Origin: Anaerolineae bacterium
Lineage (GTDB): Bacteria > Chloroflexota > Anaerolineae > Anaerolineales > Villigracilaceae
Assembly (NCBI GenBank): GCA_003130845.1
Contig: QEXW01000148.1
Coordinates: 1-54,974, forward strand
Direction of reading: 5' to 3'
Length of the DNA stretch: 54,974 nt
The stretch's first letter is position 1. Each line of letters opens with the position of its first letter. A program made the position numbers and the translations under genes. The notes below the pieces were generated by a model, which saw nothing but the letters and a program-made list of their open reading frames with translations, did no database searches and had not been told where the DNA came from. Positions 1-54,974 of this stretch are shown here, piece after piece.

Positions 1-20
1 CGCTCTCAATACCCGAATCT

Positions 21-50
21 AAACAAAAAAGGGCGCTTTCGCACCCTTTT
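21..50 (-). terminator. Rho-independent terminator, minus strand
   Basis: On the minus strand a ten-base stem (AAAAGGGTGC / GCGCCCTTTT, one mismatch) with a four-base loop is followed by a run of T (TTTTTTGTTT). On the plus strand the tail is weaker (CCCTTTTCTTG), so minus-strand termination is favoured. It could end the transcript of the protease at 541-3270 or of an unidentified minus-strand gene. Confidence 0.6.
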
Positions 51-69
51 CTTGTTCGTTTCTCTTTCC

Positions 70-95
70 CGACTTTGCTCAAAGAGCCAAAGTCG
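70..95. repeat. Inverted repeat (hairpin)
   Basis: CGACTTTG at 70-77 pairs perfectly with CAAAGTCG at 88-95. An inner CTC/GAG pairing and a one-base bulge flank an AAA loop. No T tract follows on either strand, so it is not an obvious terminator. Its role is unknown. Confidence 0.5.
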
Positions 96-540
96 AGGAT
101 TGGCGTACAAGCAACGTTGAGCGTGGGGACCCCCGCTTTGAAAACCGATGTGTAAGGCATCTTACCCACGACCCCAGGCATCTTCAGGCTGCCACACAGG
201 TTTTGCACACCACGCCGAGCACTCTCAGACACTTCTTGCAGCGTCTCTAAACATCACCCCGACATGTTCTCTTCGCGATAGTGCCATGGGTTGAACTTCG
301 ATACCACCATTCTAATCTTTCGTCCCACCAGTATACCCGCTCTTGTCCAGGCCGCCCGCGATGCGCTTCCAACAGTTAAAACAACTTTTGCAAAAGGGTG
401 GATTGCATACTATGCTTAATCATGAAAGCCTCCCGATTAAGTTTCGTTTTGCAACTACACTCTATTCAGAAGGCTTTCACTGTTTCAAGCCACTCAACCC
501 CAAAGGCAAGGGTGAGCATGCGGGGAAAGCGTCCTACTTG

Positions 541-3270
541 TTATGGGTTGCACGTTGTAATAGACGGCAGCCAATATCCCAACGTAGCACGAGGTGCAAT
601 GGTAGCCGTCTTAGTACAGCTCAAAACGCCATTCGCATTATAAAAACTAACCGTGACGTTCGCTAAATTGCTTATATGAGTATTCTGGATGTAAACCGCC
701 GAGTCATACGAGCCGCCGAAAGCGTCTTTGAACAGCATCGGCAAATACATGGTGGTGCTCGCCGCCGAAAAACCGGGGTAGGTCGTTACCTGCGCGCCGA
801 TGTGCGGGCGGCCCACCGCAACGATATTCTGGCTGGAGGTGATGACCACACCGCCTACCCAGCCATCCGGCAGGCAGCCCACGCCCGGCAGCCAGTAGCC
901 TTTGGAAGCCAGCGATGAAATGGTGTCTGTGGCGCTGCAACTCAAGTTTCCCGCGCTGTCGTAATACTGAATGGTGATGCTGGCGTTGTTCGAAGGATGG
1001 ATGTTCTGAACATAAAATGCGGCTTTGTACGTGCCTCCAGAAAACGCATTCTTGAACAACATCGGTACATAGGCTGTGGTCGAACCAGACGCAAAGCCGT
1101 TGTAGGTCGTCACCTGCGAGCCAATGTGCGGGCGCGCCACCGTGACGATGGGCTGCGAGGAGGTCACTTCCACGCCGCCGACCCAGCCACTCGAGAGACA
1201 GCCCACACTGGGCAGCCAGTAGCCCTTGGAAGCCAAGGGGGCAACTGTGTCGGTCACTGTACAACTCAAAGCACCAGATTCGTCGTAGTATTTGATGTTG
1301 ACATTGGCGGTATTCGACGCATGAACGTTTTGGATGTAAAACGCCGCGTTGTATGTGCCGCCAAAGGCGTTCTTGAAGAGCATGGGCAGGTAAGATGTGG
1401 TGCTGCCTGAGGCAAAGCCATTGTACGTCATCACTTCGCTGCCAACGTGCGGGCGGCCCACCGCAACGATGTTTTGGGTGGATGTAACCACTGCACCGCC
1501 CACCCAGCCAGTCGGCAGACAACCCACGCTGGGCAGCCAGTAGCCTTTAGAAGACCGAGCCGCAATGGTATCGGTAACCGTGCAGGTCAATGTTCCTGAG
1601 GATGTGTAATAGCTGATGGATACATACGCCGTACTGAAAGGATGGACATTTTGAACATACAGGGCCGAGTTATACGTACCGTCAAAAGATTGCTTGAACA
1701 GCATCGGCACATAGGATGTCAGGCTGCCCGACGAAAAAGCGTTATAGGACGCAACGTCTGTGCCAACATGGGGCCTCGCTACGGCAACCACCGGCTGGGA
1801 GGATGTAATCATTGCGCCACCAGACCAATTATAAAACTGGGCTGTTTTGACTGCCGCCGCGGCATCGACAATGCCCGCGCCACAGTTCGTAGTTGTGTTA
1901 CACCACGCTTCCCCAAAATCCTTGGCCGTGTTTTGCAGAATTTCAAGCACTTGGGTAGGAGTCAAACTGGGAGTGACCGACAGCATCAACGCAATCACGC
2001 CGCTTACGTGCGGGGCCGCCATGCTTGTGCCCTGATAGCCTACATAGGTATCTGCAGCCGGAACGGTTGTGCCTGTGTTGAGGGTGGACAAAATACCCGT
2101 GTCGTACGTAAAATCCCCGCCGGGTGCGCTGATTTCTAACGTCGGGCCATAATTACTGTAAGTGGATAACCAACCGTCTTCATCGGTAGCGCCAACGGTT
2201 ATCACGCCGTTACAGTTCGCAGGGCTGAAATTGGCGGCATCGGCGTTCGAGTTGCCAGCGGAAACCACCACCGACAAGCCAGCCGCCAAAGCGTCATTAA
2301 TCGCGCTCTGGGTAGTAGCGTCACAGGCCCCCAGGCCGCCCAAGCTCAGGTTCAACACTTTGGCCGGATTGGTATTGACCGGAACGCCAGAAACAGGCAA
2401 GCCCGCCGACCAGCGTATTCCATCCACAATATCCGATGTGTATCCGCCGCATCTTCCCAGAACCCGCACAGGTAGGATTTTAGCCCCCCAACTAACGCCA
2501 GCGACGCCCGTGCTGTTGTTGGTGCTGGCCCCTATCGTGCCAGCAACATGCGTACCGTGCCACGAACTGTTACGGGCCGGCGAGCCAGGGTAACACTGAC
2601 CGGATAAGGTCCAATCGCCCGGGTCGCTGGGGTTGCTATCGCGTCCGCCGCCATCGTTAGCTACGAAGGAGTCTGCAATGAAGTCATAGCCTGATACGGT
2701 TTTCCCGCTCAAATCAACGTGGTTGGTAATGCCGGTATCGAGAACAGCAACCACAACGCTGGATGAGCCGGTGGTAATCTCCCAGGCAGTTGGCAAGTTG
2801 ATGCCGTAAGTGCCAAAATAGTGCCATTGCTGGGAATAGAGCGGGTCATTCGGAACCAGGGTATGCTCAAAAATTCGGTCTGGTTCGGCATATTCGATAT
2901 CGGCGCGCTCCATCAATTTTTCTGCCACAGCCAATACCCGGTCATAAGGCTGCCTTTCCCGCAGGGAAATAACATGCGCGCTACCCGACATTTGTCGGAA
3001 ATAGGAAAGAGTCTCACCCGCGCTTTGGCTAAGCGCATCCATTAGCCTTTCGCGGTCTTCGGCGTTTTGAGTTGCCGCATCGGCAGATGGTTTGAATTTG
3101 ACGATAATCCGGTCGGTCGGAAGAGGTTCGGTTGGCGTGGGCGCGCTGCGTTCGTCTTGTGGATCAGGTACATCGGCAGGCTTAACAGCCTGGGCCGATG
3201 TAAAAGGCAACAACAATGTTAAAATAACAATGAAAATTCCAAGTGCTTTAGGGGTAATCGAGAACGACAT
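541..3270 (-). CDS. Secreted subtilisin-like serine protease (S8) with C-terminal repeats
   Basis: A 909-residue exported endopeptidase. It has a signal peptide (hydrophobic 11-26, cleavage near SAQA), a pro-region (about 50-135) and an S8 catalytic domain (about 145-475). The triad is visible as Asp178 (VAVLDTG), His238 (WHGTHVAG) and Ser416 (GTSMAAPH), with the oxyanion Asn340 (SAGN). The C-terminal half carries four copies of a module of about 90-100 residues, each starting PMLFK, with QNVH, GYWLPS.GCL and VGRPH landmarks, preceded by a half copy. The start is supported by GGAGG just upstream. Similar modules occur in the next gene upstream. The modules may bind a surface or substrate; that is inference. 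The protease assignment is firm. Confidence 0.93.
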   Translation of the reverse strand: MSFSITPKALGIFIVILTLLLPFTSAQAVKPADVPDPQDERSAPTPTEPLPTDRIIVKFKPSADAATQNAEDRERLMDALSQSAGETLSYFRQMSGSAHVISLRERQPYDRVLAVAEKLMERADIEYAEPDRIFEHTLVPNDPLYSQQWHYFGTYGINLPTAWEITTGSSSVVVAVLDTGITNHVDLSGKTVSGYDFIADSFVANDGGGRDSNPSDPGDWTLSGQCYPGSPARNSSWHGTHVAGTIGASTNNSTGVAGVSWGAKILPVRVLGRCGGYTSDIVDGIRWSAGLPVSGVPVNTNPAKVLNLSLGGLGACDATTQSAINDALAAGLSVVVSAGNSNADAANFSPANCNGVITVGATDEDGWLSTYSNYGPTLEISAPGGDFTYDTGILSTLNTGTTVPAADTYVGYQGTSMAAPHVSGVIALMLSVTPSLTPTQVLEILQNTAKDFGEAWCNTTTNCGAGIVDAAAAVKTAQFYNWSGGAMITSSQPVVAVARPHVGTDVASYNAFSSGSLTSYVPMLFKQSFDGTYNSALYVQNVHPFSTAYVSISYYTSSGTLTCTVTDTIAARSSKGYWLPSVGCLPTGWVGGAVVTSTQNIVAVGRPHVGSEVMTYNGFASGSTTSYLPMLFKNAFGGTYNAAFYIQNVHASNTANVNIKYYDESGALSCTVTDTVAPLASKGYWLPSVGCLSSGWVGGVEVTSSQPIVTVARPHIGSQVTTYNGFASGSTTAYVPMLFKNAFSGGTYKAAFYVQNIHPSNNASITIQYYDSAGNLSCSATDTISSLASKGYWLPGVGCLPDGWVGGVVITSSQNIVAVGRPHIGAQVTTYPGFSAASTTMYLPMLFKDAFGGSYDSAVYIQNTHISNLANVTVSFYNANGVLSCTKTATIAPRATLGYWLPSITTCNP

Positions 3271-3463
3271 ATTTTCCTCCTTCTGTAACGAAAACGCATG
3301 AAACTTATGGAAGTAATAATCGGCTTTGATTTTTTGCCGCCCAAATGTTTGAGTTCAACCAATGGCCCGCTTTCCCACCATGCATTAAGATTTGAGCCAT
3401 GAGTATGAGCCTATAACACTATACAACAAATTTTTCCTTTTGTGAAGCAGTTTGTTGGCTTTT

Positions 3464-3480
3464 TCCTAAATATTTTAGGA
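3464..3480. promoter_or_regulatory. AT-rich palindrome, operator candidate
   Basis: TCCTAAA-TAT-TTTAGGA is a perfect dyad with seven-base arms. It lies about 190 bases upstream of the protease start at 3270. It is too AT-rich and short to be a good terminator and could be a regulator binding site; the function is inferred only from symmetry and position. Confidence 0.3.
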
Positions 3481-3492
3481 TAATACAAAGCG

Positions 3493-3537
3493 CAACTCTC
3501 CCTGGCCAATAGGTCAAAATCAGACCAGGAAGAGTTG
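3493..3537 (-). terminator. Long hairpin downstream of the repeat protein gene
   Basis: CAACTCTTCCTGG and CCAGGGAGAGTTG (minus-strand reading) form a 13-pair stem, one pair being G-U, around a loop of about 19 bases. It lies 35 bases past the stop of the gene ending at 3572. The T tract after it on the minus strand is poor (CGCTTTGTATT), so it may act as a weak terminator or RNA-stabilising hairpin. Confidence 0.45.
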
Positions 3538-3571
3538 GTATTTCTACAAATAAGCAAACAAATTTATTGAA

Positions 3572-6500
3572 TTATGGGTTTTCACTTCCGCTAGAAAAGC
3601 CGGCATAAGTTGTTACCTGCGTACCGATATGCGGACGACCAACGGTTACAATAGGCTCATTAGAGGTAATGACCACGCCGCCTACCCACCCATTCAATAA
3701 ACAAGTAACACTCGGTAGCCAATATCCTTTTGATGCCAATCGTGGGATAGTATCAGTAACCGAGCACCCCAAAGTGCCCAAGTTGTTATAGTACTTAATT
3801 GTGATGTTTGCAGATGCAGTAGAACTTAGGTTTTGGATATAGAAAGCCGATTTGTAAGTGCCACCAAATGCATTTTTGAATAACATGGGAACAAAAGAAA
3901 CAGTAGAGCCATCACTAAACCCGTTATAGGTTGTAATTTGGGTATCAATGTGTGGGCGTCCTACTAGCACTACCGAGCGATTAGACGTTACCTCTACACC
4001 GCCTATCCATCCATCCGGCAAGCAGCCCACGCTAGGCAACCAATAACCCCTAGAGGCCATCGGTGCAATCGTTTCAATTATTGTGCAATTTAATGTGCCT
4101 GCATCGTTGTAATACCGAATAGTGACATTCGCACTGTTCCAATCATCAACATTTTGTATGTAAAACGCAGATTTATAAGTGCCCCCAGTGAAAGCATTCT
4201 TGAACAACATCGGAAGATAGGAAGTAGTGTTGCCGGAAATAAACCCGTTGTAGGTCATCACTTCGCTACCCGCGTGCGGACGTCCGACAGTCACAATATC
4301 TCGATTAGACCTGACCACAGCACTTCCTACCCAATTGTCGGGCAAACTACTTAAACTAGGCAACCACCATCCTTTAGAAGCCAGTGGATTGATGGTATCG
4401 TTGACTGTGTAAATAGAAACTCCGTTTTGATCATAGAACTCCACTGAGATGTTCGCTATATTTGTGGGATCAACATTCTGTACATAAAACGCAGATTTAT
4501 AAGCACCACCAAACGCATTCTTAAAGAGCATGGGAAGATACATCTCTTTAGCGCCAGTACTAAACCCGGTGTAAGTCATAACCTCACTGGCAATATGTGG
4601 TCGTCCTACAGCAATAATCGGCTGAACCGATGTGATATACGCACCACCTACCCAACTCGCTGGTAAACAACCCATACTAGGTAACCACCATCCTTGCGAG
4701 GCCAAAGGTGCTATCATTTCTGATATCGAACAGCTCAAATTACCGTCAGTATCATAAAATTTAATGTTCACTTTTGTTGGAGTGGTGCTACTGACGTTTT
4801 GAACATAAAATGCAGAGTTATAGTTACCGCCAAAAGCATTTTTGAAGAGCATCGGCAAATAGGCTGGATTTTTAATTTCGGAGACCTGGAATATCAAAGT
4901 TCCGCCTCCCTGCCCACTAACATCGTCTTGAGCACCTTCCATAGAACCTGAAGCCGTATTGAACTCACTAATCATAAAGTAATAAGTCATACCAGCAGTT
5001 GGAGTAAACGACACATTGACGTGATCATTGGTACTACTATCAGCACAGATCACTAGCTCAGCGTCATCAATCGAATTACTGCCTGTATCTCTCCACACAG
5101 ACAAAACTGTTGTGTAATCCGTCCCAAAAGTATCTAGATAAATTTCTTTGTCACTTGTTGATGTATATTGATACCATACAGAACGCTTTCCCTTGCGAGT
5201 ATTTGTGCATGTACTGGATAAAGGCAAGGGGTCAGATGGATCATCCTCGTTTTCTATTGGTATTGCTGCGGTATCAACCGCATGGTCATACGGAAGAGAA
5301 TTTATAATTATTCGATTATCAAATAGATCATTCAAAGGGGGATCGGCAATAGTGACAAGATTAGATCTGGTAAATGAATACGCTCCTACCGAATTCTGCG
5401 CACGCACTTCAATTTTGCGTTTTCCACCTGTCAGCGTAGGGGTAGTAAACGAATAGATTTTATAATCAGGGTCGGAACCGGTCAGTGTGGCATTGTTCCA
5501 TGCACCACCATCAATGCGGTATTCGACAGATTGAATTTTATTGATGGTGACAGCCAAATTGTCAGGGGTAATGTCATAGTAATACGAATAGAAGCACTCA
5601 TCCGTAGGACGCGTCAGGCAGGTCGCAGAAGAAACAGGTGTTTCGAAGGCGCGATATTTACGCGTTCCTGCTTCGCTATAAGTCAGGGGATTATCAATTG
5701 TAGGATTAATGGGATACGGTGAAAACAGAATTGATGGACGATTATCTAACAGGTCAATAATTCCATCAGAATCGGTATCAATCCAACCTACTTGACGCAG
5801 GGTCGTACTATCTGGATTGCCGTTGCCATGATACATAAGACGGGGATTTGGCTCTCCACTTGGAGCAGCCACACCGCAATAAGCGTTCGCAATGCCCCAA
5901 TAGCCAAACTTTTTCGTGGTGCTAGAACAACCGAGAGGCTCAAACACAGGGTCAAGATATTGAAACCCAGCGCCGAACATACGCGCTACCAGTTGGGCCG
6001 TTGTCCATTCCATGTTATCTGCGCCCCGAGTACCGTTGTTGTAGGTCATGACCGCCAAAGGGCCAAAGGTACGCGCTCGTAGGTAAACACCATCCGTAAA
6101 TGCGCCGGGCGTCGTATCATTATCGTTGCTGCTGTCGATTACAAACAAAACGAAGGCCCAATCCGCATTGTTGGCGGCGCGCAAAGCAGCGGCATATTGG
6201 TATGCGGCATCGTCTGCCGAGGAACCTGCGGAATAGCCCATCGCAACCAGCGCCGTGCGAGTCCAAATTCCATAAGTCCCACTATCGTAAACGATTGGTT
6301 CGTCGGCTATCTGAATCGGCAAAATACTATCACTCGCCATATTATCCGCCATACCATCGCGCGTAATGTCTACAACAAATTCAAGCGGGGTATTGGCGGG
6401 TTTCCAACTCACCCATTTCTGCAAACCAGTCCACACTTCATCTCTAACTTTCTGTAATTCTCCCGATGTCCAGTTTTCTTGGTTCGGTATAGACACTGTG

Positions 6501-6757
6501 CTACTTTCGATGGCCACCACTCCCACCGCTACCCTGCCGGCGAGAAAAGCGCTCGTTTGACGATAAACCGGATACGAAGAGCCTTCTTCCCCTTGTCCAC
6601 CAATTTCCTGATTTTCGCTATTGACAGGCTGAAAGGATGAAGCGATAAGCGCGTTTGCTTCTGTCATCTCGAATGGGGTAAGGATTAAAACCAACATAAG
6701 CATAACGCTCAAAACGCGCCAAAACGCACCAGGATGAAAAAAAACTTGGGTGTTCAT
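3572..6757 (-). CDS. Large secreted repeat protein, function unknown
   Basis: A 1061-residue exported protein. The start is taken at 6757 because AGGAG stands seven bases upstream; an upstream ATG at 6772 has no ribosome binding site. A signal peptide is followed by a region of about 300 residues that I cannot place in a family, a calcium-loop-like stretch (DTDSDGIIDLLD), an Ig-like segment and a probable PPC-type beta-sandwich (about 475-620). Four copies of the PMLFK module follow, the same kind as in the adjacent protease. No catalytic triad is visible. The shared module and common orientation suggest that the two proteins act on the same surface or polymer. The gene appears somewhat AT-richer than its neighbours. 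Confidence 0.85.
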   Translation of the reverse strand: MNTQVFFHPGAFWRVLSVMLMLVLILTPFEMTEANALIASSFQPVNSENQEIGGQGEEGSSYPVYRQTSAFLAGRVAVGVVAIESSTVSIPNQENWTSGELQKVRDEVWTGLQKWVSWKPANTPLEFVVDITRDGMADNMASDSILPIQIADEPIVYDSGTYGIWTRTALVAMGYSAGSSADDAAYQYAAALRAANNADWAFVLFVIDSSNDNDTTPGAFTDGVYLRARTFGPLAVMTYNNGTRGADNMEWTTAQLVARMFGAGFQYLDPVFEPLGCSSTTKKFGYWGIANAYCGVAAPSGEPNPRLMYHGNGNPDSTTLRQVGWIDTDSDGIIDLLDNRPSILFSPYPINPTIDNPLTYSEAGTRKYRAFETPVSSATCLTRPTDECFYSYYYDITPDNLAVTINKIQSVEYRIDGGAWNNATLTGSDPDYKIYSFTTPTLTGGKRKIEVRAQNSVGAYSFTRSNLVTIADPPLNDLFDNRIIINSLPYDHAVDTAAIPIENEDDPSDPLPLSSTCTNTRKGKRSVWYQYTSTSDKEIYLDTFGTDYTTVLSVWRDTGSNSIDDAELVICADSSTNDHVNVSFTPTAGMTYYFMISEFNTASGSMEGAQDDVSGQGGGTLIFQVSEIKNPAYLPMLFKNAFGGNYNSAFYVQNVSSTTPTKVNIKFYDTDGNLSCSISEMIAPLASQGWWLPSMGCLPASWVGGAYITSVQPIIAVGRPHIASEVMTYTGFSTGAKEMYLPMLFKNAFGGAYKSAFYVQNVDPTNIANISVEFYDQNGVSIYTVNDTINPLASKGWWLPSLSSLPDNWVGSAVVRSNRDIVTVGRPHAGSEVMTYNGFISGNTTSYLPMLFKNAFTGGTYKSAFYIQNVDDWNSANVTIRYYNDAGTLNCTIIETIAPMASRGYWLPSVGCLPDGWIGGVEVTSNRSVVLVGRPHIDTQITTYNGFSDGSTVSFVPMLFKNAFGGTYKSAFYIQNLSSTASANITIKYYNNLGTLGCSVTDTIPRLASKGYWLPSVTCLLNGWVGGVVITSNEPIVTVGRPHIGTQVTTYAGFSSGSENP

Positions 6758-6962
6758 CGAGATACTCCTCATAAATTAGCTTTTTGGGGCAATAAAGGTT
6801 AAGTGATTACAGTCGTAAATAAACTGGATTGCTAGAAAGAGCAACATAGCAACAGAGCAGACAATTTTTTAATCAAACAAACGCTACCGATATGATTATA
6901 CCCGTACACAAACACCGAAGGATTTACAAAAGGGACAGGCACCCTCCATTAGTACCTTTTTG

Positions 6963-8597
6963 CTACCTATAACCCATGCGCCTACCCCATAACAAAAGCA
7001 TTACACCGACAATCAAGAGTAGAATTCCCAAGCAAAGCCAAGCGAAGCGACCTGTTCTGAAGAAAGTGTCGGAAGCCGACGGTGTGATTGTGAAGGTTGG
7101 CGTAAGTGTAGAAGTAGGGGAGACGCCCCAAGAAGCTATCAAAGACGGGGACGGTGTAAGTGATGCAATCAAAGCATTGGACGGGTTAGAAGAAGTGGTT
7201 GCTCCTACAGTAAATGTTGCAGTGGCGACCACAGGAAATGGAGAAGAAGGGTTGGGATGAGGCGCATTTCCCGTTGGAGAGGAGTATTGGGTTGGCGTCG
7301 AGGTTGGAATGGCCAGCAAAAGCGCAGCATCCAGCTGAATCAGGCCGTATCCGGTAAAAACATCCCAGCCAGGCGCATCGAGATCTAATGCCGAATTTTC
7401 CAGGTACACACGTGCCTGCCCGGGGCCAATTCCTGGCATACTGAGCAAAAGCGCCAGCGCGCCAGAAACATGTGGAGCAGACATCGAAGTGCCACTCAAA
7501 GTAGTGTATCCCCCACCTAAAGATAGGCTGTAAATGCTCGCACCCGGCGCCGAGAGGTCAAGTTCTGGTCCAAAAGCAGAACTCGGCACGCGCAGGTTAG
7601 CAGCGTTGGTGTTAGCCACCGCAATCACAGCCGCATAGCGCGCCGGATATAAGAGAGCGCCCCCCGTATTCCCGGCCGCTGCCACCAACAAAACACCTTG
7701 CGAGGCGGCGTAATTGACAGCGTTTTCTAAGGTGAGCGATGGGCTGATTCCGCCCAGGCTTAGGTTGATAATTTGTGCGCCTTGGTCAGTCGCCCAAATA
7801 ATACCGGCGGCTACATTAGAGTAGGTACCAGTATTGGAAGCATTCAAGACCTTAACCGGTAAAATGCGCGCATTCCACGACACACCGGCTACGCCTACGC
7901 CATTATTGCTCATGGCAGCGGCAATGCCAGCGACATGCGTGCCATGGCCGTTATCATCCTGAGGGTCTGTATCCCCATTGACAAAGTCATAACCGGCCAA
8001 AATTTTGGGCGCAAGTTCAGGATGAGTCTGGTCTACACCGGTATCTACAATGGCAATCGTGACCAAATGTGACCCGGTCGTTATCTCCCACCCTTGTGGA
8101 GCACGGATATTGACCAGTGCATATTGAAAGGGAAAGCCAGGGTCGTTTGGGATGACATCTTGCCCTGTGACAGTGTAGTCCGGTTCGACATACGATACCC
8201 CATCGAGAGAAGTCAGCTCGCGTATTTTGTCCTGAAGGTCTTCCACCGGAACTTCTATCCGATAAACGTTCAGGCGCCCAAGCCCAGCATCATACACCGG
8301 CATGTCAATTTGAGATTTCAAATCACGCAAAGTATTGCCAGGGGCCAAGCCAACCAGAAGGGATGCCATGTCTTGCGGAGACGGGCTAGAAACCTGCTCC
8401 TGGTCTGTTTCAGAAGGCGTAGGGGAAAGTGTTTCGGTTTCAGAAAACGCTGAAGGCGAGGGAGTAAAAGTTAAGGGTGTACTCTCATCGGCGCCGATTG
8501 CTGCCTGGGCGTGTTGTGTACCCCAAGACAAGCTGAGCATGGCTCCCGCCAAGCCGAGCAAAAACAGAGTTCGCCAATCCACACGCACACAGGCCAT
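6963..8597 (-). CDS. Membrane-anchored subtilisin-like serine protease (S8)
   Basis: A 544-residue protease that is exported and apparently held in the membrane. Residues 10-32 form a signal segment. Residues 40-75 are a Ser/Thr/Pro-rich linker, then comes an inhibitor-like pro-region (about 75-145). The S8 domain follows with Asp185 (AIVDTG), His218 (GHGTHVAG), Asn310 (AAGN) and Ser371 (GTSMSAPH). After the catalytic domain is another low-complexity Thr/Pro/Ser linker (about 435-510). A single hydrophobic helix (about 516-536) with an Arg-rich end (GRRMGYR) serves as a C-terminal anchor. It lacks the PMLFK modules of the protease at 541-3270. The start ATG has no clear ribosome binding site. 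Confidence 0.92.
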   Translation of the reverse strand: MACVRVDWRTLFLLGLAGAMLSLSWGTQHAQAAIGADESTPLTFTPSPSAFSETETLSPTPSETDQEQVSSPSPQDMASLLVGLAPGNTLRDLKSQIDMPVYDAGLGRLNVYRIEVPVEDLQDKIRELTSLDGVSYVEPDYTVTGQDVIPNDPGFPFQYALVNIRAPQGWEITTGSHLVTIAIVDTGVDQTHPELAPKILAGYDFVNGDTDPQDDNGHGTHVAGIAAAMSNNGVGVAGVSWNARILPVKVLNASNTGTYSNVAAGIIWATDQGAQIINLSLGGISPSLTLENAVNYAASQGVLLVAAAGNTGGALLYPARYAAVIAVANTNAANLRVPSSAFGPELDLSAPGASIYSLSLGGGYTTLSGTSMSAPHVSGALALLLSMPGIGPGQARVYLENSALDLDAPGWDVFTGYGLIQLDAALLLAIPTSTPTQYSSPTGNAPHPNPSSPFPVVATATFTVGATTSSNPSNALIASLTPSPSLIASWGVSPTSTLTPTFTITPSASDTFFRTGRFAWLCLGILLLIVGVMLLLWGRRMGYR

Positions 8598-8669
8598 ATT
8601 TGCATTTTAACGCAGAGAGAATGGGTGAACCATTCGGCCAAAATTCTCAATTTGGGCAATAAAACGGTT

Positions 8670-9554
8670 TCAATCGCCGCTCATCGCCAATTCTAAACTT
8701 TCATGCCAAGGTGGAATGCGCAAACCAAAGGTCTGCTCAAATTTACGGCAATCCAAAGCCGAGTATGCTGGACGGCGCGCCGGGGTAGGAAATTCGTCCG
8801 TTTTGGCAGGCAAAAGCGCCTTACAGCGCTGTTCGCTGGCGCGCGGGTCGAGTTCTAAAATAGCCTGTGCCCACTCAAAGCGTGTGGCTGCACCACTGCC
8901 TGCCAGATGATAGATGCCGCGATGCTCAGCCAACCAGTCTGGACCGCGTATCAGCGCCTGATGAAGCGCGAGAGCGGTCAGTTCAGCAAGCATACGCGCC
9001 CAGGTAGGACTGCCAATCTGGTCGTCAACCACGCGCAGGGTTTCTTGTTCTCGTGCCCAGCGGAGAACTTTAGAAACAAAACCATTGCCTCGCAAGCTAT
9101 ATACCCAGCTGGTGCGAAAAATGAACGCTATCGCACCAGAACCGAGCACTTCTTGTTCACCTTCTAACTTACTCTTTCCATAAACGTTCAAAGGATTTGT
9201 AAAGTCATCTTCAACGTAGGCTCGCTTTTCCAAGCCATCAAATACAAAATCGGTAGAATAATGTACTAGAATGATGTTCCGCTGGCGAGATTCGTCCGCC
9301 AAAAGAGCAGGCGCATCCCGATTAACCGCGCGGGCAAATTGTGGTTTGCTTTCCGCCCCGTCCACATCCGTAAAAGCAGATGCATTGACAATAATTGTAG
9401 GAGAAGTAGTCGCTATCGCCTCGCGCAACTGCCCCTGATTTGTAACATCTAAGTCCTGACGGTCTACAGCAATCATTTGGCCTAGTGGAGCAAGCGTACG
9501 CCAGAGTTCCCACCCCAACTGTCCATTTTTACCTAATAGCAAAATCCGATTCAT
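8670..9554 (-). CDS. rfbD: dTDP-4-dehydrorhamnose reductase
   Basis: A 294-residue NAD(P)H-dependent short-chain reductase catalysing the last step of dTDP-L-rhamnose synthesis, reduction of dTDP-4-dehydro-L-rhamnose. The Rossmann motif appears at the N-terminus (LLGKNGQLG), the family landmark VNASAFTDVD about residue 57, the ST(D)F stretch near 105, and the catalytic Tyr-x3-Lys as YGKSK about residue 129. Length is normal for RmlD. It is the last gene of a minus-strand run rfbC-rfbA-rfbD (18 bases after rfbA), so the three are probably co-transcribed. It acts in the cytoplasm and supplies rhamnose for surface glycans built by the glycosyltransferases at 11.1-13.7 kb. Confidence 0.93.
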   Translation of the reverse strand: MNRILLLGKNGQLGWELWRTLAPLGQMIAVDRQDLDVTNQGQLREAIATTSPTIIVNASAFTDVDGAESKPQFARAVNRDAPALLADESRQRNIILVHYSTDFVFDGLEKRAYVEDDFTNPLNVYGKSKLEGEQEVLGSGAIAFIFRTSWVYSLRGNGFVSKVLRWAREQETLRVVDDQIGSPTWARMLAELTALALHQALIRGPDWLAEHRGIYHLAGSGAATRFEWAQAILELDPRASEQRCKALLPAKTDEFPTPARRPAYSALDCRKFEQTFGLRIPPWHESLELAMSGD

Positions 9555-9572
9555 CGTATCACTTTATAGTTT

Positions 9573-10442
9573 TCATTTGTGTTCGCTTGCCAAGCGCAGC
9601 AAATATTCACCATAGGCATTATTAATGCGCTGCGCCAGTTGGCGAAGTTGTTCAGCCGTAATAAAACCTTTACGATAGGCTATCTCTTCCGGACAGGAAA
9701 TCATTAGGCCCTGGCGTTCCTGAACAGCTTGCACAAAATTGGCCGCCTGAAGCAGCGATTCGTGTGTGCCGGCATCCAGCCAGGCTACGCCGCGCCCAAA
9801 AACTTCCACCTGCAACTTGCCCTGCTCCAGGTAGATGCGGTTTAGGTCGGTGATTTCCAGTTCACCACGCGCTGAGGGCTTGAGATGGGCCGCTAGGTCA
9901 ACAACTTGGGAGTCGTAGAAGTAAATGCCCGGCACAGCATAATTGGAACGGGGTTGCTTGGGCTTTTCTTCCAGGCTGATGGCCCGAAACTGCGAGTCAA
10001 ATTCCACCACGCCGTAGCGCTGCGGGTCGCGCACCTGATAGGCAAAGATGAGCGCGCCATCTGTCAGACGCGCAGCGCGCTCTAAAATGCTAACCATGCC
10101 CTGCCCATAGAAGATGTTGTCACCCAAAATCAGGCAGGCCGGTTCGCGGCCTACAAAGTCTGCGCCAACGCGAAAAGCATCCGCTAAGCCACGCGGTTGG
10201 TCTTGTTCGGCGTATTCAAACGCCATTCCCCATTGACCACCATCGCCGAGCAGACGGCGGAAGAGGGGCAGGTCTTCCGGTGTGCTGATGACGAGCACCT
10301 GGCGAATGCCGGCCAACATCAGCATCGAAAGAGGATAATACACCATCGGCTTGTCATAGACCGGCAACAATTGCTTGCTAATCGCCAGCGTTAGGGGATG
10401 TAAACGGGTACCGCGTCCGCCTGCCAGGATGATTCCTTTCAT
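9573..10442 (-). CDS. rfbA: Glucose-1-phosphate thymidylyltransferase
   Basis: A 289-residue nucleotidyltransferase joining dTTP and glucose-1-phosphate to dTDP-glucose, the entry step of dTDP-rhamnose synthesis. The N-terminal signature [11 protein letters not shown], the KPMVYYPLS stretch, LGDNIFYG (metal-binding Asp region) and the later [15 protein letters not shown] and TWLDAGT-like ([11 protein letters not shown]) segments are all typical of RmlA. Length is typical (about 290). AGGAGGTC upstream of the ATG supports the start. It lies 23 bases downstream of rfbC. The gene for the second step, dTDP-glucose 4,6-dehydratase (rfbB), is not in this cluster or elsewhere in the window. Confidence 0.95.
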
Positions 10443-10465
10443 TTCGATTGACCTCCTGAAAAAAT

Positions 10466-11008
10466 TTAATCAAACAATTCTGCCATTGTTAAGGGCACGC
10501 CAGCCGCATCTTTGGACGAGACGATGGGAGTGGGACCTTCAGGCCAATGGATGTTGAGGGATGCATCGTTCCACAAAATGGTGCGCTCCCACTGAGGGGC
10601 GTAATAATCCGTCGCTTTATATAAGACTTCCGCTTGCTCGCTAAGCACATAGAATCCATGCGCAAAGCCGGGTGGAATCCACAACATGGTTTTGTTTTGA
10701 GCAGAAAGATTGATTCCCACCCAACGCCCAAAGGTGGGTGAGCTGCGGCGAATATCTACAGCAACATCGTACACTTCGCCAGAGATAACCCGCACGAGCT
10801 TACCCTGTGCTTGCCGAATTTGATAATGTAAACCGCGTAGTACACCCCGCCGAGAGAGGGAATGATTATCTTGAACAAACTCAAAAGGGATGCCAGCCTC
10901 CACAAAGCGTTGTTTTTGATAACTTTCCAAGAAGAATCCGCGTTCATCCTCGAAGACACGCGGTTGAATGAGCACAATATCGGGAATTTCAGTAGGAACG
11001 AATTTCAT
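10466..11008 (-). CDS. rfbC: dTDP-4-dehydrorhamnose 3,5-epimerase
   Basis: A 180-residue cupin-fold epimerase converting dTDP-4-dehydro-6-deoxy-D-glucose to the L-rhamno form. Family signatures are present: [22 protein letters not shown] at the N-terminus, [16 protein letters not shown] with the catalytic His, [17 protein letters not shown], and [13 protein letters not shown]. Length is normal. It is the first gene of the rfbC-rfbA-rfbD run. No strong ribosome binding site is visible before the ATG. A 126-base gap separates it from the sugar transferase gene upstream, so a promoter may lie there. Confidence 0.95.
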
Positions 11009-11134
11009 AAAAATATCTGCTTGGGTTTAGGATATGACACATAGACAACAACTGCACCGCTCTCAACTAAATTGAGACCACACTGAAAACTGCCCGCGCA
11101 TTTTCTCACATCGAAAAGAGCATGTCAAGCAAGA

Positions 11135-12589
11135 TTAATACGCCCCACGCCCCTGCAGCGCCGCAAGAAAGGTATGGATGAGGATGTGAATGTCCAGCCA
11201 AATGGACCAGTTCTGAACGTAGTACACATCCAGGTTGGCCCGTTCGCTAAACGCCAGGTTGCTGCGCCCGGAGACCTGCCACAGGCCTGTTAGCCCGGGC
11301 AACACTTGTTTGTAGATTTCGTAATCCGGGCCGTAATCGGGGATTTCGTTCGCCAGCAGAGGACGCGGGCCAATCAGGCTCATTTCGCCCCGCAGCACGT
11401 TCCACAGTTGGGGCAATTCGTCCAGGCTGGTACGGCGCAACAGGCGGCCTACGCGCGTCACGCGCGGGTCGTTCTTGAGTTTGAAACTGTGCTTCCACTC
11501 TTCGCGCAGTTGGGGGTCAGAGTTCAGGTAGGCTTCTAGCACAGCTTCGGCATTCTGCACCATCGAACGGAACTTCCAAATCAGAATTTCTCGACCACCA
11601 GAGCCGACCCGTTTCTGGGTGTAAAAGACCGGGCCGGGGCTATCCAGTTTGATGGCCAGCGCAATCAGCGCCCACAACGGCAACAGAAACGGCAGGGAGA
11701 CGAAAATCAGGAAGAGGTCCAACAGGCGTTTGATGACCCGCTGCGCAGGGTTGATTAACTGATGGGTCACTTCCAGTCCCAAATGCTCCACCAGGTGCAG
11801 CGGGGTGAACCACACCGAACCCATGCGGGCATCGTCGAACATAACGATGATTCGCTTGAAACGGTGGGTTTTATCGAGCAACACGCACTTGACGGCCTCC
11901 AGCGGCGAACGTTGGGGGACGAGAATCACGATTTCGATGCCCTCGACCAGGCTGCGGATGGCCGCCACTTCGGGGGATGGCGTAGAGGAAAAGAATTTGC
12001 TAATCGAAGAGGTACGCACACACAAGACCGGCCAGAAACCGGTCAGGCGGTTGCGGCGCAGGTTGTCGTAGATGGCGCCCACGCCCGCCGTCTCGCCCAG
12101 CACCACCACCGGCAGGCCCCACATGCCCAGCCGCACGGCCAGGCGGCGGAAGATTTTCCGCATCAGCGGCGCGCTGACCAGCAAAAAGAACCACGCTAAC
12201 CCCAGCACCGCCCGCGACCACATGTTGATATTCCGCAGGTAGAAGCTGAGACCCATTAACGCCAGCATTCCTATCGTGGTTCCAATCGAAAGGCGGCGCA
12301 GTTCTTCCACTGGGCCAACTCCCATGCCGGGGTACAGACCCATCATCAGGTAAACGCTGACGAAGAAGACCGTCACCGGCGGAATGAGCGGTTGGTACAT
12401 TTCAGGGAACAATTCCGGGCGGACAAATTGCCACAAGAAAACCGGCAGGCTCATCGAAACCAGGATGCACAGCAGGTCACTCGCCAGCATGAAAGCCGTC
12501 ATGAACCGACGGCGGTTTTGCCACACCATCCGAACGGCATGGCTGGAGAAGAAGTCTTCATCACGGTAGAGAACGGTGGTTTTCGTCAT
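11135..12589 (-). CDS. Polyprenyl-phosphate sugar phosphotransferase (exopolysaccharide initiation)
   Basis: A 484-residue membrane enzyme of the bacterial sugar transferase (WbaP/CpsE-like) family, which moves a sugar-1-phosphate from a nucleotide sugar onto undecaprenyl phosphate to start glycan assembly. About four to five hydrophobic helices fill residues 30-150, a CoA-binding-like Rossmann segment covers about 150-260, and a further helix at about 290-312 precedes the catalytic domain. The catalytic domain has KFRSMVQNAE, RRTSLDELPQLWNVL and GEMSLIGPRP, ending QGRGAY. The start overlaps the upstream glycosyltransferase stop by four bases (ATGA), so the pair is translationally coupled. 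The sugar specificity cannot be read from sequence. Confidence 0.93.
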   Translation of the reverse strand: MTKTTVLYRDEDFFSSHAVRMVWQNRRRFMTAFMLASDLLCILVSMSLPVFLWQFVRPELFPEMYQPLIPPVTVFFVSVYLMMGLYPGMGVGPVEELRRLSIGTTIGMLALMGLSFYLRNINMWSRAVLGLAWFFLLVSAPLMRKIFRRLAVRLGMWGLPVVVLGETAGVGAIYDNLRRNRLTGFWPVLCVRTSSISKFFSSTPSPEVAAIRSLVEGIEIVILVPQRSPLEAVKCVLLDKTHRFKRIIVMFDDARMGSVWFTPLHLVEHLGLEVTHQLINPAQRVIKRLLDLFLIFVSLPFLLPLWALIALAIKLDSPGPVFYTQKRVGSGGREILIWKFRSMVQNAEAVLEAYLNSDPQLREEWKHSFKLKNDPRVTRVGRLLRRTSLDELPQLWNVLRGEMSLIGPRPLLANEIPDYGPDYEIYKQVLPGLTGLWQVSGRSNLAFSERANLDVYYVQNWSIWLDIHILIHTFLAALQGRGAY

Positions 12590-13722
12590 GAGCGGAAACG
12601 AAAAGACTGCCAGCGGGTTTCGACAATCTGCTGAATCTCCTGTCGAAAGCGCTGGTTAGAGAAGCGCTCGGCATTGGCGCGGCAGGCAGCCGGGGCGAAG
12701 CGGGTTTGTTCCTGCTCGAATTGCAGGATGGCGGCGCGCAGCGCTTCGACCGTTTGTTCCTGGAAGAAAACGCCCGTCGGGCGCTCCGCATCCAGACCGA
12801 TGACGGTTTCCAGCGCGCCGCCTTCTCCAAAAGCAATGACCGGCGTGCCGCAGGCTTGCGCCTCAAGCGGAACAATCCCAAAATCTTCTTTGGCAGCGAA
12901 AATGAAGGCGCGGGCGCGCTGCATGGTCGCGCGCAGCACGTCGTTTGGCTGAAAGCCCAACCAGCGCACGTTGGGCAGGTTCAAGGATTGCAGTTTGCGA
13001 GCTTCCGGGCCATCCCCAATCACCACCAGCTGGCGCTCGGGCAGGGTAGCGAAGGTTTCCACAATCAGGTCAATCCGTTTGTAAGGCACCAGGCGCGAGG
13101 CCGTCAGGTAGAAATCTTCCTTTTCGGGGTGGAAGGCAAAGTAATCGGTGTTAACCGGCGGGTAGAGAACTTCGGCTTTGCGCCGGTAGATTTTCTCGAT
13201 GCGGCGGCAGATGAAGGCGGAGTTTCCATAGAGAACATCCGGGCGGTTGGCAGCGGCTGAATCCCACAAACGAATGTAGTGCAGAATCAGACGCGCCAGA
13301 GCGGATTTCAGGCTCTTCATACCGCTCACGGTCAGGTAGTCGTTTTGCATATCCCAGGCATAGCGCATGGGAGTGTGAATGTAACTGATGTGCAGCTGCT
13401 CTGGGCTGGTGATAACGCCTTTCGAGACGGCGTGGCAGTTGGTCAGGACGACATCGTAGCCGCTCACATCGAGTTGTTCGATAGCAAGCGGCATCAACGG
13501 CAAAAAATTGCGGTAGTTTCGGCGGTTGAGAAAGGGGAACGTTTGCAGGAACGAAGTTCGCACCGGTTTGCCCTGCAACATGCCGCGTTCCGGACCGGTC
13601 ATGAAATCTAGCAGCGCAAACAGGTCGGCTTGCGGAAAAACCTGCAACATCTGCTCGACCACGCGTTCAGCGCCGGCATAGGTGATGAACCAATCATGGA
13701 CGATGGCAATTTTGGGAGTCAT
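12586..13722 (-). CDS. Glycosyltransferase, GT4 family
   Basis: A 378-residue GT-B fold glycosyltransferase. The N-terminal acceptor domain begins IAIVHDWFITYAGAERVVEQ, a pattern common in GT4 enzymes of exopolysaccharide clusters. The C-terminal domain contains ASRLVPYKRIDLIVE, VVIGDGPE and the donor-site signature EAQACGTPVIAFGEGGALETV. It is cytoplasmic or peripheral to the membrane, and probably adds a sugar to the lipid carrier charged by the downstream phosphotransferase, with which it overlaps by four bases. Donor and acceptor are unknown. Confidence 0.93.
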   Translation of the reverse strand: MTPKIAIVHDWFITYAGAERVVEQMLQVFPQADLFALLDFMTGPERGMLQGKPVRTSFLQTFPFLNRRNYRNFLPLMPLAIEQLDVSGYDVVLTNCHAVSKGVITSPEQLHISYIHTPMRYAWDMQNDYLTVSGMKSLKSALARLILHYIRLWDSAAANRPDVLYGNSAFICRRIEKIYRRKAEVLYPPVNTDYFAFHPEKEDFYLTASRLVPYKRIDLIVETFATLPERQLVVIGDGPEARKLQSLNLPNVRWLGFQPNDVLRATMQRARAFIFAAKEDFGIVPLEAQACGTPVIAFGEGGALETVIGLDAERPTGVFFQEQTVEALRAAILQFEQEQTRFAPAACRANAERFSNQRFRQEIQQIVETRWQSFRFRS

Positions 13723-13805
13723 GGGGAGGTCAGCAGTTTCATCGAAAGGTAGCCGCGATAGCCCGCTCAGATTGTATCATAGGTTGAGGACGGATTTTCC
13801 CCGCC

Positions 13806-14936
13806 CTACTTCAGCACGCTGTCGAAGAAAGCAATCGTCCGGTTCATTGCGGTCGTGAAGAACTTCGAGATGTTGTGGTTATCACCCTCATACAGGTACA
13901 GTTCAGCAGTCTGCCCTGCAGCACGTGCTTGTTCCGCCAGACGAATGGAAAACTCAACCGGAACATCCTCATCGGCAGTGCCATGATGCAGCTGCAAGGG
14001 GCCAGAAAGGTCGCTCAAATAGGTGTTGGCGGAAATCGAAGCCCAAAACTCCGGGTTTTGCTCCGGCGTGCCATACATCTCCAGCCAGGTGCCGCGCCAG
14101 CTAGCGCCACGCGAACTGGGGGAAGGCGTAAAACTGCCCGTGCGCCGCCAGTTGTAGAGCATTTCCGGGTAGGAAGCCACCACCCCAGCCCAGATGACAC
14201 CCGCTTTGACCTGGGCAGAGACAACCATCGCTCGCAAGGTGAGATAGCCTCCCATCGAATGGCCCCACATACCAATTTTGTCAGGGTTCACCTGTGGGTG
14301 GCGCTGAAGCGAAGAAACAGCGTTTAGTACATCAATCAGATACCCCGGATGCCCATAGGCGCCGGTTGCCTGACCTTCCGAACGGTCATGACCGCGATAA
14401 TCAATCCGAAAAACGATATACCTGGCGCGTGCCAGTCGGTCTACATAGGCCACATACCTCTCTGTCGTTCGATATACATCCGGTGGAATATAGCCATGAT
14501 TGAAGACGATTGCTGGCCAGCCGCCAGCCGGCATGTCCCCGTTGGGGATGGTCAACAGGGCGTAGATTTTCAACCCTTCCGAGAGGTAGTAAGCATAGAA
14601 GCGGCGGTAATTGGCTCCACGCTCCAATTCGCGCTCGATGACAATTTCACTGCCCGGGTAGACCCCCGCCCGCAAAGCAGCAATGCTCATCGGGTGTGGC
14701 ACAGGGGTAGCGGTTGGAATCGGCGATGCAGTTGGGGTAAGCGGGACATCTGTAAACGTAGCCGAGGGGGAAGGTTGTCTCGTGAGAGCAATGGGCGTAG
14801 GCAAAGGTGTTTCAAGCACCGGAAGAGCAGGTTGACAAGAAAAAAGAGCCATGGACAAAAGAAACATCAGAGAAAGAAAAGGCGAGCAGAAAAAAAGCCG
14901 AAATTTGACCATCATGCAGGCGCGAAATAACTTCAT
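13806..14936 (-). CDS. Lipoprotein alpha/beta hydrolase (prolyl oligopeptidase-like)
   Basis: About 376 residues. The start is uncertain: ATG at 14936 has a weak GGTGAT upstream, and ATGs at 14915 and 14912 are alternatives. A hydrophobic segment ends in a lipobox-like LSMALFSC, followed by a Thr/Pro-rich linker, so the enzyme is probably lipid-anchored outside the cytoplasm. The hydrolase domain shows the oxyanion region FNHGYIPP, the nucleophile elbow GHSMGG, an acidic residue in HGTADEDVPVE, and the catalytic His in GDNHNISKF. It is most like dienelactone-hydrolase/acyl-peptidase enzymes; the substrate (peptide or ester) is not determinable. It stands alone, followed downstream by the GT4 gene. 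Confidence 0.88.
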   Translation of the reverse strand: MKLFRACMMVKFRLFFCSPFLSLMFLLSMALFSCQPALPVLETPLPTPIALTRQPSPSATFTDVPLTPTASPIPTATPVPHPMSIAALRAGVYPGSEIVIERELERGANYRRFYAYYLSEGLKIYALLTIPNGDMPAGGWPAIVFNHGYIPPDVYRTTERYVAYVDRLARARYIVFRIDYRGHDRSEGQATGAYGHPGYLIDVLNAVSSLQRHPQVNPDKIGMWGHSMGGYLTLRAMVVSAQVKAGVIWAGVVASYPEMLYNWRRTGSFTPSPSSRGASWRGTWLEMYGTPEQNPEFWASISANTYLSDLSGPLQLHHGTADEDVPVEFSIRLAEQARAAGQTAELYLYEGDNHNISKFFTTAMNRTIAFFDSVLK

Positions 14937-15017
14937 AAAAATCACCAATCATGTGAATAGGATAAGGCAAACAGGTTTTTGCTCACAGGTTACACCCGAC
15001 CAGACAAGTATAACAAA

Positions 15018-15046
15018 GACACCCTATGCGTACAGCACAGGGTGTC
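15018..15046 (-). terminator. Terminator of tRNA-Ser
   Basis: GACACCCT and AGGGTGTC form an eight-pair stem. On the minus strand it is followed by TTTGTTAT and lies nine bases beyond the 3' end of the tRNA-Ser gene. It probably ends the tRNA transcript. Confidence 0.65.
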
Positions 15047-15054
15047 CGATAAGG

Positions 15055-15143
15055 CGGAGAGAGTGGGATTCGAACCCACGGTGGACAACGAGGCCCACAA
15101 CGGTTTTCGAGACCGTCCCATTCAACCACTCTGGCATCTCTCC
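15055..15143 (-). tRNA. tRNA-Ser (anticodon CGA)
   Basis: The minus strand folds as a class II tRNA of 89 nt. The acceptor GGAGAGA pairs with TCTCTCC, and the discriminator is G. The anticodon loop carries CGA, reading UCG. There is a long variable arm, and the T arm is GTGGG-TTCGAAT-CCCAC. CCA is not encoded (CCT follows). The long variable arm together with the CGA anticodon identifies serine. It stands alone between rnd and the lipoprotein hydrolase, with its own terminator at 15018-15046. Confidence 0.96.
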
Positions 15144-15202
15144 GGGTGCGGCGGCTAATTATACAGCCTTTTAGGGGAAATGATAAGAAATTTTTACATC
15201 GC

Positions 15203-16333
15203 TCACCCAGACTTAACCCCCAAAATCTTAAGAATCTCGGTCCCAAAATGGGTCACACGCCAAGGTGAATCGCTCATAAGTTCAGAGAGGGCATGGAGCG
15301 TGCGTGGATTTTGCTCAGCCAGCGCCATCAGATAAACACGCGGCAAGATAATATCCGATTCCACGCCCATTTCATCCGCTTTTTTCTTGCGCCATGCTTT
15401 CAGTTTGTTTAAGCGACTGAGAACAACCGAGGAGGGTTTTTCAATCTCGGTTGGTTTCACCAACGGGGCGATTTGGCCACGTTGAATGGCCTGAAGTAAC
15501 GCACGCCCAAAGCGGTCAATCTGTCGCTCACTTAAGCCCGCAACTTTCAGTTTTTCGGGGGTATCCGGCTCAGATTGGGCTAGCTTCAACAAGCGGTGAT
15601 CGTCCAAAATTTTAAAGAGTGGGCGGTTCAGTTGCTCTGCCAGTTTTTCCCGACATATACATAGTTCGTTCAAAATGGTTTGTTGGCGTGGAGTCAGGTC
15701 TTGTTGACCTTCAATCCGCTCCCAACGTTCTTTGATTTGACGGCTACCATTGAGGACATAGCAACTGCGGCGAAAGTCTTCCTGCGCCAAGTCCAGGCGA
15801 CCCCGCTCATGGAGTTCAGCTTCCAGACAATCGCGCAAATCAAGCAAATAATGAGTATCCAGCCGGGCATAATCTATTAGCCCAGGCGGCAGGGGACGCA
15901 TGCCCCAATCGGCTTTCTGGTAACGCTTATCGAGTTCAACCTGAAATTTTTCGGCCAGCAAATGGCCCAAGCCCAGTTGCTTATACCCCAGGATGCGAGC
16001 CGCAAGCATGGTATCAAAAATATTTGCAAAGGTAAACCCGTAGTCACGTTGAAGCCCAATCAGGTCATATTCGGCAGCGTGAAAAACTTTTTCAATGAGA
16101 GGGGAAGAAAAAATATCTCCCAACGGCGTCAGGTCGTGTAAAGTCAGTGGGTCAAGCAAATAATCTACCCCTGGAATAGAAAACTGAATTAGACAGACCT
16201 GTTCTCGAAATGCGTACAGCGAATTGGCTTCGGTATCTACGGCAATCCGCGGCTGAGCGAGCAGGCGCTCACACATCCGATATAAGCCATCGGTGGTATC
16301 CACCCAAACAGGAGGCGGCAAAGGAGGATTCAT
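15203..16333 (-). CDS. rnd: Ribonuclease D
   Basis: A 376-residue 3'-5' exoribonuclease involved in trimming tRNA and other stable RNA 3' ends. The DEDDy exonuclease residues are visible: Asp33 and Glu35 (AVDTEA), an Asp in NIFDTMLAARIL, and the YxxxD motif in DYARLDTHYLL. A central HRDC domain follows (about 210-290, with LNELCICREKLAEQLNRPLFKILDD), and a C-terminal helical region completes the usual RNase D length. It sits immediately after a RimI-like acetyltransferase gene (30-base gap) and just upstream of the tRNA-Ser gene on the same strand. Confidence 0.93.
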   Translation of the reverse strand: MNPPLPPPVWVDTTDGLYRMCERLLAQPRIAVDTEANSLYAFREQVCLIQFSIPGVDYLLDPLTLHDLTPLGDIFSSPLIEKVFHAAEYDLIGLQRDYGFTFANIFDTMLAARILGYKQLGLGHLLAEKFQVELDKRYQKADWGMRPLPPGLIDYARLDTHYLLDLRDCLEAELHERGRLDLAQEDFRRSCYVLNGSRQIKERWERIEGQQDLTPRQQTILNELCICREKLAEQLNRPLFKILDDHRLLKLAQSEPDTPEKLKVAGLSERQIDRFGRALLQAIQRGQIAPLVKPTEIEKPSSVVLSRLNKLKAWRKKKADEMGVESDIILPRVYLMALAEQNPRTLHALSELMSDSPWRVTHFGTEILKILGVKSG

Positions 16334-16363
16334 AGCGGAAATTATAACTGTTTCGCAACCGGG

Positions 16364-16795
16364 TCAGCGGGTCTTTTCCATCACCAAAGCATCTTCACCA
16401 TCGTTATAGTAACGCCCCCAACGGTCAATGATAAGATAGCCAGCGTTTTTGTACATTCGAATCGCTTCTTCATTGCTCATTCGAACACTCAGACGAATGC
16501 GACGGGTAGGCAGCTGCCGTTCGCACGCCTCCAGCAAAGCACGTCCATAGCCTCGACCGCGATATTCGGGCAGGACGCCTAACGTGGCTATCCAAGAAAA
16601 TCCTTCGCTTGGGCGTGGGTCTCCGGCGATAAAACCGACCATCTGCCCCGTCTCAACAGCCTTAAGCCGCACCACACCCGGAAAGGTCAGCACGGCTATC
16701 AAATCGAGCAAGGGCCAGGCATCCTGGGGAAAGCAGACCGATTCGACATGACGTAAGGCATTCAAATCGAAAAGATTGGCAGGGTAGATATTCAT
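16364..16795 (-). CDS. GNAT N-acetyltransferase, RimI-like
   Basis: A 143-residue acetyltransferase. The acetyl-CoA pyrophosphate-binding motif A is GVLPEYRGRGYGRALLEACE (about 92-111). LSVRMSNEEAIRMYKNAGYLI matches the conserved NxxAixlYxkxGF motif of the ribosomal-protein/N-terminal acetyltransferase subgroup. The substrate could be a protein N-terminus or a small molecule; the sequence does not decide. Its 116-base upstream gap carries two strong hairpins (16813-16843 and 16865-16892), so its expression may be set by RNA structure. Probably co-transcribed with rnd. Confidence 0.85.
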   Translation of the reverse strand: MNIYPANLFDLNALRHVESVCFPQDAWPLLDLIAVLTFPGVVRLKAVETGQMVGFIAGDPRPSEGFSWIATLGVLPEYRGRGYGRALLEACERQLPTRRIRLSVRMSNEEAIRMYKNAGYLIIDRWGRYYNDGEDALVMEKTR

Positions 16796-16812
16796 CGCAA
16801 AACTTCATATAT

Positions 16813-16843
16813 CGTCCCGAAGGCAAGTAGAACCTTCGGGACG
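16813..16843. repeat. Perfect 11-bp inverted repeat in the GNAT leader
   Basis: CGTCCCGAAGG and CCTTCGGGACG flank a nine-base loop. It begins 18 bases upstream of the acetyltransferase start at 16795. No T tract follows on either strand. It may be a leader hairpin or a regulatory dyad; the function is unknown. Confidence 0.55.
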
Positions 16844-16864
16844 GCAAGGGTGTACACACAAGTA

Positions 16865-16892
16865 GAGAGCCTCCTAGGAACAGGAGGCTCTC
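16865..16892 (-). terminator. Hairpin downstream of the SPFH gene
   Basis: GAGAGCCTCCT and AGGAGGCTCTC form an eleven-pair stem with a six-base loop, 20 bases past the SPFH gene stop. The minus-strand tail is weak (TACTTGTG), while the plus strand has ATTTTA. It is likely the terminator of the NfeD-SPFH transcript despite the poor U tract. Confidence 0.55.
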
Positions 16893-16911
16893 ATTTTACC
16901 TGACTTTTGCC

Positions 16912-17811
16912 TTACTTGCTGCCTTTGGTGAAATTCTCAAGCAAACTGGTAAATTCCATCGGGAAAATGTACTTGGTAGATGGGCTCATCCCCATTGCTT
17001 TGAGAGTCTCAAAGTATTGCAGTGTCATAGTTTTCTGGTCTACATTTTGAGCCGCAGAATAGATACGTTCGAGGGCATTGGCAAACCCTTCGGCCCGCAA
17101 GATTTGCGCCTGCCGCTCACCTTCGGCTTGCAAGATGGCGGCCTGCTTCTGTCCTTCGGCCTTGAGAATAGCGGCCTGCTTTTCACCTTCAGCCACATTG
17201 ATGGCGGCTTCGCGCGTACCGGTCGACTCGGTCACCACAGCGCGGCGAATACGCTCAGCAGACATCTGCTTGTTCATTGATTCCTGAATTTCGCGCGGCG
17301 GAATAATTTCTCGGATTTCAACGTTGGTTACCTTAACACCCCAGCGTTCGGTTACCTCATCCAATTTGGTGCGCAAAGTAATGTTGATGTGTTCGCGCTG
17401 TGAAAGCACATCGTCTAGGTTGATGCCACCAATGACGGCGCGTAGTGTCGTCGTCGCCATGCCTTGCGCTGCCAGCTCAAAATTCCCGACTTGCAAGACG
17501 GACATGGTCGGGTCAATGACTTTGTAGTACCAGATGAAATCTACCTGAATTCCGGCGTTGTCCTTGGTGATGGCGGTCTGATGCGGGATTTCACGCACTT
17601 GCTCACGTAAATCCACCCGGCGCGCGCGGTCAAGAACGGGGATGAGCAAGACAATCCCTGGCCCTTTGGGTCTATCCAAAACGCGCCCTAACCGGAAGAC
17701 AACCAAGCGTTCGTATTCCGGCACAATGCGGATAGCGTTGGCCAGAAAGACCACCAACAGAAAGAGGACAATCCCAACCAGGCAAAAGATAGTGGGTAAA
17801 GCAACTTCCAT
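16912..17811 (-). CDS. SPFH/band 7 membrane protein (stomatin/slipin-like)
   Basis: A 299-residue membrane-scaffold protein. One N-terminal transmembrane helix (about 5-27) precedes the SPFH domain (VPEYERLVVFRLGRVLDRPKGPG, about 32-200). A helical stretch with Ala/Glu/Gln-rich heptads (EGEKQAAILKAEGQKQAAIL repeated, about 205-255) probably drives oligomerisation. It assembles large membrane rings and is usually paired with an NfeD-type partner, which here lies eleven bases upstream on the same strand. Exact client processes are unknown. The length and order match slipin-type SPFH proteins. Confidence 0.92.
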   Translation of the reverse strand: MEVALPTIFCLVGIVLFLLVVFLANAIRIVPEYERLVVFRLGRVLDRPKGPGIVLLIPVLDRARRVDLREQVREIPHQTAITKDNAGIQVDFIWYYKVIDPTMSVLQVGNFELAAQGMATTTLRAVIGGINLDDVLSQREHINITLRTKLDEVTERWGVKVTNVEIREIIPPREIQESMNKQMSAERIRRAVVTESTGTREAAINVAEGEKQAAILKAEGQKQAAILQAEGERQAQILRAEGFANALERIYSAAQNVDQKTMTLQYFETLKAMGMSPSTKYIFPMEFTSLLENFTKGSK

Positions 17812-17822
17812 AGTTTTTCTCC

Positions 17823-18443
17823 TTATTGTTCTTGAATTTTTTCGACGATTAGCACCAGTCCCTCGACACCGACGATACGAACTTTGCTACCGGCAGGAAT
17901 GAGGGCTGAGCTTCTGGCAGACCATAATTCGCTATTCACTTGCACCGAGCCTTCTTCTTGAACATCCGTCCGTGCTTCGCCAATTTTGCCGAGCAAATGA
18001 TGCTGTCCGTGCGCTGCTGGGGCCAGCATGGCAGAAAAGGTGCGCTCAACGAACAACCACAAGATACCGCTTGCTGCTAAGGAAACAACACCTGCTAACA
18101 AGGGGTTGACGCCAATCAGACTGCCATCTGGGCCGGGAAACAGCAAAACCGAGCCAACAATCACAAGCCCAATGGTCAGAAGCAAGAGCGGAATGCGCCA
18201 TTTTACAAAGCGAACTGCATACAAAAATGGAACAACCGCTAACGCAAGCGGCACGAGCGCCCACGGGTTAATTCCTAGATAATAAGCAGCATACCCAGCC
18301 AGAAAAAAAGCAAACAGCGCGCTAAGTTCAAATAACCCAGTACCAGGCGTCAGCAAAGCCATCAAGGTTACAATCATCCCGACAACCAGCAAAACATACG
18401 CAACATTGGCATCCACCAAAAATTCCATACCGCGCCTCCACAT
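17823..18443 (-). CDS. NfeD family membrane protein, short form
   Basis: A 206-residue protein with several transmembrane helices (about 10-130) and a C-terminal OB-fold domain (about 140-206, ending VRIVGVEGLVLIVEKIQE) in the cytoplasm. There is no N-terminal ClpP-like protease domain, so this is the short NfeD type. Known NfeD proteins act with SPFH/stomatin partners, and the SPFH gene follows eleven bases downstream, so the two are almost certainly one operon and complex. Confidence 0.9.
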   Translation of the reverse strand: MWRRGMEFLVDANVAYVLLVVGMIVTLMALLTPGTGLFELSALFAFFLAGYAAYYLGINPWALVPLALAVVPFLYAVRFVKWRIPLLLLTIGLVIVGSVLLFPGPDGSLIGVNPLLAGVVSLAASGILWLFVERTFSAMLAPAAHGQHHLLGKIGEARTDVQEEGSVQVNSELWSARSSALIPAGSKVRIVGVEGLVLIVEKIQEQ

Positions 18444-18659
18444 CCCAAAAAATTATACAACTCTTTTATGGCGTTCAGGTGAATATACGATTAACCCCTT
18501 GTGAAAGTTTTATCAAGCAAGCGAAACCACATTTGATCCATGTTCATGTATGCCAAGCCAGTAGAATGTGGCGGTAAAAGCCAGATAACAAACGCGAAAA
18601 AAACTATTTGAAAATACGCTGTTGCAAACACTGATAAAGCGTTGTCATTGGCAGGTTTT

Positions 18660-18712
18660 TCTCCCTCACCCTGGCACATCTCCCACCGGGAGAGGGGTTG
18701 GGATGAGGGTAG
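18660..18712. repeat. REP-like intergenic palindrome
   Basis: The 282-base gap between nadE and nfeD holds an imperfect palindrome. An outer CCCTCACCC / GGGATGAGGG pairing encloses an inner CTCCC-ACC-GGGAG hairpin. This resembles the CCCTCACCC...GGGAGAGGG elements scattered between genes in many bacteria. The remainder of the gap shows nothing recognisable, and the short frames in it look spurious. Confidence 0.5.
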
Positions 18713-18725
18713 ATAGGCGAAAACG

Positions 18726-19691
18726 TTATAAAGGCATCATGCGCAGGTAGTTGGTGCCGCGCTTTTTGCTCTCGATATCGGCGATGACGCGCGTCACCTG
18801 CTCTGGCTGCAAACCCAACGCCTCGGCGATTTCTGCCGGGGCGGTTTCTTTTTCGTATCCCAGCCAGATGGCGTCGAGCAGGTCGAAGGGGATGCGGTAG
18901 AAAAATTCTTCCTGCGTGCTGCCGCCGGGGTACGTGTCGGTGGTGGGAACGCGGCTGCGAATTTCTTCGGGGATGCCCAAGTATTCGGCCAGTTGGTAGA
19001 TTTGGGTCTTGAACAGGTGTCGGATGGGGCCAATATCCACGCCACCATCGCCCCATTTGACGAAGAAACCCAATTCGTGTTCGTTTTTGTTGGCCGTTCC
19101 AAGCACGGCGTAGTTGCGTTTTTCGGCGTGATAGTACAACATGCACATCCGGCTGCGCTGTTTGAAGTTGGAAGCGGCCACAATCTGCTGGTATTCAGCG
19201 GGCGGCAGGCGTTTGCTGATTTCCTGCCCATCGGGGCCGGTCACGACCAGGCGATAGACGTTAAGGGTTTGCTGCTCCAGCAGGTTAGAGGGCAGGACGA
19301 TTTTGGCGCCCCAGCGGGAGGGTTCGTATTCGGGAATGACCCGCTGAATGGCCTCGTCGCGCCGCTGGTAACAGCCGAAGCCATCCAACGCGCCGGAGAT
19401 GTTTTCGAGAACCGTCATCACGCCCAACGATTCGGCAAGGATGTTCGCCAGGTGTTCGCTTTCGGGATGAGATTCGCGCTCCGGCAACAGGACGCCGACC
19501 ACCCGTTCCGGGCCAAAGGCGCGCGCCGCCAGCGCCAACACAACGGAGGAATCTATCCCGCCGCTGATGCCGACCACGCCACCTTGTTTTTTCATCACGC
19601 CGAAAACGCCCTCGCGCAGGGCATGACAGATACGCTCGGTTTCGGCGGCGGGGTCGAGGGTGAGCCAGGAACGGGTGAATTGGTTGGTCAT
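18726..19691 (-). CDS. nadE: NAD+ synthase, ammonia-dependent form
   Basis: A 321-residue adenine-nucleotide alpha-hydrolase enzyme that amidates deamido-NAD to NAD. The ATP-binding PP-loop is SGGIDSSVVLALAARAFG (about 44-61). GTANKNEHELGFFVKWGDGGVDIGPI and the PTTDTYPGGSTQEEFFY loop match the NadE synthase domain. There is no N-terminal nitrilase/glutaminase domain, so it would use free ammonia. It is the last gene of a tight minus-strand run with asnB (38 bases), an AMP ligase and an acyl carrier protein. It is longer than classic ammonia-dependent NadE (about 270), and a specialised role in that cassette is possible. Confidence 0.85.
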   Translation of the reverse strand: MTNQFTRSWLTLDPAAETERICHALREGVFGVMKKQGGVVGISGGIDSSVVLALAARAFGPERVVGVLLPERESHPESEHLANILAESLGVMTVLENISGALDGFGCYQRRDEAIQRVIPEYEPSRWGAKIVLPSNLLEQQTLNVYRLVVTGPDGQEISKRLPPAEYQQIVAASNFKQRSRMCMLYYHAEKRNYAVLGTANKNEHELGFFVKWGDGGVDIGPIRHLFKTQIYQLAEYLGIPEEIRSRVPTTDTYPGGSTQEEFFYRIPFDLLDAIWLGYEKETAPAEIAEALGLQPEQVTRVIADIESKKRGTNYLRMMPL

Positions 19692-19729
19692 AGGGTTCTC
19701 CTTGAGGGTGGCGCGGAATGAATGCTGCC

Positions 19730-21670
19730 TTACAACGCGACATAGCGCTGGATATGCTCCTCGCGCAGCGGGTTCAGACGAAAATCTTTGATAAAGGACT
19801 GGTGCAGGAGTTGGGTGGAGATGATTCCGGCAACGGCCATCGAGTCCACTTCGCTGAGGGTCTCGAGGCGGGCGGCTTTGTCCATCAGCGCGCGCACGGC
19901 GGCAGGTTGGAAATAGCCGCTTTCGGCCAGGTTCTTTTCGGCGAGCAGGTCGGTCAGGTAATCGGGCGGGCGGGCAAAGAAGGCCTGACGGATGGGGGCG
20001 CGGTAAGGCTTTTTGCCGCGCCGCCAGATGGTTTCAGGCAGGTACTTTGCGCCGAGTTGTCGGAGCAGATATTTTTCGGTCAGGCCGCACAGTTTGAGCC
20101 AATCGGGCAGGCGGCTGGCAAACTCGACCATGCGGTAATCGAGAAAGGGGTAGCGGCCTTCGACCGAGTTGGCCATTGCCATGCGGTCGCCCTGGGAGGA
20201 GAGCAGGTAGGGGGAGAGAAACGCGCTGATTTCGAGGTACTGCGCCTGGGCCAGGGGAGTCCAGCGGGAAAAGGCCGGGGGCAGGGGCTGATTGGGGTGC
20301 GTCAGCGGCTGGGGCGGCTCGCGGAAAAAGCGCGTGAGGCGGCGGGTGTTGTTCCAGCGGATGAGATGCGAGTAGTACGGCGAATCCGTCTCGGTCAGAC
20401 CCTGCCGAAAGAAGGATTCCAAAAAACTCACCTGCCCATCGGAGAGATGGGCGATGTCGCGGTAGAGACGGCGCAGCAGGAGGGGACGGATTTTGGAATC
20501 GGGCCGGCGCGCCCAGAAGCGACGCACGGCCATCTCCTTGAAGATGTCGTACCCGGCCAGGGTTTCATCGGCGCCTTCGCCGGTGAGAACAACTTTGAAG
20601 TTTTTACTGCGGACAAGGCCGGATAGCAAGAACATGGGGGCCGGGGCGGTGCGCAGGAGCGGCGTTTCGGCGTGCCAGACGACTTGCGGGAAGACCTGGC
20701 CGATTTGTTCGTACGTGCATTCGATGACATTGTGGCGCGTGCCGAGGAAGGCGGCCACTTGCTGCTGAAAGGCGCTCTCGTCGAAGGCTGGGTCGGAGAA
20801 GGCGATGGAGAAGGTTTCGAGTTCCGATTGCCCGTAGCGGCGGATGAGGGTCGCCACGAGCGAGGAATCCAGGCCGCCGCTCAGGTACGCGCCGAGGGGG
20901 ACATCGGCCCGTAGGCGGATGCGGGCGGCGTCTATCAGCAGGCTTTCGAGCTGCTCCAGGTATTCCTGGGCGGGCCGGGGGGCGGCAGGCGGGATGAAAT
21001 CGGGCTGCCAGTAGGGGTGAATCTCGAACTTCTCCGGGCTGGCGAGCAGGTAGTGACCGGGCGGCAGTTCGGCGATGCCTTTGAAGATGGCGCGCGGACT
21101 TTGGACGCTCCAAAAGGTGAAGGCTTCCTGCAGGGCTTGCGGGTCGAGTTCGGCGCGCTGGCCGGGGTAGGCCAGGATGGATTTCATCTCCGAGCCGAAC
21201 AAGAGGCAGTTTCCGGCGCGGGCGTAGAAGAGCGGACGCACGCCCAGCCGGTCGCGCGCCAGGAAGAGAGTGCGGCGGCGCCGGTCCCAAATGGCGATGG
21301 CGAATTGGCCGTTGAACTGCTCCAGGCAAGCCGGGCCGAGGTCTTCGTAGAGATGCAGGATGACTTCGGTGTCGGAGTGGGTGCGGAAGCGGTGTCCGCG
21401 CTGCTCCAGTTCGGCGCGCAGTTCGATGTAGTTGAAAATTTCGCCGTTGAAGACAATCCACAGGGTCTCGTCTTCGTTGGCGATGGGTTGGTCGCCGGTG
21501 GCCAGGTCAATGATGCTCAGGCGGGCGTTGCCGAGCGCGGCCTGGGCGTCGCAGTACATCCCGAACCCATCTGGGCCGCGATGGCGGAGCATTTCGAGCA
21601 TTTGGTGGACAACTCGCTTTTCGGGGCGCTCCGCTTCGCCAAGGTTGACTACGCCACAGATGCCGCACAT
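19730..21670 (-). CDS. asnB: Asparagine synthase-type glutamine amidotransferase
   Basis: A 646-residue enzyme. The N-terminal class II glutaminase domain begins MCGICG (Cys2 nucleophile after Met removal; RLSIIDL, NGEIFN and SDTEVILHL motifs). The C-terminal synthetase domain has PP-loop SGGLDSS (264-270) and LTGEGADETLAGYD. It releases ammonia from glutamine and uses ATP to amidate a carboxylate. True asparagine synthesis is possible, but the one-base spacing to an AMP ligase and a carrier protein favours amidation of a carrier-bound or polysaccharide-linked acid, as with amidotransferases of exosortase-type clusters. The 18.7-23.1 kb stretch appears more GC-rich than its neighbours. Confidence 0.88.
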   Translation of the reverse strand: MCGICGVVNLGEAERPEKRVVHQMLEMLRHRGPDGFGMYCDAQAALGNARLSIIDLATGDQPIANEDETLWIVFNGEIFNYIELRAELEQRGHRFRTHSDTEVILHLYEDLGPACLEQFNGQFAIAIWDRRRRTLFLARDRLGVRPLFYARAGNCLLFGSEMKSILAYPGQRAELDPQALQEAFTFWSVQSPRAIFKGIAELPPGHYLLASPEKFEIHPYWQPDFIPPAAPRPAQEYLEQLESLLIDAARIRLRADVPLGAYLSGGLDSSLVATLIRRYGQSELETFSIAFSDPAFDESAFQQQVAAFLGTRHNVIECTYEQIGQVFPQVVWHAETPLLRTAPAPMFLLSGLVRSKNFKVVLTGEGADETLAGYDIFKEMAVRRFWARRPDSKIRPLLLRRLYRDIAHLSDGQVSFLESFFRQGLTETDSPYYSHLIRWNNTRRLTRFFREPPQPLTHPNQPLPPAFSRWTPLAQAQYLEISAFLSPYLLSSQGDRMAMANSVEGRYPFLDYRMVEFASRLPDWLKLCGLTEKYLLRQLGAKYLPETIWRRGKKPYRAPIRQAFFARPPDYLTDLLAEKNLAESGYFQPAAVRALMDKAARLETLSEVDSMAVAGIISTQLLHQSFIKDFRLNPLREEHIQRYVAL

Positions 21671-21671
21671 T

Positions 21672-23153
21672 TCAGGCCGCCGCTTTCATTTTGCGCAGTT
21701 CGGATTTCAGCACTTTGCCGTGCGCGTTGAGCGGCAAGGCTGGCAGGAAGATGACGGATTGCGGAAGCATGTGCCGCGCCAGATGCACGCGGCAATGCTG
21801 TAATACATCCTGCTCGTTGAGCGCCGCGCCGGTTTGACGCACCACAAACGCCGCAATTTGCTCGCCGGCCTGCTCATCGGGCAGGCCCACCACCGCCACC
21901 GAGACGACTTGGGGGATTTGCAAAATGCAAGATTCGATTTCGTAACTGCTGATGCGGTGTCCGTAGGACTTGATGAAGTCGCTTTTGCGGTCTACAATGT
22001 AGATAAACCCGTCTTCGTCCACCGTGGCCAGGTCGCCGGTGTAGAGCAGGCCGTTGCGGAACTTTTCGCGGTTGGCTTCTTCGTCCTCGAGGTAGCCGGG
22101 GGAAATGTTCTGGCCCTGGGCGACGATTTCGCCGGTCTCACCAGGCCGAATCGGGTTACCGTTTTCATCCAGCACCTTCAGGCTGACGCCGGGAATGCCG
22201 CGCCCGATGGAGCCAAGTTTGCGCTGAAGCAGTTCCGGTGGCAGGTAGGAGAGCCGCGCGGTGGCTTCGGTCTGCCCATACATGACATAGACGCGCGCCT
22301 CCGGATGGGATGCGGCTAATTCTTGCAGCAAGGCATTGTGCAGTTTGCCGCCCGCCTGCTGAAGTTTTTTCAGGTGGGGCAGTTGCCGGCGGGGAAAAGT
22401 GGAATTGCGCAGGAGAATCTGGTAGGTGGAGGGAACGCCTGCGAAGCCGGTACATTGCGCGGACTCCATCATATCCAGCACCGTTTCGGGATAGGTGAAG
22501 GTGTTGCTGATGACCAGGGTCGCGCCGACCCGCAAATGCGTGTGCAGGAGAGATGCGCCGTAGCAATAGTAAAACGGCAGGACGACCATCATGCGTTCGG
22601 TGGCGGTGAGTTCAAGATATTCGATGATGGAGTTGGTGTTGGCTTGCAGGTTGCGGTGGGTGATGCGCACCAGGCGCGGACGGGCGGTGGTGCCGGAAGT
22701 GGGCATGAGCGCGGCGTCAGACTCCGGGTCGAAGCCGGGGGCGGATTCCGTCCAGGGTGCGGAATCGGCCTGGAGCAGGTTGTTATCGAGCAAGAAATAG
22801 GGCAATCCACCGGATATGCTGGCGTATTTGACCAGGGCGGGCTTATCGAAGAACAGGAATTTGCACTCCGCAAAATCCAACACGCGCCGGACTTCATCCG
22901 GCGGGTACAGGTTGGAAATCGGCACCGCCACCGCGCCAAGTTTCAGGACGGCCAGGTAGGCGGCGGCCCAAAATGGCGAGTTCTTCGCCAAAATCGCCAC
23001 CCGCTCGCCAGAACAGATGCCGCGCGCGGTCAGTTCCGCGACCAAATGAATACACATCGCCCGGAATTGGGCATAAGTGACCTGCCCTTCGGCTGTAACG
23101 AAGGCGGGCGCGTCATCGCGGGCATTGCGCAGGAAGTAATCGGCGGCGTTCAT
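21672..23153 (-). CDS. AMP-forming acyl/aryl ligase (ANL superfamily)
   Basis: A 493-residue adenylate-forming enzyme that activates a carboxylic acid with ATP and transfers it to a thiol. Visible motifs are the phosphate loop MPTSGTTARPRLVRITH (about 152-168), VMYGQTEATARLSYL, the hinge YTGDLATVDEDGFIYIVDRKSDFIKSYGHRISS, and the C-terminal Lys region LNAHGKVLKSEL. The ACP gene ten bases upstream suggests loading of the carrier protein rather than CoA, as inferred from neighbourhood. It is one base from asnB, so co-translation is likely. The substrate acid is unknown. Confidence 0.9.
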   Translation of the reverse strand: MNAADYFLRNARDDAPAFVTAEGQVTYAQFRAMCIHLVAELTARGICSGERVAILAKNSPFWAAAYLAVLKLGAVAVPISNLYPPDEVRRVLDFAECKFLFFDKPALVKYASISGGLPYFLLDNNLLQADSAPWTESAPGFDPESDAALMPTSGTTARPRLVRITHRNLQANTNSIIEYLELTATERMMVVLPFYYCYGASLLHTHLRVGATLVISNTFTYPETVLDMMESAQCTGFAGVPSTYQILLRNSTFPRRQLPHLKKLQQAGGKLHNALLQELAASHPEARVYVMYGQTEATARLSYLPPELLQRKLGSIGRGIPGVSLKVLDENGNPIRPGETGEIVAQGQNISPGYLEDEEANREKFRNGLLYTGDLATVDEDGFIYIVDRKSDFIKSYGHRISSYEIESCILQIPQVVSVAVVGLPDEQAGEQIAAFVVRQTGAALNEQDVLQHCRVHLARHMLPQSVIFLPALPLNAHGKVLKSELRKMKAAA

Positions 23154-23163
23154 GGCCTAGCAT

Positions 23164-23433
23164 CTAGCCTGCCCAGGTAGGCAGGTGATTTAACTTCGCA
23201 GTGATGTACTCTGCCAAACGAGAAATCGAATCAAAATTTTGGGGTGTAATTTCGGCATCTTCAACTGAGATGCTGAAGTGTTCTTCAATAAACGCAATCA
23301 GCTCCATGACCCCTGTCGAATCAATTATTCCATTCTCTAAAAAAGAATCATCATCGCCATACGGGAATTCATCCGGCGAGAAGAGAATGTTCTGGGCAAT
23401 ATAATTTCGTAAAACAGCGGCTATCGTTTGCAT
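23164..23433 (-). CDS. Acyl carrier protein, dedicated
   Basis: An 89-residue carrier protein. The phosphopantetheine attachment site is Ser39 in IIDSTGVMEL; Thr replaces the Leu of the usual DSL motif. Acidic helices typical of ACP flank it (IEEHFSISVEDAEI). It is different from a housekeeping AcpP and is not near fabF/fabH at 45-47 kb. It lies between an AMP ligase (ten bases downstream) and an acetyltransferase (seven bases upstream), so it probably carries the acid that the ligase activates. A partner phosphopantetheinyl transferase is not in the window. Confidence 0.88.
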   Translation of the reverse strand: MQTIAAVLRNYIAQNILFSPDEFPYGDDDSFLENGIIDSTGVMELIAFIEEHFSISVEDAEITPQNFDSISRLAEYITAKLNHLPTWAG

Positions 23434-23440
23434 AGGTGTA

Positions 23441-24073
23441 CTAAATTCCTTGGTGGGTAATTTTTATCCCAAAGAAACGAGAGATGCGCTTTTTTTCTAA
23501 TTCAGTACATTTCAGCATTAAGTGCATCCACCGCGAGGGACGATTGTCTTCCCAGTAATAGGCATACAATTTTCGCCAACCCTCTTGCTGCAGTGCTAAC
23601 TCTACCGACCTGTGCAGCCGAACGGCCAGATTGTGGCCGCGATAGGCGGGAGCCAAAAACATATCAAGCGCATAGAGAGCATCCGCCTCACAGGAAAGAC
23701 CAAGCATGCTCAAATCCTGACAGGCGACCGGATTGTTTGGAAGTGCACACCACATATCACCAAACAAAATACCTGACGAATTGGATAAGCCAAACCCCAA
23801 TAACCCCTGCTTCAGGTGGCGCAAGGCATCAAAGCGGCGCACAGGTCTGTCAAAGACTTGTTGACCGGTCAAAATGGCCTGCTGCTGCAAGCGAACACAT
23901 TGATATTCGCTTCCAGCAAGAGGGTCTTGAGAAAACGACAATCTTGTTAGATCAATCACGACCGGGATAGCGACACGCTGATAAAACACCTGCTGTCGAA
24001 TGAGCGGAAATAAACTTCCCTCTGCAAGCGCTTCGCCCAAAAGACTGAACGCAAAACGAAGGGTTTCGAACAT
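23441..24073 (-). CDS. GNAT-like acyltransferase in the ACP cassette
   Basis: About 210 residues. The start is taken at 24073 because a G-rich ribosome binding site (GGGGGG) precedes it; the frame stays open upstream to 24157 with a hydrophobic extension that looks spurious. The C-terminal half is GNAT-like: LYALDMFLAPAYRGHNLAVRLHRSVE resembles the acetyl-CoA-binding motif A, followed by KLYAYYWEDNRPSRWMHLMLKC. The first 100 residues have no recognised fold. It is the first gene of the run ACP-ligase-AsnB-NadE. It may transfer the carrier-bound acyl group instead of acetyl-CoA; that is inference. Confidence 0.7.
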   Translation of the reverse strand: MFETLRFAFSLLGEALAEGSLFPLIRQQVFYQRVAIPVVIDLTRLSFSQDPLAGSEYQCVRLQQQAILTGQQVFDRPVRRFDALRHLKQGLLGFGLSNSSGILFGDMWCALPNNPVACQDLSMLGLSCEADALYALDMFLAPAYRGHNLAVRLHRSVELALQQEGWRKLYAYYWEDNRPSRWMHLMLKCTELEKKRISRFFGIKITHQGI

Positions 24074-24224
24074 CTCTGCCCCCCAAAGGCAAACAAAAAA
24101 AATAACAGCTTGCAAATCTGTAAGTATAATACCACAAATTGCAAAAAGATGCATCAATGTACCATAAACTTACCCCCCATTTATATAAAAAACTTTACAC
24201 TGTCGGTCAATCACACCTTTAGGG

Positions 24225-24665
24225 CTAGCCTAATTTTTTGACGAAGCACACCACCCGTTCCACTTCCTGATAACCCAACCGTTGATGGGCGAGGATGCTA
24301 ATCTCATTTTCCAGCCAGGTATCCGAAGCCACTTCAGTCAAACCGCGTTCGCGCGCCCAATCTTCCATTGCCGCAACCAACGCACGTCCCACCCCTTTAC
24401 GGCGCAGGTGAGCCTCTACATACCAACCTTCAATGTAACCAACCGGGCTGGTATCACAACCCTCGGCATAGTTGCGTATGCCCCCTTCCAGAAACCCCCC
24501 CAGCCGCCCATCGGAACACTCCGCAACGAAAACTGGCGAATCCGGGTCTGCGAGCAGACTGCGCATTTCCGCTCGATGCTCTTCGGGAGTAGTATCATCC
24601 CACAGTGCGCAACGCATGCGCAACCATTCATCCCAATCGCTCGGTTGAAGTCGGCGGATATTCAT
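24225..24665 (-). CDS. Aminoglycoside 6'-N-acetyltransferase-like GNAT
   Basis: A 146-residue acetyltransferase. The sequence follows the AAC(6') family closely along its length: LRCALW-like N-terminus (MRCALWDD), an SPVGYIEGWYVE core, motif A HLRRKGVGRALVAAMEDWARERG, an ASDTWLENEISILAHQRLGYQEVERVV segment and a C-terminal FVKKLG. Family members transfer acetyl to the 6' amine of aminoglycosides in the cytoplasm. It is likely chromosomal, and its natural substrate may differ. It overlaps the start of rsmI by four bases and is therefore probably co-transcribed with it. Confidence 0.82.
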   Translation of the reverse strand: MNIRRLQPSDWDEWLRMRCALWDDTTPEEHRAEMRSLLADPDSPVFVAECSDGRLGGFLEGGIRNYAEGCDTSPVGYIEGWYVEAHLRRKGVGRALVAAMEDWARERGLTEVASDTWLENEISILAHQRLGYQEVERVVCFVKKLG

Positions 24666-25489
24666 CGAGTGTTCTCCAGTAACAACGCATAAATTTCCCG
24701 CTTCGACCAGCCAGAACGTTCTGCCAAAGCAGCGGCAATTTCGCGGGGTTTTTTACCGGTTTCTTTCTCTTTTTGAATGGCCACGAGCAGCCTCTCACGC
24801 TGCCACACAACGTTCTCGCTCGCCGGTTGCCCACCCACAACCAGGACAAACTCACCCCTGGGCTCGATTTCCGTAAAATGGGCGCGTACTTGGCTAATGC
24901 GTCCGCGAATGAACTCTTCATGCACCTTAGAAATCTCGCGCGCGGCACACATTTGTCGGTCACCCAAGGCGGATTCCAAGTCTTGGAGCGCTTCCAACAA
25001 CCGGTGTGGAGTTTCCAAAAACAGCAAGGTATAAGGGAGATGAGCAATGTTTGCAACAAAAGCTTTGCGTTCGCCTGGTTTGCGCGGCAAATAACCAAGG
25101 TAGAGAAAGTGTTCGGTCGGCAGGCCCGAAGCAGCCAGCGCAGCAATCGGCGCCGAAGGCCCTGGCAGCGGGCTAACGACATACCCTGCTTCTAGCGCCG
25201 CGCGAACCAGTTCATAGCCGGGGTCATTAATGCCCGGCATGCCGGCATCCGAAACCAAAGCCACATCCCCTTGTGCCAGTTCCGCGAGAATTTTCTCACC
25301 TTTGACCCATTTATTATGCTCAAAATAACTGGTCAACGGCGTATGTAAGCCAAAATGGGTCAGCAAAGCACGCGTGTGACGAGTATCTTCAGCAGCAATC
25401 AAACGCACCTCGCGCAAAATGCGCAAGGCGCGTGGCGAAAGGTCTTCCAGATTGCCAATCGGTGTAGCGACCAGATACAGTGTGCCCAT
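24662..25489 (-). CDS. rsmI: 16S rRNA (cytidine1402-2'-O)-methyltransferase
   Basis: A 275-residue S-adenosylmethionine-dependent methyltransferase of the tetrapyrrole-methylase fold, modifying C1402 in the 16S rRNA decoding centre. The RsmI signatures are clear: GTLYLVATPIGNLEDLSPRAL at the start, AAEDTRHTRALL, VALVSDAGMPGINDPGYELV, PLPGPSAPIAALAASGLPT and FLYLGYLPRKPGER. Length fits the family. It overlaps the downstream AAC(6')-like gene by four bases (ATGA). Confidence 0.95.
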   Translation of the reverse strand: MGTLYLVATPIGNLEDLSPRALRILREVRLIAAEDTRHTRALLTHFGLHTPLTSYFEHNKWVKGEKILAELAQGDVALVSDAGMPGINDPGYELVRAALEAGYVVSPLPGPSAPIAALAASGLPTEHFLYLGYLPRKPGERKAFVANIAHLPYTLLFLETPHRLLEALQDLESALGDRQMCAAREISKVHEEFIRGRISQVRAHFTEIEPRGEFVLVVGGQPASENVVWQRERLLVAIQKEKETGKKPREIAAALAERSGWSKREIYALLLENTR

Positions 25490-25582
25490 ACAGTGATTGT
25501 ATCATTAGCATGAGAGAAGTGCCTGCTCCATTTGGTTGATACCTTGCTGGCGTCGTTCTCCATGGCGACCTGGTTGCGAGCG

Positions 25583-25607
25583 AAAAAAAGACCGGTAGAT
25601 ACCGGTC
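25583..25607 (-). terminator. Terminator of the sdh operon
   Basis: On the minus strand GACCGGT-ATCT-ACCGGTC forms a seven-pair stem followed by a run of seven T. It lies 23 bases past the sdhB stop and is a classical intrinsic terminator for sdhCDAB. Confidence 0.85.
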
Positions 25608-25629
25608 CGAGGTCATCAGTTTTGCTTTT

Positions 25630-26337
25630 TTAATCTAGCTTACCCGTAATTGTCGCCAGTTTCAACTCACCGATGGCCTTTGTAATCTGAATTTCGCGCG
25701 GACAAGCCAGCGTGCAGTTAAAAGCCGTGTGGCAACGCGCCAAACCGCTGGTTTCGCTGATAATCTGTAACCGTTCGGCTGCTGCTTCATCTCGGTCATC
25801 AAAAATGAAGCGATGGGCTGTCACCAAGGCTGCCGGGCCGAGGTAATCGTCGCTGCCCCAGAACGATGGGCAAGAAGTTGTGCAACAAGCACACAAAATA
25901 CACTTCGTCGTATCGTCAAAGCGTTCGCGCGCCTCGGGGCTTTGCAAGCGCTCTCGCCCATCTGCCGGCAAGGGACTATTGTTAATAAACCAGGGCAGAA
26001 CCTTCTTGTAATTCTCAAAGAACGGTTCCATATCCACAATCAAGTCCTTGATGACTTTCAGGCCCATAATGGGGTCCACTGTAATCTTATCTCCCAAGTC
26101 GCGCACCAGGGTTTTACATGCCAGGCGATTTGCGCCATTAATACGCATAGCATCTGAGCCACACACGCCATGCGCACAAGAGCGGCGAAACGAAAGCGTG
26201 CCGTCAATATAACCCTTTACATACTCCAGTAAATCTAGCACCCGGTCGGTTGGCTCTGCATCGAGATGATACGTCTCATAATGCCATTTTTTATCCACTT
26301 CAGGATTGAAGCGAAAAATTTTGAGCGTTACTTTCAT
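25630..26337 (-). CDS. sdhB: Succinate dehydrogenase iron-sulfur subunit
   Basis: About 235 residues; the start at 26337 is chosen because GGAGAA lies six bases upstream (the frame is open to 26403). It carries electrons from the SdhA flavin to quinone in respiratory complex II. The N-terminal [2Fe-2S] domain has Cys clustering in SCAHGVCGSDAMRI and NRLAC. The C-terminal part has CILCACCTTSCP and CHTAFNCTLACP for the [4Fe-4S] and [3Fe-4S] clusters. Last gene of the run sdhC-sdhD-sdhA-sdhB, with a terminator downstream. Fumarate reductase function is not excluded by sequence, but the neighbouring bc-type complex suggests aerobic respiration. Confidence 0.95.
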   Translation of the reverse strand: MKVTLKIFRFNPEVDKKWHYETYHLDAEPTDRVLDLLEYVKGYIDGTLSFRRSCAHGVCGSDAMRINGANRLACKTLVRDLGDKITVDPIMGLKVIKDLIVDMEPFFENYKKVLPWFINNSPLPADGRERLQSPEARERFDDTTKCILCACCTTSCPSFWGSDDYLGPAALVTAHRFIFDDRDEAAAERLQIISETSGLARCHTAFNCTLACPREIQITKAIGELKLATITGKLD

Positions 26338-26414
26338 GAGATTCTCCATTCGGTTACTAAACGACCGCCCGGTCAGAGCGGCTACGATTTCAATATTCTT
26401 CACAACACCTTAAA

Positions 26415-28208
26415 CTAATACGTCCGCTCCTTGGGTTGATACTTGGTAATCACCACCGGTTTATAGCCAATCTCAAACCGGCCATCTCGCTTCCAAACCA
26501 AGGTATGCTTTAGCCAATTCACATCATCTCGATTTGGATAATCTTCCCGTGCGTGGCCACCCCGACTCTCGGTGCGGTTGAGCGCCGAAACGGTAATCAC
26601 CTCTGCCACATCCAACAAGTTCCCCAGTTCCCAGGCATTCAACAGCTCGGTGTTAAAAATTCTCCCCGTATCGCTTACACGCACATGGCGATAGCGCTCC
26701 TTCAGCTCGCGCAACGTTTCCAGTGCACGCTGCATCCCCTCTTCGGTGCGAAACACGCCGACATCATCGAACATGACCTTTTTCATCTTATTCGAGATGT
26801 CCGTCATATTTTCTTTACCTGAGCCGGTGCGCAAGGCTTCAAATTGCTGACGGGCAAACCCTTCGGGGTCAGAAGGCAAGGGGGTGAAATCTACCCCGCG
26901 CGCATATTCGGCGGCGCGCAGACCGGCATACTTCCCAAACACCACCAAGTCAAGCAACGAGTTGGTTCCCAGACGGTTCGCGCCATGCACCGAAACACAG
27001 GCCACCTCGCCGGCCGCATATAAACCCGGGAAGACCGTCTTTTGGTCATCAATCACGACTTCGCCGTATTGATTGGTCGGAATGCCACCCATCGTATAAT
27101 GCGCAGTCGGTTGAATGGGCATGGGCTGAGTCATCGGGTCAATCCCCAGGTACACACGGTTGAAATCAATAATATCGGGAACTTTTTTGAGCAGCTCTTC
27201 CGCCGTGACCCGATACGGGCTGCCATCTGGATTGGTGCGGCCATCGAGCGCAGCATACTTATTCACCACTTCGGGGCGCACATCCAAATAGACATAATTT
27301 GAGCCGTTGATACCGCGCCCCTCGCGAATTTCCAGGTAAATGGCGCGGCTAATCACATCCCGCGAAGCCAAATCTTTCACGCGCGGGGCGTATTTTTCCA
27401 TAAAGCGTTCACCCTTGCCATTGATGAGAATGCCGCCCTCGCCGCGCACACCTTCCGTGATGAGAATGCCAAGTTTGTAGATACCGGTCGGGTGGAATTG
27501 GAAGAACTCCATATCTTCCAACGGAATACCCCGCCGAAAGACAATCGCCGCCCCATCGCCCGAATACGCATACGCATTGGAAGTAATCTCCCACACGCGG
27601 CCGTGTCCACCAGTAGCAAAAATGATGCTTTTGGCGTGAAACGTGTGCAGTTCCCCATCTGCCAGGTTCACTGCCACCACGCCCACTGCTTTGCCATCGT
27701 TGATGAGCAAGTCTAAAACCTGAAACTCATCAAAAAAATTGACGTTGTTTTTCAGACACTGCTGATACAACGTTTGCAAAATCATGTGCCCCGTTCGGTC
27801 AGCCGCATGGCAGGCGCGACGTACCGGCTTGCCGGTCACATTATTCGTATGGCCACCGAACGGACGTTGCGAAATTCGCCCATCTGGTGTACGGTCAAAC
27901 GGCAGGCCCATGTGTTCCAACTCTAAAATGGCCTGCGGTGCTTCTTGGCACATAAACTCAATTGCGTCTTGATCGCCCAGGTAATCAGACCCTTTGACCG
28001 AATCATACGTGTGCCACTCGACGCGGTCTTCCTCCAAGTTACCCAACGCTGCACTAATGCCACCTTGTGCTGCGCCGGTATGCGAACGCGTGGGATACAG
28101 TTTACTAATCACCGCTGTGCGGGCTGTGCGTGAAGCATACAAACCAGCCATCAAGCCAGCACCGCCCGCGCCGACCACCACCACGTCAAACTGATGCAAA
28201 TTTGCCAT
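26415..28208 (-). CDS. sdhA: Succinate dehydrogenase flavoprotein subunit
   Basis: A 597-residue catalytic subunit oxidising succinate to fumarate with covalent FAD. The FAD Rossmann motif is [17 protein letters not shown] near the N-terminus. The flavinylation region is [11 protein letters not shown] (His about 44). Substrate-domain motifs include FHPTGIY, the [15 protein letters not shown] stretch and [17 protein letters not shown]. The C-terminal helical domain ends [22 protein letters not shown]. Length is normal. It follows sdhD by nine bases. Confidence 0.97.
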
Positions 28209-28217
28209 ACCTCGCTC

Positions 28218-28649
28218 CTATGAAAACCAAATGACGTATAGCCCCATCAAACTGAATGCAATCATCGTGACAATGCTAATCAGGCGCACAATCTTGCGCC
28301 CCAGCGGCTTGACGATGTAATCATCCGCAATCACCACTAGGCCATGCACGCCATGCGCTGTCGCAATCAACACCAGCGCCATTGCCACCAATTTCCAAAA
28401 CAGAGAAGCCCAGGGGTCTAAATCGGGCAAATTGGTGCTTTGTACATGCGTGACATTCGGCGTAAACATCCAGCGCATCACATCGGCAAAATTCATGTGA
28501 TAGCGCGCACCCATCACCATGGCCCCCACAAACGCCACCAGTGCAATCGCGTGCATCGCCAGCGCCGAAAGCCGGGTGAACAACCACATCTGCATCTCAA
28601 AGTTGAAGCCTCGCTTACTCAGCGGCACTACGCGCGGTTGTCGCTTCAT
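28218..28649 (-). CDS. sdhD: Succinate dehydrogenase membrane anchor subunit D
   Basis: A 143-residue integral membrane protein with three predicted helices (about 23-47, 82-108 and 119-141). A His-bearing segment, TAHGVHGLVVIADDY, is typical of the SdhD/SdhC quinone and haem b pocket. An amphipathic N-terminus precedes it. It anchors SdhAB and transfers electrons to the quinone pool. Four bases separate it from sdhC and nine from sdhA. The subunit letter is assigned from position and length; SdhC and SdhD are too divergent for certainty by eye. Confidence 0.85.
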   Translation of the reverse strand: MKRQPRVVPLSKRGFNFEMQMWLFTRLSALAMHAIALVAFVGAMVMGARYHMNFADVMRWMFTPNVTHVQSTNLPDLDPWASLFWKLVAMALVLIATAHGVHGLVVIADDYIVKPLGRKIVRLISIVTMIAFSLMGLYVIWFS

Positions 28650-28653
28650 GGCA

Positions 28654-29031
28654 TCATCCTCCTGTCAGTGCATTGCTCACAATGACATATACCGAAAACG
28701 CATAGAGCGGAATAAAGACTGCAAACTCCACCCAAATGGCCTCGCGCTGATATTCCAGTAGCTTCGGCCACAAATCCAAAATCGTGATACGCAAGCCGTT
28801 AATGGCATGAAACATCACACAAAAGTAGATGAAAATCTGAAACGGCCAGCTCTCATAAATATCGTTCAGAAAACGCCCGGCGGGGCCGCCCATAAACGAA
28901 GCCAACACATGCACAGCGATAAAAACCGCCATGCCAATGCCACCAATGCGGTGCAAAATAAACGTGAGAAATGGCCCCTTTCCCTTGTACCCCAATGCCT
29001 TAAAGAGGCTGACATTCCTGGTCATGCCCAT
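28654..29031 (-). CDS. sdhC: Succinate dehydrogenase cytochrome b subunit
   Basis: A 125-residue membrane subunit with three hydrophobic helices. FLTFILHRIGGIGMAVFIAVHVLASF contains the HR..G signature and a second His typical of the haem b-binding SdhC type. A later FYFCVMFHAINGLRITILDLW-like segment adds another His. AGGAGG at five bases supports the ATG at 29031. It is the first gene of the sdhCDAB transcript; the promoter should lie in 29032-29425, shared with the divergent Rieske/cytochrome b genes. Confidence 0.88.
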   Translation of the reverse strand: MGMTRNVSLFKALGYKGKGPFLTFILHRIGGIGMAVFIAVHVLASFMGGPAGRFLNDIYESWPFQIFIYFCVMFHAINGLRITILDLWPKLLEYQREAIWVEFAVFIPLYAFSVYVIVSNALTGG

Positions 29032-29425
29032 CGGTTCCTCCTTGAATTGGAATGCTTGATAAAAAGTGCAACCAACTATCTCAAACTACAAAAACCGACT
29101 CCAAAGTACCTGAGCGGTTTTGTCTTCTACACTCAGACGCTTTGCACGAAAGCGGTCAACCAATCGAGAAACATTAACGTGCGGTAAACTCTGGCCTGCA
29201 CTCCAGACGATTATCACACTTCCCATGTGACAAAGAAAGTGACAATCATCCTGCTTATTTCATTTCACTCATCCTCTAAACAAGAGAGGAATGACCTTTA
29301 TAATCCTCAATACAATCACGGCATAGCGAAGGCTACGCAAAAATTTTACTCGAAACGTTTTCTTTTTGCCTTCATCAAAAAGAGTGATTACACATCACCA
29401 ACGCCCCACGCCAAAGGAGGTGCGC
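29032..29425. promoter_or_regulatory. Divergent promoter region between sdhC and the Rieske gene
   Basis: A 394-base gap with no credible gene; the short plus-strand frames through it look random. TATAAT at 29299-29304 is a possible plus-strand -10 element, without a clear -35. A dyad TCACA-N7-TGTGA occupies 29214-29230, and TGTGACAAAGAAAGTGACA gives a partial direct repeat. These may be regulator sites coordinating complex II and the bc-type complex; the assignments are speculative. Confidence 0.4.
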
Positions 29426-29929
29426 ATGTCAGGTTCAAACCGATTTAGCCGGCGTGACTTCATCAAAGTCACAACCGGCGCTATCGGCGGTATCATCGCC
29501 GCCGGAGTTGGCATCCCATCCATCGGCTACCTGCTTGCCCCGGCACTGCGTCAAGACCAAGCCGGCAAGTCGGTTGTTGTCGCCAATCTGAGCGATATTC
29601 CGATTGGAATTCCCTACCCCTTCTCATTCACCATCACCCGCATCAACGGCTGGGAACGCACTGCCAATGTCTTTGGCGGCTTCATCTTGCGCAAATCAGA
29701 AGACCCGCAAGACTTGCTTGTACTCTCCAGCCGCTGCACGCACCTTTCGTGCCGAGTCAATTGGGACGAACAAGCAGGCGGCTTTCTCTGCCCATGCCAC
29801 GATGCCATGTTCGACAAAGAGGGCAAAGTCGTTCACGGGCCGCCGCCTGAACCGCTCGGACATTTCGAATACGAGATAGATGACGCGGGCAACATCACCA
29901 TTATCCCCATCGAACGCAAGGGAGAATAA
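29426..29929 (+). CDS. Rieske iron-sulfur protein of a cytochrome b6/bc-type complex
   Basis: About 167 residues; AAAGGAGGT eight bases upstream of 29426 fixes the start (the frame is open further upstream). The N-terminus has a twin-arginine motif (FSRRDFIKV) and a hydrophobic helix, so it is exported folded and membrane-anchored. The [2Fe-2S] ligands are in CTHLSC and CPCHDAMFD, the two Rieske boxes with two Cys and two His. It passes electrons from quinol to cytochrome c. Three bases separate it from the cytochrome b gene. Confidence 0.94.
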   Translation: MSGSNRFSRRDFIKVTTGAIGGIIAAGVGIPSIGYLLAPALRQDQAGKSVVVANLSDIPIGIPYPFSFTITRINGWERTANVFGGFILRKSEDPQDLLVLSSRCTHLSCRVNWDEQAGGFLCPCHDAMFDKEGKVVHGPPPEPLGHFEYEIDDAGNITIIPIERKGE

Positions 29930-29932
29930 ACC

Positions 29933-30601
29933 ATGCAGAATTTTTGGAAAAACGCCTTGCAATGGCTCGATGAACGTCTGGGACTGAACGAACTCTACCA
30001 AAATCTGCTCGACCGTCCCGAACCGCTCGGCAACTGGTGGAACACCCTCGGCTCGGCCAGCCTGTTCCTGTTTCTCTTGCAGGTTGCCACCGGCATCTTC
30101 CTCACCGTCTATTACAACCCCTCGCCCGACCACGCCTACGACTCCATCCAATACATCATGAACGAAGTGGCCTTTGGCTGGCTCATTCGCGGCATTCACC
30201 ACTGGGGCGCCTCGCTTATGGTGCTGGTGGTCATTATTCACATGCTGCGCACCTTTGTCACCGCTTCTTACAAGTACCCTCGCGAACTGACCTGGCTCGT
30301 AGGCGTTGGCCTGCTCTTGCTCACGCTCGGCATGGGCTTCACCGGTTACCTCTTGCCTTGGCACCAGATGGCATACTGGGCCACAACGGTCGGCACGCAA
30401 ATTGCCGGAAGCGTGCCATTTATTGGGGAATTCATCTTAAGAGCGCTGCGCGGCGGCCCCGACTTAAGCGCCCTGACCTTGCAGCGCTTCTTTGCTGCTC
30501 ACATTTGGATTTTGCCCGCCCTGATGTTCGCACTCATTGGCTTACACCTGTATCTAATCATTAAACACGGCGAGTCGCACTTCCCGGATAAGGAAGATTA
30601 A
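29933..30601 (+). CDS. Cytochrome b6-type subunit (N-terminal half of cytochrome b)
   Basis: A 222-residue membrane protein carrying both haems b of the quinol-oxidising complex. The four His ligands sit in two helices: the first pair in IHHWGASLMVLVVIIHML with 13 residues between them, the second in AHIWILPALMFALIGLHL with 14. The 14-residue gap matches cytochrome b6 rather than mitochondrial-type b. Length (about 220) also fits the split b6 form. The missing C-terminal helices are supplied by the next gene. Confidence 0.94.
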   Translation: MQNFWKNALQWLDERLGLNELYQNLLDRPEPLGNWWNTLGSASLFLFLLQVATGIFLTVYYNPSPDHAYDSIQYIMNEVAFGWLIRGIHHWGASLMVLVVIIHMLRTFVTASYKYPRELTWLVGVGLLLLTLGMGFTGYLLPWHQMAYWATTVGTQIAGSVPFIGEFILRALRGGPDLSALTLQRFFAAHIWILPALMFALIGLHLYLIIKHGESHFPDKED

Positions 30602-30612
30602 GGAACACAGTC

Positions 30613-31995
30613 ATGAACGAAGACGTCAAACAGCAAATTCACGAAAAATACGAGCGTGAACTCCAGCGCGGTGAACGCTTTTGGCCTGATAGCATCTTCA
30701 AAGATGCCATCATGGCCTTAGCATTGTTTATTGTCCTCATCTTATTGGCCACATTCGTTGGCGTTCATGATTCTCCCAAAGCCGACCCATCCGATACGAG
30801 TTACATTCCTCGCCCAGAATGGTATTTCTTGTTTTTATTCAAATTTCTGGCGCTGTATGGGCAAATTCCAGTCCTGGGCAAAATCGAATGGATAGCCACT
30901 GCGCTTATCCCTGGTATTGCCATCGGCATACTCACCCTGCTGCCATTCATTGATAAATCCCCCCGCCGCTATTACGCCAAACGAGCACTGCCGCTTGGTA
31001 TTATGGGCATTCTGGTTTGGGGCATGGTGTGGTTAACCCTGTTGGCAGATTATCCCACCGTTGCCCCTGATGGCTCATCTACACCAGGCATCTTGCAAGC
31101 CATCGCCGGCATTGTCATCCCTCTCTTGGCTTACATTGCATTTACTGTGATGGCATACACCCTAAAAGAGCGCGCCCCGCATGGGATTCTGCTCACTGCC
31201 CTGGGCGCCGGTGCGCTCATGGCAGGGTTCAGCCTGCTTTCGATGATACTGTACCCCTTGCCGGCCAAAGAAACAGCCGAACACCCGACCAGCCTGGTAG
31301 ACCGCATCACGGCCGGACAAGATTTGTATTCCATCCACTGCTTGGAATGTCACGGGGAAGACGGTGCGGTTAAGGTTATCGAAGGCGTTGCCGGCCTAGA
31401 AGGGACAGTGATTAGCCCGATTAGCAGTCGTGATGTGTTGTACACCCTCAACGACGCCTCATTGGGCGAAATTATCGCCTACGGACGCCCTGATTTGGGC
31501 ATGCCACCCTTTGGCAAAGCCTATAACCCAGAAGGTCTCACGCGCGCCGAAATTGACTACATCATCGCTTTCATGCGTCACACCTGGGATGACCGCTACG
31601 AAATGCCCAAAATTCAACCTCTTTTCCCGCCACTCGCGCCCAACGAAGTGCCATCTTACGAAGTTCACATTACACCTATTGTTAAGCGCTACTGCCTATC
31701 ATGTCACCGCCCCGGCAAAGATAGCAACGACTACTTCATGGACACCTACGAAAACATTCTCAACAGCGGTGATAACGGAGACATGAACGTGATAGCCGGT
31801 GACGAGAATAGCTTCCTGCTGCAAGTCATTCAGGGGAAACCCATTCTCAACCCGGATGGCAGCGAAGCAATTGGCGTCATGCCACCCAGCGGCACACTCA
31901 AACCAGATGTTATTGAAGTCTTCCGCCGCTGGGTGTTGATGGGTATGCCACGCACCGCCGAAGAGGCTGCAACACTTACCTGGCCTACGCCCTAA
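30613..31995 (+). CDS. Subunit IV / dihaem cytochrome c fusion of the bc-type complex
   Basis: A 460-residue fusion. The N-terminal part (about 1-110) matches cytochrome b subunit IV, with the quinol-site PEWYF motif in IPRPEWYFLFLFKFLAL (about 66-82). Further helices follow (to about 215). The C-terminal 240 residues form an exported cytochrome c region with two haem sites: CLECH (Cys243) and CLSCH (Cys361). The two haem domains would relay electrons from the Rieske protein. A strong terminator follows at 32020-32053. The combined subunit is longer than plain subunit IV (about 160). Confidence 0.92.
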   Translation: MNEDVKQQIHEKYERELQRGERFWPDSIFKDAIMALALFIVLILLATFVGVHDSPKADPSDTSYIPRPEWYFLFLFKFLALYGQIPVLGKIEWIATALIPGIAIGILTLLPFIDKSPRRYYAKRALPLGIMGILVWGMVWLTLLADYPTVAPDGSSTPGILQAIAGIVIPLLAYIAFTVMAYTLKERAPHGILLTALGAGALMAGFSLLSMILYPLPAKETAEHPTSLVDRITAGQDLYSIHCLECHGEDGAVKVIEGVAGLEGTVISPISSRDVLYTLNDASLGEIIAYGRPDLGMPPFGKAYNPEGLTRAEIDYIIAFMRHTWDDRYEMPKIQPLFPPLAPNEVPSYEVHITPIVKRYCLSCHRPGKDSNDYFMDTYENILNSGDNGDMNVIAGDENSFLLQVIQGKPILNPDGSEAIGVMPPSGTLKPDVIEVFRRWVLMGMPRTAEEAATLTWPTP

Positions 31996-32019
31996 ACCAC
32001 TTGTTTGCCCGCTTAAACG

Positions 32020-32053
32020 TGACGGTCACCGAAGGCGTGACCGTCATTTTTTT
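32020..32053 (+). terminator. Terminator of the Rieske/cytochrome b operon
   Basis: GACGGTCAC-CGAAGGC-GTGACCGTC forms a nine-pair stem (ten with the flanking T-A pair), followed by ATTTTTTT. It starts 25 bases past the stop of the fusion gene and is a textbook intrinsic terminator. Confidence 0.9.
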
Positions 32054-32181
32054 GAGTAAATCGGTCTTACATAACCGTTGGTTTTTCAGATCCGCTTTTT
32101 ATTGCGCATAAACTATAATATAAAGAGGCGATTTTGCCAGTATTGTATCTGCTCTTATCTGCCTATCTGCCAGGAAACAAA

Positions 32182-33579
32182 ATGAACTCGCTCAAGAATG
32201 TTGTACTTATGTTTTTGCTTGTGCTTGGCTTGCCAGGTTGCGCGAGCATGGGTCCATCTGGCGCAACGCCCACAATAGGTATTGATGGACGTTTCATCGA
32301 ATTCTATAACTTAATGGGCGGGGAACGTACATTAGGCAAGGCGCTTGGTCCGGCCTTTCCACAAGATGGAAAAATATCGCAATACACTGAAAACGTGCTG
32401 ATGGTCTATGACGAAAGCAAACCGGTCGGAGAACGCTTTAACTTTGCCCCCTTAGGCAACACCTTTGGGCTGAGTGATCCGCCCTTACCCATTCCTGAAA
32501 ACCAATCAGAAGTACGCTACCTCAATGGACATATTCTCTCCGCAGACTTCGCAGCGCTCTTCGACTCTTTAGGCGGTGTGCGCTTTGTTGGCTATCCGCT
32601 GACCGAGGCGCGCTGGAATCCAGAAAAAAGCCGGTATGAACAATATTTCGAAAAAATGGGCTTTTATCGGCGCGAAGGAGAACAGCAGGTGTACCTGTTG
32701 CCATACGGACACATAGATTGTCAGCGCCAGCCCTCTCAAGTAGGATGCGTAGCATCTATCTCGGAAGCAATTATCGAGCCCCAGCACTTGCCACAACCTT
32801 TTCTTCCAATTGTTGAACGCTTGGGACAAGATTTTACCGGCGTTCCACTTTCACAACCCTATCTGGCGCCGGATGGAATGCTAGAACAAATCTATGAAAA
32901 TATTGTCTTGGCCGTCCAACCCGGCAATCTGCGCACCATCCACTTACGTCAATTACCCCTCCTTGTCGGTTACCAAAGAGCGCCACTTGTCCCCTTGCTC
33001 AATGACCCACTCATGGTCTTCATGGTATTAGACCCGGCAAGCGGCTTAGGACACAACGTCCCCCGGCCTTTTCTCACCTACATCGCTGCGCACGGCGGGC
33101 AGGAATTGGCCGGCGCACCAATTGGTGAACTGTTCGAGCAAAACGGTGTGCGGCGGCAATGTTTTGAGAACTACTGCCTGGATTACGACCCCACTGCACC
33201 GCCCGGAACAGAAATTCGCCCAACCCCGCTAGGATTGCTGTACCTGCGCGGACAAAATTACCAGCCGGCTATGCTCAGTTTGCTGGTCTGGGAAGCGCAT
33301 TCCATCCTTGACGTAGGGCAAGAACAAGTACTTGGTGTGCGTGTCCTGAACGAAACCGCAAACCAGCCCATACAAAACATCGAACCAAAAATAGAAATCA
33401 CCCTGCCTAACGGAACAGTCAAAACGATGGTCTTTCCTCCCACTTCCAACGCCGGCAATACTTATCTGAAAGTGAACCTGCCCGGCCTAAAGTCCGGCGA
33501 CTTGGTGACTTACAAGGTGTGCGCCTCGCAGCCGGGCGGTGCGCCCGTGTGCATTTCCGATAGTTGGTTGGTGCGTTAG
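32182..33579 (+). CDS. Predicted lipoprotein, function unknown
   Basis: About 465 residues. The start is set at 32182 (AGGA upstream; the frame opens at 32134) because it yields a clean lipoprotein signal with lipobox LPGC. I do not recognise a family. The body has repeated, roughly 80-residue units of the type GGxRxxGyPLtEar...EQyFEnm..y with aromatic and Gly-rich turns, seen about four times. The C-terminal part (about 380-465) looks like an immunoglobulin-type beta-sandwich. TATAAT at 32114-32119 may be its -10 element. It ends two bases before the convergent LysM gene. Confidence 0.8.
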   Translation: MNSLKNVVLMFLLVLGLPGCASMGPSGATPTIGIDGRFIEFYNLMGGERTLGKALGPAFPQDGKISQYTENVLMVYDESKPVGERFNFAPLGNTFGLSDPPLPIPENQSEVRYLNGHILSADFAALFDSLGGVRFVGYPLTEARWNPEKSRYEQYFEKMGFYRREGEQQVYLLPYGHIDCQRQPSQVGCVASISEAIIEPQHLPQPFLPIVERLGQDFTGVPLSQPYLAPDGMLEQIYENIVLAVQPGNLRTIHLRQLPLLVGYQRAPLVPLLNDPLMVFMVLDPASGLGHNVPRPFLTYIAAHGGQELAGAPIGELFEQNGVRRQCFENYCLDYDPTAPPGTEIRPTPLGLLYLRGQNYQPAMLSLLVWEAHSILDVGQEQVLGVRVLNETANQPIQNIEPKIEITLPNGTVKTMVFPPTSNAGNTYLKVNLPGLKSGDLVTYKVCASQPGGAPVCISDSWLVR

Positions 33580-33581
33580 AG

Positions 33582-34535
33582 TTATGGGCGCGCTTCGGAG
33601 AGTACTTCAACGCGAGCAATCGGTGGCCCAACGCTATACACTGCAAAAGAAAACGACACCTCTTCTCCTGTGGCAAGCAAGCCACTCCATTCCCAGCGCC
33701 GCACACCGACTATCTTTCCCTCGGCATCATACGCCACACCCGCCAGCCAAATGACACGGACAGAGTTTGCAGAGTCCACCAGCCCCAATTGCCCCTGCAC
33801 CTGTGCCGTCAAGCCGCCCCAATCCACACGCACCAGCAAGTTGCGGATTTGCAGCGGCACAAAACGCGTTCCATCGCTCAGAAGGGCGGTACGGAGTTCC
33901 GTTTGGATTGTGCGAAAGGTTTCTATCTTCGGGAAGAAAACCACCGCCGGCAGTGTTTCTCCGGCAGGTAAACTATCCAACGGCAGCCAGGCTTCCTGAG
34001 CCGCCAAAGATTGACCTTGGGCATCAAGCAATGTGATTTGGATTTGCACATTCTCCAAATACGCTGTGCCAAGGTTGGTCACCGGCGCCAGACAATATAA
34101 CCCGGCACCCGATGGATAACAAGCAGACTGACCGAGTTGAGCAGCTGCCGGGGGTGGCAGGGTCACTTGTGTGTTCGGCGCAGGAATTTGAATCACCTGT
34201 CCGACCCGCAGTGTCTCGGGGACAATCCCAGGGTTAGCAGCCAGCAAATCAGCCAAGGCAACCCCAAAGCGGCGAGCGATTTCCAACAGCGTATCGCCTG
34301 CTTGGATAGTATAAGTTGTCGGCGTGGTAGAGATAGGCAACGGAGTTGAAGCAGTTGGCGTCAACCCAGCAACCAGAGACGGCGTAAAAGAGGGGGTTCG
34401 GGTGGGGTAAGGGGTTAGTTTCGGGGAATTGTAGACGTATGGAGTAGCCGTGGCTGGCGCACATCCTGCCAGCGCCCAAAGCATCGGCAACACAAGGGAT
34501 AGATACCCAAAAGTGGAAAACTTTGTGAAGGGCAT
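33582..34535 (-). CDS. LysM-domain lipoprotein
   Basis: About 317 residues from the ATG at 34535, which gives a lipoprotein signal (LWALAGC); the frame runs further upstream but without signal-peptide features. A low-complexity Thr/Pro linker leads to one LysM domain (about 85-130; YTIQAGDTLLEIARRFGVALADLLAANPGIVPETLRVGQVIQIP), which binds peptidoglycan or related N-acetyl-glucosamine polymers. The C-terminal 180 residues form a beta-rich domain of unknown type. It is a probable envelope-attached protein. It overlaps no neighbour and ends two bases from the convergent lipoprotein gene. Confidence 0.82.
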   Translation of the reverse strand: MPFTKFSTFGYLSLVLPMLWALAGCAPATATPYVYNSPKLTPYPTRTPSFTPSLVAGLTPTASTPLPISTTPTTYTIQAGDTLLEIARRFGVALADLLAANPGIVPETLRVGQVIQIPAPNTQVTLPPPAAAQLGQSACYPSGAGLYCLAPVTNLGTAYLENVQIQITLLDAQGQSLAAQEAWLPLDSLPAGETLPAVVFFPKIETFRTIQTELRTALLSDGTRFVPLQIRNLLVRVDWGGLTAQVQGQLGLVDSANSVRVIWLAGVAYDAEGKIVGVRRWEWSGLLATGEEVSFSFAVYSVGPPIARVEVLSEARP

Positions 34536-34612
34536 ATCATCAAAAAACAGCCGCTTTGTATTTTGCTCTACTTTCGTGTTTTTGGCAACCATCCCGCTCA
34601 AAATCCTGCAAT

Positions 34613-34642
34613 AAAAACGGGCTGTCCGGCCTGGACAGCCCG
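34613..34642 (-). terminator. Terminator of the cytochrome/rhodanese transcript
   Basis: CGGGCTGTCCAGG / CCGGACAGCCCG (minus-strand reading) forms a stem of about eleven pairs, followed by TTTTTAT. It lies 22 bases past the rhodanese gene stop and terminates that transcript. Confidence 0.88.
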
Positions 34643-34663
34643 TGCAGGGGTTCAAGTAGAGAT

Positions 34664-36400
34664 TTACTGCTTCACAACCGGCAATTCCGCTGCAATCCAG
34701 GCATTCATGCCACCGGCCAGGTTGCGAACGTTGGTATAACCCAAGGCTTGCAAATACACCAGCGCTAACGAACCGCGATGCCCCGATTTGCACAGGATGA
34801 CAATCGGCGTGGCCTTGTCAGTAGGCAACTCGGCCAAGCGAGCAGGCAGTTCGTTGATGGGGATGTTGAGCGCGCCTTCGATATAGCCATCTTTGGTCAA
34901 TTCTTCGGCTGTTCGCACATCCAAAATGAAAGGTTTCTTTTCGGAGGTGAGTTCCGCGTTCAAATCAGGCGCTTTGACGGTGAAATATCCCTCAGGCAGC
35001 GCGCTTAGGTAAGCATCTAGACCGGCCAAACGCGTCTTATCTACATTCGGAGTAGCACCGGTAGCAGTGGCAGCCGCTGGCTTGCCAGCCTCAAGCGGCA
35101 GTTCGGCTTTCTTCCAACCATTGATACCCCCACCCAGGTTAACCACATCTTGGTAACCGAGCAAGCGCAATGCCATCATCACCATCGCGCCGCGATGTCC
35201 TGAAGCGCAGGTGACGACAATTTTCTGGTCCTGAGCAGGCAATTTATCCAGATTCTTCAGCACTTCGCGCACCGGAATGTTGACCGTTCCGGCAATGTAA
35301 CCAGTGGATTCAACTTCGGCGGCTTCGCGCACATCCAAGATAAACGGCGGTTTATCGGCGAGCAGCTCATTCAATTTGGCAGCGCTGATGGTGTAATACC
35401 CTTGGTCAGCCGGTAGGTTGGTCAGGAAATCGGCATACGTCGCAGGCCAATCCACCCAACCAACAACCGGTAATTTGGCAGCTTTCCAAGCATTTAGGCC
35501 ACCAGCCAGGTTGCGGACGTTGGTATAGCCCATCAGCCGCAGGCCCATCATGGCAATCGAACCGCGATGCCCGGAGACACAGTAAATGACAATCGGCGTC
35601 TCTTTTGCGGGCAATTTTTCAACGCTGGTGAAGAGTTCCTGCAATGGAATGTTTAGCGCATCGGCCAGATGACCGTCCTTCTCGAACTCGGCAGCAGTGC
35701 GCACATCCAACAGCACGGGAGCTTTCTCGGCCAGCGCTTCGTTGAGTTTATCGGCCTTGATAGCGTAGTAATCATCAGGCATTTCAGCAAAGAAGCCCTT
35801 CAGCATATCAAACAGGGCTTTATCGGCCACAATCGGCTGGCTTTGGCTGGCGGCTTCGGCGGGTTTGCCGCTTTCGAGGGGCAGGTTGGCTTTTTTCCAA
35901 GCGTTTAGGCCGCCGGCCAAGTTACGAACATTGGTGTAGCCCAACAGTTTGAGAGCGGCCATTGCCAAACCACCGCGATGCCCTGAAGCACAGTAGATGA
36001 CGATGGGGGCATCTAAGCCGGGCAGTTTGTCCAGGTTATCAAGCAATTGGCGCACAGGAATGTTGACCGCGCCCTTCAAATAACCATCTTTTTCTACTTC
36101 AGCGGCTTCGCGCACATCGAGCAGGAAAGGTGGTTTCTCGGCCAATTCTTCGTTTAGTTTGACCGCCTGGATGGTACCATAGCCCTTATCGGCAGGCAGA
36201 TTGGCAGCCAATTCGGCAAACAGTGCTTGCGCATCCGGGGCCGGCTCAGGAGTGGCAGTCGGCGGCACAGGCGTAGGGGGAACTTCGGTTGGCGGGGCCA
36301 CAACCGGTTCTTGGGTGGCAACCGCTGGAGCGCCACACGCGCTCAGCACCAAACTAGCAAGCACAAGCAGGGAAAAAAGGGAGTACAGTTTACGGGTCAT
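34664..36400 (-). CDS. Lipoprotein with four tandem rhodanese domains
   Basis: A 578-residue exported lipoprotein (lipobox LVLSAC) with a Pro/Thr linker and four tandem rhodanese domains of about 105-110 residues (about 75-178, 200-310, 325-435 and 465-575). Each has the catalytic loop with its Cys: CASGHR, CVSGHR, CASGHR and CKSGHR. Rhodaneses carry sulfane sulfur as persulfide, so four active-site Cys could transfer or bind sulfur outside the cytoplasm. Strong sequence similarity among units points to internal duplication. It follows the multihaem cytochrome by 32 bases on the same strand and is closed by a terminator. A role in sulfur metabolism is inferred. Confidence 0.93.
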   Translation of the reverse strand: MTRKLYSLFSLLVLASLVLSACGAPAVATQEPVVAPPTEVPPTPVPPTATPEPAPDAQALFAELAANLPADKGYGTIQAVKLNEELAEKPPFLLDVREAAEVEKDGYLKGAVNIPVRQLLDNLDKLPGLDAPIVIYCASGHRGGLAMAALKLLGYTNVRNLAGGLNAWKKANLPLESGKPAEAASQSQPIVADKALFDMLKGFFAEMPDDYYAIKADKLNEALAEKAPVLLDVRTAAEFEKDGHLADALNIPLQELFTSVEKLPAKETPIVIYCVSGHRGSIAMMGLRLMGYTNVRNLAGGLNAWKAAKLPVVGWVDWPATYADFLTNLPADQGYYTISAAKLNELLADKPPFILDVREAAEVESTGYIAGTVNIPVREVLKNLDKLPAQDQKIVVTCASGHRGAMVMMALRLLGYQDVVNLGGGINGWKKAELPLEAGKPAAATATGATPNVDKTRLAGLDAYLSALPEGYFTVKAPDLNAELTSEKKPFILDVRTAEELTKDGYIEGALNIPINELPARLAELPTDKATPIVILCKSGHRGSLALVYLQALGYTNVRNLAGGMNAWIAAELPVVKQ

Positions 36401-36432
36401 TTTCTTCTCCTTTTCAGAAGATGTTGCAGGAT

Positions 36433-37572
36433 TTATGGCGCGCCAATGGCTGGCGGCACTTCGGGAACAATCACAGGCTGGTTGGCCTGGAGTTCATCAG
36501 GCTTGATTTTGTCAGCGGTTAGAAAGATTTTCTCGTTACCATGACAGGCGTTGCAAGAGGCATTTTGCGGGGTCTTGCGCTGGATGTTGTGTGGTGTAGC
36601 GTATGTCCAGGTCGGCAAGGCATCAAAATTTGGTAAAAGATTTTCGCCGTAGTATTGGTAAGAAGTCGGCGCAACTGGCACATGTCGCAAGACAACATAC
36701 TGATAGGGGCGATGATAATTCGGCTGTGGGTTGAGACCGATGAAGAAACCCATGTAACTCCGCTCGGTCTTGAAGAAGGGTTTACCGGTCTTTTGGCTGA
36801 TGGCCACATGGCAGCCATCGCAACTCATGTACGAAACCGAATGACAGACCTGGCAAGCCAATTTGTTGCCATGCAAAATATGCTGAGTCACCGGGTCGCC
36901 GGCTTTGCCAACCGTTTCGTGACAGGTTTCGCAGGCCGGGCTTTGCACACCCGAATAGCGGTTCGTCACCTGAAAAGCGGGCTGACTGGTATCATGGCAT
37001 TGTGTGCAAACTGCTTGCGAGTTGTGCATTTCCGCTCCACCATGACACGAGACACAATTCATGCGTCCTTGACGGAAGTGCACATCGCCAGGAATGTCTT
37101 CGTTTTTACCAAGATACTCGTTGCCTACGCGGCTGCCATGACAAGCAGTGCAGTTACGGCTCATCGAGGGGGTTTTTTGGACGACATGCCCGGAAATGAA
37201 GCCACCTCCCACCGAACCCGGCTGGCTGATGTGACAATCGCCACAGGAGGTATGGCAAGAGGCACAGTGATTGCCAAACATCTTTTCAAGCGCCGGCTGA
37301 TTTTCGGGCGTACTGCGTGCATTGAGGCGGTCCCAATACCCTGCCAGCGAAACGTGCAGGCTTTTCTCGAAATGCTCGCTCTGGTCACCATGACAGGTTG
37401 CGCAAGTCTCACCCTTGCTGCTTGGGTCGGCAACCAAACCGGCGTGGGCAGTTTCCATATCTGGCGATTGTTGACCGCCGTGACAATAGGTGCAAGCCAT
37501 TTGGCCGTGCGCTGTGGCTAGGAACTCTTGCCGCGCAACAAACACTTTTTCCCATGGCTCCAACGGAGCCAC
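36433..37572 (-). CDS. Multihaem cytochrome c, C-terminal part after an in-frame TGA
   Basis: A 379-residue stretch with eleven CXXCH haem-binding sites (CTYCH, CATCH, CASCH, CGDCH, CTACH, CVSCH, CTQCH, CETCH, CQVCH, CDGCH and CNACH). It has no signal peptide of its own. The frame continues upstream through one TGA (37582-37584) into the signal-peptide-bearing segment at 37582-37827, which holds a twelfth CXXCH. The start here would be GTG with GAGGGG before it, but the product would not be exported and so could not acquire haem. Most likely one gene with a nonsense mutation, sequencing error or readthrough. It precedes the rhodanese gene by 32 bases. Confidence 0.85.
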   Translation of the reverse strand: MAPLEPWEKVFVARQEFLATAHGQMACTYCHGGQQSPDMETAHAGLVADPSSKGETCATCHGDQSEHFEKSLHVSLAGYWDRLNARSTPENQPALEKMFGNHCASCHTSCGDCHISQPGSVGGGFISGHVVQKTPSMSRNCTACHGSRVGNEYLGKNEDIPGDVHFRQGRMNCVSCHGGAEMHNSQAVCTQCHDTSQPAFQVTNRYSGVQSPACETCHETVGKAGDPVTQHILHGNKLACQVCHSVSYMSCDGCHVAISQKTGKPFFKTERSYMGFFIGLNPQPNYHRPYQYVVLRHVPVAPTSYQYYGENLLPNFDALPTWTYATPHNIQRKTPQNASCNACHGNEKIFLTADKIKPDELQANQPVIVPEVPPAIGAP

Positions 37573-37581
37573 ATCGCCCCC

Positions 37582-37827
37582 TCAGCCAACCCCTTCGGAT
37601 TCTGAGCCATGCCCCGCGTCTTCTTCCTTGGCGAGAGCAACCAACTTATCCTTGTCGGTGTGACAATCCAGGCAATAATCTACGACTGGAGAGGGTTGCG
37701 GCAAAAGGGTTGGAGTGGCAGGGGGAACAGCAGACTCTTCCGTGACGATTGGCGTCTGTTGTGCAGAACAAGCAGCCAAAAACCAGGCAGCCAACACAAA
37801 GTAGATAAGAACCCTGAGTTTCACCAT
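37582..37827 (-). CDS. Multihaem cytochrome c, N-terminal part (signal, lipobox, first haem)
   Basis: The 81-residue front part of the same cytochrome. The ATG at 37827 is preceded by AAAGGATGG. A hydrophobic signal ends in LAAC (lipobox), then a Thr/Pro linker and one haem site CLDCH. It stops at TGA (37582-37584), after which the same frame reads Gly-Gly-Asp-Val-Ala-Pro and on into the eleven-haem part. Joined, the protein would be 464 codons with twelve haem sites. Selenocysteine insertion is unlikely. A divergent LysR gene and a dyad at 37844-37861 lie upstream. Confidence 0.8.
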   Translation of the reverse strand: MVKLRVLIYFVLAAWFLAACSAQQTPIVTEESAVPPATPTLLPQPSPVVDYCLDCHTDKDKLVALAKEEDAGHGSESEGVG

Positions 37828-37843
37828 ATACCATCCTTTGTTT

Positions 37844-37861
37844 TTGTGAACATTCTCACAA
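37844..37861. promoter_or_regulatory. CRP/FNR-type palindrome upstream of the cytochrome gene
   Basis: TTGTGA-ACATTC-TCACAA is a perfect dyad and matches the TGTGA-N6-TCACA core recognised by CRP/FNR-family regulators. It lies 17 to 34 bases upstream of the cytochrome ATG (37827) and about 110 bases before the LysR start. At this distance it may block the cytochrome promoter. It could also be read as a T-N11-A LysR-type site for the divergent regulator. Confidence 0.55.
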
Positions 37862-37969
37862 TAAAATTGTACTGATGACCGTAGAATTAGACAGTGATAG
37901 AAGTAATTTCCATCTATTCGCTTCACTTATGGAAAAAGATAAGTTTATTTTTGGGCTATAATCCAGGCT

Positions 37970-38905
37970 ATGCTCAACTTAGATGCATTGCGTGTCTTTC
38001 TCACTGTAGCTGAACACGGTAACTTCAGTGAAGCCGGACGGCGGCTGCACCTTACTCAGCCGGCTGTTAGTCAGACCATTCAAGGACTAGAAAAACAATT
38101 AGGCATTCAGTTGTTCTTACGGCAGGGACGAAGTGTACAACTGACCGAAGCCGGGCAAGTGCTCGTCTCAATGGGGCGTGAATTACTGGCAGCCGCACAG
38201 CGCATTGAACAAACGATGCTTTCGTTGCACGGAGAAGTTGTTGGGGAAATGTCTATCGGCTGTTCGACCGCCTCGGGCAAATATCTACTCCCCGGCTTAA
38301 TTGCCCGCTTTCGGCGTGAATACCCGCAGGTCCGCATCAATGTACTCGTCACCAGCCGTGATTCGGTCATGAACAAACTGCTAGCTGGCGAGGTCGCATT
38401 GGGCGTTTCGAGCAAGCTAATTGAGCATTACGACTTGGAGTATCAAGATTTCTATGAGGATGACGTGATTCTGGTCGTACCGGCGGGTCATCGTTGGGCG
38501 CAATACCGCAAAATTTACCCCGATGACTTACTGGATGAGCCCATCATCCTACGCGAGGAATCCGCTGGTACACGCGAAGTGCTGCGCGATGGCCTGATAA
38601 AGTGTGATATTTCCCCCGATATGCTGAATGTGGCTATGGTGCTCGGAAACGCCGAAGCGATTGGCATGGCCGTAGAAGAAGGGCTGGGCGTCGCCTTCAT
38701 CTCACGTCTGGCCGCAACGCGTGGCATTGAATTAGGAAGATTGGTGGAAATCGAAGTGCAGGGAATGAAACTCACCCGCAATCTTTACATGGTGCGCAAT
38801 CGTCGCCAAATACTCACGCGTATGCAAGTAGAGTTTTGGGAATTCGTTAAGAGAGTGCGAACGTATTCAATCAACCCAAGCGGATTAAGCTTAGCGCCTG
38901 GGTAA
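37970..38905 (+). CDS. LysR-family transcriptional regulator
   Basis: A 311-residue regulator. The N-terminal winged helix-turn-helix (about 1-60; LDALRVFLTVAEHGNFSEAGRRLHLTQPAVSQTIQGLEKQLG) precedes a periplasmic-binding-type effector domain (about 90-295). TATAAT at 37957-37962 is a possible -10. It is divergent from the multihaem cytochrome and rhodanese genes and is likely to regulate them together with itself, as LysR proteins often do. The CysL/CbbR-like subgroup is suggested by overall similarity only. The 232-base stretch after it (38906-39137) shows no gene or terminator. Confidence 0.93.
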   Translation: MLNLDALRVFLTVAEHGNFSEAGRRLHLTQPAVSQTIQGLEKQLGIQLFLRQGRSVQLTEAGQVLVSMGRELLAAAQRIEQTMLSLHGEVVGEMSIGCSTASGKYLLPGLIARFRREYPQVRINVLVTSRDSVMNKLLAGEVALGVSSKLIEHYDLEYQDFYEDDVILVVPAGHRWAQYRKIYPDDLLDEPIILREESAGTREVLRDGLIKCDISPDMLNVAMVLGNAEAIGMAVEEGLGVAFISRLAATRGIELGRLVEIEVQGMKLTRNLYMVRNRRQILTRMQVEFWEFVKRVRTYSINPSGLSLAPG

Positions 38906-39137
38906 AAATAATTGCCCCCCTTGTATACCAGATTTCCGGATTACTTCTTGTCAGAGTTAAATTAACTCAAGTTGCTACCTTGGGTTCTTGAATCGCTTGC
39001 GGGTGGATTTTGTTAATCCAACAACGATAAGATGCCAAGATTCTTGCGCTTTTTCTGTGCGTCTCTGCGACGTTGCGTTAAGACCAGTGCAAATTTTGCA
39101 AGATGGCGACCTGGGTTAGGTTAAGCGACACAATGCG

Positions 39138-39851
39138 CTACTCTGGTTCAAAGACATACCCTGTGCCACGCACACTCACAATGCGACGAAACAAGGTAGG
39201 AAACGGTTCAAGTTTATGGCGCAAGCGGCTGACCAGAGGGCGCAAAATCTCCTGCGCTTCACGTTGTGAAACATCATAACCCTGCACCAACAACACCAAT
39301 TCACGATGTGAATATACTTTGCCCGTATTTTCTAAAAACACTTTTAATAAATGACCTTCAGCCGGCGTGAGAGATTCGACCCGGTTGCCATGTGTAACCG
39401 TCCGACGCATCAAATCCACTTCCGTTCCATCTGATGTGACGAACACAGAGAGTTCTTCCTTGCTGTCGCTTTTTTGCAAGCGCGCGGCACGTCGCGCTAA
39501 CCCACGTTTGACACTTTCCAGCACTTGAGTGGGGGAGGCAGGCTTAAGCAGATAATCATGCACACGCTGACGCAAGGCTTCTACGGCCGATTCCATCGAA
39601 CCGAAGGCCGTCAAAAGAATAATTTCCGTATCAGGAGACACCTGATTGACCACCTGGACGACATCTAGGCCGTTCATGCCAGGCATTTTCAAATCCAACA
39701 CAATCAGGTCCACCGAGTGGTTGCGAACATGTTCAACCGCTTGTTCTCCATTCGCAACAGCGGTCACGTTATAGCCTTCCAGCCGCAAAATATCGCTCAA
39801 CGACTGGCGGGCAACCGGTTCGTCATCAACAACAAGGATATTGGTTTTCAT
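39138..39851 (-). CDS. Response regulator, OmpR-like output
   Basis: A 237-residue response regulator. Receiver domain 1-120 has acidic VVDDEP, phospho-acceptor Asp53 in VLDLKMPG and Lys about 103 in LLKPA. The C-terminal winged-helix DNA-binding domain (about 140-237) has TPAEGHLLKVFLENTGKVYSHRELV and RLRHKLE..RRIVSVRGTGYVFEPE, typical of OmpR/PhoB. It overlaps the upstream kinase gene by four bases and is the final DNA-binding element of a three-gene relay. Confidence 0.93.
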   Translation of the reverse strand: MKTNILVVDDEPVARQSLSDILRLEGYNVTAVANGEQAVEHVRNHSVDLIVLDLKMPGMNGLDVVQVVNQVSPDTEIILLTAFGSMESAVEALRQRVHDYLLKPASPTQVLESVKRGLARRAARLQKSDSKEELSVFVTSDGTEVDLMRRTVTHGNRVESLTPAEGHLLKVFLENTGKVYSHRELVLLVQGYDVSQREAQEILRPLVSRLRHKLEPFPTLFRRIVSVRGTGYVFEPE

Positions 39852-41437
39852 GCGTGTATCTCCCTCGTAGGATGAATTGGAAGTAAAAGACGAAAGCAGG
39901 CTCCTGGCTGACGATTTGCAAGCAATTCCAGATTACCGCCGTGCGCCGTCACAATATCATAACTAACGGAAAGCCCCAAGCCGGTGCCACTGCCTTTGGT
40001 GCTGACAAAAGGTTCAAAAATGTGCGCACGTACCTCGGGCGGAACGCCAGGACCGGTATCCTGAAACAGGATTTCAATCATCCGGCGCTTTTGGGCAATG
40101 CTAATCCACAATTCGCCTCCTTGCGGCATAGCATCAAACGCATTCAAGACCAGGTTGATAAAAACCTGTTCAATCTGATTGCTGATGGCACGCACACTAG
40201 GTAAACGCGCCGGCCAGGAGGTCGTAACACGAATGTTACGCTCGCGTAACTGCTGCCCTAAAAGGTTAAGAACATGCTCTAACAAATCCAGAACTTGTAC
40301 CGGTTTGAATTCAGCACTGGGTCGGTAAAAATCGAGCATTCGTTGAACGGTGGTCATCAGCCGGTCAAGTTCTTGCTGAGTCATGGTCAGATATTTCTGG
40401 CGCATTTCTACAGGAATATCCTCTCGCGTTGCCAAGTGAAAGCAGTTACGCACCCCTTGCAAAGGATTGTTAATTTCGTGCGCAATCGAGGCAGTTAAGC
40501 GACCAGCAGCAGCCAGTTTTTCGGCCTGCACCAGAGCCTGCTGGGATTCTTCCACGCGACGAACATAGGCACGCAACTCTTCATAGAGGCGGGCATTTTC
40601 CATAGCAATCGTTGCCTGTCGTGCCAGAATAAGAAACATCTCCAGTTCGGCCTCGCGAAAGACCGGTTCACCGGCATCACGCGCCACAAATAAGACAGAA
40701 GAGATATTCACAAGCGAAGTTGGCACGCACATCATACTACTCAGACCGGCTTGATACAAATCACGCTTCAAACCGGGATCACTCATATTGCCCCATACCG
40801 GCACGCCGAGCGCGGCAGCACGCGTCACCGGGTTGCCGGTTTCGCTCACCACGCCATCCGAAAGTAATTTGCCGCGTCCAGCCAGCAATTTTAAGGTTCG
40901 GTCCTTTTCGGTCACCTGGTAAAAGCCCACGTTAGAACAACGTAATTGTGCCGAGACAACATCCAAAATCAATTGCAACAAATGCTCTGGTCGAGTTTCT
41001 GAGAGCAAGGTTTCGGTCACACTAAACAGCGGGCGCAAAGCCTGCACACGAGCAGCATCCTGTTTTTGCTGGCTATCACTCAAAGCCTGTTGAACCGCTT
41101 GAATCAGTTCATCCTTTTCAAAAGGCTTAAGAATCAAACCATCTACCCCACGCCGCAAGGCCTGAATGGCCGTCTCGACCGTACCAAAGCCGGTCATGGC
41201 CAAAATGGCCATCTCACTTTGCGTTTCACGCGCTTTCTGGATGACATCAAAACCGCTAATTTCAGGCATGCGAATATCTACCAGCAACAAATCATAGCGC
41301 TCTTTTTTAAGGAGTTCCAGTGCAAATGCTGGATCGGTATGAGCAGTAACGTGAAAGCCGGCTTTGGCAAGCAAACGCTCACACAACAGCGTAATGCCAG
41401 GCTCATCATCAACAACCAGAATGCGAGAATAGTTCAC
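39848..41437 (-). CDS. Hybrid receiver-GAF-histidine kinase
   Basis: About 529 residues from GTG at 41437 (GGAGG seven bases upstream; the TTG at 41461 also in frame is less likely). Order: receiver domain 1-120 (Asp54 in LLVDIRMPE), GAF sensor (about 150-290), coiled linker, HisKA (phospho-His in ASIAHEINNPLQG) and HATPase (LVLNAFDAM, FQDTGPGV, GTGLGLSVSYDI). The receiver at the N-terminus suggests input from the upstream kinase, then output through autophosphorylation to the downstream regulator. The start overlaps the upstream kinase stop by four bases (GTGA). Confidence 0.92.
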   Translation of the reverse strand: MNYSRILVVDDEPGITLLCERLLAKAGFHVTAHTDPAFALELLKKERYDLLLVDIRMPEISGFDVIQKARETQSEMAILAMTGFGTVETAIQALRRGVDGLILKPFEKDELIQAVQQALSDSQQKQDAARVQALRPLFSVTETLLSETRPEHLLQLILDVVSAQLRCSNVGFYQVTEKDRTLKLLAGRGKLLSDGVVSETGNPVTRAAALGVPVWGNMSDPGLKRDLYQAGLSSMMCVPTSLVNISSVLFVARDAGEPVFREAELEMFLILARQATIAMENARLYEELRAYVRRVEESQQALVQAEKLAAAGRLTASIAHEINNPLQGVRNCFHLATREDIPVEMRQKYLTMTQQELDRLMTTVQRMLDFYRPSAEFKPVQVLDLLEHVLNLLGQQLRERNIRVTTSWPARLPSVRAISNQIEQVFINLVLNAFDAMPQGGELWISIAQKRRMIEILFQDTGPGVPPEVRAHIFEPFVSTKGSGTGLGLSVSYDIVTAHGGNLELLANRQPGACFRLLLPIHPTREIHA

Positions 41438-42609
41438 GCTGCTTCCTCCAAAGGCAGCCAAACGATAAAGGATGACCCAACATTTACTTCACTTTCCACT
41501 TCAATCATGCCGCTATGCTCAGTCACAATGCCATACGTCACAGAAAGACCCAGACCAGTCCCCCCCCGGTCGCCACGTGTGGTAAAAAAAGGCTCAAAAA
41601 TGCGCGCTAAATTTTCAGGAGGAATGCCGACGCCGGTATCACGCACTGCCAGGGTAATCCACTGCCGGTTATAGCGTGGTTGACAAGCGGTTTCCACCTC
41701 TAACTGTCCACCTCGGGGCATGGCATAGAGTGCATTGTTAATCAAGTTAATGACCACCTGCTTAATTTGATTGCGGTCCATGGAAGCCCAAGGCAGATTT
41801 TCACCCAACCGAACCACCGGCTGAACGTTATTGGTATGCATAAGGTGCTTGGTGAGTAACAACACATCTTCCACAATTTCGTTAATATCAGCCTTAACTC
41901 GGTTGGTTTCCCCCTGACGAGCAAAATCCAACAAACGGCGTACGACGCTACGCGCCCGGCGCGATTCTTTCAAGACCAATTCCAAATCCCGACGCAAAGG
42001 AGAGTCGAGCGGTAATTCTTCTAGCGCCAGCTCGGTAAACCCCACAACGGTTGTCAAAGGATTGTTGAGTTCATGGGCGACCCCTGCCGCCATCTCACCT
42101 ACCGCAGCCAATTTTGCCGCCTGAATCAGCCGAGCTTCAGCCTCCCGTTGGGCACTGATACGGGCTTGTAACTCCTGTTGGGTATTCTGCAATTCAATCA
42201 CGGTTTGTTGCAACAGGCTGACTTCACCCGGTGAAGGAGGCGGGAATGGGTCGCTCAGCATCGCCAATTTCCAAATGCGCTGGGCGCGCGTATCTAACTC
42301 TGCTTGCGCCCCAACCACAACCAGCGTCATCAAGCCCGCAGGAAAAGCATACACGCGCGTGCACCCCAACGATGAGCGGTCCTGCAGAGTGCGCGAGCGT
42401 GCTCGCCCACCCGTCAATGCACCACCTAACCAGGTCGCCGAACCAGGTTCGTTAAGAAAGGCCGTCAGCATGGCTTGTGATGACTTAGAAAGATGATACA
42501 CATCCCCCAGCCGCCACACATCTCCCTCACGAAAGGTGTAGGCTGCCCAGCAGGCATCGGTCAATTGACAAGCTTCTTTTAGCCGCAAAAACAGGGGATT
42601 TTCCGCCAT
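41434..42609 (-). CDS. Sensor histidine kinase
   Basis: About 391 residues; ATG at 42609 is chosen, and ATG at 42624 is also in frame. Neither has a strong ribosome binding site. There is no transmembrane segment, so it is cytoplasmic. Residues 1-150 look like an unassigned sensory domain. A coiled-coil (about 155-180) leads to HisKA (AAGVAHELNNPLTTVVGF) and HATPase (NLINNALYAM, VRDTGVGIPPEN, GTGLGLSVTYGIV). It is the first gene of the relay, upstream of the hybrid kinase and the OmpR-like regulator. Confidence 0.9.
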   Translation of the reverse strand: MAENPLFLRLKEACQLTDACWAAYTFREGDVWRLGDVYHLSKSSQAMLTAFLNEPGSATWLGGALTGGRARSRTLQDRSSLGCTRVYAFPAGLMTLVVVGAQAELDTRAQRIWKLAMLSDPFPPPSPGEVSLLQQTVIELQNTQQELQARISAQREAEARLIQAAKLAAVGEMAAGVAHELNNPLTTVVGFTELALEELPLDSPLRRDLELVLKESRRARSVVRRLLDFARQGETNRVKADINEIVEDVLLLTKHLMHTNNVQPVVRLGENLPWASMDRNQIKQVVINLINNALYAMPRGGQLEVETACQPRYNRQWITLAVRDTGVGIPPENLARIFEPFFTTRGDRGGTGLGLSVTYGIVTEHSGMIEVESEVNVGSSFIVWLPLEEAA

Positions 42610-42695
42610 GCGTTGATTATACATAAGATACGCGCAAGTCGAGAACATTTCACAGATGGTAAAATAGTCATCCGCTCAAGGAAAGTATAAAAAGA

Positions 42696-44075
42696 ATGAC
42701 ATCCTTTAACCGTAAAGAACTCATAATCATCGGTGGCGGGTTGGCCGGGTCAGAGGCTGCTTGGCAAGCCGCACAGCGTGGAATTCACGTCAAGTTGTAC
42801 GAAATGCGCCCATCGGTCGAAACGGGAGCGCACGTGAGCGGCGACCTCGCCGAGCTGGTTTGCTCCAACTCGCTTGGCTCAAACCTACCCGATCGAGCCT
42901 CGGGCGTTCTCAAGGCGGAACTGCGCCGACTGGGGTCACTCTTGCTCAGCATAGCCGAACAAACCGCCTTGCCTGCCGGCACAGCGCTGGCAGTGGACCG
43001 CCAAGCCTTTGCACAAGCCGTCACCGCTCGGCTAAGCACCCACCCCAACATTCAAATTATCCGCGCAGAGATGACCGAAATCCCGGACGAACCGGTGATT
43101 GTGGCCTCCGGTCCGCTCACTTCGGCGCGCCTTTCACAGGCCATTGCCCGCTTCAGCGGCGAACAGCACCTGTACTTTTTTGACGCCATTGCCCCCATTC
43201 TCGAAGCGAGTTCGATTGATATGTCCATCGCCTACCGCGCCTCGCGCTGGGACGCCGGGGAAGAATCTGGCGATTACATCAACTGTCCGTTTCACAACAA
43301 GGCCGATTACCTGGCCTTTGTCGAAGCCTTGCGCACCGCCGAACGAATTCCCCTGAAAACCTTCGAGCGGGCGCTCGAAAGTGGTGTACGCGCTGGAGAT
43401 GAACACTACTTCGAGGGCTGCCTGCCGGTTGAAATCATCGCCGCGCGCGGCGAAAAAGCCCTGGCCTACGGCCCCATGCGTCCCGTCGGTCTGTCCGACC
43501 CACGCGTGCCGCGCCGTCCGTATGCTGTTGTTCAACTAAGACAAGACAACCTAGCCGGCAACCTGTACAACATGGTGGGGTTTCAGACCAACCTGACCTT
43601 TTCCGAACAGCGGCGTGTTTTCCGCATGATTCCGGGTTTACAAAAGGCAGAATTTGTGCGCTATGGGCAAATGCACCGCAACACCTTCATCGCGGCACCC
43701 AAGCTGTTGCAACCCACTCTCCAAACCCGCAACCGCGCCGACCTGTGGTTTGCTGGGCAAATTACGGGGGTCGAAGGCTACATGGGCAACATCGCCACCG
43801 GTTTGTTAGCCGGTTGGAACGCCGCCCGGCTACTACAGGGTCAAACCCCGCTTGAACTGCCTCGCGAAACCATGCTGGGTGCCCTGTGCTGGTACATCAC
43901 ACACGCTGAAATGAAAGACTTCCAACCCATGAAAGCCAACTTTGGCATTCTGCCTGCTTTAGATGCGGGAGGACATAGCAAACGCGAACGCGGCGCCCTA
44001 CACGCCAAACGCTCCGCCGAGACACTGAAACAGTTCCTAAAGACTATTGGAGAAACTCCAACAGAACCTGATTGA
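42696..44075 (+). CDS. trmFO: Methylenetetrahydrofolate-tRNA-(uracil-5-)-methyltransferase
   Basis: A 459-residue FAD-dependent enzyme that makes ribothymidine at position 54 of tRNA using methylene-tetrahydrofolate. The N-terminal [15 protein letters not shown]-binding loop, [21 protein letters not shown]-like [27 protein letters not shown] and [19 protein letters not shown] motifs are all characteristic. Length (about 450) is typical. It ends 32 bases inside the convergent alpha/beta hydrolase gene. Confidence 0.96.
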
Positions 44076-44814
44076 ACGTTTGCGCTTGGTCAATTGCCAA
44101 AGCATGCCCTCCATCAGGAATAAGCACCTGACGGGCACCCGGAATTCCCTGCGCTAAATATCGCTGACGTTCGGGAGAAACGGTTGTATCACGTCCACCA
44201 CTGACAACCAAAGTCGGGACACGAATCTCCCGCAGCCGTTTACGCGAATCGAATAACGCCAACTGTCGCATGGCCGCACGATAGGCACGTGGGTCGGCAC
44301 GCGCAATCTGCTCGGCGGCCATCGCCCGCAAAGATTCCTGTTCTGGCGCCGGAAACACCCGCTGCGCCACAAGTTTCGATTGCCCTTCCAACCCTACCCA
44401 ATGCACCACCAGCAGCCGCTGCAAAAAATACAACCACTGAGAAAAATTGGCCGGGCGCAAAACACTAAACGTGCTTACCAGCACCAATTTGCGCACCATC
44501 TCAGGAAAATCCAGCACCAACTGCTGAGCAATCACCCCGCCCATCGAAAGGCCCACGACATGCACCGGGCCGGTCTGCAACTCCCTTAAAAGAGCAACAA
44601 AATCAGCCGCTACCCGCCGAATACTCCATCCGCGCCCATCATACGGCGAATTTCCAAAACCAGGCACATCGGGCGCGATAGGACGAAACCCGGCAGCCAT
44701 TAAATCTTCGAATTGCAGCGTCCACATCGAACCGTTGGCTCCCAACCCATGCAAGAGCAGTACCACCGGCGAGCCAACTGGGTGCGGATCAAGAAAGTGC
44801 AAAGAAGTTCTCAT
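44044..44814 (-). CDS. Alpha/beta hydrolase
   Basis: A 256-residue hydrolase with no signal peptide, so cytoplasmic. The oxyanion [10 protein letters not shown] is at the N-terminus. The nucleophile elbow is GLSMGG (about residue 95), the acid lies in [12 protein letters not shown], and the catalytic His is in [10 protein letters not shown]. It is similar to MhpC/BioH-type esterases. The substrate is unknown. It overlaps the end of trmFO by 32 bases on the opposite strand. Confidence 0.88.
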
Positions 44815-44817
44815 AAG

Positions 44818-44845
44818 AAAAAACTGGCTCCCTTTGCCGGGAGCC
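44818..44845 (-). terminator. Terminator of the fabF-fabH-tatA run
   Basis: On the minus strand GGCTCCC-GGCAAA-GGGAGCC forms a seven-pair stem followed by AGTTTTTTC. It lies eight bases past the tatA stop. Confidence 0.85.
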
Positions 44846-44853
44846 TGCAGTTA

Positions 44854-45039
44854 TCATTCTACACGTTTGCCTTGCTCTGTTTGGGGCGCTTCATCCGGCT
44901 TTTCTCCGCTCAAAGCATCCTTGAACGAACGCAGCCCTTTGCCTAACTCACCTAAAACATTGCTGATGCGGCCCGGTCCAAACAAAAGAACAACAATGAC
45001 CAAGACGATAACCAATTCGGCAGGACCCAATCGTATCAT
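44854..45039 (-). CDS. tatA: Sec-independent translocase TatA/E-type subunit
   Basis: A 61-residue membrane protein. One N-terminal transmembrane helix (IRLGPAELVIVLVIVVLLFGPGRI) is followed by the amphipathic helix with the FGPGRIS..LGELGKGLRSFK pattern and an acidic, charged tail, as in TatA/TatE. It forms the pore-forming subunit of the twin-arginine pathway, which would also be used by the Rieske protein. It follows fabH and is closed by a terminator. tatC is not in the window. Confidence 0.92.
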   Translation of the reverse strand: MIRLGPAELVIVLVIVVLLFGPGRISNVLGELGKGLRSFKDALSGEKPDEAPQTEQGKRVE

Positions 45040-45072
45040 ACCAGACTCCTTTCTTGGTTATCTTACCACAGA

Positions 45073-46176
45073 CTACGGCTCGCGGCCAAACAAAATACCT
45101 TCCAGCATCCGCAACAGACGCCGCAACAGAGAACGAACACGCGCAAACGGCTTAAACCACTCAGCGCGAATGGTGCGTTCGGGCAAGATAGGTCCTGTCC
45201 ACTCCGCCGCCAAAGCCCCCCAAGTCAGCCCAGCGCCAAAGCCCACAAACACCACCTTATCCCCAGGCTTCAACTTACCCACTTGCACGGCTTCTACAGT
45301 AGCAATTGGAATAGAAGCCGTCGAAGTATTCCCGTAACGCTCCAAATTTACAAAAAATTTTTCCATGGGCATTTTCAAACCGCGCGCTGCGGCCTCGATA
45401 ATGCGAATATTGGCCTGATGCGGAATGACCAAACTCAATTCATCGGGCTTCCAGCCTGATTTCTCTGCTGCTTCCAGCGTGGCCTGAGCCATCACACGCG
45501 TTGCAAAACGGAAAACTTCCTTGCCATCCATGTGAATAAAGTGTAAGCCATTACGCACCGTGTCCTCGCTGGCCGGACTATGGCTTCCGCTAGCAGGCAC
45601 AAACAAGAATTTGCCCCCTGAGCCATCAGAATGCAGAACCGAACGCATCACACCGCCCGGTTTTTCGCTAGCCTGTAAAACAAACGCCCCTGCACCATCA
45701 CCAAACAAGATGCAAGTGTTGCGATCTTTGTAATTTGTATAACGGGAGAGATTCTCCGCGCCAACGACCAGAACCGTCTTGAGCGCGCCGGAACGAATCG
45801 ACTGCGCAGCCATATCCAAGGCATAAATAAACCCAGTACAAGCCGCCAAAAGGTCAAAAGCACCAGCGTTCGAGGCCCCAAGTTTGTCCTGAATCAGAGA
45901 AGCCGTAGCAGGGAAAATATACTCCGGCGACGAAGTCGCACAAATTATCAGGTCCACCTGATTGGGCAATAACCTGGCCATACTGAGCGCCTTAAAAGCC
46001 GCCTCAGCGCCTAAAGCAGAGGCAGTTTCCGAATCGGAAGCAATGCGCCGCTCACGAATACCGGTCCGTTCCCGAATCCACGCATCGCTGGTTTCAACCA
46101 TCTTGCTCAGTTCGTCATTCGTCAGCACCTTATTGGGGACGGCCATGCCCCAACCGGTGATATGTGCGTATGGCAT
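45073..46176 (-). CDS. fabH: 3-oxoacyl-ACP synthase III
   Basis: A 367-residue thiolase-fold enzyme that condenses acetyl-CoA with malonyl-ACP to start fatty-acid synthesis. Catalytic residues are visible: Cys113 (LLAACTGFIYAL), His in IPHQANIRII and Asn in RYGNTSTASIP. The core ends at about residue 325 (GAGLTWGALAAEW). An additional C-terminal tail of about 40 basic residues (RVRSLLRRLLRMLEGILFGREP) is unusual for FabH. It follows fabF by 40 bases. Confidence 0.94.
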   Translation of the reverse strand: MPYAHITGWGMAVPNKVLTNDELSKMVETSDAWIRERTGIRERRIASDSETASALGAEAAFKALSMARLLPNQVDLIICATSSPEYIFPATASLIQDKLGASNAGAFDLLAACTGFIYALDMAAQSIRSGALKTVLVVGAENLSRYTNYKDRNTCILFGDGAGAFVLQASEKPGGVMRSVLHSDGSGGKFLFVPASGSHSPASEDTVRNGLHFIHMDGKEVFRFATRVMAQATLEAAEKSGWKPDELSLVIPHQANIRIIEAAARGLKMPMEKFFVNLERYGNTSTASIPIATVEAVQVGKLKPGDKVVFVGFGAGLTWGALAAEWTGPILPERTIRAEWFKPFARVRSLLRRLLRMLEGILFGREP

Positions 46177-46216
46177 AGCAACTCCTACATTCCAAAATCA
46201 GATGCTACCCAATTCT

Positions 46217-47458
46217 TTATTCATAACGACTAAAAATGAGCGTAGCATTATGACCACCAAACCCAAAAGAATTGGACATAATGTGACGAGGATTGGCTTG
46301 GCGGGGTGTATTTGGTATGTAATCCAGGTCACAATCAGGGTCAGGCGTGGTGTAATTGATAGTAGCAGGAAGAATGCCGTGCAACAAAACTTGTACGCAA
46401 ATAGCTGCTTCTACCGCCCCTGAAGCGCCCAACAAATGCCCGGTCATAGATTTTGTCGAAGAGACCGGCACCCGATATGCATATTCACCAAACACCGTTT
46501 TAATGGCAGCCGTTTCCGATTTATCGTTGAGCGGGGTAGAAGTGCCGTGCGCATTAATATAATCAATCTGTTCCGGCTTCAATCCAGCATCTTCCAGCGC
46601 CAGTTTCATACAAAGTGCAGCGCCTGCGCCATTTTCAGCCGGAGCCGAAATATGATGCGCATCATCCGTCGTGCCATAACCAGAAACCTCACCCAAAATA
46701 TGCGCACCCCGCGCCAGAGCATGCTCTAACGACTCAAGCACCAGAATTCCCGCGCCTTCACCCATCACAAAACCATCACGGTCACGGTCAAAGGGGCGCG
46801 AAGCACCCTGCGGGTCATCATTCCGCGTCGAAAGGGCGGTCATCACATTTAAGCCAGCCATAGCCACAGAGACAATCGAAGCCTCCGCCCCACCGGCCAA
46901 CATCACATCCGCCGCACCGCGCCGAATCACCTCCATCGCCTCGCCAATTGCATTCGAACCTGTTGCACACGCAGTGACATACGCCGCATTCGGGCCGCGC
47001 ACCCCCATCCGAAGAGCAATCGTAGCAGCCGCATTATCAGCAATCATCATCGGCACCAGAAACGGACTCACCCGTTCAGGGCCTTTCTCCCGCAACACTT
47101 CAATTTGCTCTACAAGCGTGCCAATTCCACCAATCCCAGTACCCACCAGAACACCGATGCGGTCTCGATTGGCTTCAGTAACCGACAAACCAGCCTGTTG
47201 AACCGCCTCCTGCGCAGCAGCCACCGCAAACTGACAAAAACGATCCATACGACGCGCCTCGCGATTTCCAAACAACGCCGCAGGGTCAAACCCTTTCACT
47301 TCACAAGCAAAGCGCGTTTTATGGTGACGAGCATCGAACAAAGAAATCGGCCCTGCACCCGATTTCCCGGCGATAAGAGCACTCCAAGTATCTTGCATCG
47401 TATTTCCCAACGGGCTAACACACCCCAACCCGGTAACAACGACACGTTTTCGATTCAT
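46217..47458 (-). CDS. fabF: 3-oxoacyl-ACP synthase II
   Basis: A 413-residue elongating condensing enzyme of fatty-acid synthesis. The catalytic triad is Cys164 (VTACATGSNAIG), His in INAHGTSTPLND and His in SSTKSMTGHLLGASG. The N-terminal VVVTGLGCVSPLG and C-terminal NSFGFGGHNATL are typical. GGAGAA lies upstream of the ATG. It stands first in the fabF-fabH-tatA run. The ACP gene in this window (23.2 kb) is not linked to it. Confidence 0.96.
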   Translation of the reverse strand: MNRKRVVVTGLGCVSPLGNTMQDTWSALIAGKSGAGPISLFDARHHKTRFACEVKGFDPAALFGNREARRMDRFCQFAVAAAQEAVQQAGLSVTEANRDRIGVLVGTGIGGIGTLVEQIEVLREKGPERVSPFLVPMMIADNAAATIALRMGVRGPNAAYVTACATGSNAIGEAMEVIRRGAADVMLAGGAEASIVSVAMAGLNVMTALSTRNDDPQGASRPFDRDRDGFVMGEGAGILVLESLEHALARGAHILGEVSGYGTTDDAHHISAPAENGAGAALCMKLALEDAGLKPEQIDYINAHGTSTPLNDKSETAAIKTVFGEYAYRVPVSSTKSMTGHLLGASGAVEAAICVQVLLHGILPATINYTTPDPDCDLDYIPNTPRQANPRHIMSNSFGFGGHNATLIFSRYE

Positions 47459-47589
47459 TTGTTTTCTCCGAAAAATAAAATTGTGCGCGCTTCAAGCAAG
47501 CTACTGCGCGAAATTCTCAAACATCCCATTCTGGGGCAAAATGTGACCTACAACACGACCAGACTCGGATTAACCAGAAACCACACATA

Positions 47590-47629
47590 CAAAAAAACCG
47601 CAAGACAACCTGAAACGTTGCCCTACGGT
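47590..47629 (-). terminator. Terminator downstream of scpB
   Basis: ACCGTAGGGCAAC pairs with GTTGTCTTGCGGT over thirteen positions (including G-U pairs), and the minus strand continues TTTTTTT. It lies 38 bases past the scpB stop. Confidence 0.8.
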
Positions 47630-47666
47630 CTTAACACAACTTTACCCCAAGCGATACGCCCCAAAC

Positions 47667-48227
47667 CTAACCTTTTAGCAACTCCACATCCTTTTCACCG
47701 CTATCGGTGATATTAAGCGGCGGCAATTCAGAAAGCGCATTCAGACCAAAATGCTGCAAAAACTGCGGTGTAGTCCCGTACAAAATAGGCCGTCCTGGCC
47801 CTTCAGAGCGTCCAACCTCCTGCAACAACCCTTTACTTAACAAGCTCTTAATCACACCATCACTGTTCACGCCGCGAATAGCATCTACAGCGGGGCGCGT
47901 AATTGGCTGCTGATAGGCAACAATCGCCAACGTCTCCAAAGCAGCACGGCTCAGGCGGCTCGTTGCTTCTAACCCCAAAAAACGCTCGACCGAATCGGCC
48001 AATTCAGGCGCGGTTGTCAACTGCACCCGGCCAGCATGTCGCTGAAGACGCAAGGCCCGAGTCTGCAGCTGCTCTTCCAACGCCGCCAGACCTTCTTCCA
48101 CTTCGGTCACGCTCAACTCCAGAGCAGCGGCCAACTGCGCCGGACTAACCGGTTCGGCCGCCACAAACAAAAGACCTTCTAACAAAACGGGTAACGCTGG
48201 TTCTGAAAGGTTTTGAAATTCGCTCAT
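47667..48227 (-). CDS. scpB: Segregation and condensation protein B
   Basis: About 186 residues from ATG at 48227 (GGAGC upstream; the frame stays open to 48254). ScpB is the winged-helix kleisin-associated subunit of the Smc-ScpAB condensin that compacts chromosomes. The family stretch SRAALETLAIVAYQQPITRPAVDAIRGVNSDGVIKSLLSKGLLQEVGR...YGTTPQFLQHFGL is clear. scpA is not adjacent. Confidence 0.94.
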   Translation of the reverse strand: MSEFQNLSEPALPVLLEGLLFVAAEPVSPAQLAAALELSVTEVEEGLAALEEQLQTRALRLQRHAGRVQLTTAPELADSVERFLGLEATSRLSRAALETLAIVAYQQPITRPAVDAIRGVNSDGVIKSLLSKGLLQEVGRSEGPGRPILYGTTPQFLQHFGLNALSELPPLNITDSGEKDVELLKG

Positions 48228-48344
48228 GCTATAATTGCTCCGCTTTTTAGGCAAAATCTGCGGTGCAGCATCTACGTTGCTTGCACTACAAGTCTAGAAA
48301 ACTCAATACAAATCCCAATTTTATTCGTAGATGGGAGAAAAACA

Positions 48345-48914
48345 ATGAAAACAAATCAATCCATCATCATCCTGGTTTTAATCAGCCTGCTGACAGCCTC
48401 CTTGGCTTGCACCATCCAAGCGGGCGGCCCAGAATACCCAGAAACGCGCGTACCGATTTCTACCGAATCAGCCCTCACCCTAGAAGAACAGATAAAAGCC
48501 GCCCGTACCGCCGCAGCCCAGAGTGGCACACTCTCTCTCAGCGTTTCAGAGAGCCAATTGACATCTTTGGTTGCTGCCACCCTCTCCAAAGACGAGACGC
48601 CGCTCATCACCGAACCGCAGGTCTACCTGCGCGATGGCAAAATTGAAATTTACGGCAAAGCCACCCAGGGTATTTTACAAGCCAACGTGCGCATTGTCAT
48701 TTCTGCCACAGTAGATGCCACCGGACAACCCGTCATTGAAGTCATCTCCACTGATTTTGGTCCTTTACCGGCCCCCGAAGGATTAAACAAGACCATCTCC
48801 GGCCTGATACGCGAAGCCTTCACCGGTGCACTTGGACCAGCAGCCATTGGCTTTCGCTTGCAAAGCATCACAATCACCGACGGCAACCTGACACTGACCG
48901 GGCGAACCAAGTAG
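48345..48914 (+). CDS. Predicted lipoprotein, function unknown
   Basis: About 189 residues from ATG at 48345 (GGGAGAA upstream; the frame is open to 48213). A signal peptide ends in a lipobox-like TASLAC. The mature part resembles a small beta-barrel domain that starts LSVSESQLTSLVA and contains VYLRDGKIEIYGKA and VRIVISATVDATGQPVIEV. This pattern recalls DUF2993/LmeA-like or BPI-type lipid-binding beta sheets; the resemblance is weak. It sits 15 bases before the propeller lipoprotein gene. Confidence 0.8.
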   Translation: MKTNQSIIILVLISLLTASLACTIQAGGPEYPETRVPISTESALTLEEQIKAARTAAAQSGTLSLSVSESQLTSLVAATLSKDETPLITEPQVYLRDGKIEIYGKATQGILQANVRIVISATVDATGQPVIEVISTDFGPLPAPEGLNKTISGLIREAFTGALGPAAIGFRLQSITITDGNLTLTGRTK

Positions 48915-48929
48915 CCCGATTATACCCGA

Positions 48930-50621
48930 ATGAACACTGCGCTCTTATTCAAACAACGCGGTATACACGGCTCCCTCATCCCCCTTAACGACCAGCGCCA
49001 GGCTCGTACCGTTACGACCTGGCTTCTCTGTGGGTATCTAGCCCTGAGCCTGCTGCTGAGCAGCTGTCTTGCACCCCAGATTTCACAAGGCAACGTCAAC
49101 GTTCAAGTCAACATCCGCGCCGACGACCAAACTTATAGCACACAAGTCCCCACCGGCAGCACCGTAGCCGAAGCACTTCAAACGGCCGGCGTGTCCATCG
49201 GCAGCCTGGATAAAGTGCAACCACCACTATATGCATTGGTCAGCCAGGGATTGAGCATTGAAATCATACGGGGACGCGAAGAATTTGAAACCGAACAAGA
49301 AATCATCCCCTACGAACGGCAAATCGTCCGCAACGAATCTCTGCCCCAAGGCGAAACATTAATTTTACAACCAGGAAAAAACGGGCTGCGAGAAATCACC
49401 TACCGCAAATACTTTGAAAACGGCGTGCTAATCAACCGAGCCCCCTCACGCATCACCATTTTAGAACCAGCCCTGCCGGAAATTATCATGATTGGTGCGC
49501 GTGCACCTTTTGCCCCCTTGCCCATTGCCGGAAAACTCGTGTACCTAGCAGCCGGCAGTGCCTGGATGATGGAAGGCTCGACCTCCAACCGCATTCCCCT
49601 CGTTATCGTTGACGACCCTGCCACCCCACTCGACGGGCGCATCTTTCGACTGTCTCCAGACCGACGCTGGTTGCTTTACACCCGCAAATCAGCCAAACCC
49701 GCCGAACAAGAAATCAACACCCTCTGGGTACTAGACATCACCGACCCCAAAGCCAAACCCATCAACCTGCGCACGCCCAACATCATTCACTTTGCCGACT
49801 TCGACCCCCTCGCCTCACTCACCCTACTCTACTCGACCGTCGAACCACGCGCTGCCGCACCGGGCTGGCAAGCCAACAATGACCTATACCGGATGAAATT
49901 TGCCCCCAACGGCAACCTAGGCGTACGTGAAAAAATCATCGAAGCCAATACCGGCGGTGTCTATGGCTGGTGGGGCACCGCCTACGTCTGGTCACCTACG
50001 GGTAATCTGCTCGCCTACAGCCGTCCAGATAGCATCGGTCTGGTTAGCTTTCGAGAAAAACGCCTGCTCCCCTTGCTAGAAATCACCCCCCTTCAGACCC
50101 GTTCCGAATGGGCGCTCATCCCACCTCTCGGTTGGGGCGCCGATGGACGCACGCTGTTCATCGTCACACATGCTCCCCCTCCTGGCCTTGTCAACCCAGA
50201 AGAATCGCCCAATTTCGACCTAAACGCACTCTCTCTGGATTCAGATACCTTAGTACGCATCAAAACCCACAGCGGCATGTTTGCTTACCCATCCGCCTCG
50301 CGCATTGCCAAGCAAGGAACAGAAATGGCGTACTACATTGCCTACCTGCAAGCACTGCTGCCACAGCAATCGGATATTTCTGGATACCAACTTGTACTCA
50401 TGGACCGTGATGGCTCAAACCGGCGCATCGTCTTTCCCTCGCCGGGAGCCCCCGGCCTACAACCACAAACACCGGTTTGGTCACCATCAGCCCCATCCTT
50501 TGTGGAGGGAGATTTCGTTGCCATTGTCTATGAAGGCAACCTGTGGATGATAGACGCCGCCACCGGCCAAGCCACACAGGTCACCAATGACGGATTGATA
50601 CAAACAATAGATTGGAAGTAA
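48930..50621 (+). CDS. Lipoprotein with DUF348/G5-like domains and beta-propeller
   Basis: A 563-residue exported lipoprotein (lipobox LLSSC near residue 46). After it, residues about 55-170 show a DUF348-like segment (TYSTQVPTGSTVAEALQTAGV) and a G5-like segment (YERQIVRNESLPQGETLILQPGKNGLREITYRK) that usually occur together in cell-wall-binding proteins. The remainder (about 200-560) is a TolB/WD40-type beta-propeller with several RxSPDrrWLLYtR...-type blades (FRLSPDRRWLLYTRKS, YVWSPTGNLLAYSRP). It may bind a peptide or glycan at the surface; the role is inferred. Confidence 0.85.
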   Translation: MNTALLFKQRGIHGSLIPLNDQRQARTVTTWLLCGYLALSLLLSSCLAPQISQGNVNVQVNIRADDQTYSTQVPTGSTVAEALQTAGVSIGSLDKVQPPLYALVSQGLSIEIIRGREEFETEQEIIPYERQIVRNESLPQGETLILQPGKNGLREITYRKYFENGVLINRAPSRITILEPALPEIIMIGARAPFAPLPIAGKLVYLAAGSAWMMEGSTSNRIPLVIVDDPATPLDGRIFRLSPDRRWLLYTRKSAKPAEQEINTLWVLDITDPKAKPINLRTPNIIHFADFDPLASLTLLYSTVEPRAAAPGWQANNDLYRMKFAPNGNLGVREKIIEANTGGVYGWWGTAYVWSPTGNLLAYSRPDSIGLVSFREKRLLPLLEITPLQTRSEWALIPPLGWGADGRTLFIVTHAPPPGLVNPEESPNFDLNALSLDSDTLVRIKTHSGMFAYPSASRIAKQGTEMAYYIAYLQALLPQQSDISGYQLVLMDRDGSNRRIVFPSPGAPGLQPQTPVWSPSAPSFVEGDFVAIVYEGNLWMIDAATGQATQVTNDGLIQTIDWK

Positions 50622-50703
50622 CCCCTAAAGAACAGGTAAAATTGGGGAAAGAAAACATCCCCTGATTTCAATATAATCTCAAAACAAATTGTTCGGAGGA
50701 AGA

Positions 50704-51666
50704 ATGCGCATCGTCATCACCGGCGCGGCCGGTTTTCTCGGTTCGCACCTATGCGACCGTCTGCTTGCAGAAGGACACCAGGTTGTCGGCTTAGATAACT
50801 TTATCACCGGCTCAAAAGAAAATATCGCCCACCTAATGGGACGAGAAAACTTCACCTTCTACAAACATGATGTTTCTAACTACATCTACATTGCCGGCAA
50901 AGTAGATGCTGTCTTGCACTTTGCTTCACCGGCCAGTCCCAACCCCCAATCACCGCTGGCCTACTTCAACCTGCCCATCCAAACCATGAAAGCCGGGGCA
51001 CTCGGAACACACAACACCCTAGGCTTGGCCAAAGCCAACCGCGCTCGGTTCCTACTCGCCTCCACCAGCGAAATCTACGGCGACCCACTCGAACACCCCC
51101 AGAAAGAATCCTACCCCGGCAACGTAGACCCGGCCGGCGAACGCGCCGTATATGACGAAGCCAAACGCTTTGCCGAAGCGCTAACCCTCGCCTATCACCG
51201 CCAACACGGCGTAGATACCCGCATCGTGCGCATCTTCAACACCTATGGCCCCCGTATGGACCTAGAAGACGGCCGCGCACTACCCAACCTGCTCAAACAA
51301 GCCTTACTCGGCAAACCGCTCACCGTCTACGGCGATGGCTCACAAACCCGTTCCTTCTGCTACGTAGATGACCTAATCGAGGGCGTTATCCGCCTGCTAT
51401 ACTCGGACGAACACATGCCCGTCAACATTGGCAACCCGGTCGAAATGAGCATCCTAGAATTTGCAGAAGTCATCAATCGTGTCACCGGCAACCCCGCCGG
51501 CATCCAATTTGTACCGAACGCCCGCAGCGCCCGCGACCCACAACGCCGCCGGCCCGACATCACACGCGCCCGCCAAATTCTCGGTTGGGAACCCAAAACC
51601 ACCCTAGAAGAAGGTCTGCGGCGCACCATCCCTTATTTCAAACAAAAACTTGGTCTGACAGAATGA
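50704..51666 (+). CDS. UDP-glucuronate decarboxylase (UDP-xylose synthase)
   Basis: A 320-residue NAD-dependent extended SDR enzyme; GGAGGA before 50704 fixes the start. The Rossmann loop GAAGFLG (Gly7-x2-Gly10-x2-Gly13) and the catalytic Tyr-x3-Lys as YDEAK are present. The [43 protein letters not shown] segment is typical of UXS, which makes UDP-xylose from UDP-glucuronate. It is distinct from the missing rfbB. It overlaps the next gene by four bases (ATGA). Confidence 0.92.
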
Positions 51667-52124
51667 CAGCCTTGCTCAAGAACCCGGTAGAACGGACACG
51701 GTTCATCAAATTTGCGCTAGTTGGCGCATTGGGTGCACTGATTGACTTCGGCGTAATGAACCTACTGGTCTGGCTATTCCAAGCCACATTAGTCATCGCC
51801 GGTAGTGTTTCGTTCGTCTGTGCCGTGCTGAGCAACTTCACCTGGAATCGGTTATGGACATACCCGGAATCGCGCACCAAGCACATCGTCGAGCAACTCG
51901 TGCAGTTCACCATCGTTAATGCCATTGGACTGGTCATCCGCGTCCCCATCCTAAAAATTGGCGAACCTGCTCTCGACCATCTGCTGGAACAATCCACGCT
52001 CAACCTACTGGCTCATAGCCATACCTTCATTAGCCACAATGCCACACTTGCCCTCGCGATTGCAATTGTCATGTTGTGGAACTATTTCGTCAACCGCTAT
52101 TGGACGTATAATGATATAGATTAG
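51663..52124 (+). CDS. GtrA-family membrane protein
   Basis: About 153 residues from ATG at 51663, which overlaps the preceding stop (ATGA). Four transmembrane helices are visible (about 15-35, 42-62, 80-100 and 120-145) with [22 protein letters not shown] at the start and [12 protein letters not shown] at the end, the GtrA family pattern. Members help move lipid-linked sugars or act in wall-glycan assembly. Coupling to the UDP-xylose gene supports a glycan role. Confidence 0.92.
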
Positions 52125-52126
52125 CT

Positions 52127-52495
52127 ATGACCAACACCATCATACCCATCTTCTCCTCGCGCGGTGACGCCGATGCCTTCCTGGTATACCCCTATCTATT
52201 CAACCGACAGGGCGAATGGATTGGCTTCGTCACCCCCCAACGCGAAGTCTACTCCGTGCTTGGACACTACGTTGGCTACCTGACCAACGACCCGCGCATC
52301 TTCCGCAAACGCTCGCAAGAAGAGCGGCCCCGCCTAAAACCCCCTGCCCCACCTGGACGCATACGCATTCCCTCCAGCAACCCCTTACCCAAAATGATGA
52401 GCGATGTACCATTTGAAATAATAGACGTCTTACAAGACGAACCTGAGTTGCTACACACCCTAGACTCGGGCGAATTTCGCGCCGACATGGATTGA
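52127..52495 (+). CDS. Small beta-rich protein (possible 4-fold beta flower)
   Basis: A 122-residue soluble protein. Residues 15-65 (LVYPYLFNRQGEWIGFVTPQREVYSVLGHYVGYLTNDPRIFRKRS) show repeated short strands with FNrxGewIGfv and YsvlGhYVGyl turns, reminiscent of the 4-fold beta flower fold. A proline-rich linker and an acidic C-terminal tail follow. Its function is unknown. It starts two bases after gtrA and precedes the thioesterase by 33 bases. Confidence 0.65.
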   Translation: MTNTIIPIFSSRGDADAFLVYPYLFNRQGEWIGFVTPQREVYSVLGHYVGYLTNDPRIFRKRSQEERPRLKPPAPPGRIRIPSSNPLPKMMSDVPFEIIDVLQDEPELLHTLDSGEFRADMD

Positions 52496-52528
52496 CCAAC
52501 GAATAGCACGCAAAACTTAGACTTAACA

Positions 52529-53011
52529 ATGACAACACAACGACTTGCCCCCAAACCCATGCGTAGTTCCCATGTCAGCCTGGCGCAACTCATGCAACCC
52601 GAACACGCCAACCCGCTTGGCAACGTACATGGTGGCTGGATTATGAAACTGGTTGATGAATGCGGAGCCCTGGCCGCCATGCGGCATGCGCGTCAACGCG
52701 TAGTAACCGTAGCCATAGACCGCATGAGCTTTCGCCAACCGATTAAAGTAGGAGAACTCGTCACACTCACCGCACAAGTGACCTACACCGGGCGCACCTC
52801 CATCGAAACCGAAGTACAAGTCGAAGCCGAAAACCCCGTCACCGGAGAACGCACCCATACCAACACAGCCTACTTAGTCTATGTCGCCCTCGATGAAACT
52901 GGTGAGCCATCGCCGGTACCACCCGTTTTTGCTGAAACACCGGAAGAACAACAAAAACTCGAAGCCGGCAAACAACGTCAGCGGCAACGACTAGAGCAAA
53001 AACAACCATGA
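52529..53011 (+). CDS. Acyl-CoA thioesterase, hotdog fold (YciA-like)
   Basis: A 160-residue acyl-CoA thioester hydrolase. The hotdog signature NPLGNVHGGWIMKLVDECGALAAMRHA carries the catalytic Asp/Glu, and VDRMSFRQPI-like (AIDRMSFRQPIKVGELVTL) strands follow, as in YciA and BACH enzymes. The last 25 residues are a charged Gln/Lys/Arg-rich tail. It is coupled to the next gene by a four-base overlap. Confidence 0.93.
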   Translation: MTTQRLAPKPMRSSHVSLAQLMQPEHANPLGNVHGGWIMKLVDECGALAAMRHARQRVVTVAIDRMSFRQPIKVGELVTLTAQVTYTGRTSIETEVQVEAENPVTGERTHTNTAYLVYVALDETGEPSPVPPVFAETPEEQQKLEAGKQRQRQRLEQKQP

Positions 53012-54207
53012 CTACACCTGAAGCCTCCCCTGAAACCGCCACACCTTCCAACGAAAGCACCCAACCGGCGCGACACTTCCGTTCCCTCAAAGAACTACTC
53101 GACTTCGCATCGGTCAAAAACATCGCCCAAGACCTAGCGCAAATGGGCGATTCAGGCATCGCCGAGCCTCTACCCTTTCCCTTCCTAGCCATCGTTGGGC
53201 AAGCCGAAATGAAACTGGCCCTACTGCTCGGACTCATCAACCCGAATATAGGCGGCATCCTACTCATTGGACCGCGTGGCACAGCCAAAACCACCGCAGT
53301 ACGCTCTCTGCTCGACCTACTGCCAATGATACAACGCTCCACCTGCTACTATGGCTGCCTGCCCGAAGACATAGAAACCGGCGGCATAGATGCCGTCTGC
53401 CCAGAATGCGCGCGCAAATACGCAGAAGGCAAACCTCTCACCGCCCCGGATAGAGTGCGCCTCGTGGAGCTACCACTTAACGCCCGCCTAGAAGACGTCG
53501 TCGGCGGACTAGACGAGCGCGCCGCGCTACACGAACGCATGCGAATTCGGCGCGGCATCCTAGCACAAGCCGACAAAAACCTACTATACATTGACGAAAT
53601 CAACCTACTCTCCGACGACATCATAGACGCCATCCTAGATGCTGCCGCCCAAGGCACCTACACCGTGCGGCGTGGGCCGGTCTCGGCCACCTACCGAGCG
53701 CGCTTCTTACTGATTGGCTCAATGAACCCAGAAGAAGGCAAACTACGGCCACAAATCCTAGACCGCTTCGGCCTGCGTGTCATTGTGCGGGGTCTAACCA
53801 ATGCCGAAGAACGCCTAGAAGCCTATCGGCGCGTCCAAGCCTACCTGACCAACCCCCGTGCCATGATTAACGCATACGCCTACGAAATCGCCGAAGCCCG
53901 AGAAGAACTCCAATCGGCGCGCAAGATTGTTAGACAAGTACAACTCCCTGATGACCTCGCCACACGCGCCATTCATCTCATCCAAAAAATGGGCATAGAC
54001 TCCCTGCGAGCCGAAATCACCTGGTTTGAAGCTGCGCGTGCCTACGCTGCTGCCGACAACCGCGAAACCGTCTCATCAACCGACCTGATGAGCGTTGCCC
54101 CCATGGCGCTGCGACTGCGCCGGTCACAATTCATGACGGAATACTTCGACCGTCAGAAAACCGAAGAAAACGAAATGCAAACCCTACTGGAAGAACTTGG
54201 CCAATAA
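53008..54207 (+). CDS. Magnesium-chelatase subunit I-like AAA+ ATPase
   Basis: A 399-residue AAA+ ATPase. Walker A is GPRGTAKT (about 92-99), Walker B LLYIDEINLL, sensor 1 IGSMNPEEG and arginine finger region DRFGLRV. Between Walker A and B a Cys-bearing insert (STCYYGCLPEDIE..DAVCPECARKY) may bind a metal. It belongs with ChlI/BchI, the motor of Mg chelatase, but no BchD, BchH or pigment genes are here, so a chelatase role in the strict sense is doubtful; it could be part of a MoxR-like or cobaltochelatase-type system. Confidence 0.9.
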   Translation: MTTPEASPETATPSNESTQPARHFRSLKELLDFASVKNIAQDLAQMGDSGIAEPLPFPFLAIVGQAEMKLALLLGLINPNIGGILLIGPRGTAKTTAVRSLLDLLPMIQRSTCYYGCLPEDIETGGIDAVCPECARKYAEGKPLTAPDRVRLVELPLNARLEDVVGGLDERAALHERMRIRRGILAQADKNLLYIDEINLLSDDIIDAILDAAAQGTYTVRRGPVSATYRARFLLIGSMNPEEGKLRPQILDRFGLRVIVRGLTNAEERLEAYRRVQAYLTNPRAMINAYAYEIAEAREELQSARKIVRQVQLPDDLATRAIHLIQKMGIDSLRAEITWFEAARAYAAADNRETVSSTDLMSVAPMALRLRRSQFMTEYFDRQKTEENEMQTLLEELGQ

Positions 54208-54658
54208 ACCACTCACCCTACGTCCCTACACACCGGCAGACCAACCTGCCTGCCTGGCAATCTTTGAAAGCAACACCCCAAAATACTTCCACCCTACCGA
54301 ACGCCTGGACTTCGAACAGTTTCTTGAAAAACTGCCGTGTCCTTTTTTTGTCGTCGAAATGCAAGAACAAATTGTTGGCTGTGGAGGATATGGAACGAAA
54401 CCTGAAGGAATCATCGTCCTTGTCTGGGGCATGGTACACAGAAACCTACATAGGCAGGGAATCGGCACCTTTCTTCTACAAGAACGCATCAAAATCATTT
54501 TGCAAAAAACCTTAGCAACGCGCGTCATCGTCCATACCAGCCAACACAGCCAAGATTTCTTTATACGCTTTGGCTTTCGTCAGACTGACTTTAAGCCAAA
54601 CTACTACGCCCCTGGATTACACTGCGTAGAAATGGAACTTGCCCTCCATTCCGAGTAA
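54197..54658 (+). CDS. GNAT N-acetyltransferase
   Basis: A 153-residue acetyltransferase; it starts at TTG (54197), overlapping the ATPase gene by eleven bases with GGAAGAAC just upstream. Motif A appears as MVHRNLHRQGIGTFLLQERIKIIL, and a later HTSQHSQDFFIRFGFRQTDFKPNYY segment fits the GNAT C-terminus. The substrate is unknown. The gene is the last before the tandem-repeat tract. Confidence 0.85.
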   Translation: MANKPLTLRPYTPADQPACLAIFESNTPKYFHPTERLDFEQFLEKLPCPFFVVEMQEQIVGCGGYGTKPEGIIVLVWGMVHRNLHRQGIGTFLLQERIKIILQKTLATRVIVHTSQHSQDFFIRFGFRQTDFKPNYYAPGLHCVEMELALHSE

Positions 54659-54685
54659 AACTCTTCCTTACCACTCCCCCGCTAC

Positions 54686-54953
54686 CATCCGTTGTCCCCA
54701 TCCGTTTATCCGCTTCACCATCCGTTGCCCCATCCGCTGCCCCCATCCGTTTATCCGCTTCACCATCCGCTGCCCCCATCCGCTTATCCGCTTCACCATC
54801 CGCTGCCCCATCCGCTGCCCCCATCCGCTTATCCGCTTCACCATCCGTTGCCCCATCCGCTTATCCGCTTCACCATCCGTTGCCCATCCGTTGCCCCCAT
54901 CCGCTTATCCGCTTCACCATCCGTTGCCCATCCGTTGCCCCATCCGCTGCCCC
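54686..54953. repeat. Tandem repeat tract with a 20-bp core in six copies
   Basis: Six copies of a 20-base core (CATCCGYTTATCCGCTTCAC) start at 54699, 54744, 54777, 54822, 54854 and 54898. The spacing alternates at 45, 33, 45, 32 and 44 bases. The gaps are filled by 11-12-base CATCCGYTGCCC variants. It is a C-rich VNTR-like tract (G-rich on the minus strand) that begins 28 bases after the GNAT stop. It is in-frame on neither strand with any recognised protein. Confidence 0.85.
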
Positions 54954-54974
54954 GCCTGTGAACCAACACACAAA

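Follow-up and report, generated by a model that had tools for sequence, protein, structure and literature searches.

Organization of the locus

The window, that is, the whole stretch of DNA that was analysed, comprises 54,974 nucleotides of contig QEXW01000148.1 from the assembly GCA_003130845.1 of an Anaerolineae bacterium. On its minus strand, a frame running from 37827 to 36433, with the start ATG at 37825-37827 and a TAA as its terminator, spans 465 codons when the stop is counted, and encodes a predicted product of 464 residues in which the single internal TGA would be read as selenocysteine (Sec) at residue 82. The features considered in this paper are as follows.

36433 to 37827, minus strand: whole putatively recoded gene, encoding an exported lipoprotein, a 12-haem selenocytochrome (frame interrupted by one TGA only; full-length alignment of homologues)
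37585 to 37827, minus strand: N-terminal segment with signal peptide, lipobox Cys20 and haem motif 1 (CLDCH, residue 52) (signal and lipobox judged by eye)
37582 to 37584, minus strand: TGA codon, putative Sec at residue 82 in the motif GVG-U-GGDVAPLEPWEK (conserved in relatives)
37555 to 37571, minus strand: candidate SECIS hairpin, with arms 37565-37571 and 37555-37561 and the loop GUU at 37562-37564 (fit to the SECIS model, minimum free energy, pairing counts and frozen codons)
36436 to 37581, minus strand: body of the cytochrome with haem motifs 2-12 (motif count; residues 104-464 align with 1sp3)
34664 to 36400, minus strand: partner, an exported lipoprotein with four rhodanese domains and a CxSGHR loop in each (PF00581 in four stretches; sequence)
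37970 to 38905, plus strand: divergent LysR-family regulator of the selenium metabolism-associated type (NF040786, 267.8 bits against a cut-off of 250)

The hydrophobic signal of the cytochrome ends, as judged by eye, in a lipobox-like LAAC, the last residue of which is Cys20. In the translation of the minus strand, codon 82 is TGA, followed by GGDVAPLEPWEK and then by eleven CXXCH motifs, which together with the one before the TGA make twelve. A first-pass annotation of this DNA had described a twelve-haem cytochrome whose signal and first haem lie in the same frame as haems 2-12 and are split from them by an in-frame TGA only, and translation bears out both statements. The place of the split was also given correctly, but the N-terminal piece is 37585-37827, since the TGA itself occupies 37582-37584; the listed open reading frame (ORF) 36433-37572 is only the part after a GTG at 37570-37572, and the frame is already open from 37581. 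We conclude from translation and from the full-length homologues that the two ORFs are one gene.

Conservation of the in-frame TGA

A profile search with a threshold of E 1e-30 detected the cytochrome family in 63 of the 301 genomes of the order, 58 of which carry a TGA inside the match. The five members of the order lacking it are the full-length Sec-less homologues of G192, G051, G205 and G190 and a distant partial match in G043. When 41 genomes were searched with read-through of stops, nine true homologues were found, counting that of the host, and every one of them contains a single TGA; four more genomes gave weak matches only. In a sample of 400 genomes from the phylum, 13 matched, ten of which had been seen before; the new matches, G419 and G320 (two copies), lie beyond the order and contain the TGA, and G327 gave a distant partial match without it. 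The in-frame TGA is also present in the homologue of Anoxynatronum buryatiense (Bacillota), which shows 36% identity; in the class of this organism, only 1 of 291 genomes matched, namely A. buryatiense itself, and the other 290 gave no match.

The contexts that were read, 50 distinct ones (one from Bacillota), are a subset of the TGA-bearing genomes. All of them have the TGA at the same point of the protein, preceded by Gly in 50 of 50 and followed by Gly in 49 and by Ala in one; the TGA of Anoxynatronum was shifted by one column by the aligner. From the 52 rows listed, L051, L069, L080 and L081 were excluded from the alignment A3, L051 for having the same TGA context as L050 and the other three for a terminator of their own inside the match. 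Also not in A3 are L082, in which the gene lies in two frames, and the distant partial homologues L074 (G327) and L083 (G043). In G116, G099 and G204, the additional TAA or TAG in the count is simply where the gene itself terminates. Comparison of these contexts shows the TGA to be a conserved sense position.

The first-pass annotation had considered a recent nonsense mutation or an assembly error, and a single stop in an otherwise open frame of a genome in 159 contigs would be in keeping with these readings. However, the same TGA recurs in 58 of the 63 genomes of the order that have the family, as well as in assemblies made separately for members of other classes and of Bacillota, and it is accompanied by a conserved hairpin and by frozen codons (see below). 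Because the TGA is thus conserved in independent assemblies across many genera and two phyla, both explanations are ruled out, and we assign them a negligible probability.

Two observations on the family as a whole may be added here. L074 and L083 match at about 130 bits and are without the Sec region; they possibly form a sister family of the cytochrome body. In addition, L007 (G010:C126), from the host's genus, groups in the tree with copies from other genera (G076 and G219), apart from the host copy, a placement for which horizontal transfer is a possible explanation.

A SECIS-type hairpin downstream of the TGA

According to the available text of PMC13188914, the bacterial SECIS model has a loop of 3-9 nt with a G in the first two positions, a stem of 4-16 bp, a spacing of 16-37 nt, a minimum free energy (MFE) of at most -7.5 and the loop pattern N1-G-[G/U]-N-N2. 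A hairpin within the 27 bases 3' of the TGA agrees with this model: positions 14-20 pair with positions 24-30 around a GUU loop, which starts 16-17 nt after the UGA. The homologue of Anoxynatronum (L018) was excluded from the 49-row SECIS counts for its one-codon shift; the remaining 49 contexts align without gaps, and L018 itself folds into a bulged form with the loop AGUU 16 nt after the UGA. The MFE of the 42 nt after the UGA ranges from -9.9 to -17.6 kcal/mol over the 50 contexts, and the hairpin is present in the MFE fold of 46 of them, the exceptions being L007, L063 and L089, which fold otherwise, and the bulged form of Anoxynatronum. The window hairpin, with an MFE of -12.9 kcal/mol, is modestly stable compared with shuffled sequences (z -1.8), 10 of 200 shuffles folding equally well.

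On the alignment, 90.7% of the cells of the stem are paired, versus 31-52% when the pairing is slid along it, and the covariation score of 0.086 was reached by none of 500 shuffles; a pair changed on both sides occurs in 292 of 500 shuffles too. Conservation does not extend to the outermost pair (14-30), which is mostly unpaired. At pair 16-28, 5 of 37 distinct sequences have C-G in place of G-C, a swap that replaces Ala by Pro together with Pro by Ala or Val; as the five sequences sit near the base of the tree, it may be a single compensatory event. In the Sec-less homologue L077, another pair of the stem is swapped on both sides. Furthermore, when 160 conserved columns are ranked by how little they change synonymously, codons 4-8 after the TGA take ranks 1-5. 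These results establish, by comparative analysis, that the TGA is followed by a conserved predicted hairpin of the SECIS type.

In codons 1-3 after the TGA, by contrast with these frozen codons, the third base is variable and Gly-Gly is retained; therefore this stretch appears to be translated, which argues against a restart at the GTG. Such a restart would make the locus two coupled genes, in which a one-haem lipoprotein stops at the TGA and translation begins again ten bases on, after AGGGGG. The restart codon that the first-pass annotation pointed out does exist (37570-37572), a G-rich stretch precedes it, and codon 4 is GTG in 45 of the 49 contexts and CTG or TTG in another two. But it overlaps the base of the SECIS stem, to which its conservation can be attributed, and GTA and GCG are also found at its position. 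Attachment of haem c occurs outside the cytoplasm, and the product of a restart would, as had been noted, have no signal. Two separate genes with a second signal peptide, which the first-pass annotation had named as evidence against a single gene, were not seen in the loci read, and in four relatives the gene is one uninterrupted frame. We therefore consider two coupled genes highly improbable, and a single gene remains the preferred reading.

Selenocysteine machinery

The host genome (G000, in which the window is contig C132) encodes a tRNA-Sec with the anticodon tca (78.3 bits), SelA (531.8 bits) and SelB (357 bits), all over their cut-offs. The profile search of the host genome found nothing over the cut-off for SelD, with a best score of 67.4 bits versus 125. 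At the end of another contig there is a SelD-like piece of 61 residues (L123, G000:C30:3415-3597) with a TGA of its own (CAGUASKL), which is likely the host's SelD and probably another selenoprotein. SelD often has Sec in its N-terminal loop, as stated in the available text of PMC13188914.

Among the 43 TGA-bearing genomes tested, tRNA-Sec was over the gathering score in 40 (in G031 it is cut by the contig end); none was found in three TGA-bearing genomes, which are 84, 82 and 67% complete. This co-occurrence is a weak test, because most relatives without the cytochrome gene also have tRNA-Sec. Programmed readthrough, which the first-pass annotation had listed, is correct as to kind, but the hairpin, tRNA-Sec, SelA and SelB point to the insertion of Sec instead of leaky readthrough. 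On this evidence, which is that of sequence comparison, SelB and tRNA-Sec(UCA) would insert Sec at residue 82 to yield one exported, lipid-anchored 12-haem selenoprotein, with a probability of roughly 95%.

Homologues without selenocysteine

The position of Sec is occupied by Trp in G192 and G051 and by Phe in G205, and the loop is deleted in G190; a Cys form was not found among these four full-length homologues, which keep 11 or 12 haem motifs. Most selenoprotein families have a Cys homologue, which is usual though not required. According to the tree, Sec was lost at least three times; no tRNA-Sec was found in G192, and the other three genomes have one.

The Trp in G192 and G051 is what would also be expected if the TGA were read as Trp, be it by a near-cognate tRNA at this stop or throughout the genome. 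However, TGG occurs in only these 2 full-length members versus 58 genomes with TGA, both TGG members adjoin a lost or decayed rhodanese gene, and the full apparatus for Sec insertion is accompanied by a SECIS-type hairpin. A changed genetic code was rejected, TGA being the ordinary stop of 11 of the 32 window ORFs checked. Decoding as Trp by either route is very unlikely, and Sec remains the preferred residue.

The rhodanese partner and the gene neighbourhood

A BLAST comparison found a rhodanese ORF adjoining the cytochrome gene, on the same strand and within 4 kb, in all 36 distinct loci of Sec-bearing relatives with flanks; L017, a copy of L103, was left out of this count, the ORF is cut by the contig end in L085 and L089, and at one locus it is fused to the cytochrome. 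At the Sec-less loci, the rhodanese is absent from three of four and reduced to a remnant of 94 residues in the fourth (Fisher's exact p 4e-4 for the association of Sec with rhodanese, with the remnant counted as present and relatedness ignored). Under stricter clustering, 31 of the 40 loci have the rhodanese. The genome G320 has a frame of 829 residues (L115, G320:C164, 3-2489) that joins the Sec cytochrome to two rhodanese domains; the start of this frame is cut by the contig end, and it ends in a C-terminal stretch resembling a membrane anchor. The second copy of this genome, L075, is unfused and has a CxxU motif.

LysR regulators of one cluster are encoded in 34 of 40 loci, the window included. 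In Anoxynatronum, the order of the genes is rhodanese, Sec cytochrome, ResB and CcsB, the last two (L018 7173-9259) serving haem c maturation. Of 40 loci, 15, among them all four Sec-less ones, have genes nearby that were named by eye as Fe-S and NrfD-like. The recurrent set of an Fe-S protein, an NrfD-like membrane protein and another multihaem cytochrome was observed at L077, L078, L079, L086, L088, L089, L091, L092, L101, L102, L110 and L111, Sec-less members among them; the additional cytochrome of L091 belongs to PF13435.

Elsewhere in the window, 29366-31995 encodes a Rieske protein, a cytochrome b and a cytochrome b C-terminal/cytochrome c protein. These genes were tried as a part of the module and rejected: the cytochrome b resembles ExtP at 224.2 bits against a cut-off of 290, and at the loci of relatives that were compared, nothing next to the cytochrome matched these genes at more than 60 bits. 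Between them and the rhodanese region lies an ORF of 481 residues (32134-33579) that neither Pfam nor NCBIfam matched at E 0.001. At the start of the window (541-3270, 3572-6772 and 6963-8597), two peptidases of the subtilase family (PF00082) flank a protein of 1066 residues that is without a Pfam match at E 1e-8.

Predicted structure of the cytochrome

The AlphaFold2 model of the cytochrome has a mean pLDDT of 82.3 and a pTM of 0.76. Residues 71-90, including Sec82, have a pLDDT of 58-69 and are flanked by well-predicted stretches, which would fit a mobile Sec loop. The octahaem cytochrome 1sp3 gave the best structural alignment (VIA-align; Z 9.9, rmsd 4.3 and 20% identity over 263 residues); the match covers model residues 104-464, with haem 1 and the Sec loop outside it. 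Hydroxylamine oxidoreductases come next in the structural alignment, with Z 4.5 or less. Foldseek returned nothing at E 0.001 or below for the model, and a sequence search of the PDB gave one weak match, 28pb_A (E 6e-6). Beyond the signal and the lipobox, no free Cys is present in 43 of the 45 Sec-bearing rows of A3, the exceptions being L052, with an altered haem motif, and L075, with its CxxU; Sec would thus usually need a partner outside the chain, or a haem.

Comparison with known systems

The system working most alike is ExtH with ExtKL of Geobacter sulfurreducens, in which, according to the available text of PMC6148476 and PMC5877670, a TGA-containing multihaem cytochrome stands beside an exported rhodanese lipoprotein. 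ExtKL is described by the model NF040886, of the selenite/tellurite reduction operon, and the pairing of an in-frame-TGA multihaem cytochrome with an exported rhodanese lipoprotein is common to both systems; the layout and the profile differ. ExtKL has five N-terminal haem motifs and none after the TGA, and the text of PMC1914089 that was available reports no SECIS found in 2007, whereas the window cytochrome has one haem before Sec, eleven after it and a clear SECIS-type element. In 11 family members, NF040886 found nothing at E up to 10, and it was over its cut-off in none of 10 genomes; two weak matches, of 23.3 bits in G320 and 21.8 bits in G190, lie elsewhere in those genomes.

The best fold match, 1sp3, belongs to the tetrathionate reductase family octahaem cytochromes (TIGR04315), of which Table 1 of PMC13188914 has one GenBank-annotated Sec member. 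Unlike these eight-haem proteins, the window cytochrome has twelve CXXCH motifs and an N-terminal Sec loop, and a TIGR04315 search of 11 family members, with E up to 10, found nothing. A true TIGR04315 protein, without TGA, is encoded by a separate gene in 6 of the 10 genomes tried, including the host (G000:C12:41257-42507, 543.7 bits); the Sec cytochromes of these six genomes have no TIGR04315 score except for 23.1 bits in G010. More generally, no model of NCBIfam release 20 was over its cut-off for the window cytochrome or 10 relatives. The identity of some members as ExtM, ExtN, ExtO, DmsE-type or GSU2203-type proteins was rejected, the NCBIfam matches being far under the cut-off; they look like the result of shared CXXCH repeats.

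The window rhodanese passes the model NF041203 of rhodanese-related (seleno)proteins (150.6 versus 115 bits), and thus resembles them as a selenium-linked rhodanese. Unlike the selenoproteins of that family it keeps its Cys, and Sec is in the neighbouring cytochrome. It is far under the cut-off of TsoB (NF045694; 78.4 versus 805 bits).

Table 1 of the 2026 catalogue (PMC13188914) has ExtKL and one TIGR04315 protein as Sec cytochromes and nothing with the present layout, so the selenoprotein family described here looks to be absent from that table. Nor is a 12-haem Sec cytochrome described in the available text of PMC5877670, PMC9012536, PMC12013277, PMC1914089, PMC11976967, PMC6148476, PMC9312934 and PMC13188914, although an earlier mention is possible, for example in supplements.

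Proposed function

Taken as a whole, the explanation that we prefer, a Sec cytochrome for which a rhodanese-linked chalcogen reductase is proposed as the function, is very probable; the functional proposal itself is more tentative. In most members, Sec would be the one free chalcogenol left in the mature protein. It would sit on the loop between haems 1 and 2, where the active-site Cys of the rhodanese may hand over to Sec82 a group of either sulfane sulfur or selenium. The Sec-bound group would then be reduced and released by electrons arriving through the haem chain, and the cytochrome and the rhodanese together would form an outward-facing chalcogen reductase acting on selenite, polysulfide, thiosulfate or tetrathionate, possibly under the control of the selenium-associated LysR regulator. 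We put forward this mechanism as plausible, somewhat short of even odds. Selenite or tellurite is favoured by the analogy with the ext cluster of Geobacter (PMC5877670 and PMC6148476, as far as their available text goes) and by the type of the LysR regulator; the rhodanese and the fold match speak for polysulfide, thiosulfate or tetrathionate.

Alternatively, Sec might be real yet belong to a general electron carrier, in which it could be a redox switch, a ligand to a haem or metal, or a protective residue, with the rhodanese acting nearby but separately. The four Sec-less homologues retain 11 or 12 haem motifs and have genes near them that by eye are Fe-S and NrfD-like, which indicates that the cytochrome can serve without Sec; moreover, the fold matched by 1sp3 does not take in the Sec loop, and one copy (L075) has a CxxU motif. 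On the other hand, Sec and rhodanese have been gained or lost together, and the two proteins are fused in G320. A carrier of this kind is likewise a serious candidate that falls a little below an even chance.

Implications

Pipelines that take TGA as a stop split this gene into a truncated lipoprotein and an unexported cytochrome. Multihaem cytochromes would gain another Sec layout, with a clear SECIS-type element such as was not found for ExtKL in 2007 (PMC1914089, in its available text). This element freezes synonymous sites in the cytochrome gene, and a single base-pair swap in it alters two amino acids together; RNA structure thus appears to steer the protein sequence. Furthermore, at least three losses of Sec, with no Cys form seen on the way and the rhodanese decaying alongside, make it possible to test what Sec does in a haem protein.

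More speculatively, these proteins could form an unrecognised family of reductases for chalcogens, either respiratory or detoxifying, that is common in Anaerolineae and extends to at least one member of Bacillota. The exported rhodanese would load sulfane sulfur or selenium onto a mobile Sec arm, the haems would reduce this cargo extracellularly, and the cytochromes would turn back into plain electron carriers when Sec was lost with the rhodanese; we hold this broader picture to be possible rather than probable. If it is true, selenium would be used here to reduce selenium or sulfur, in parallel to ExtH-ExtKL of Geobacter.
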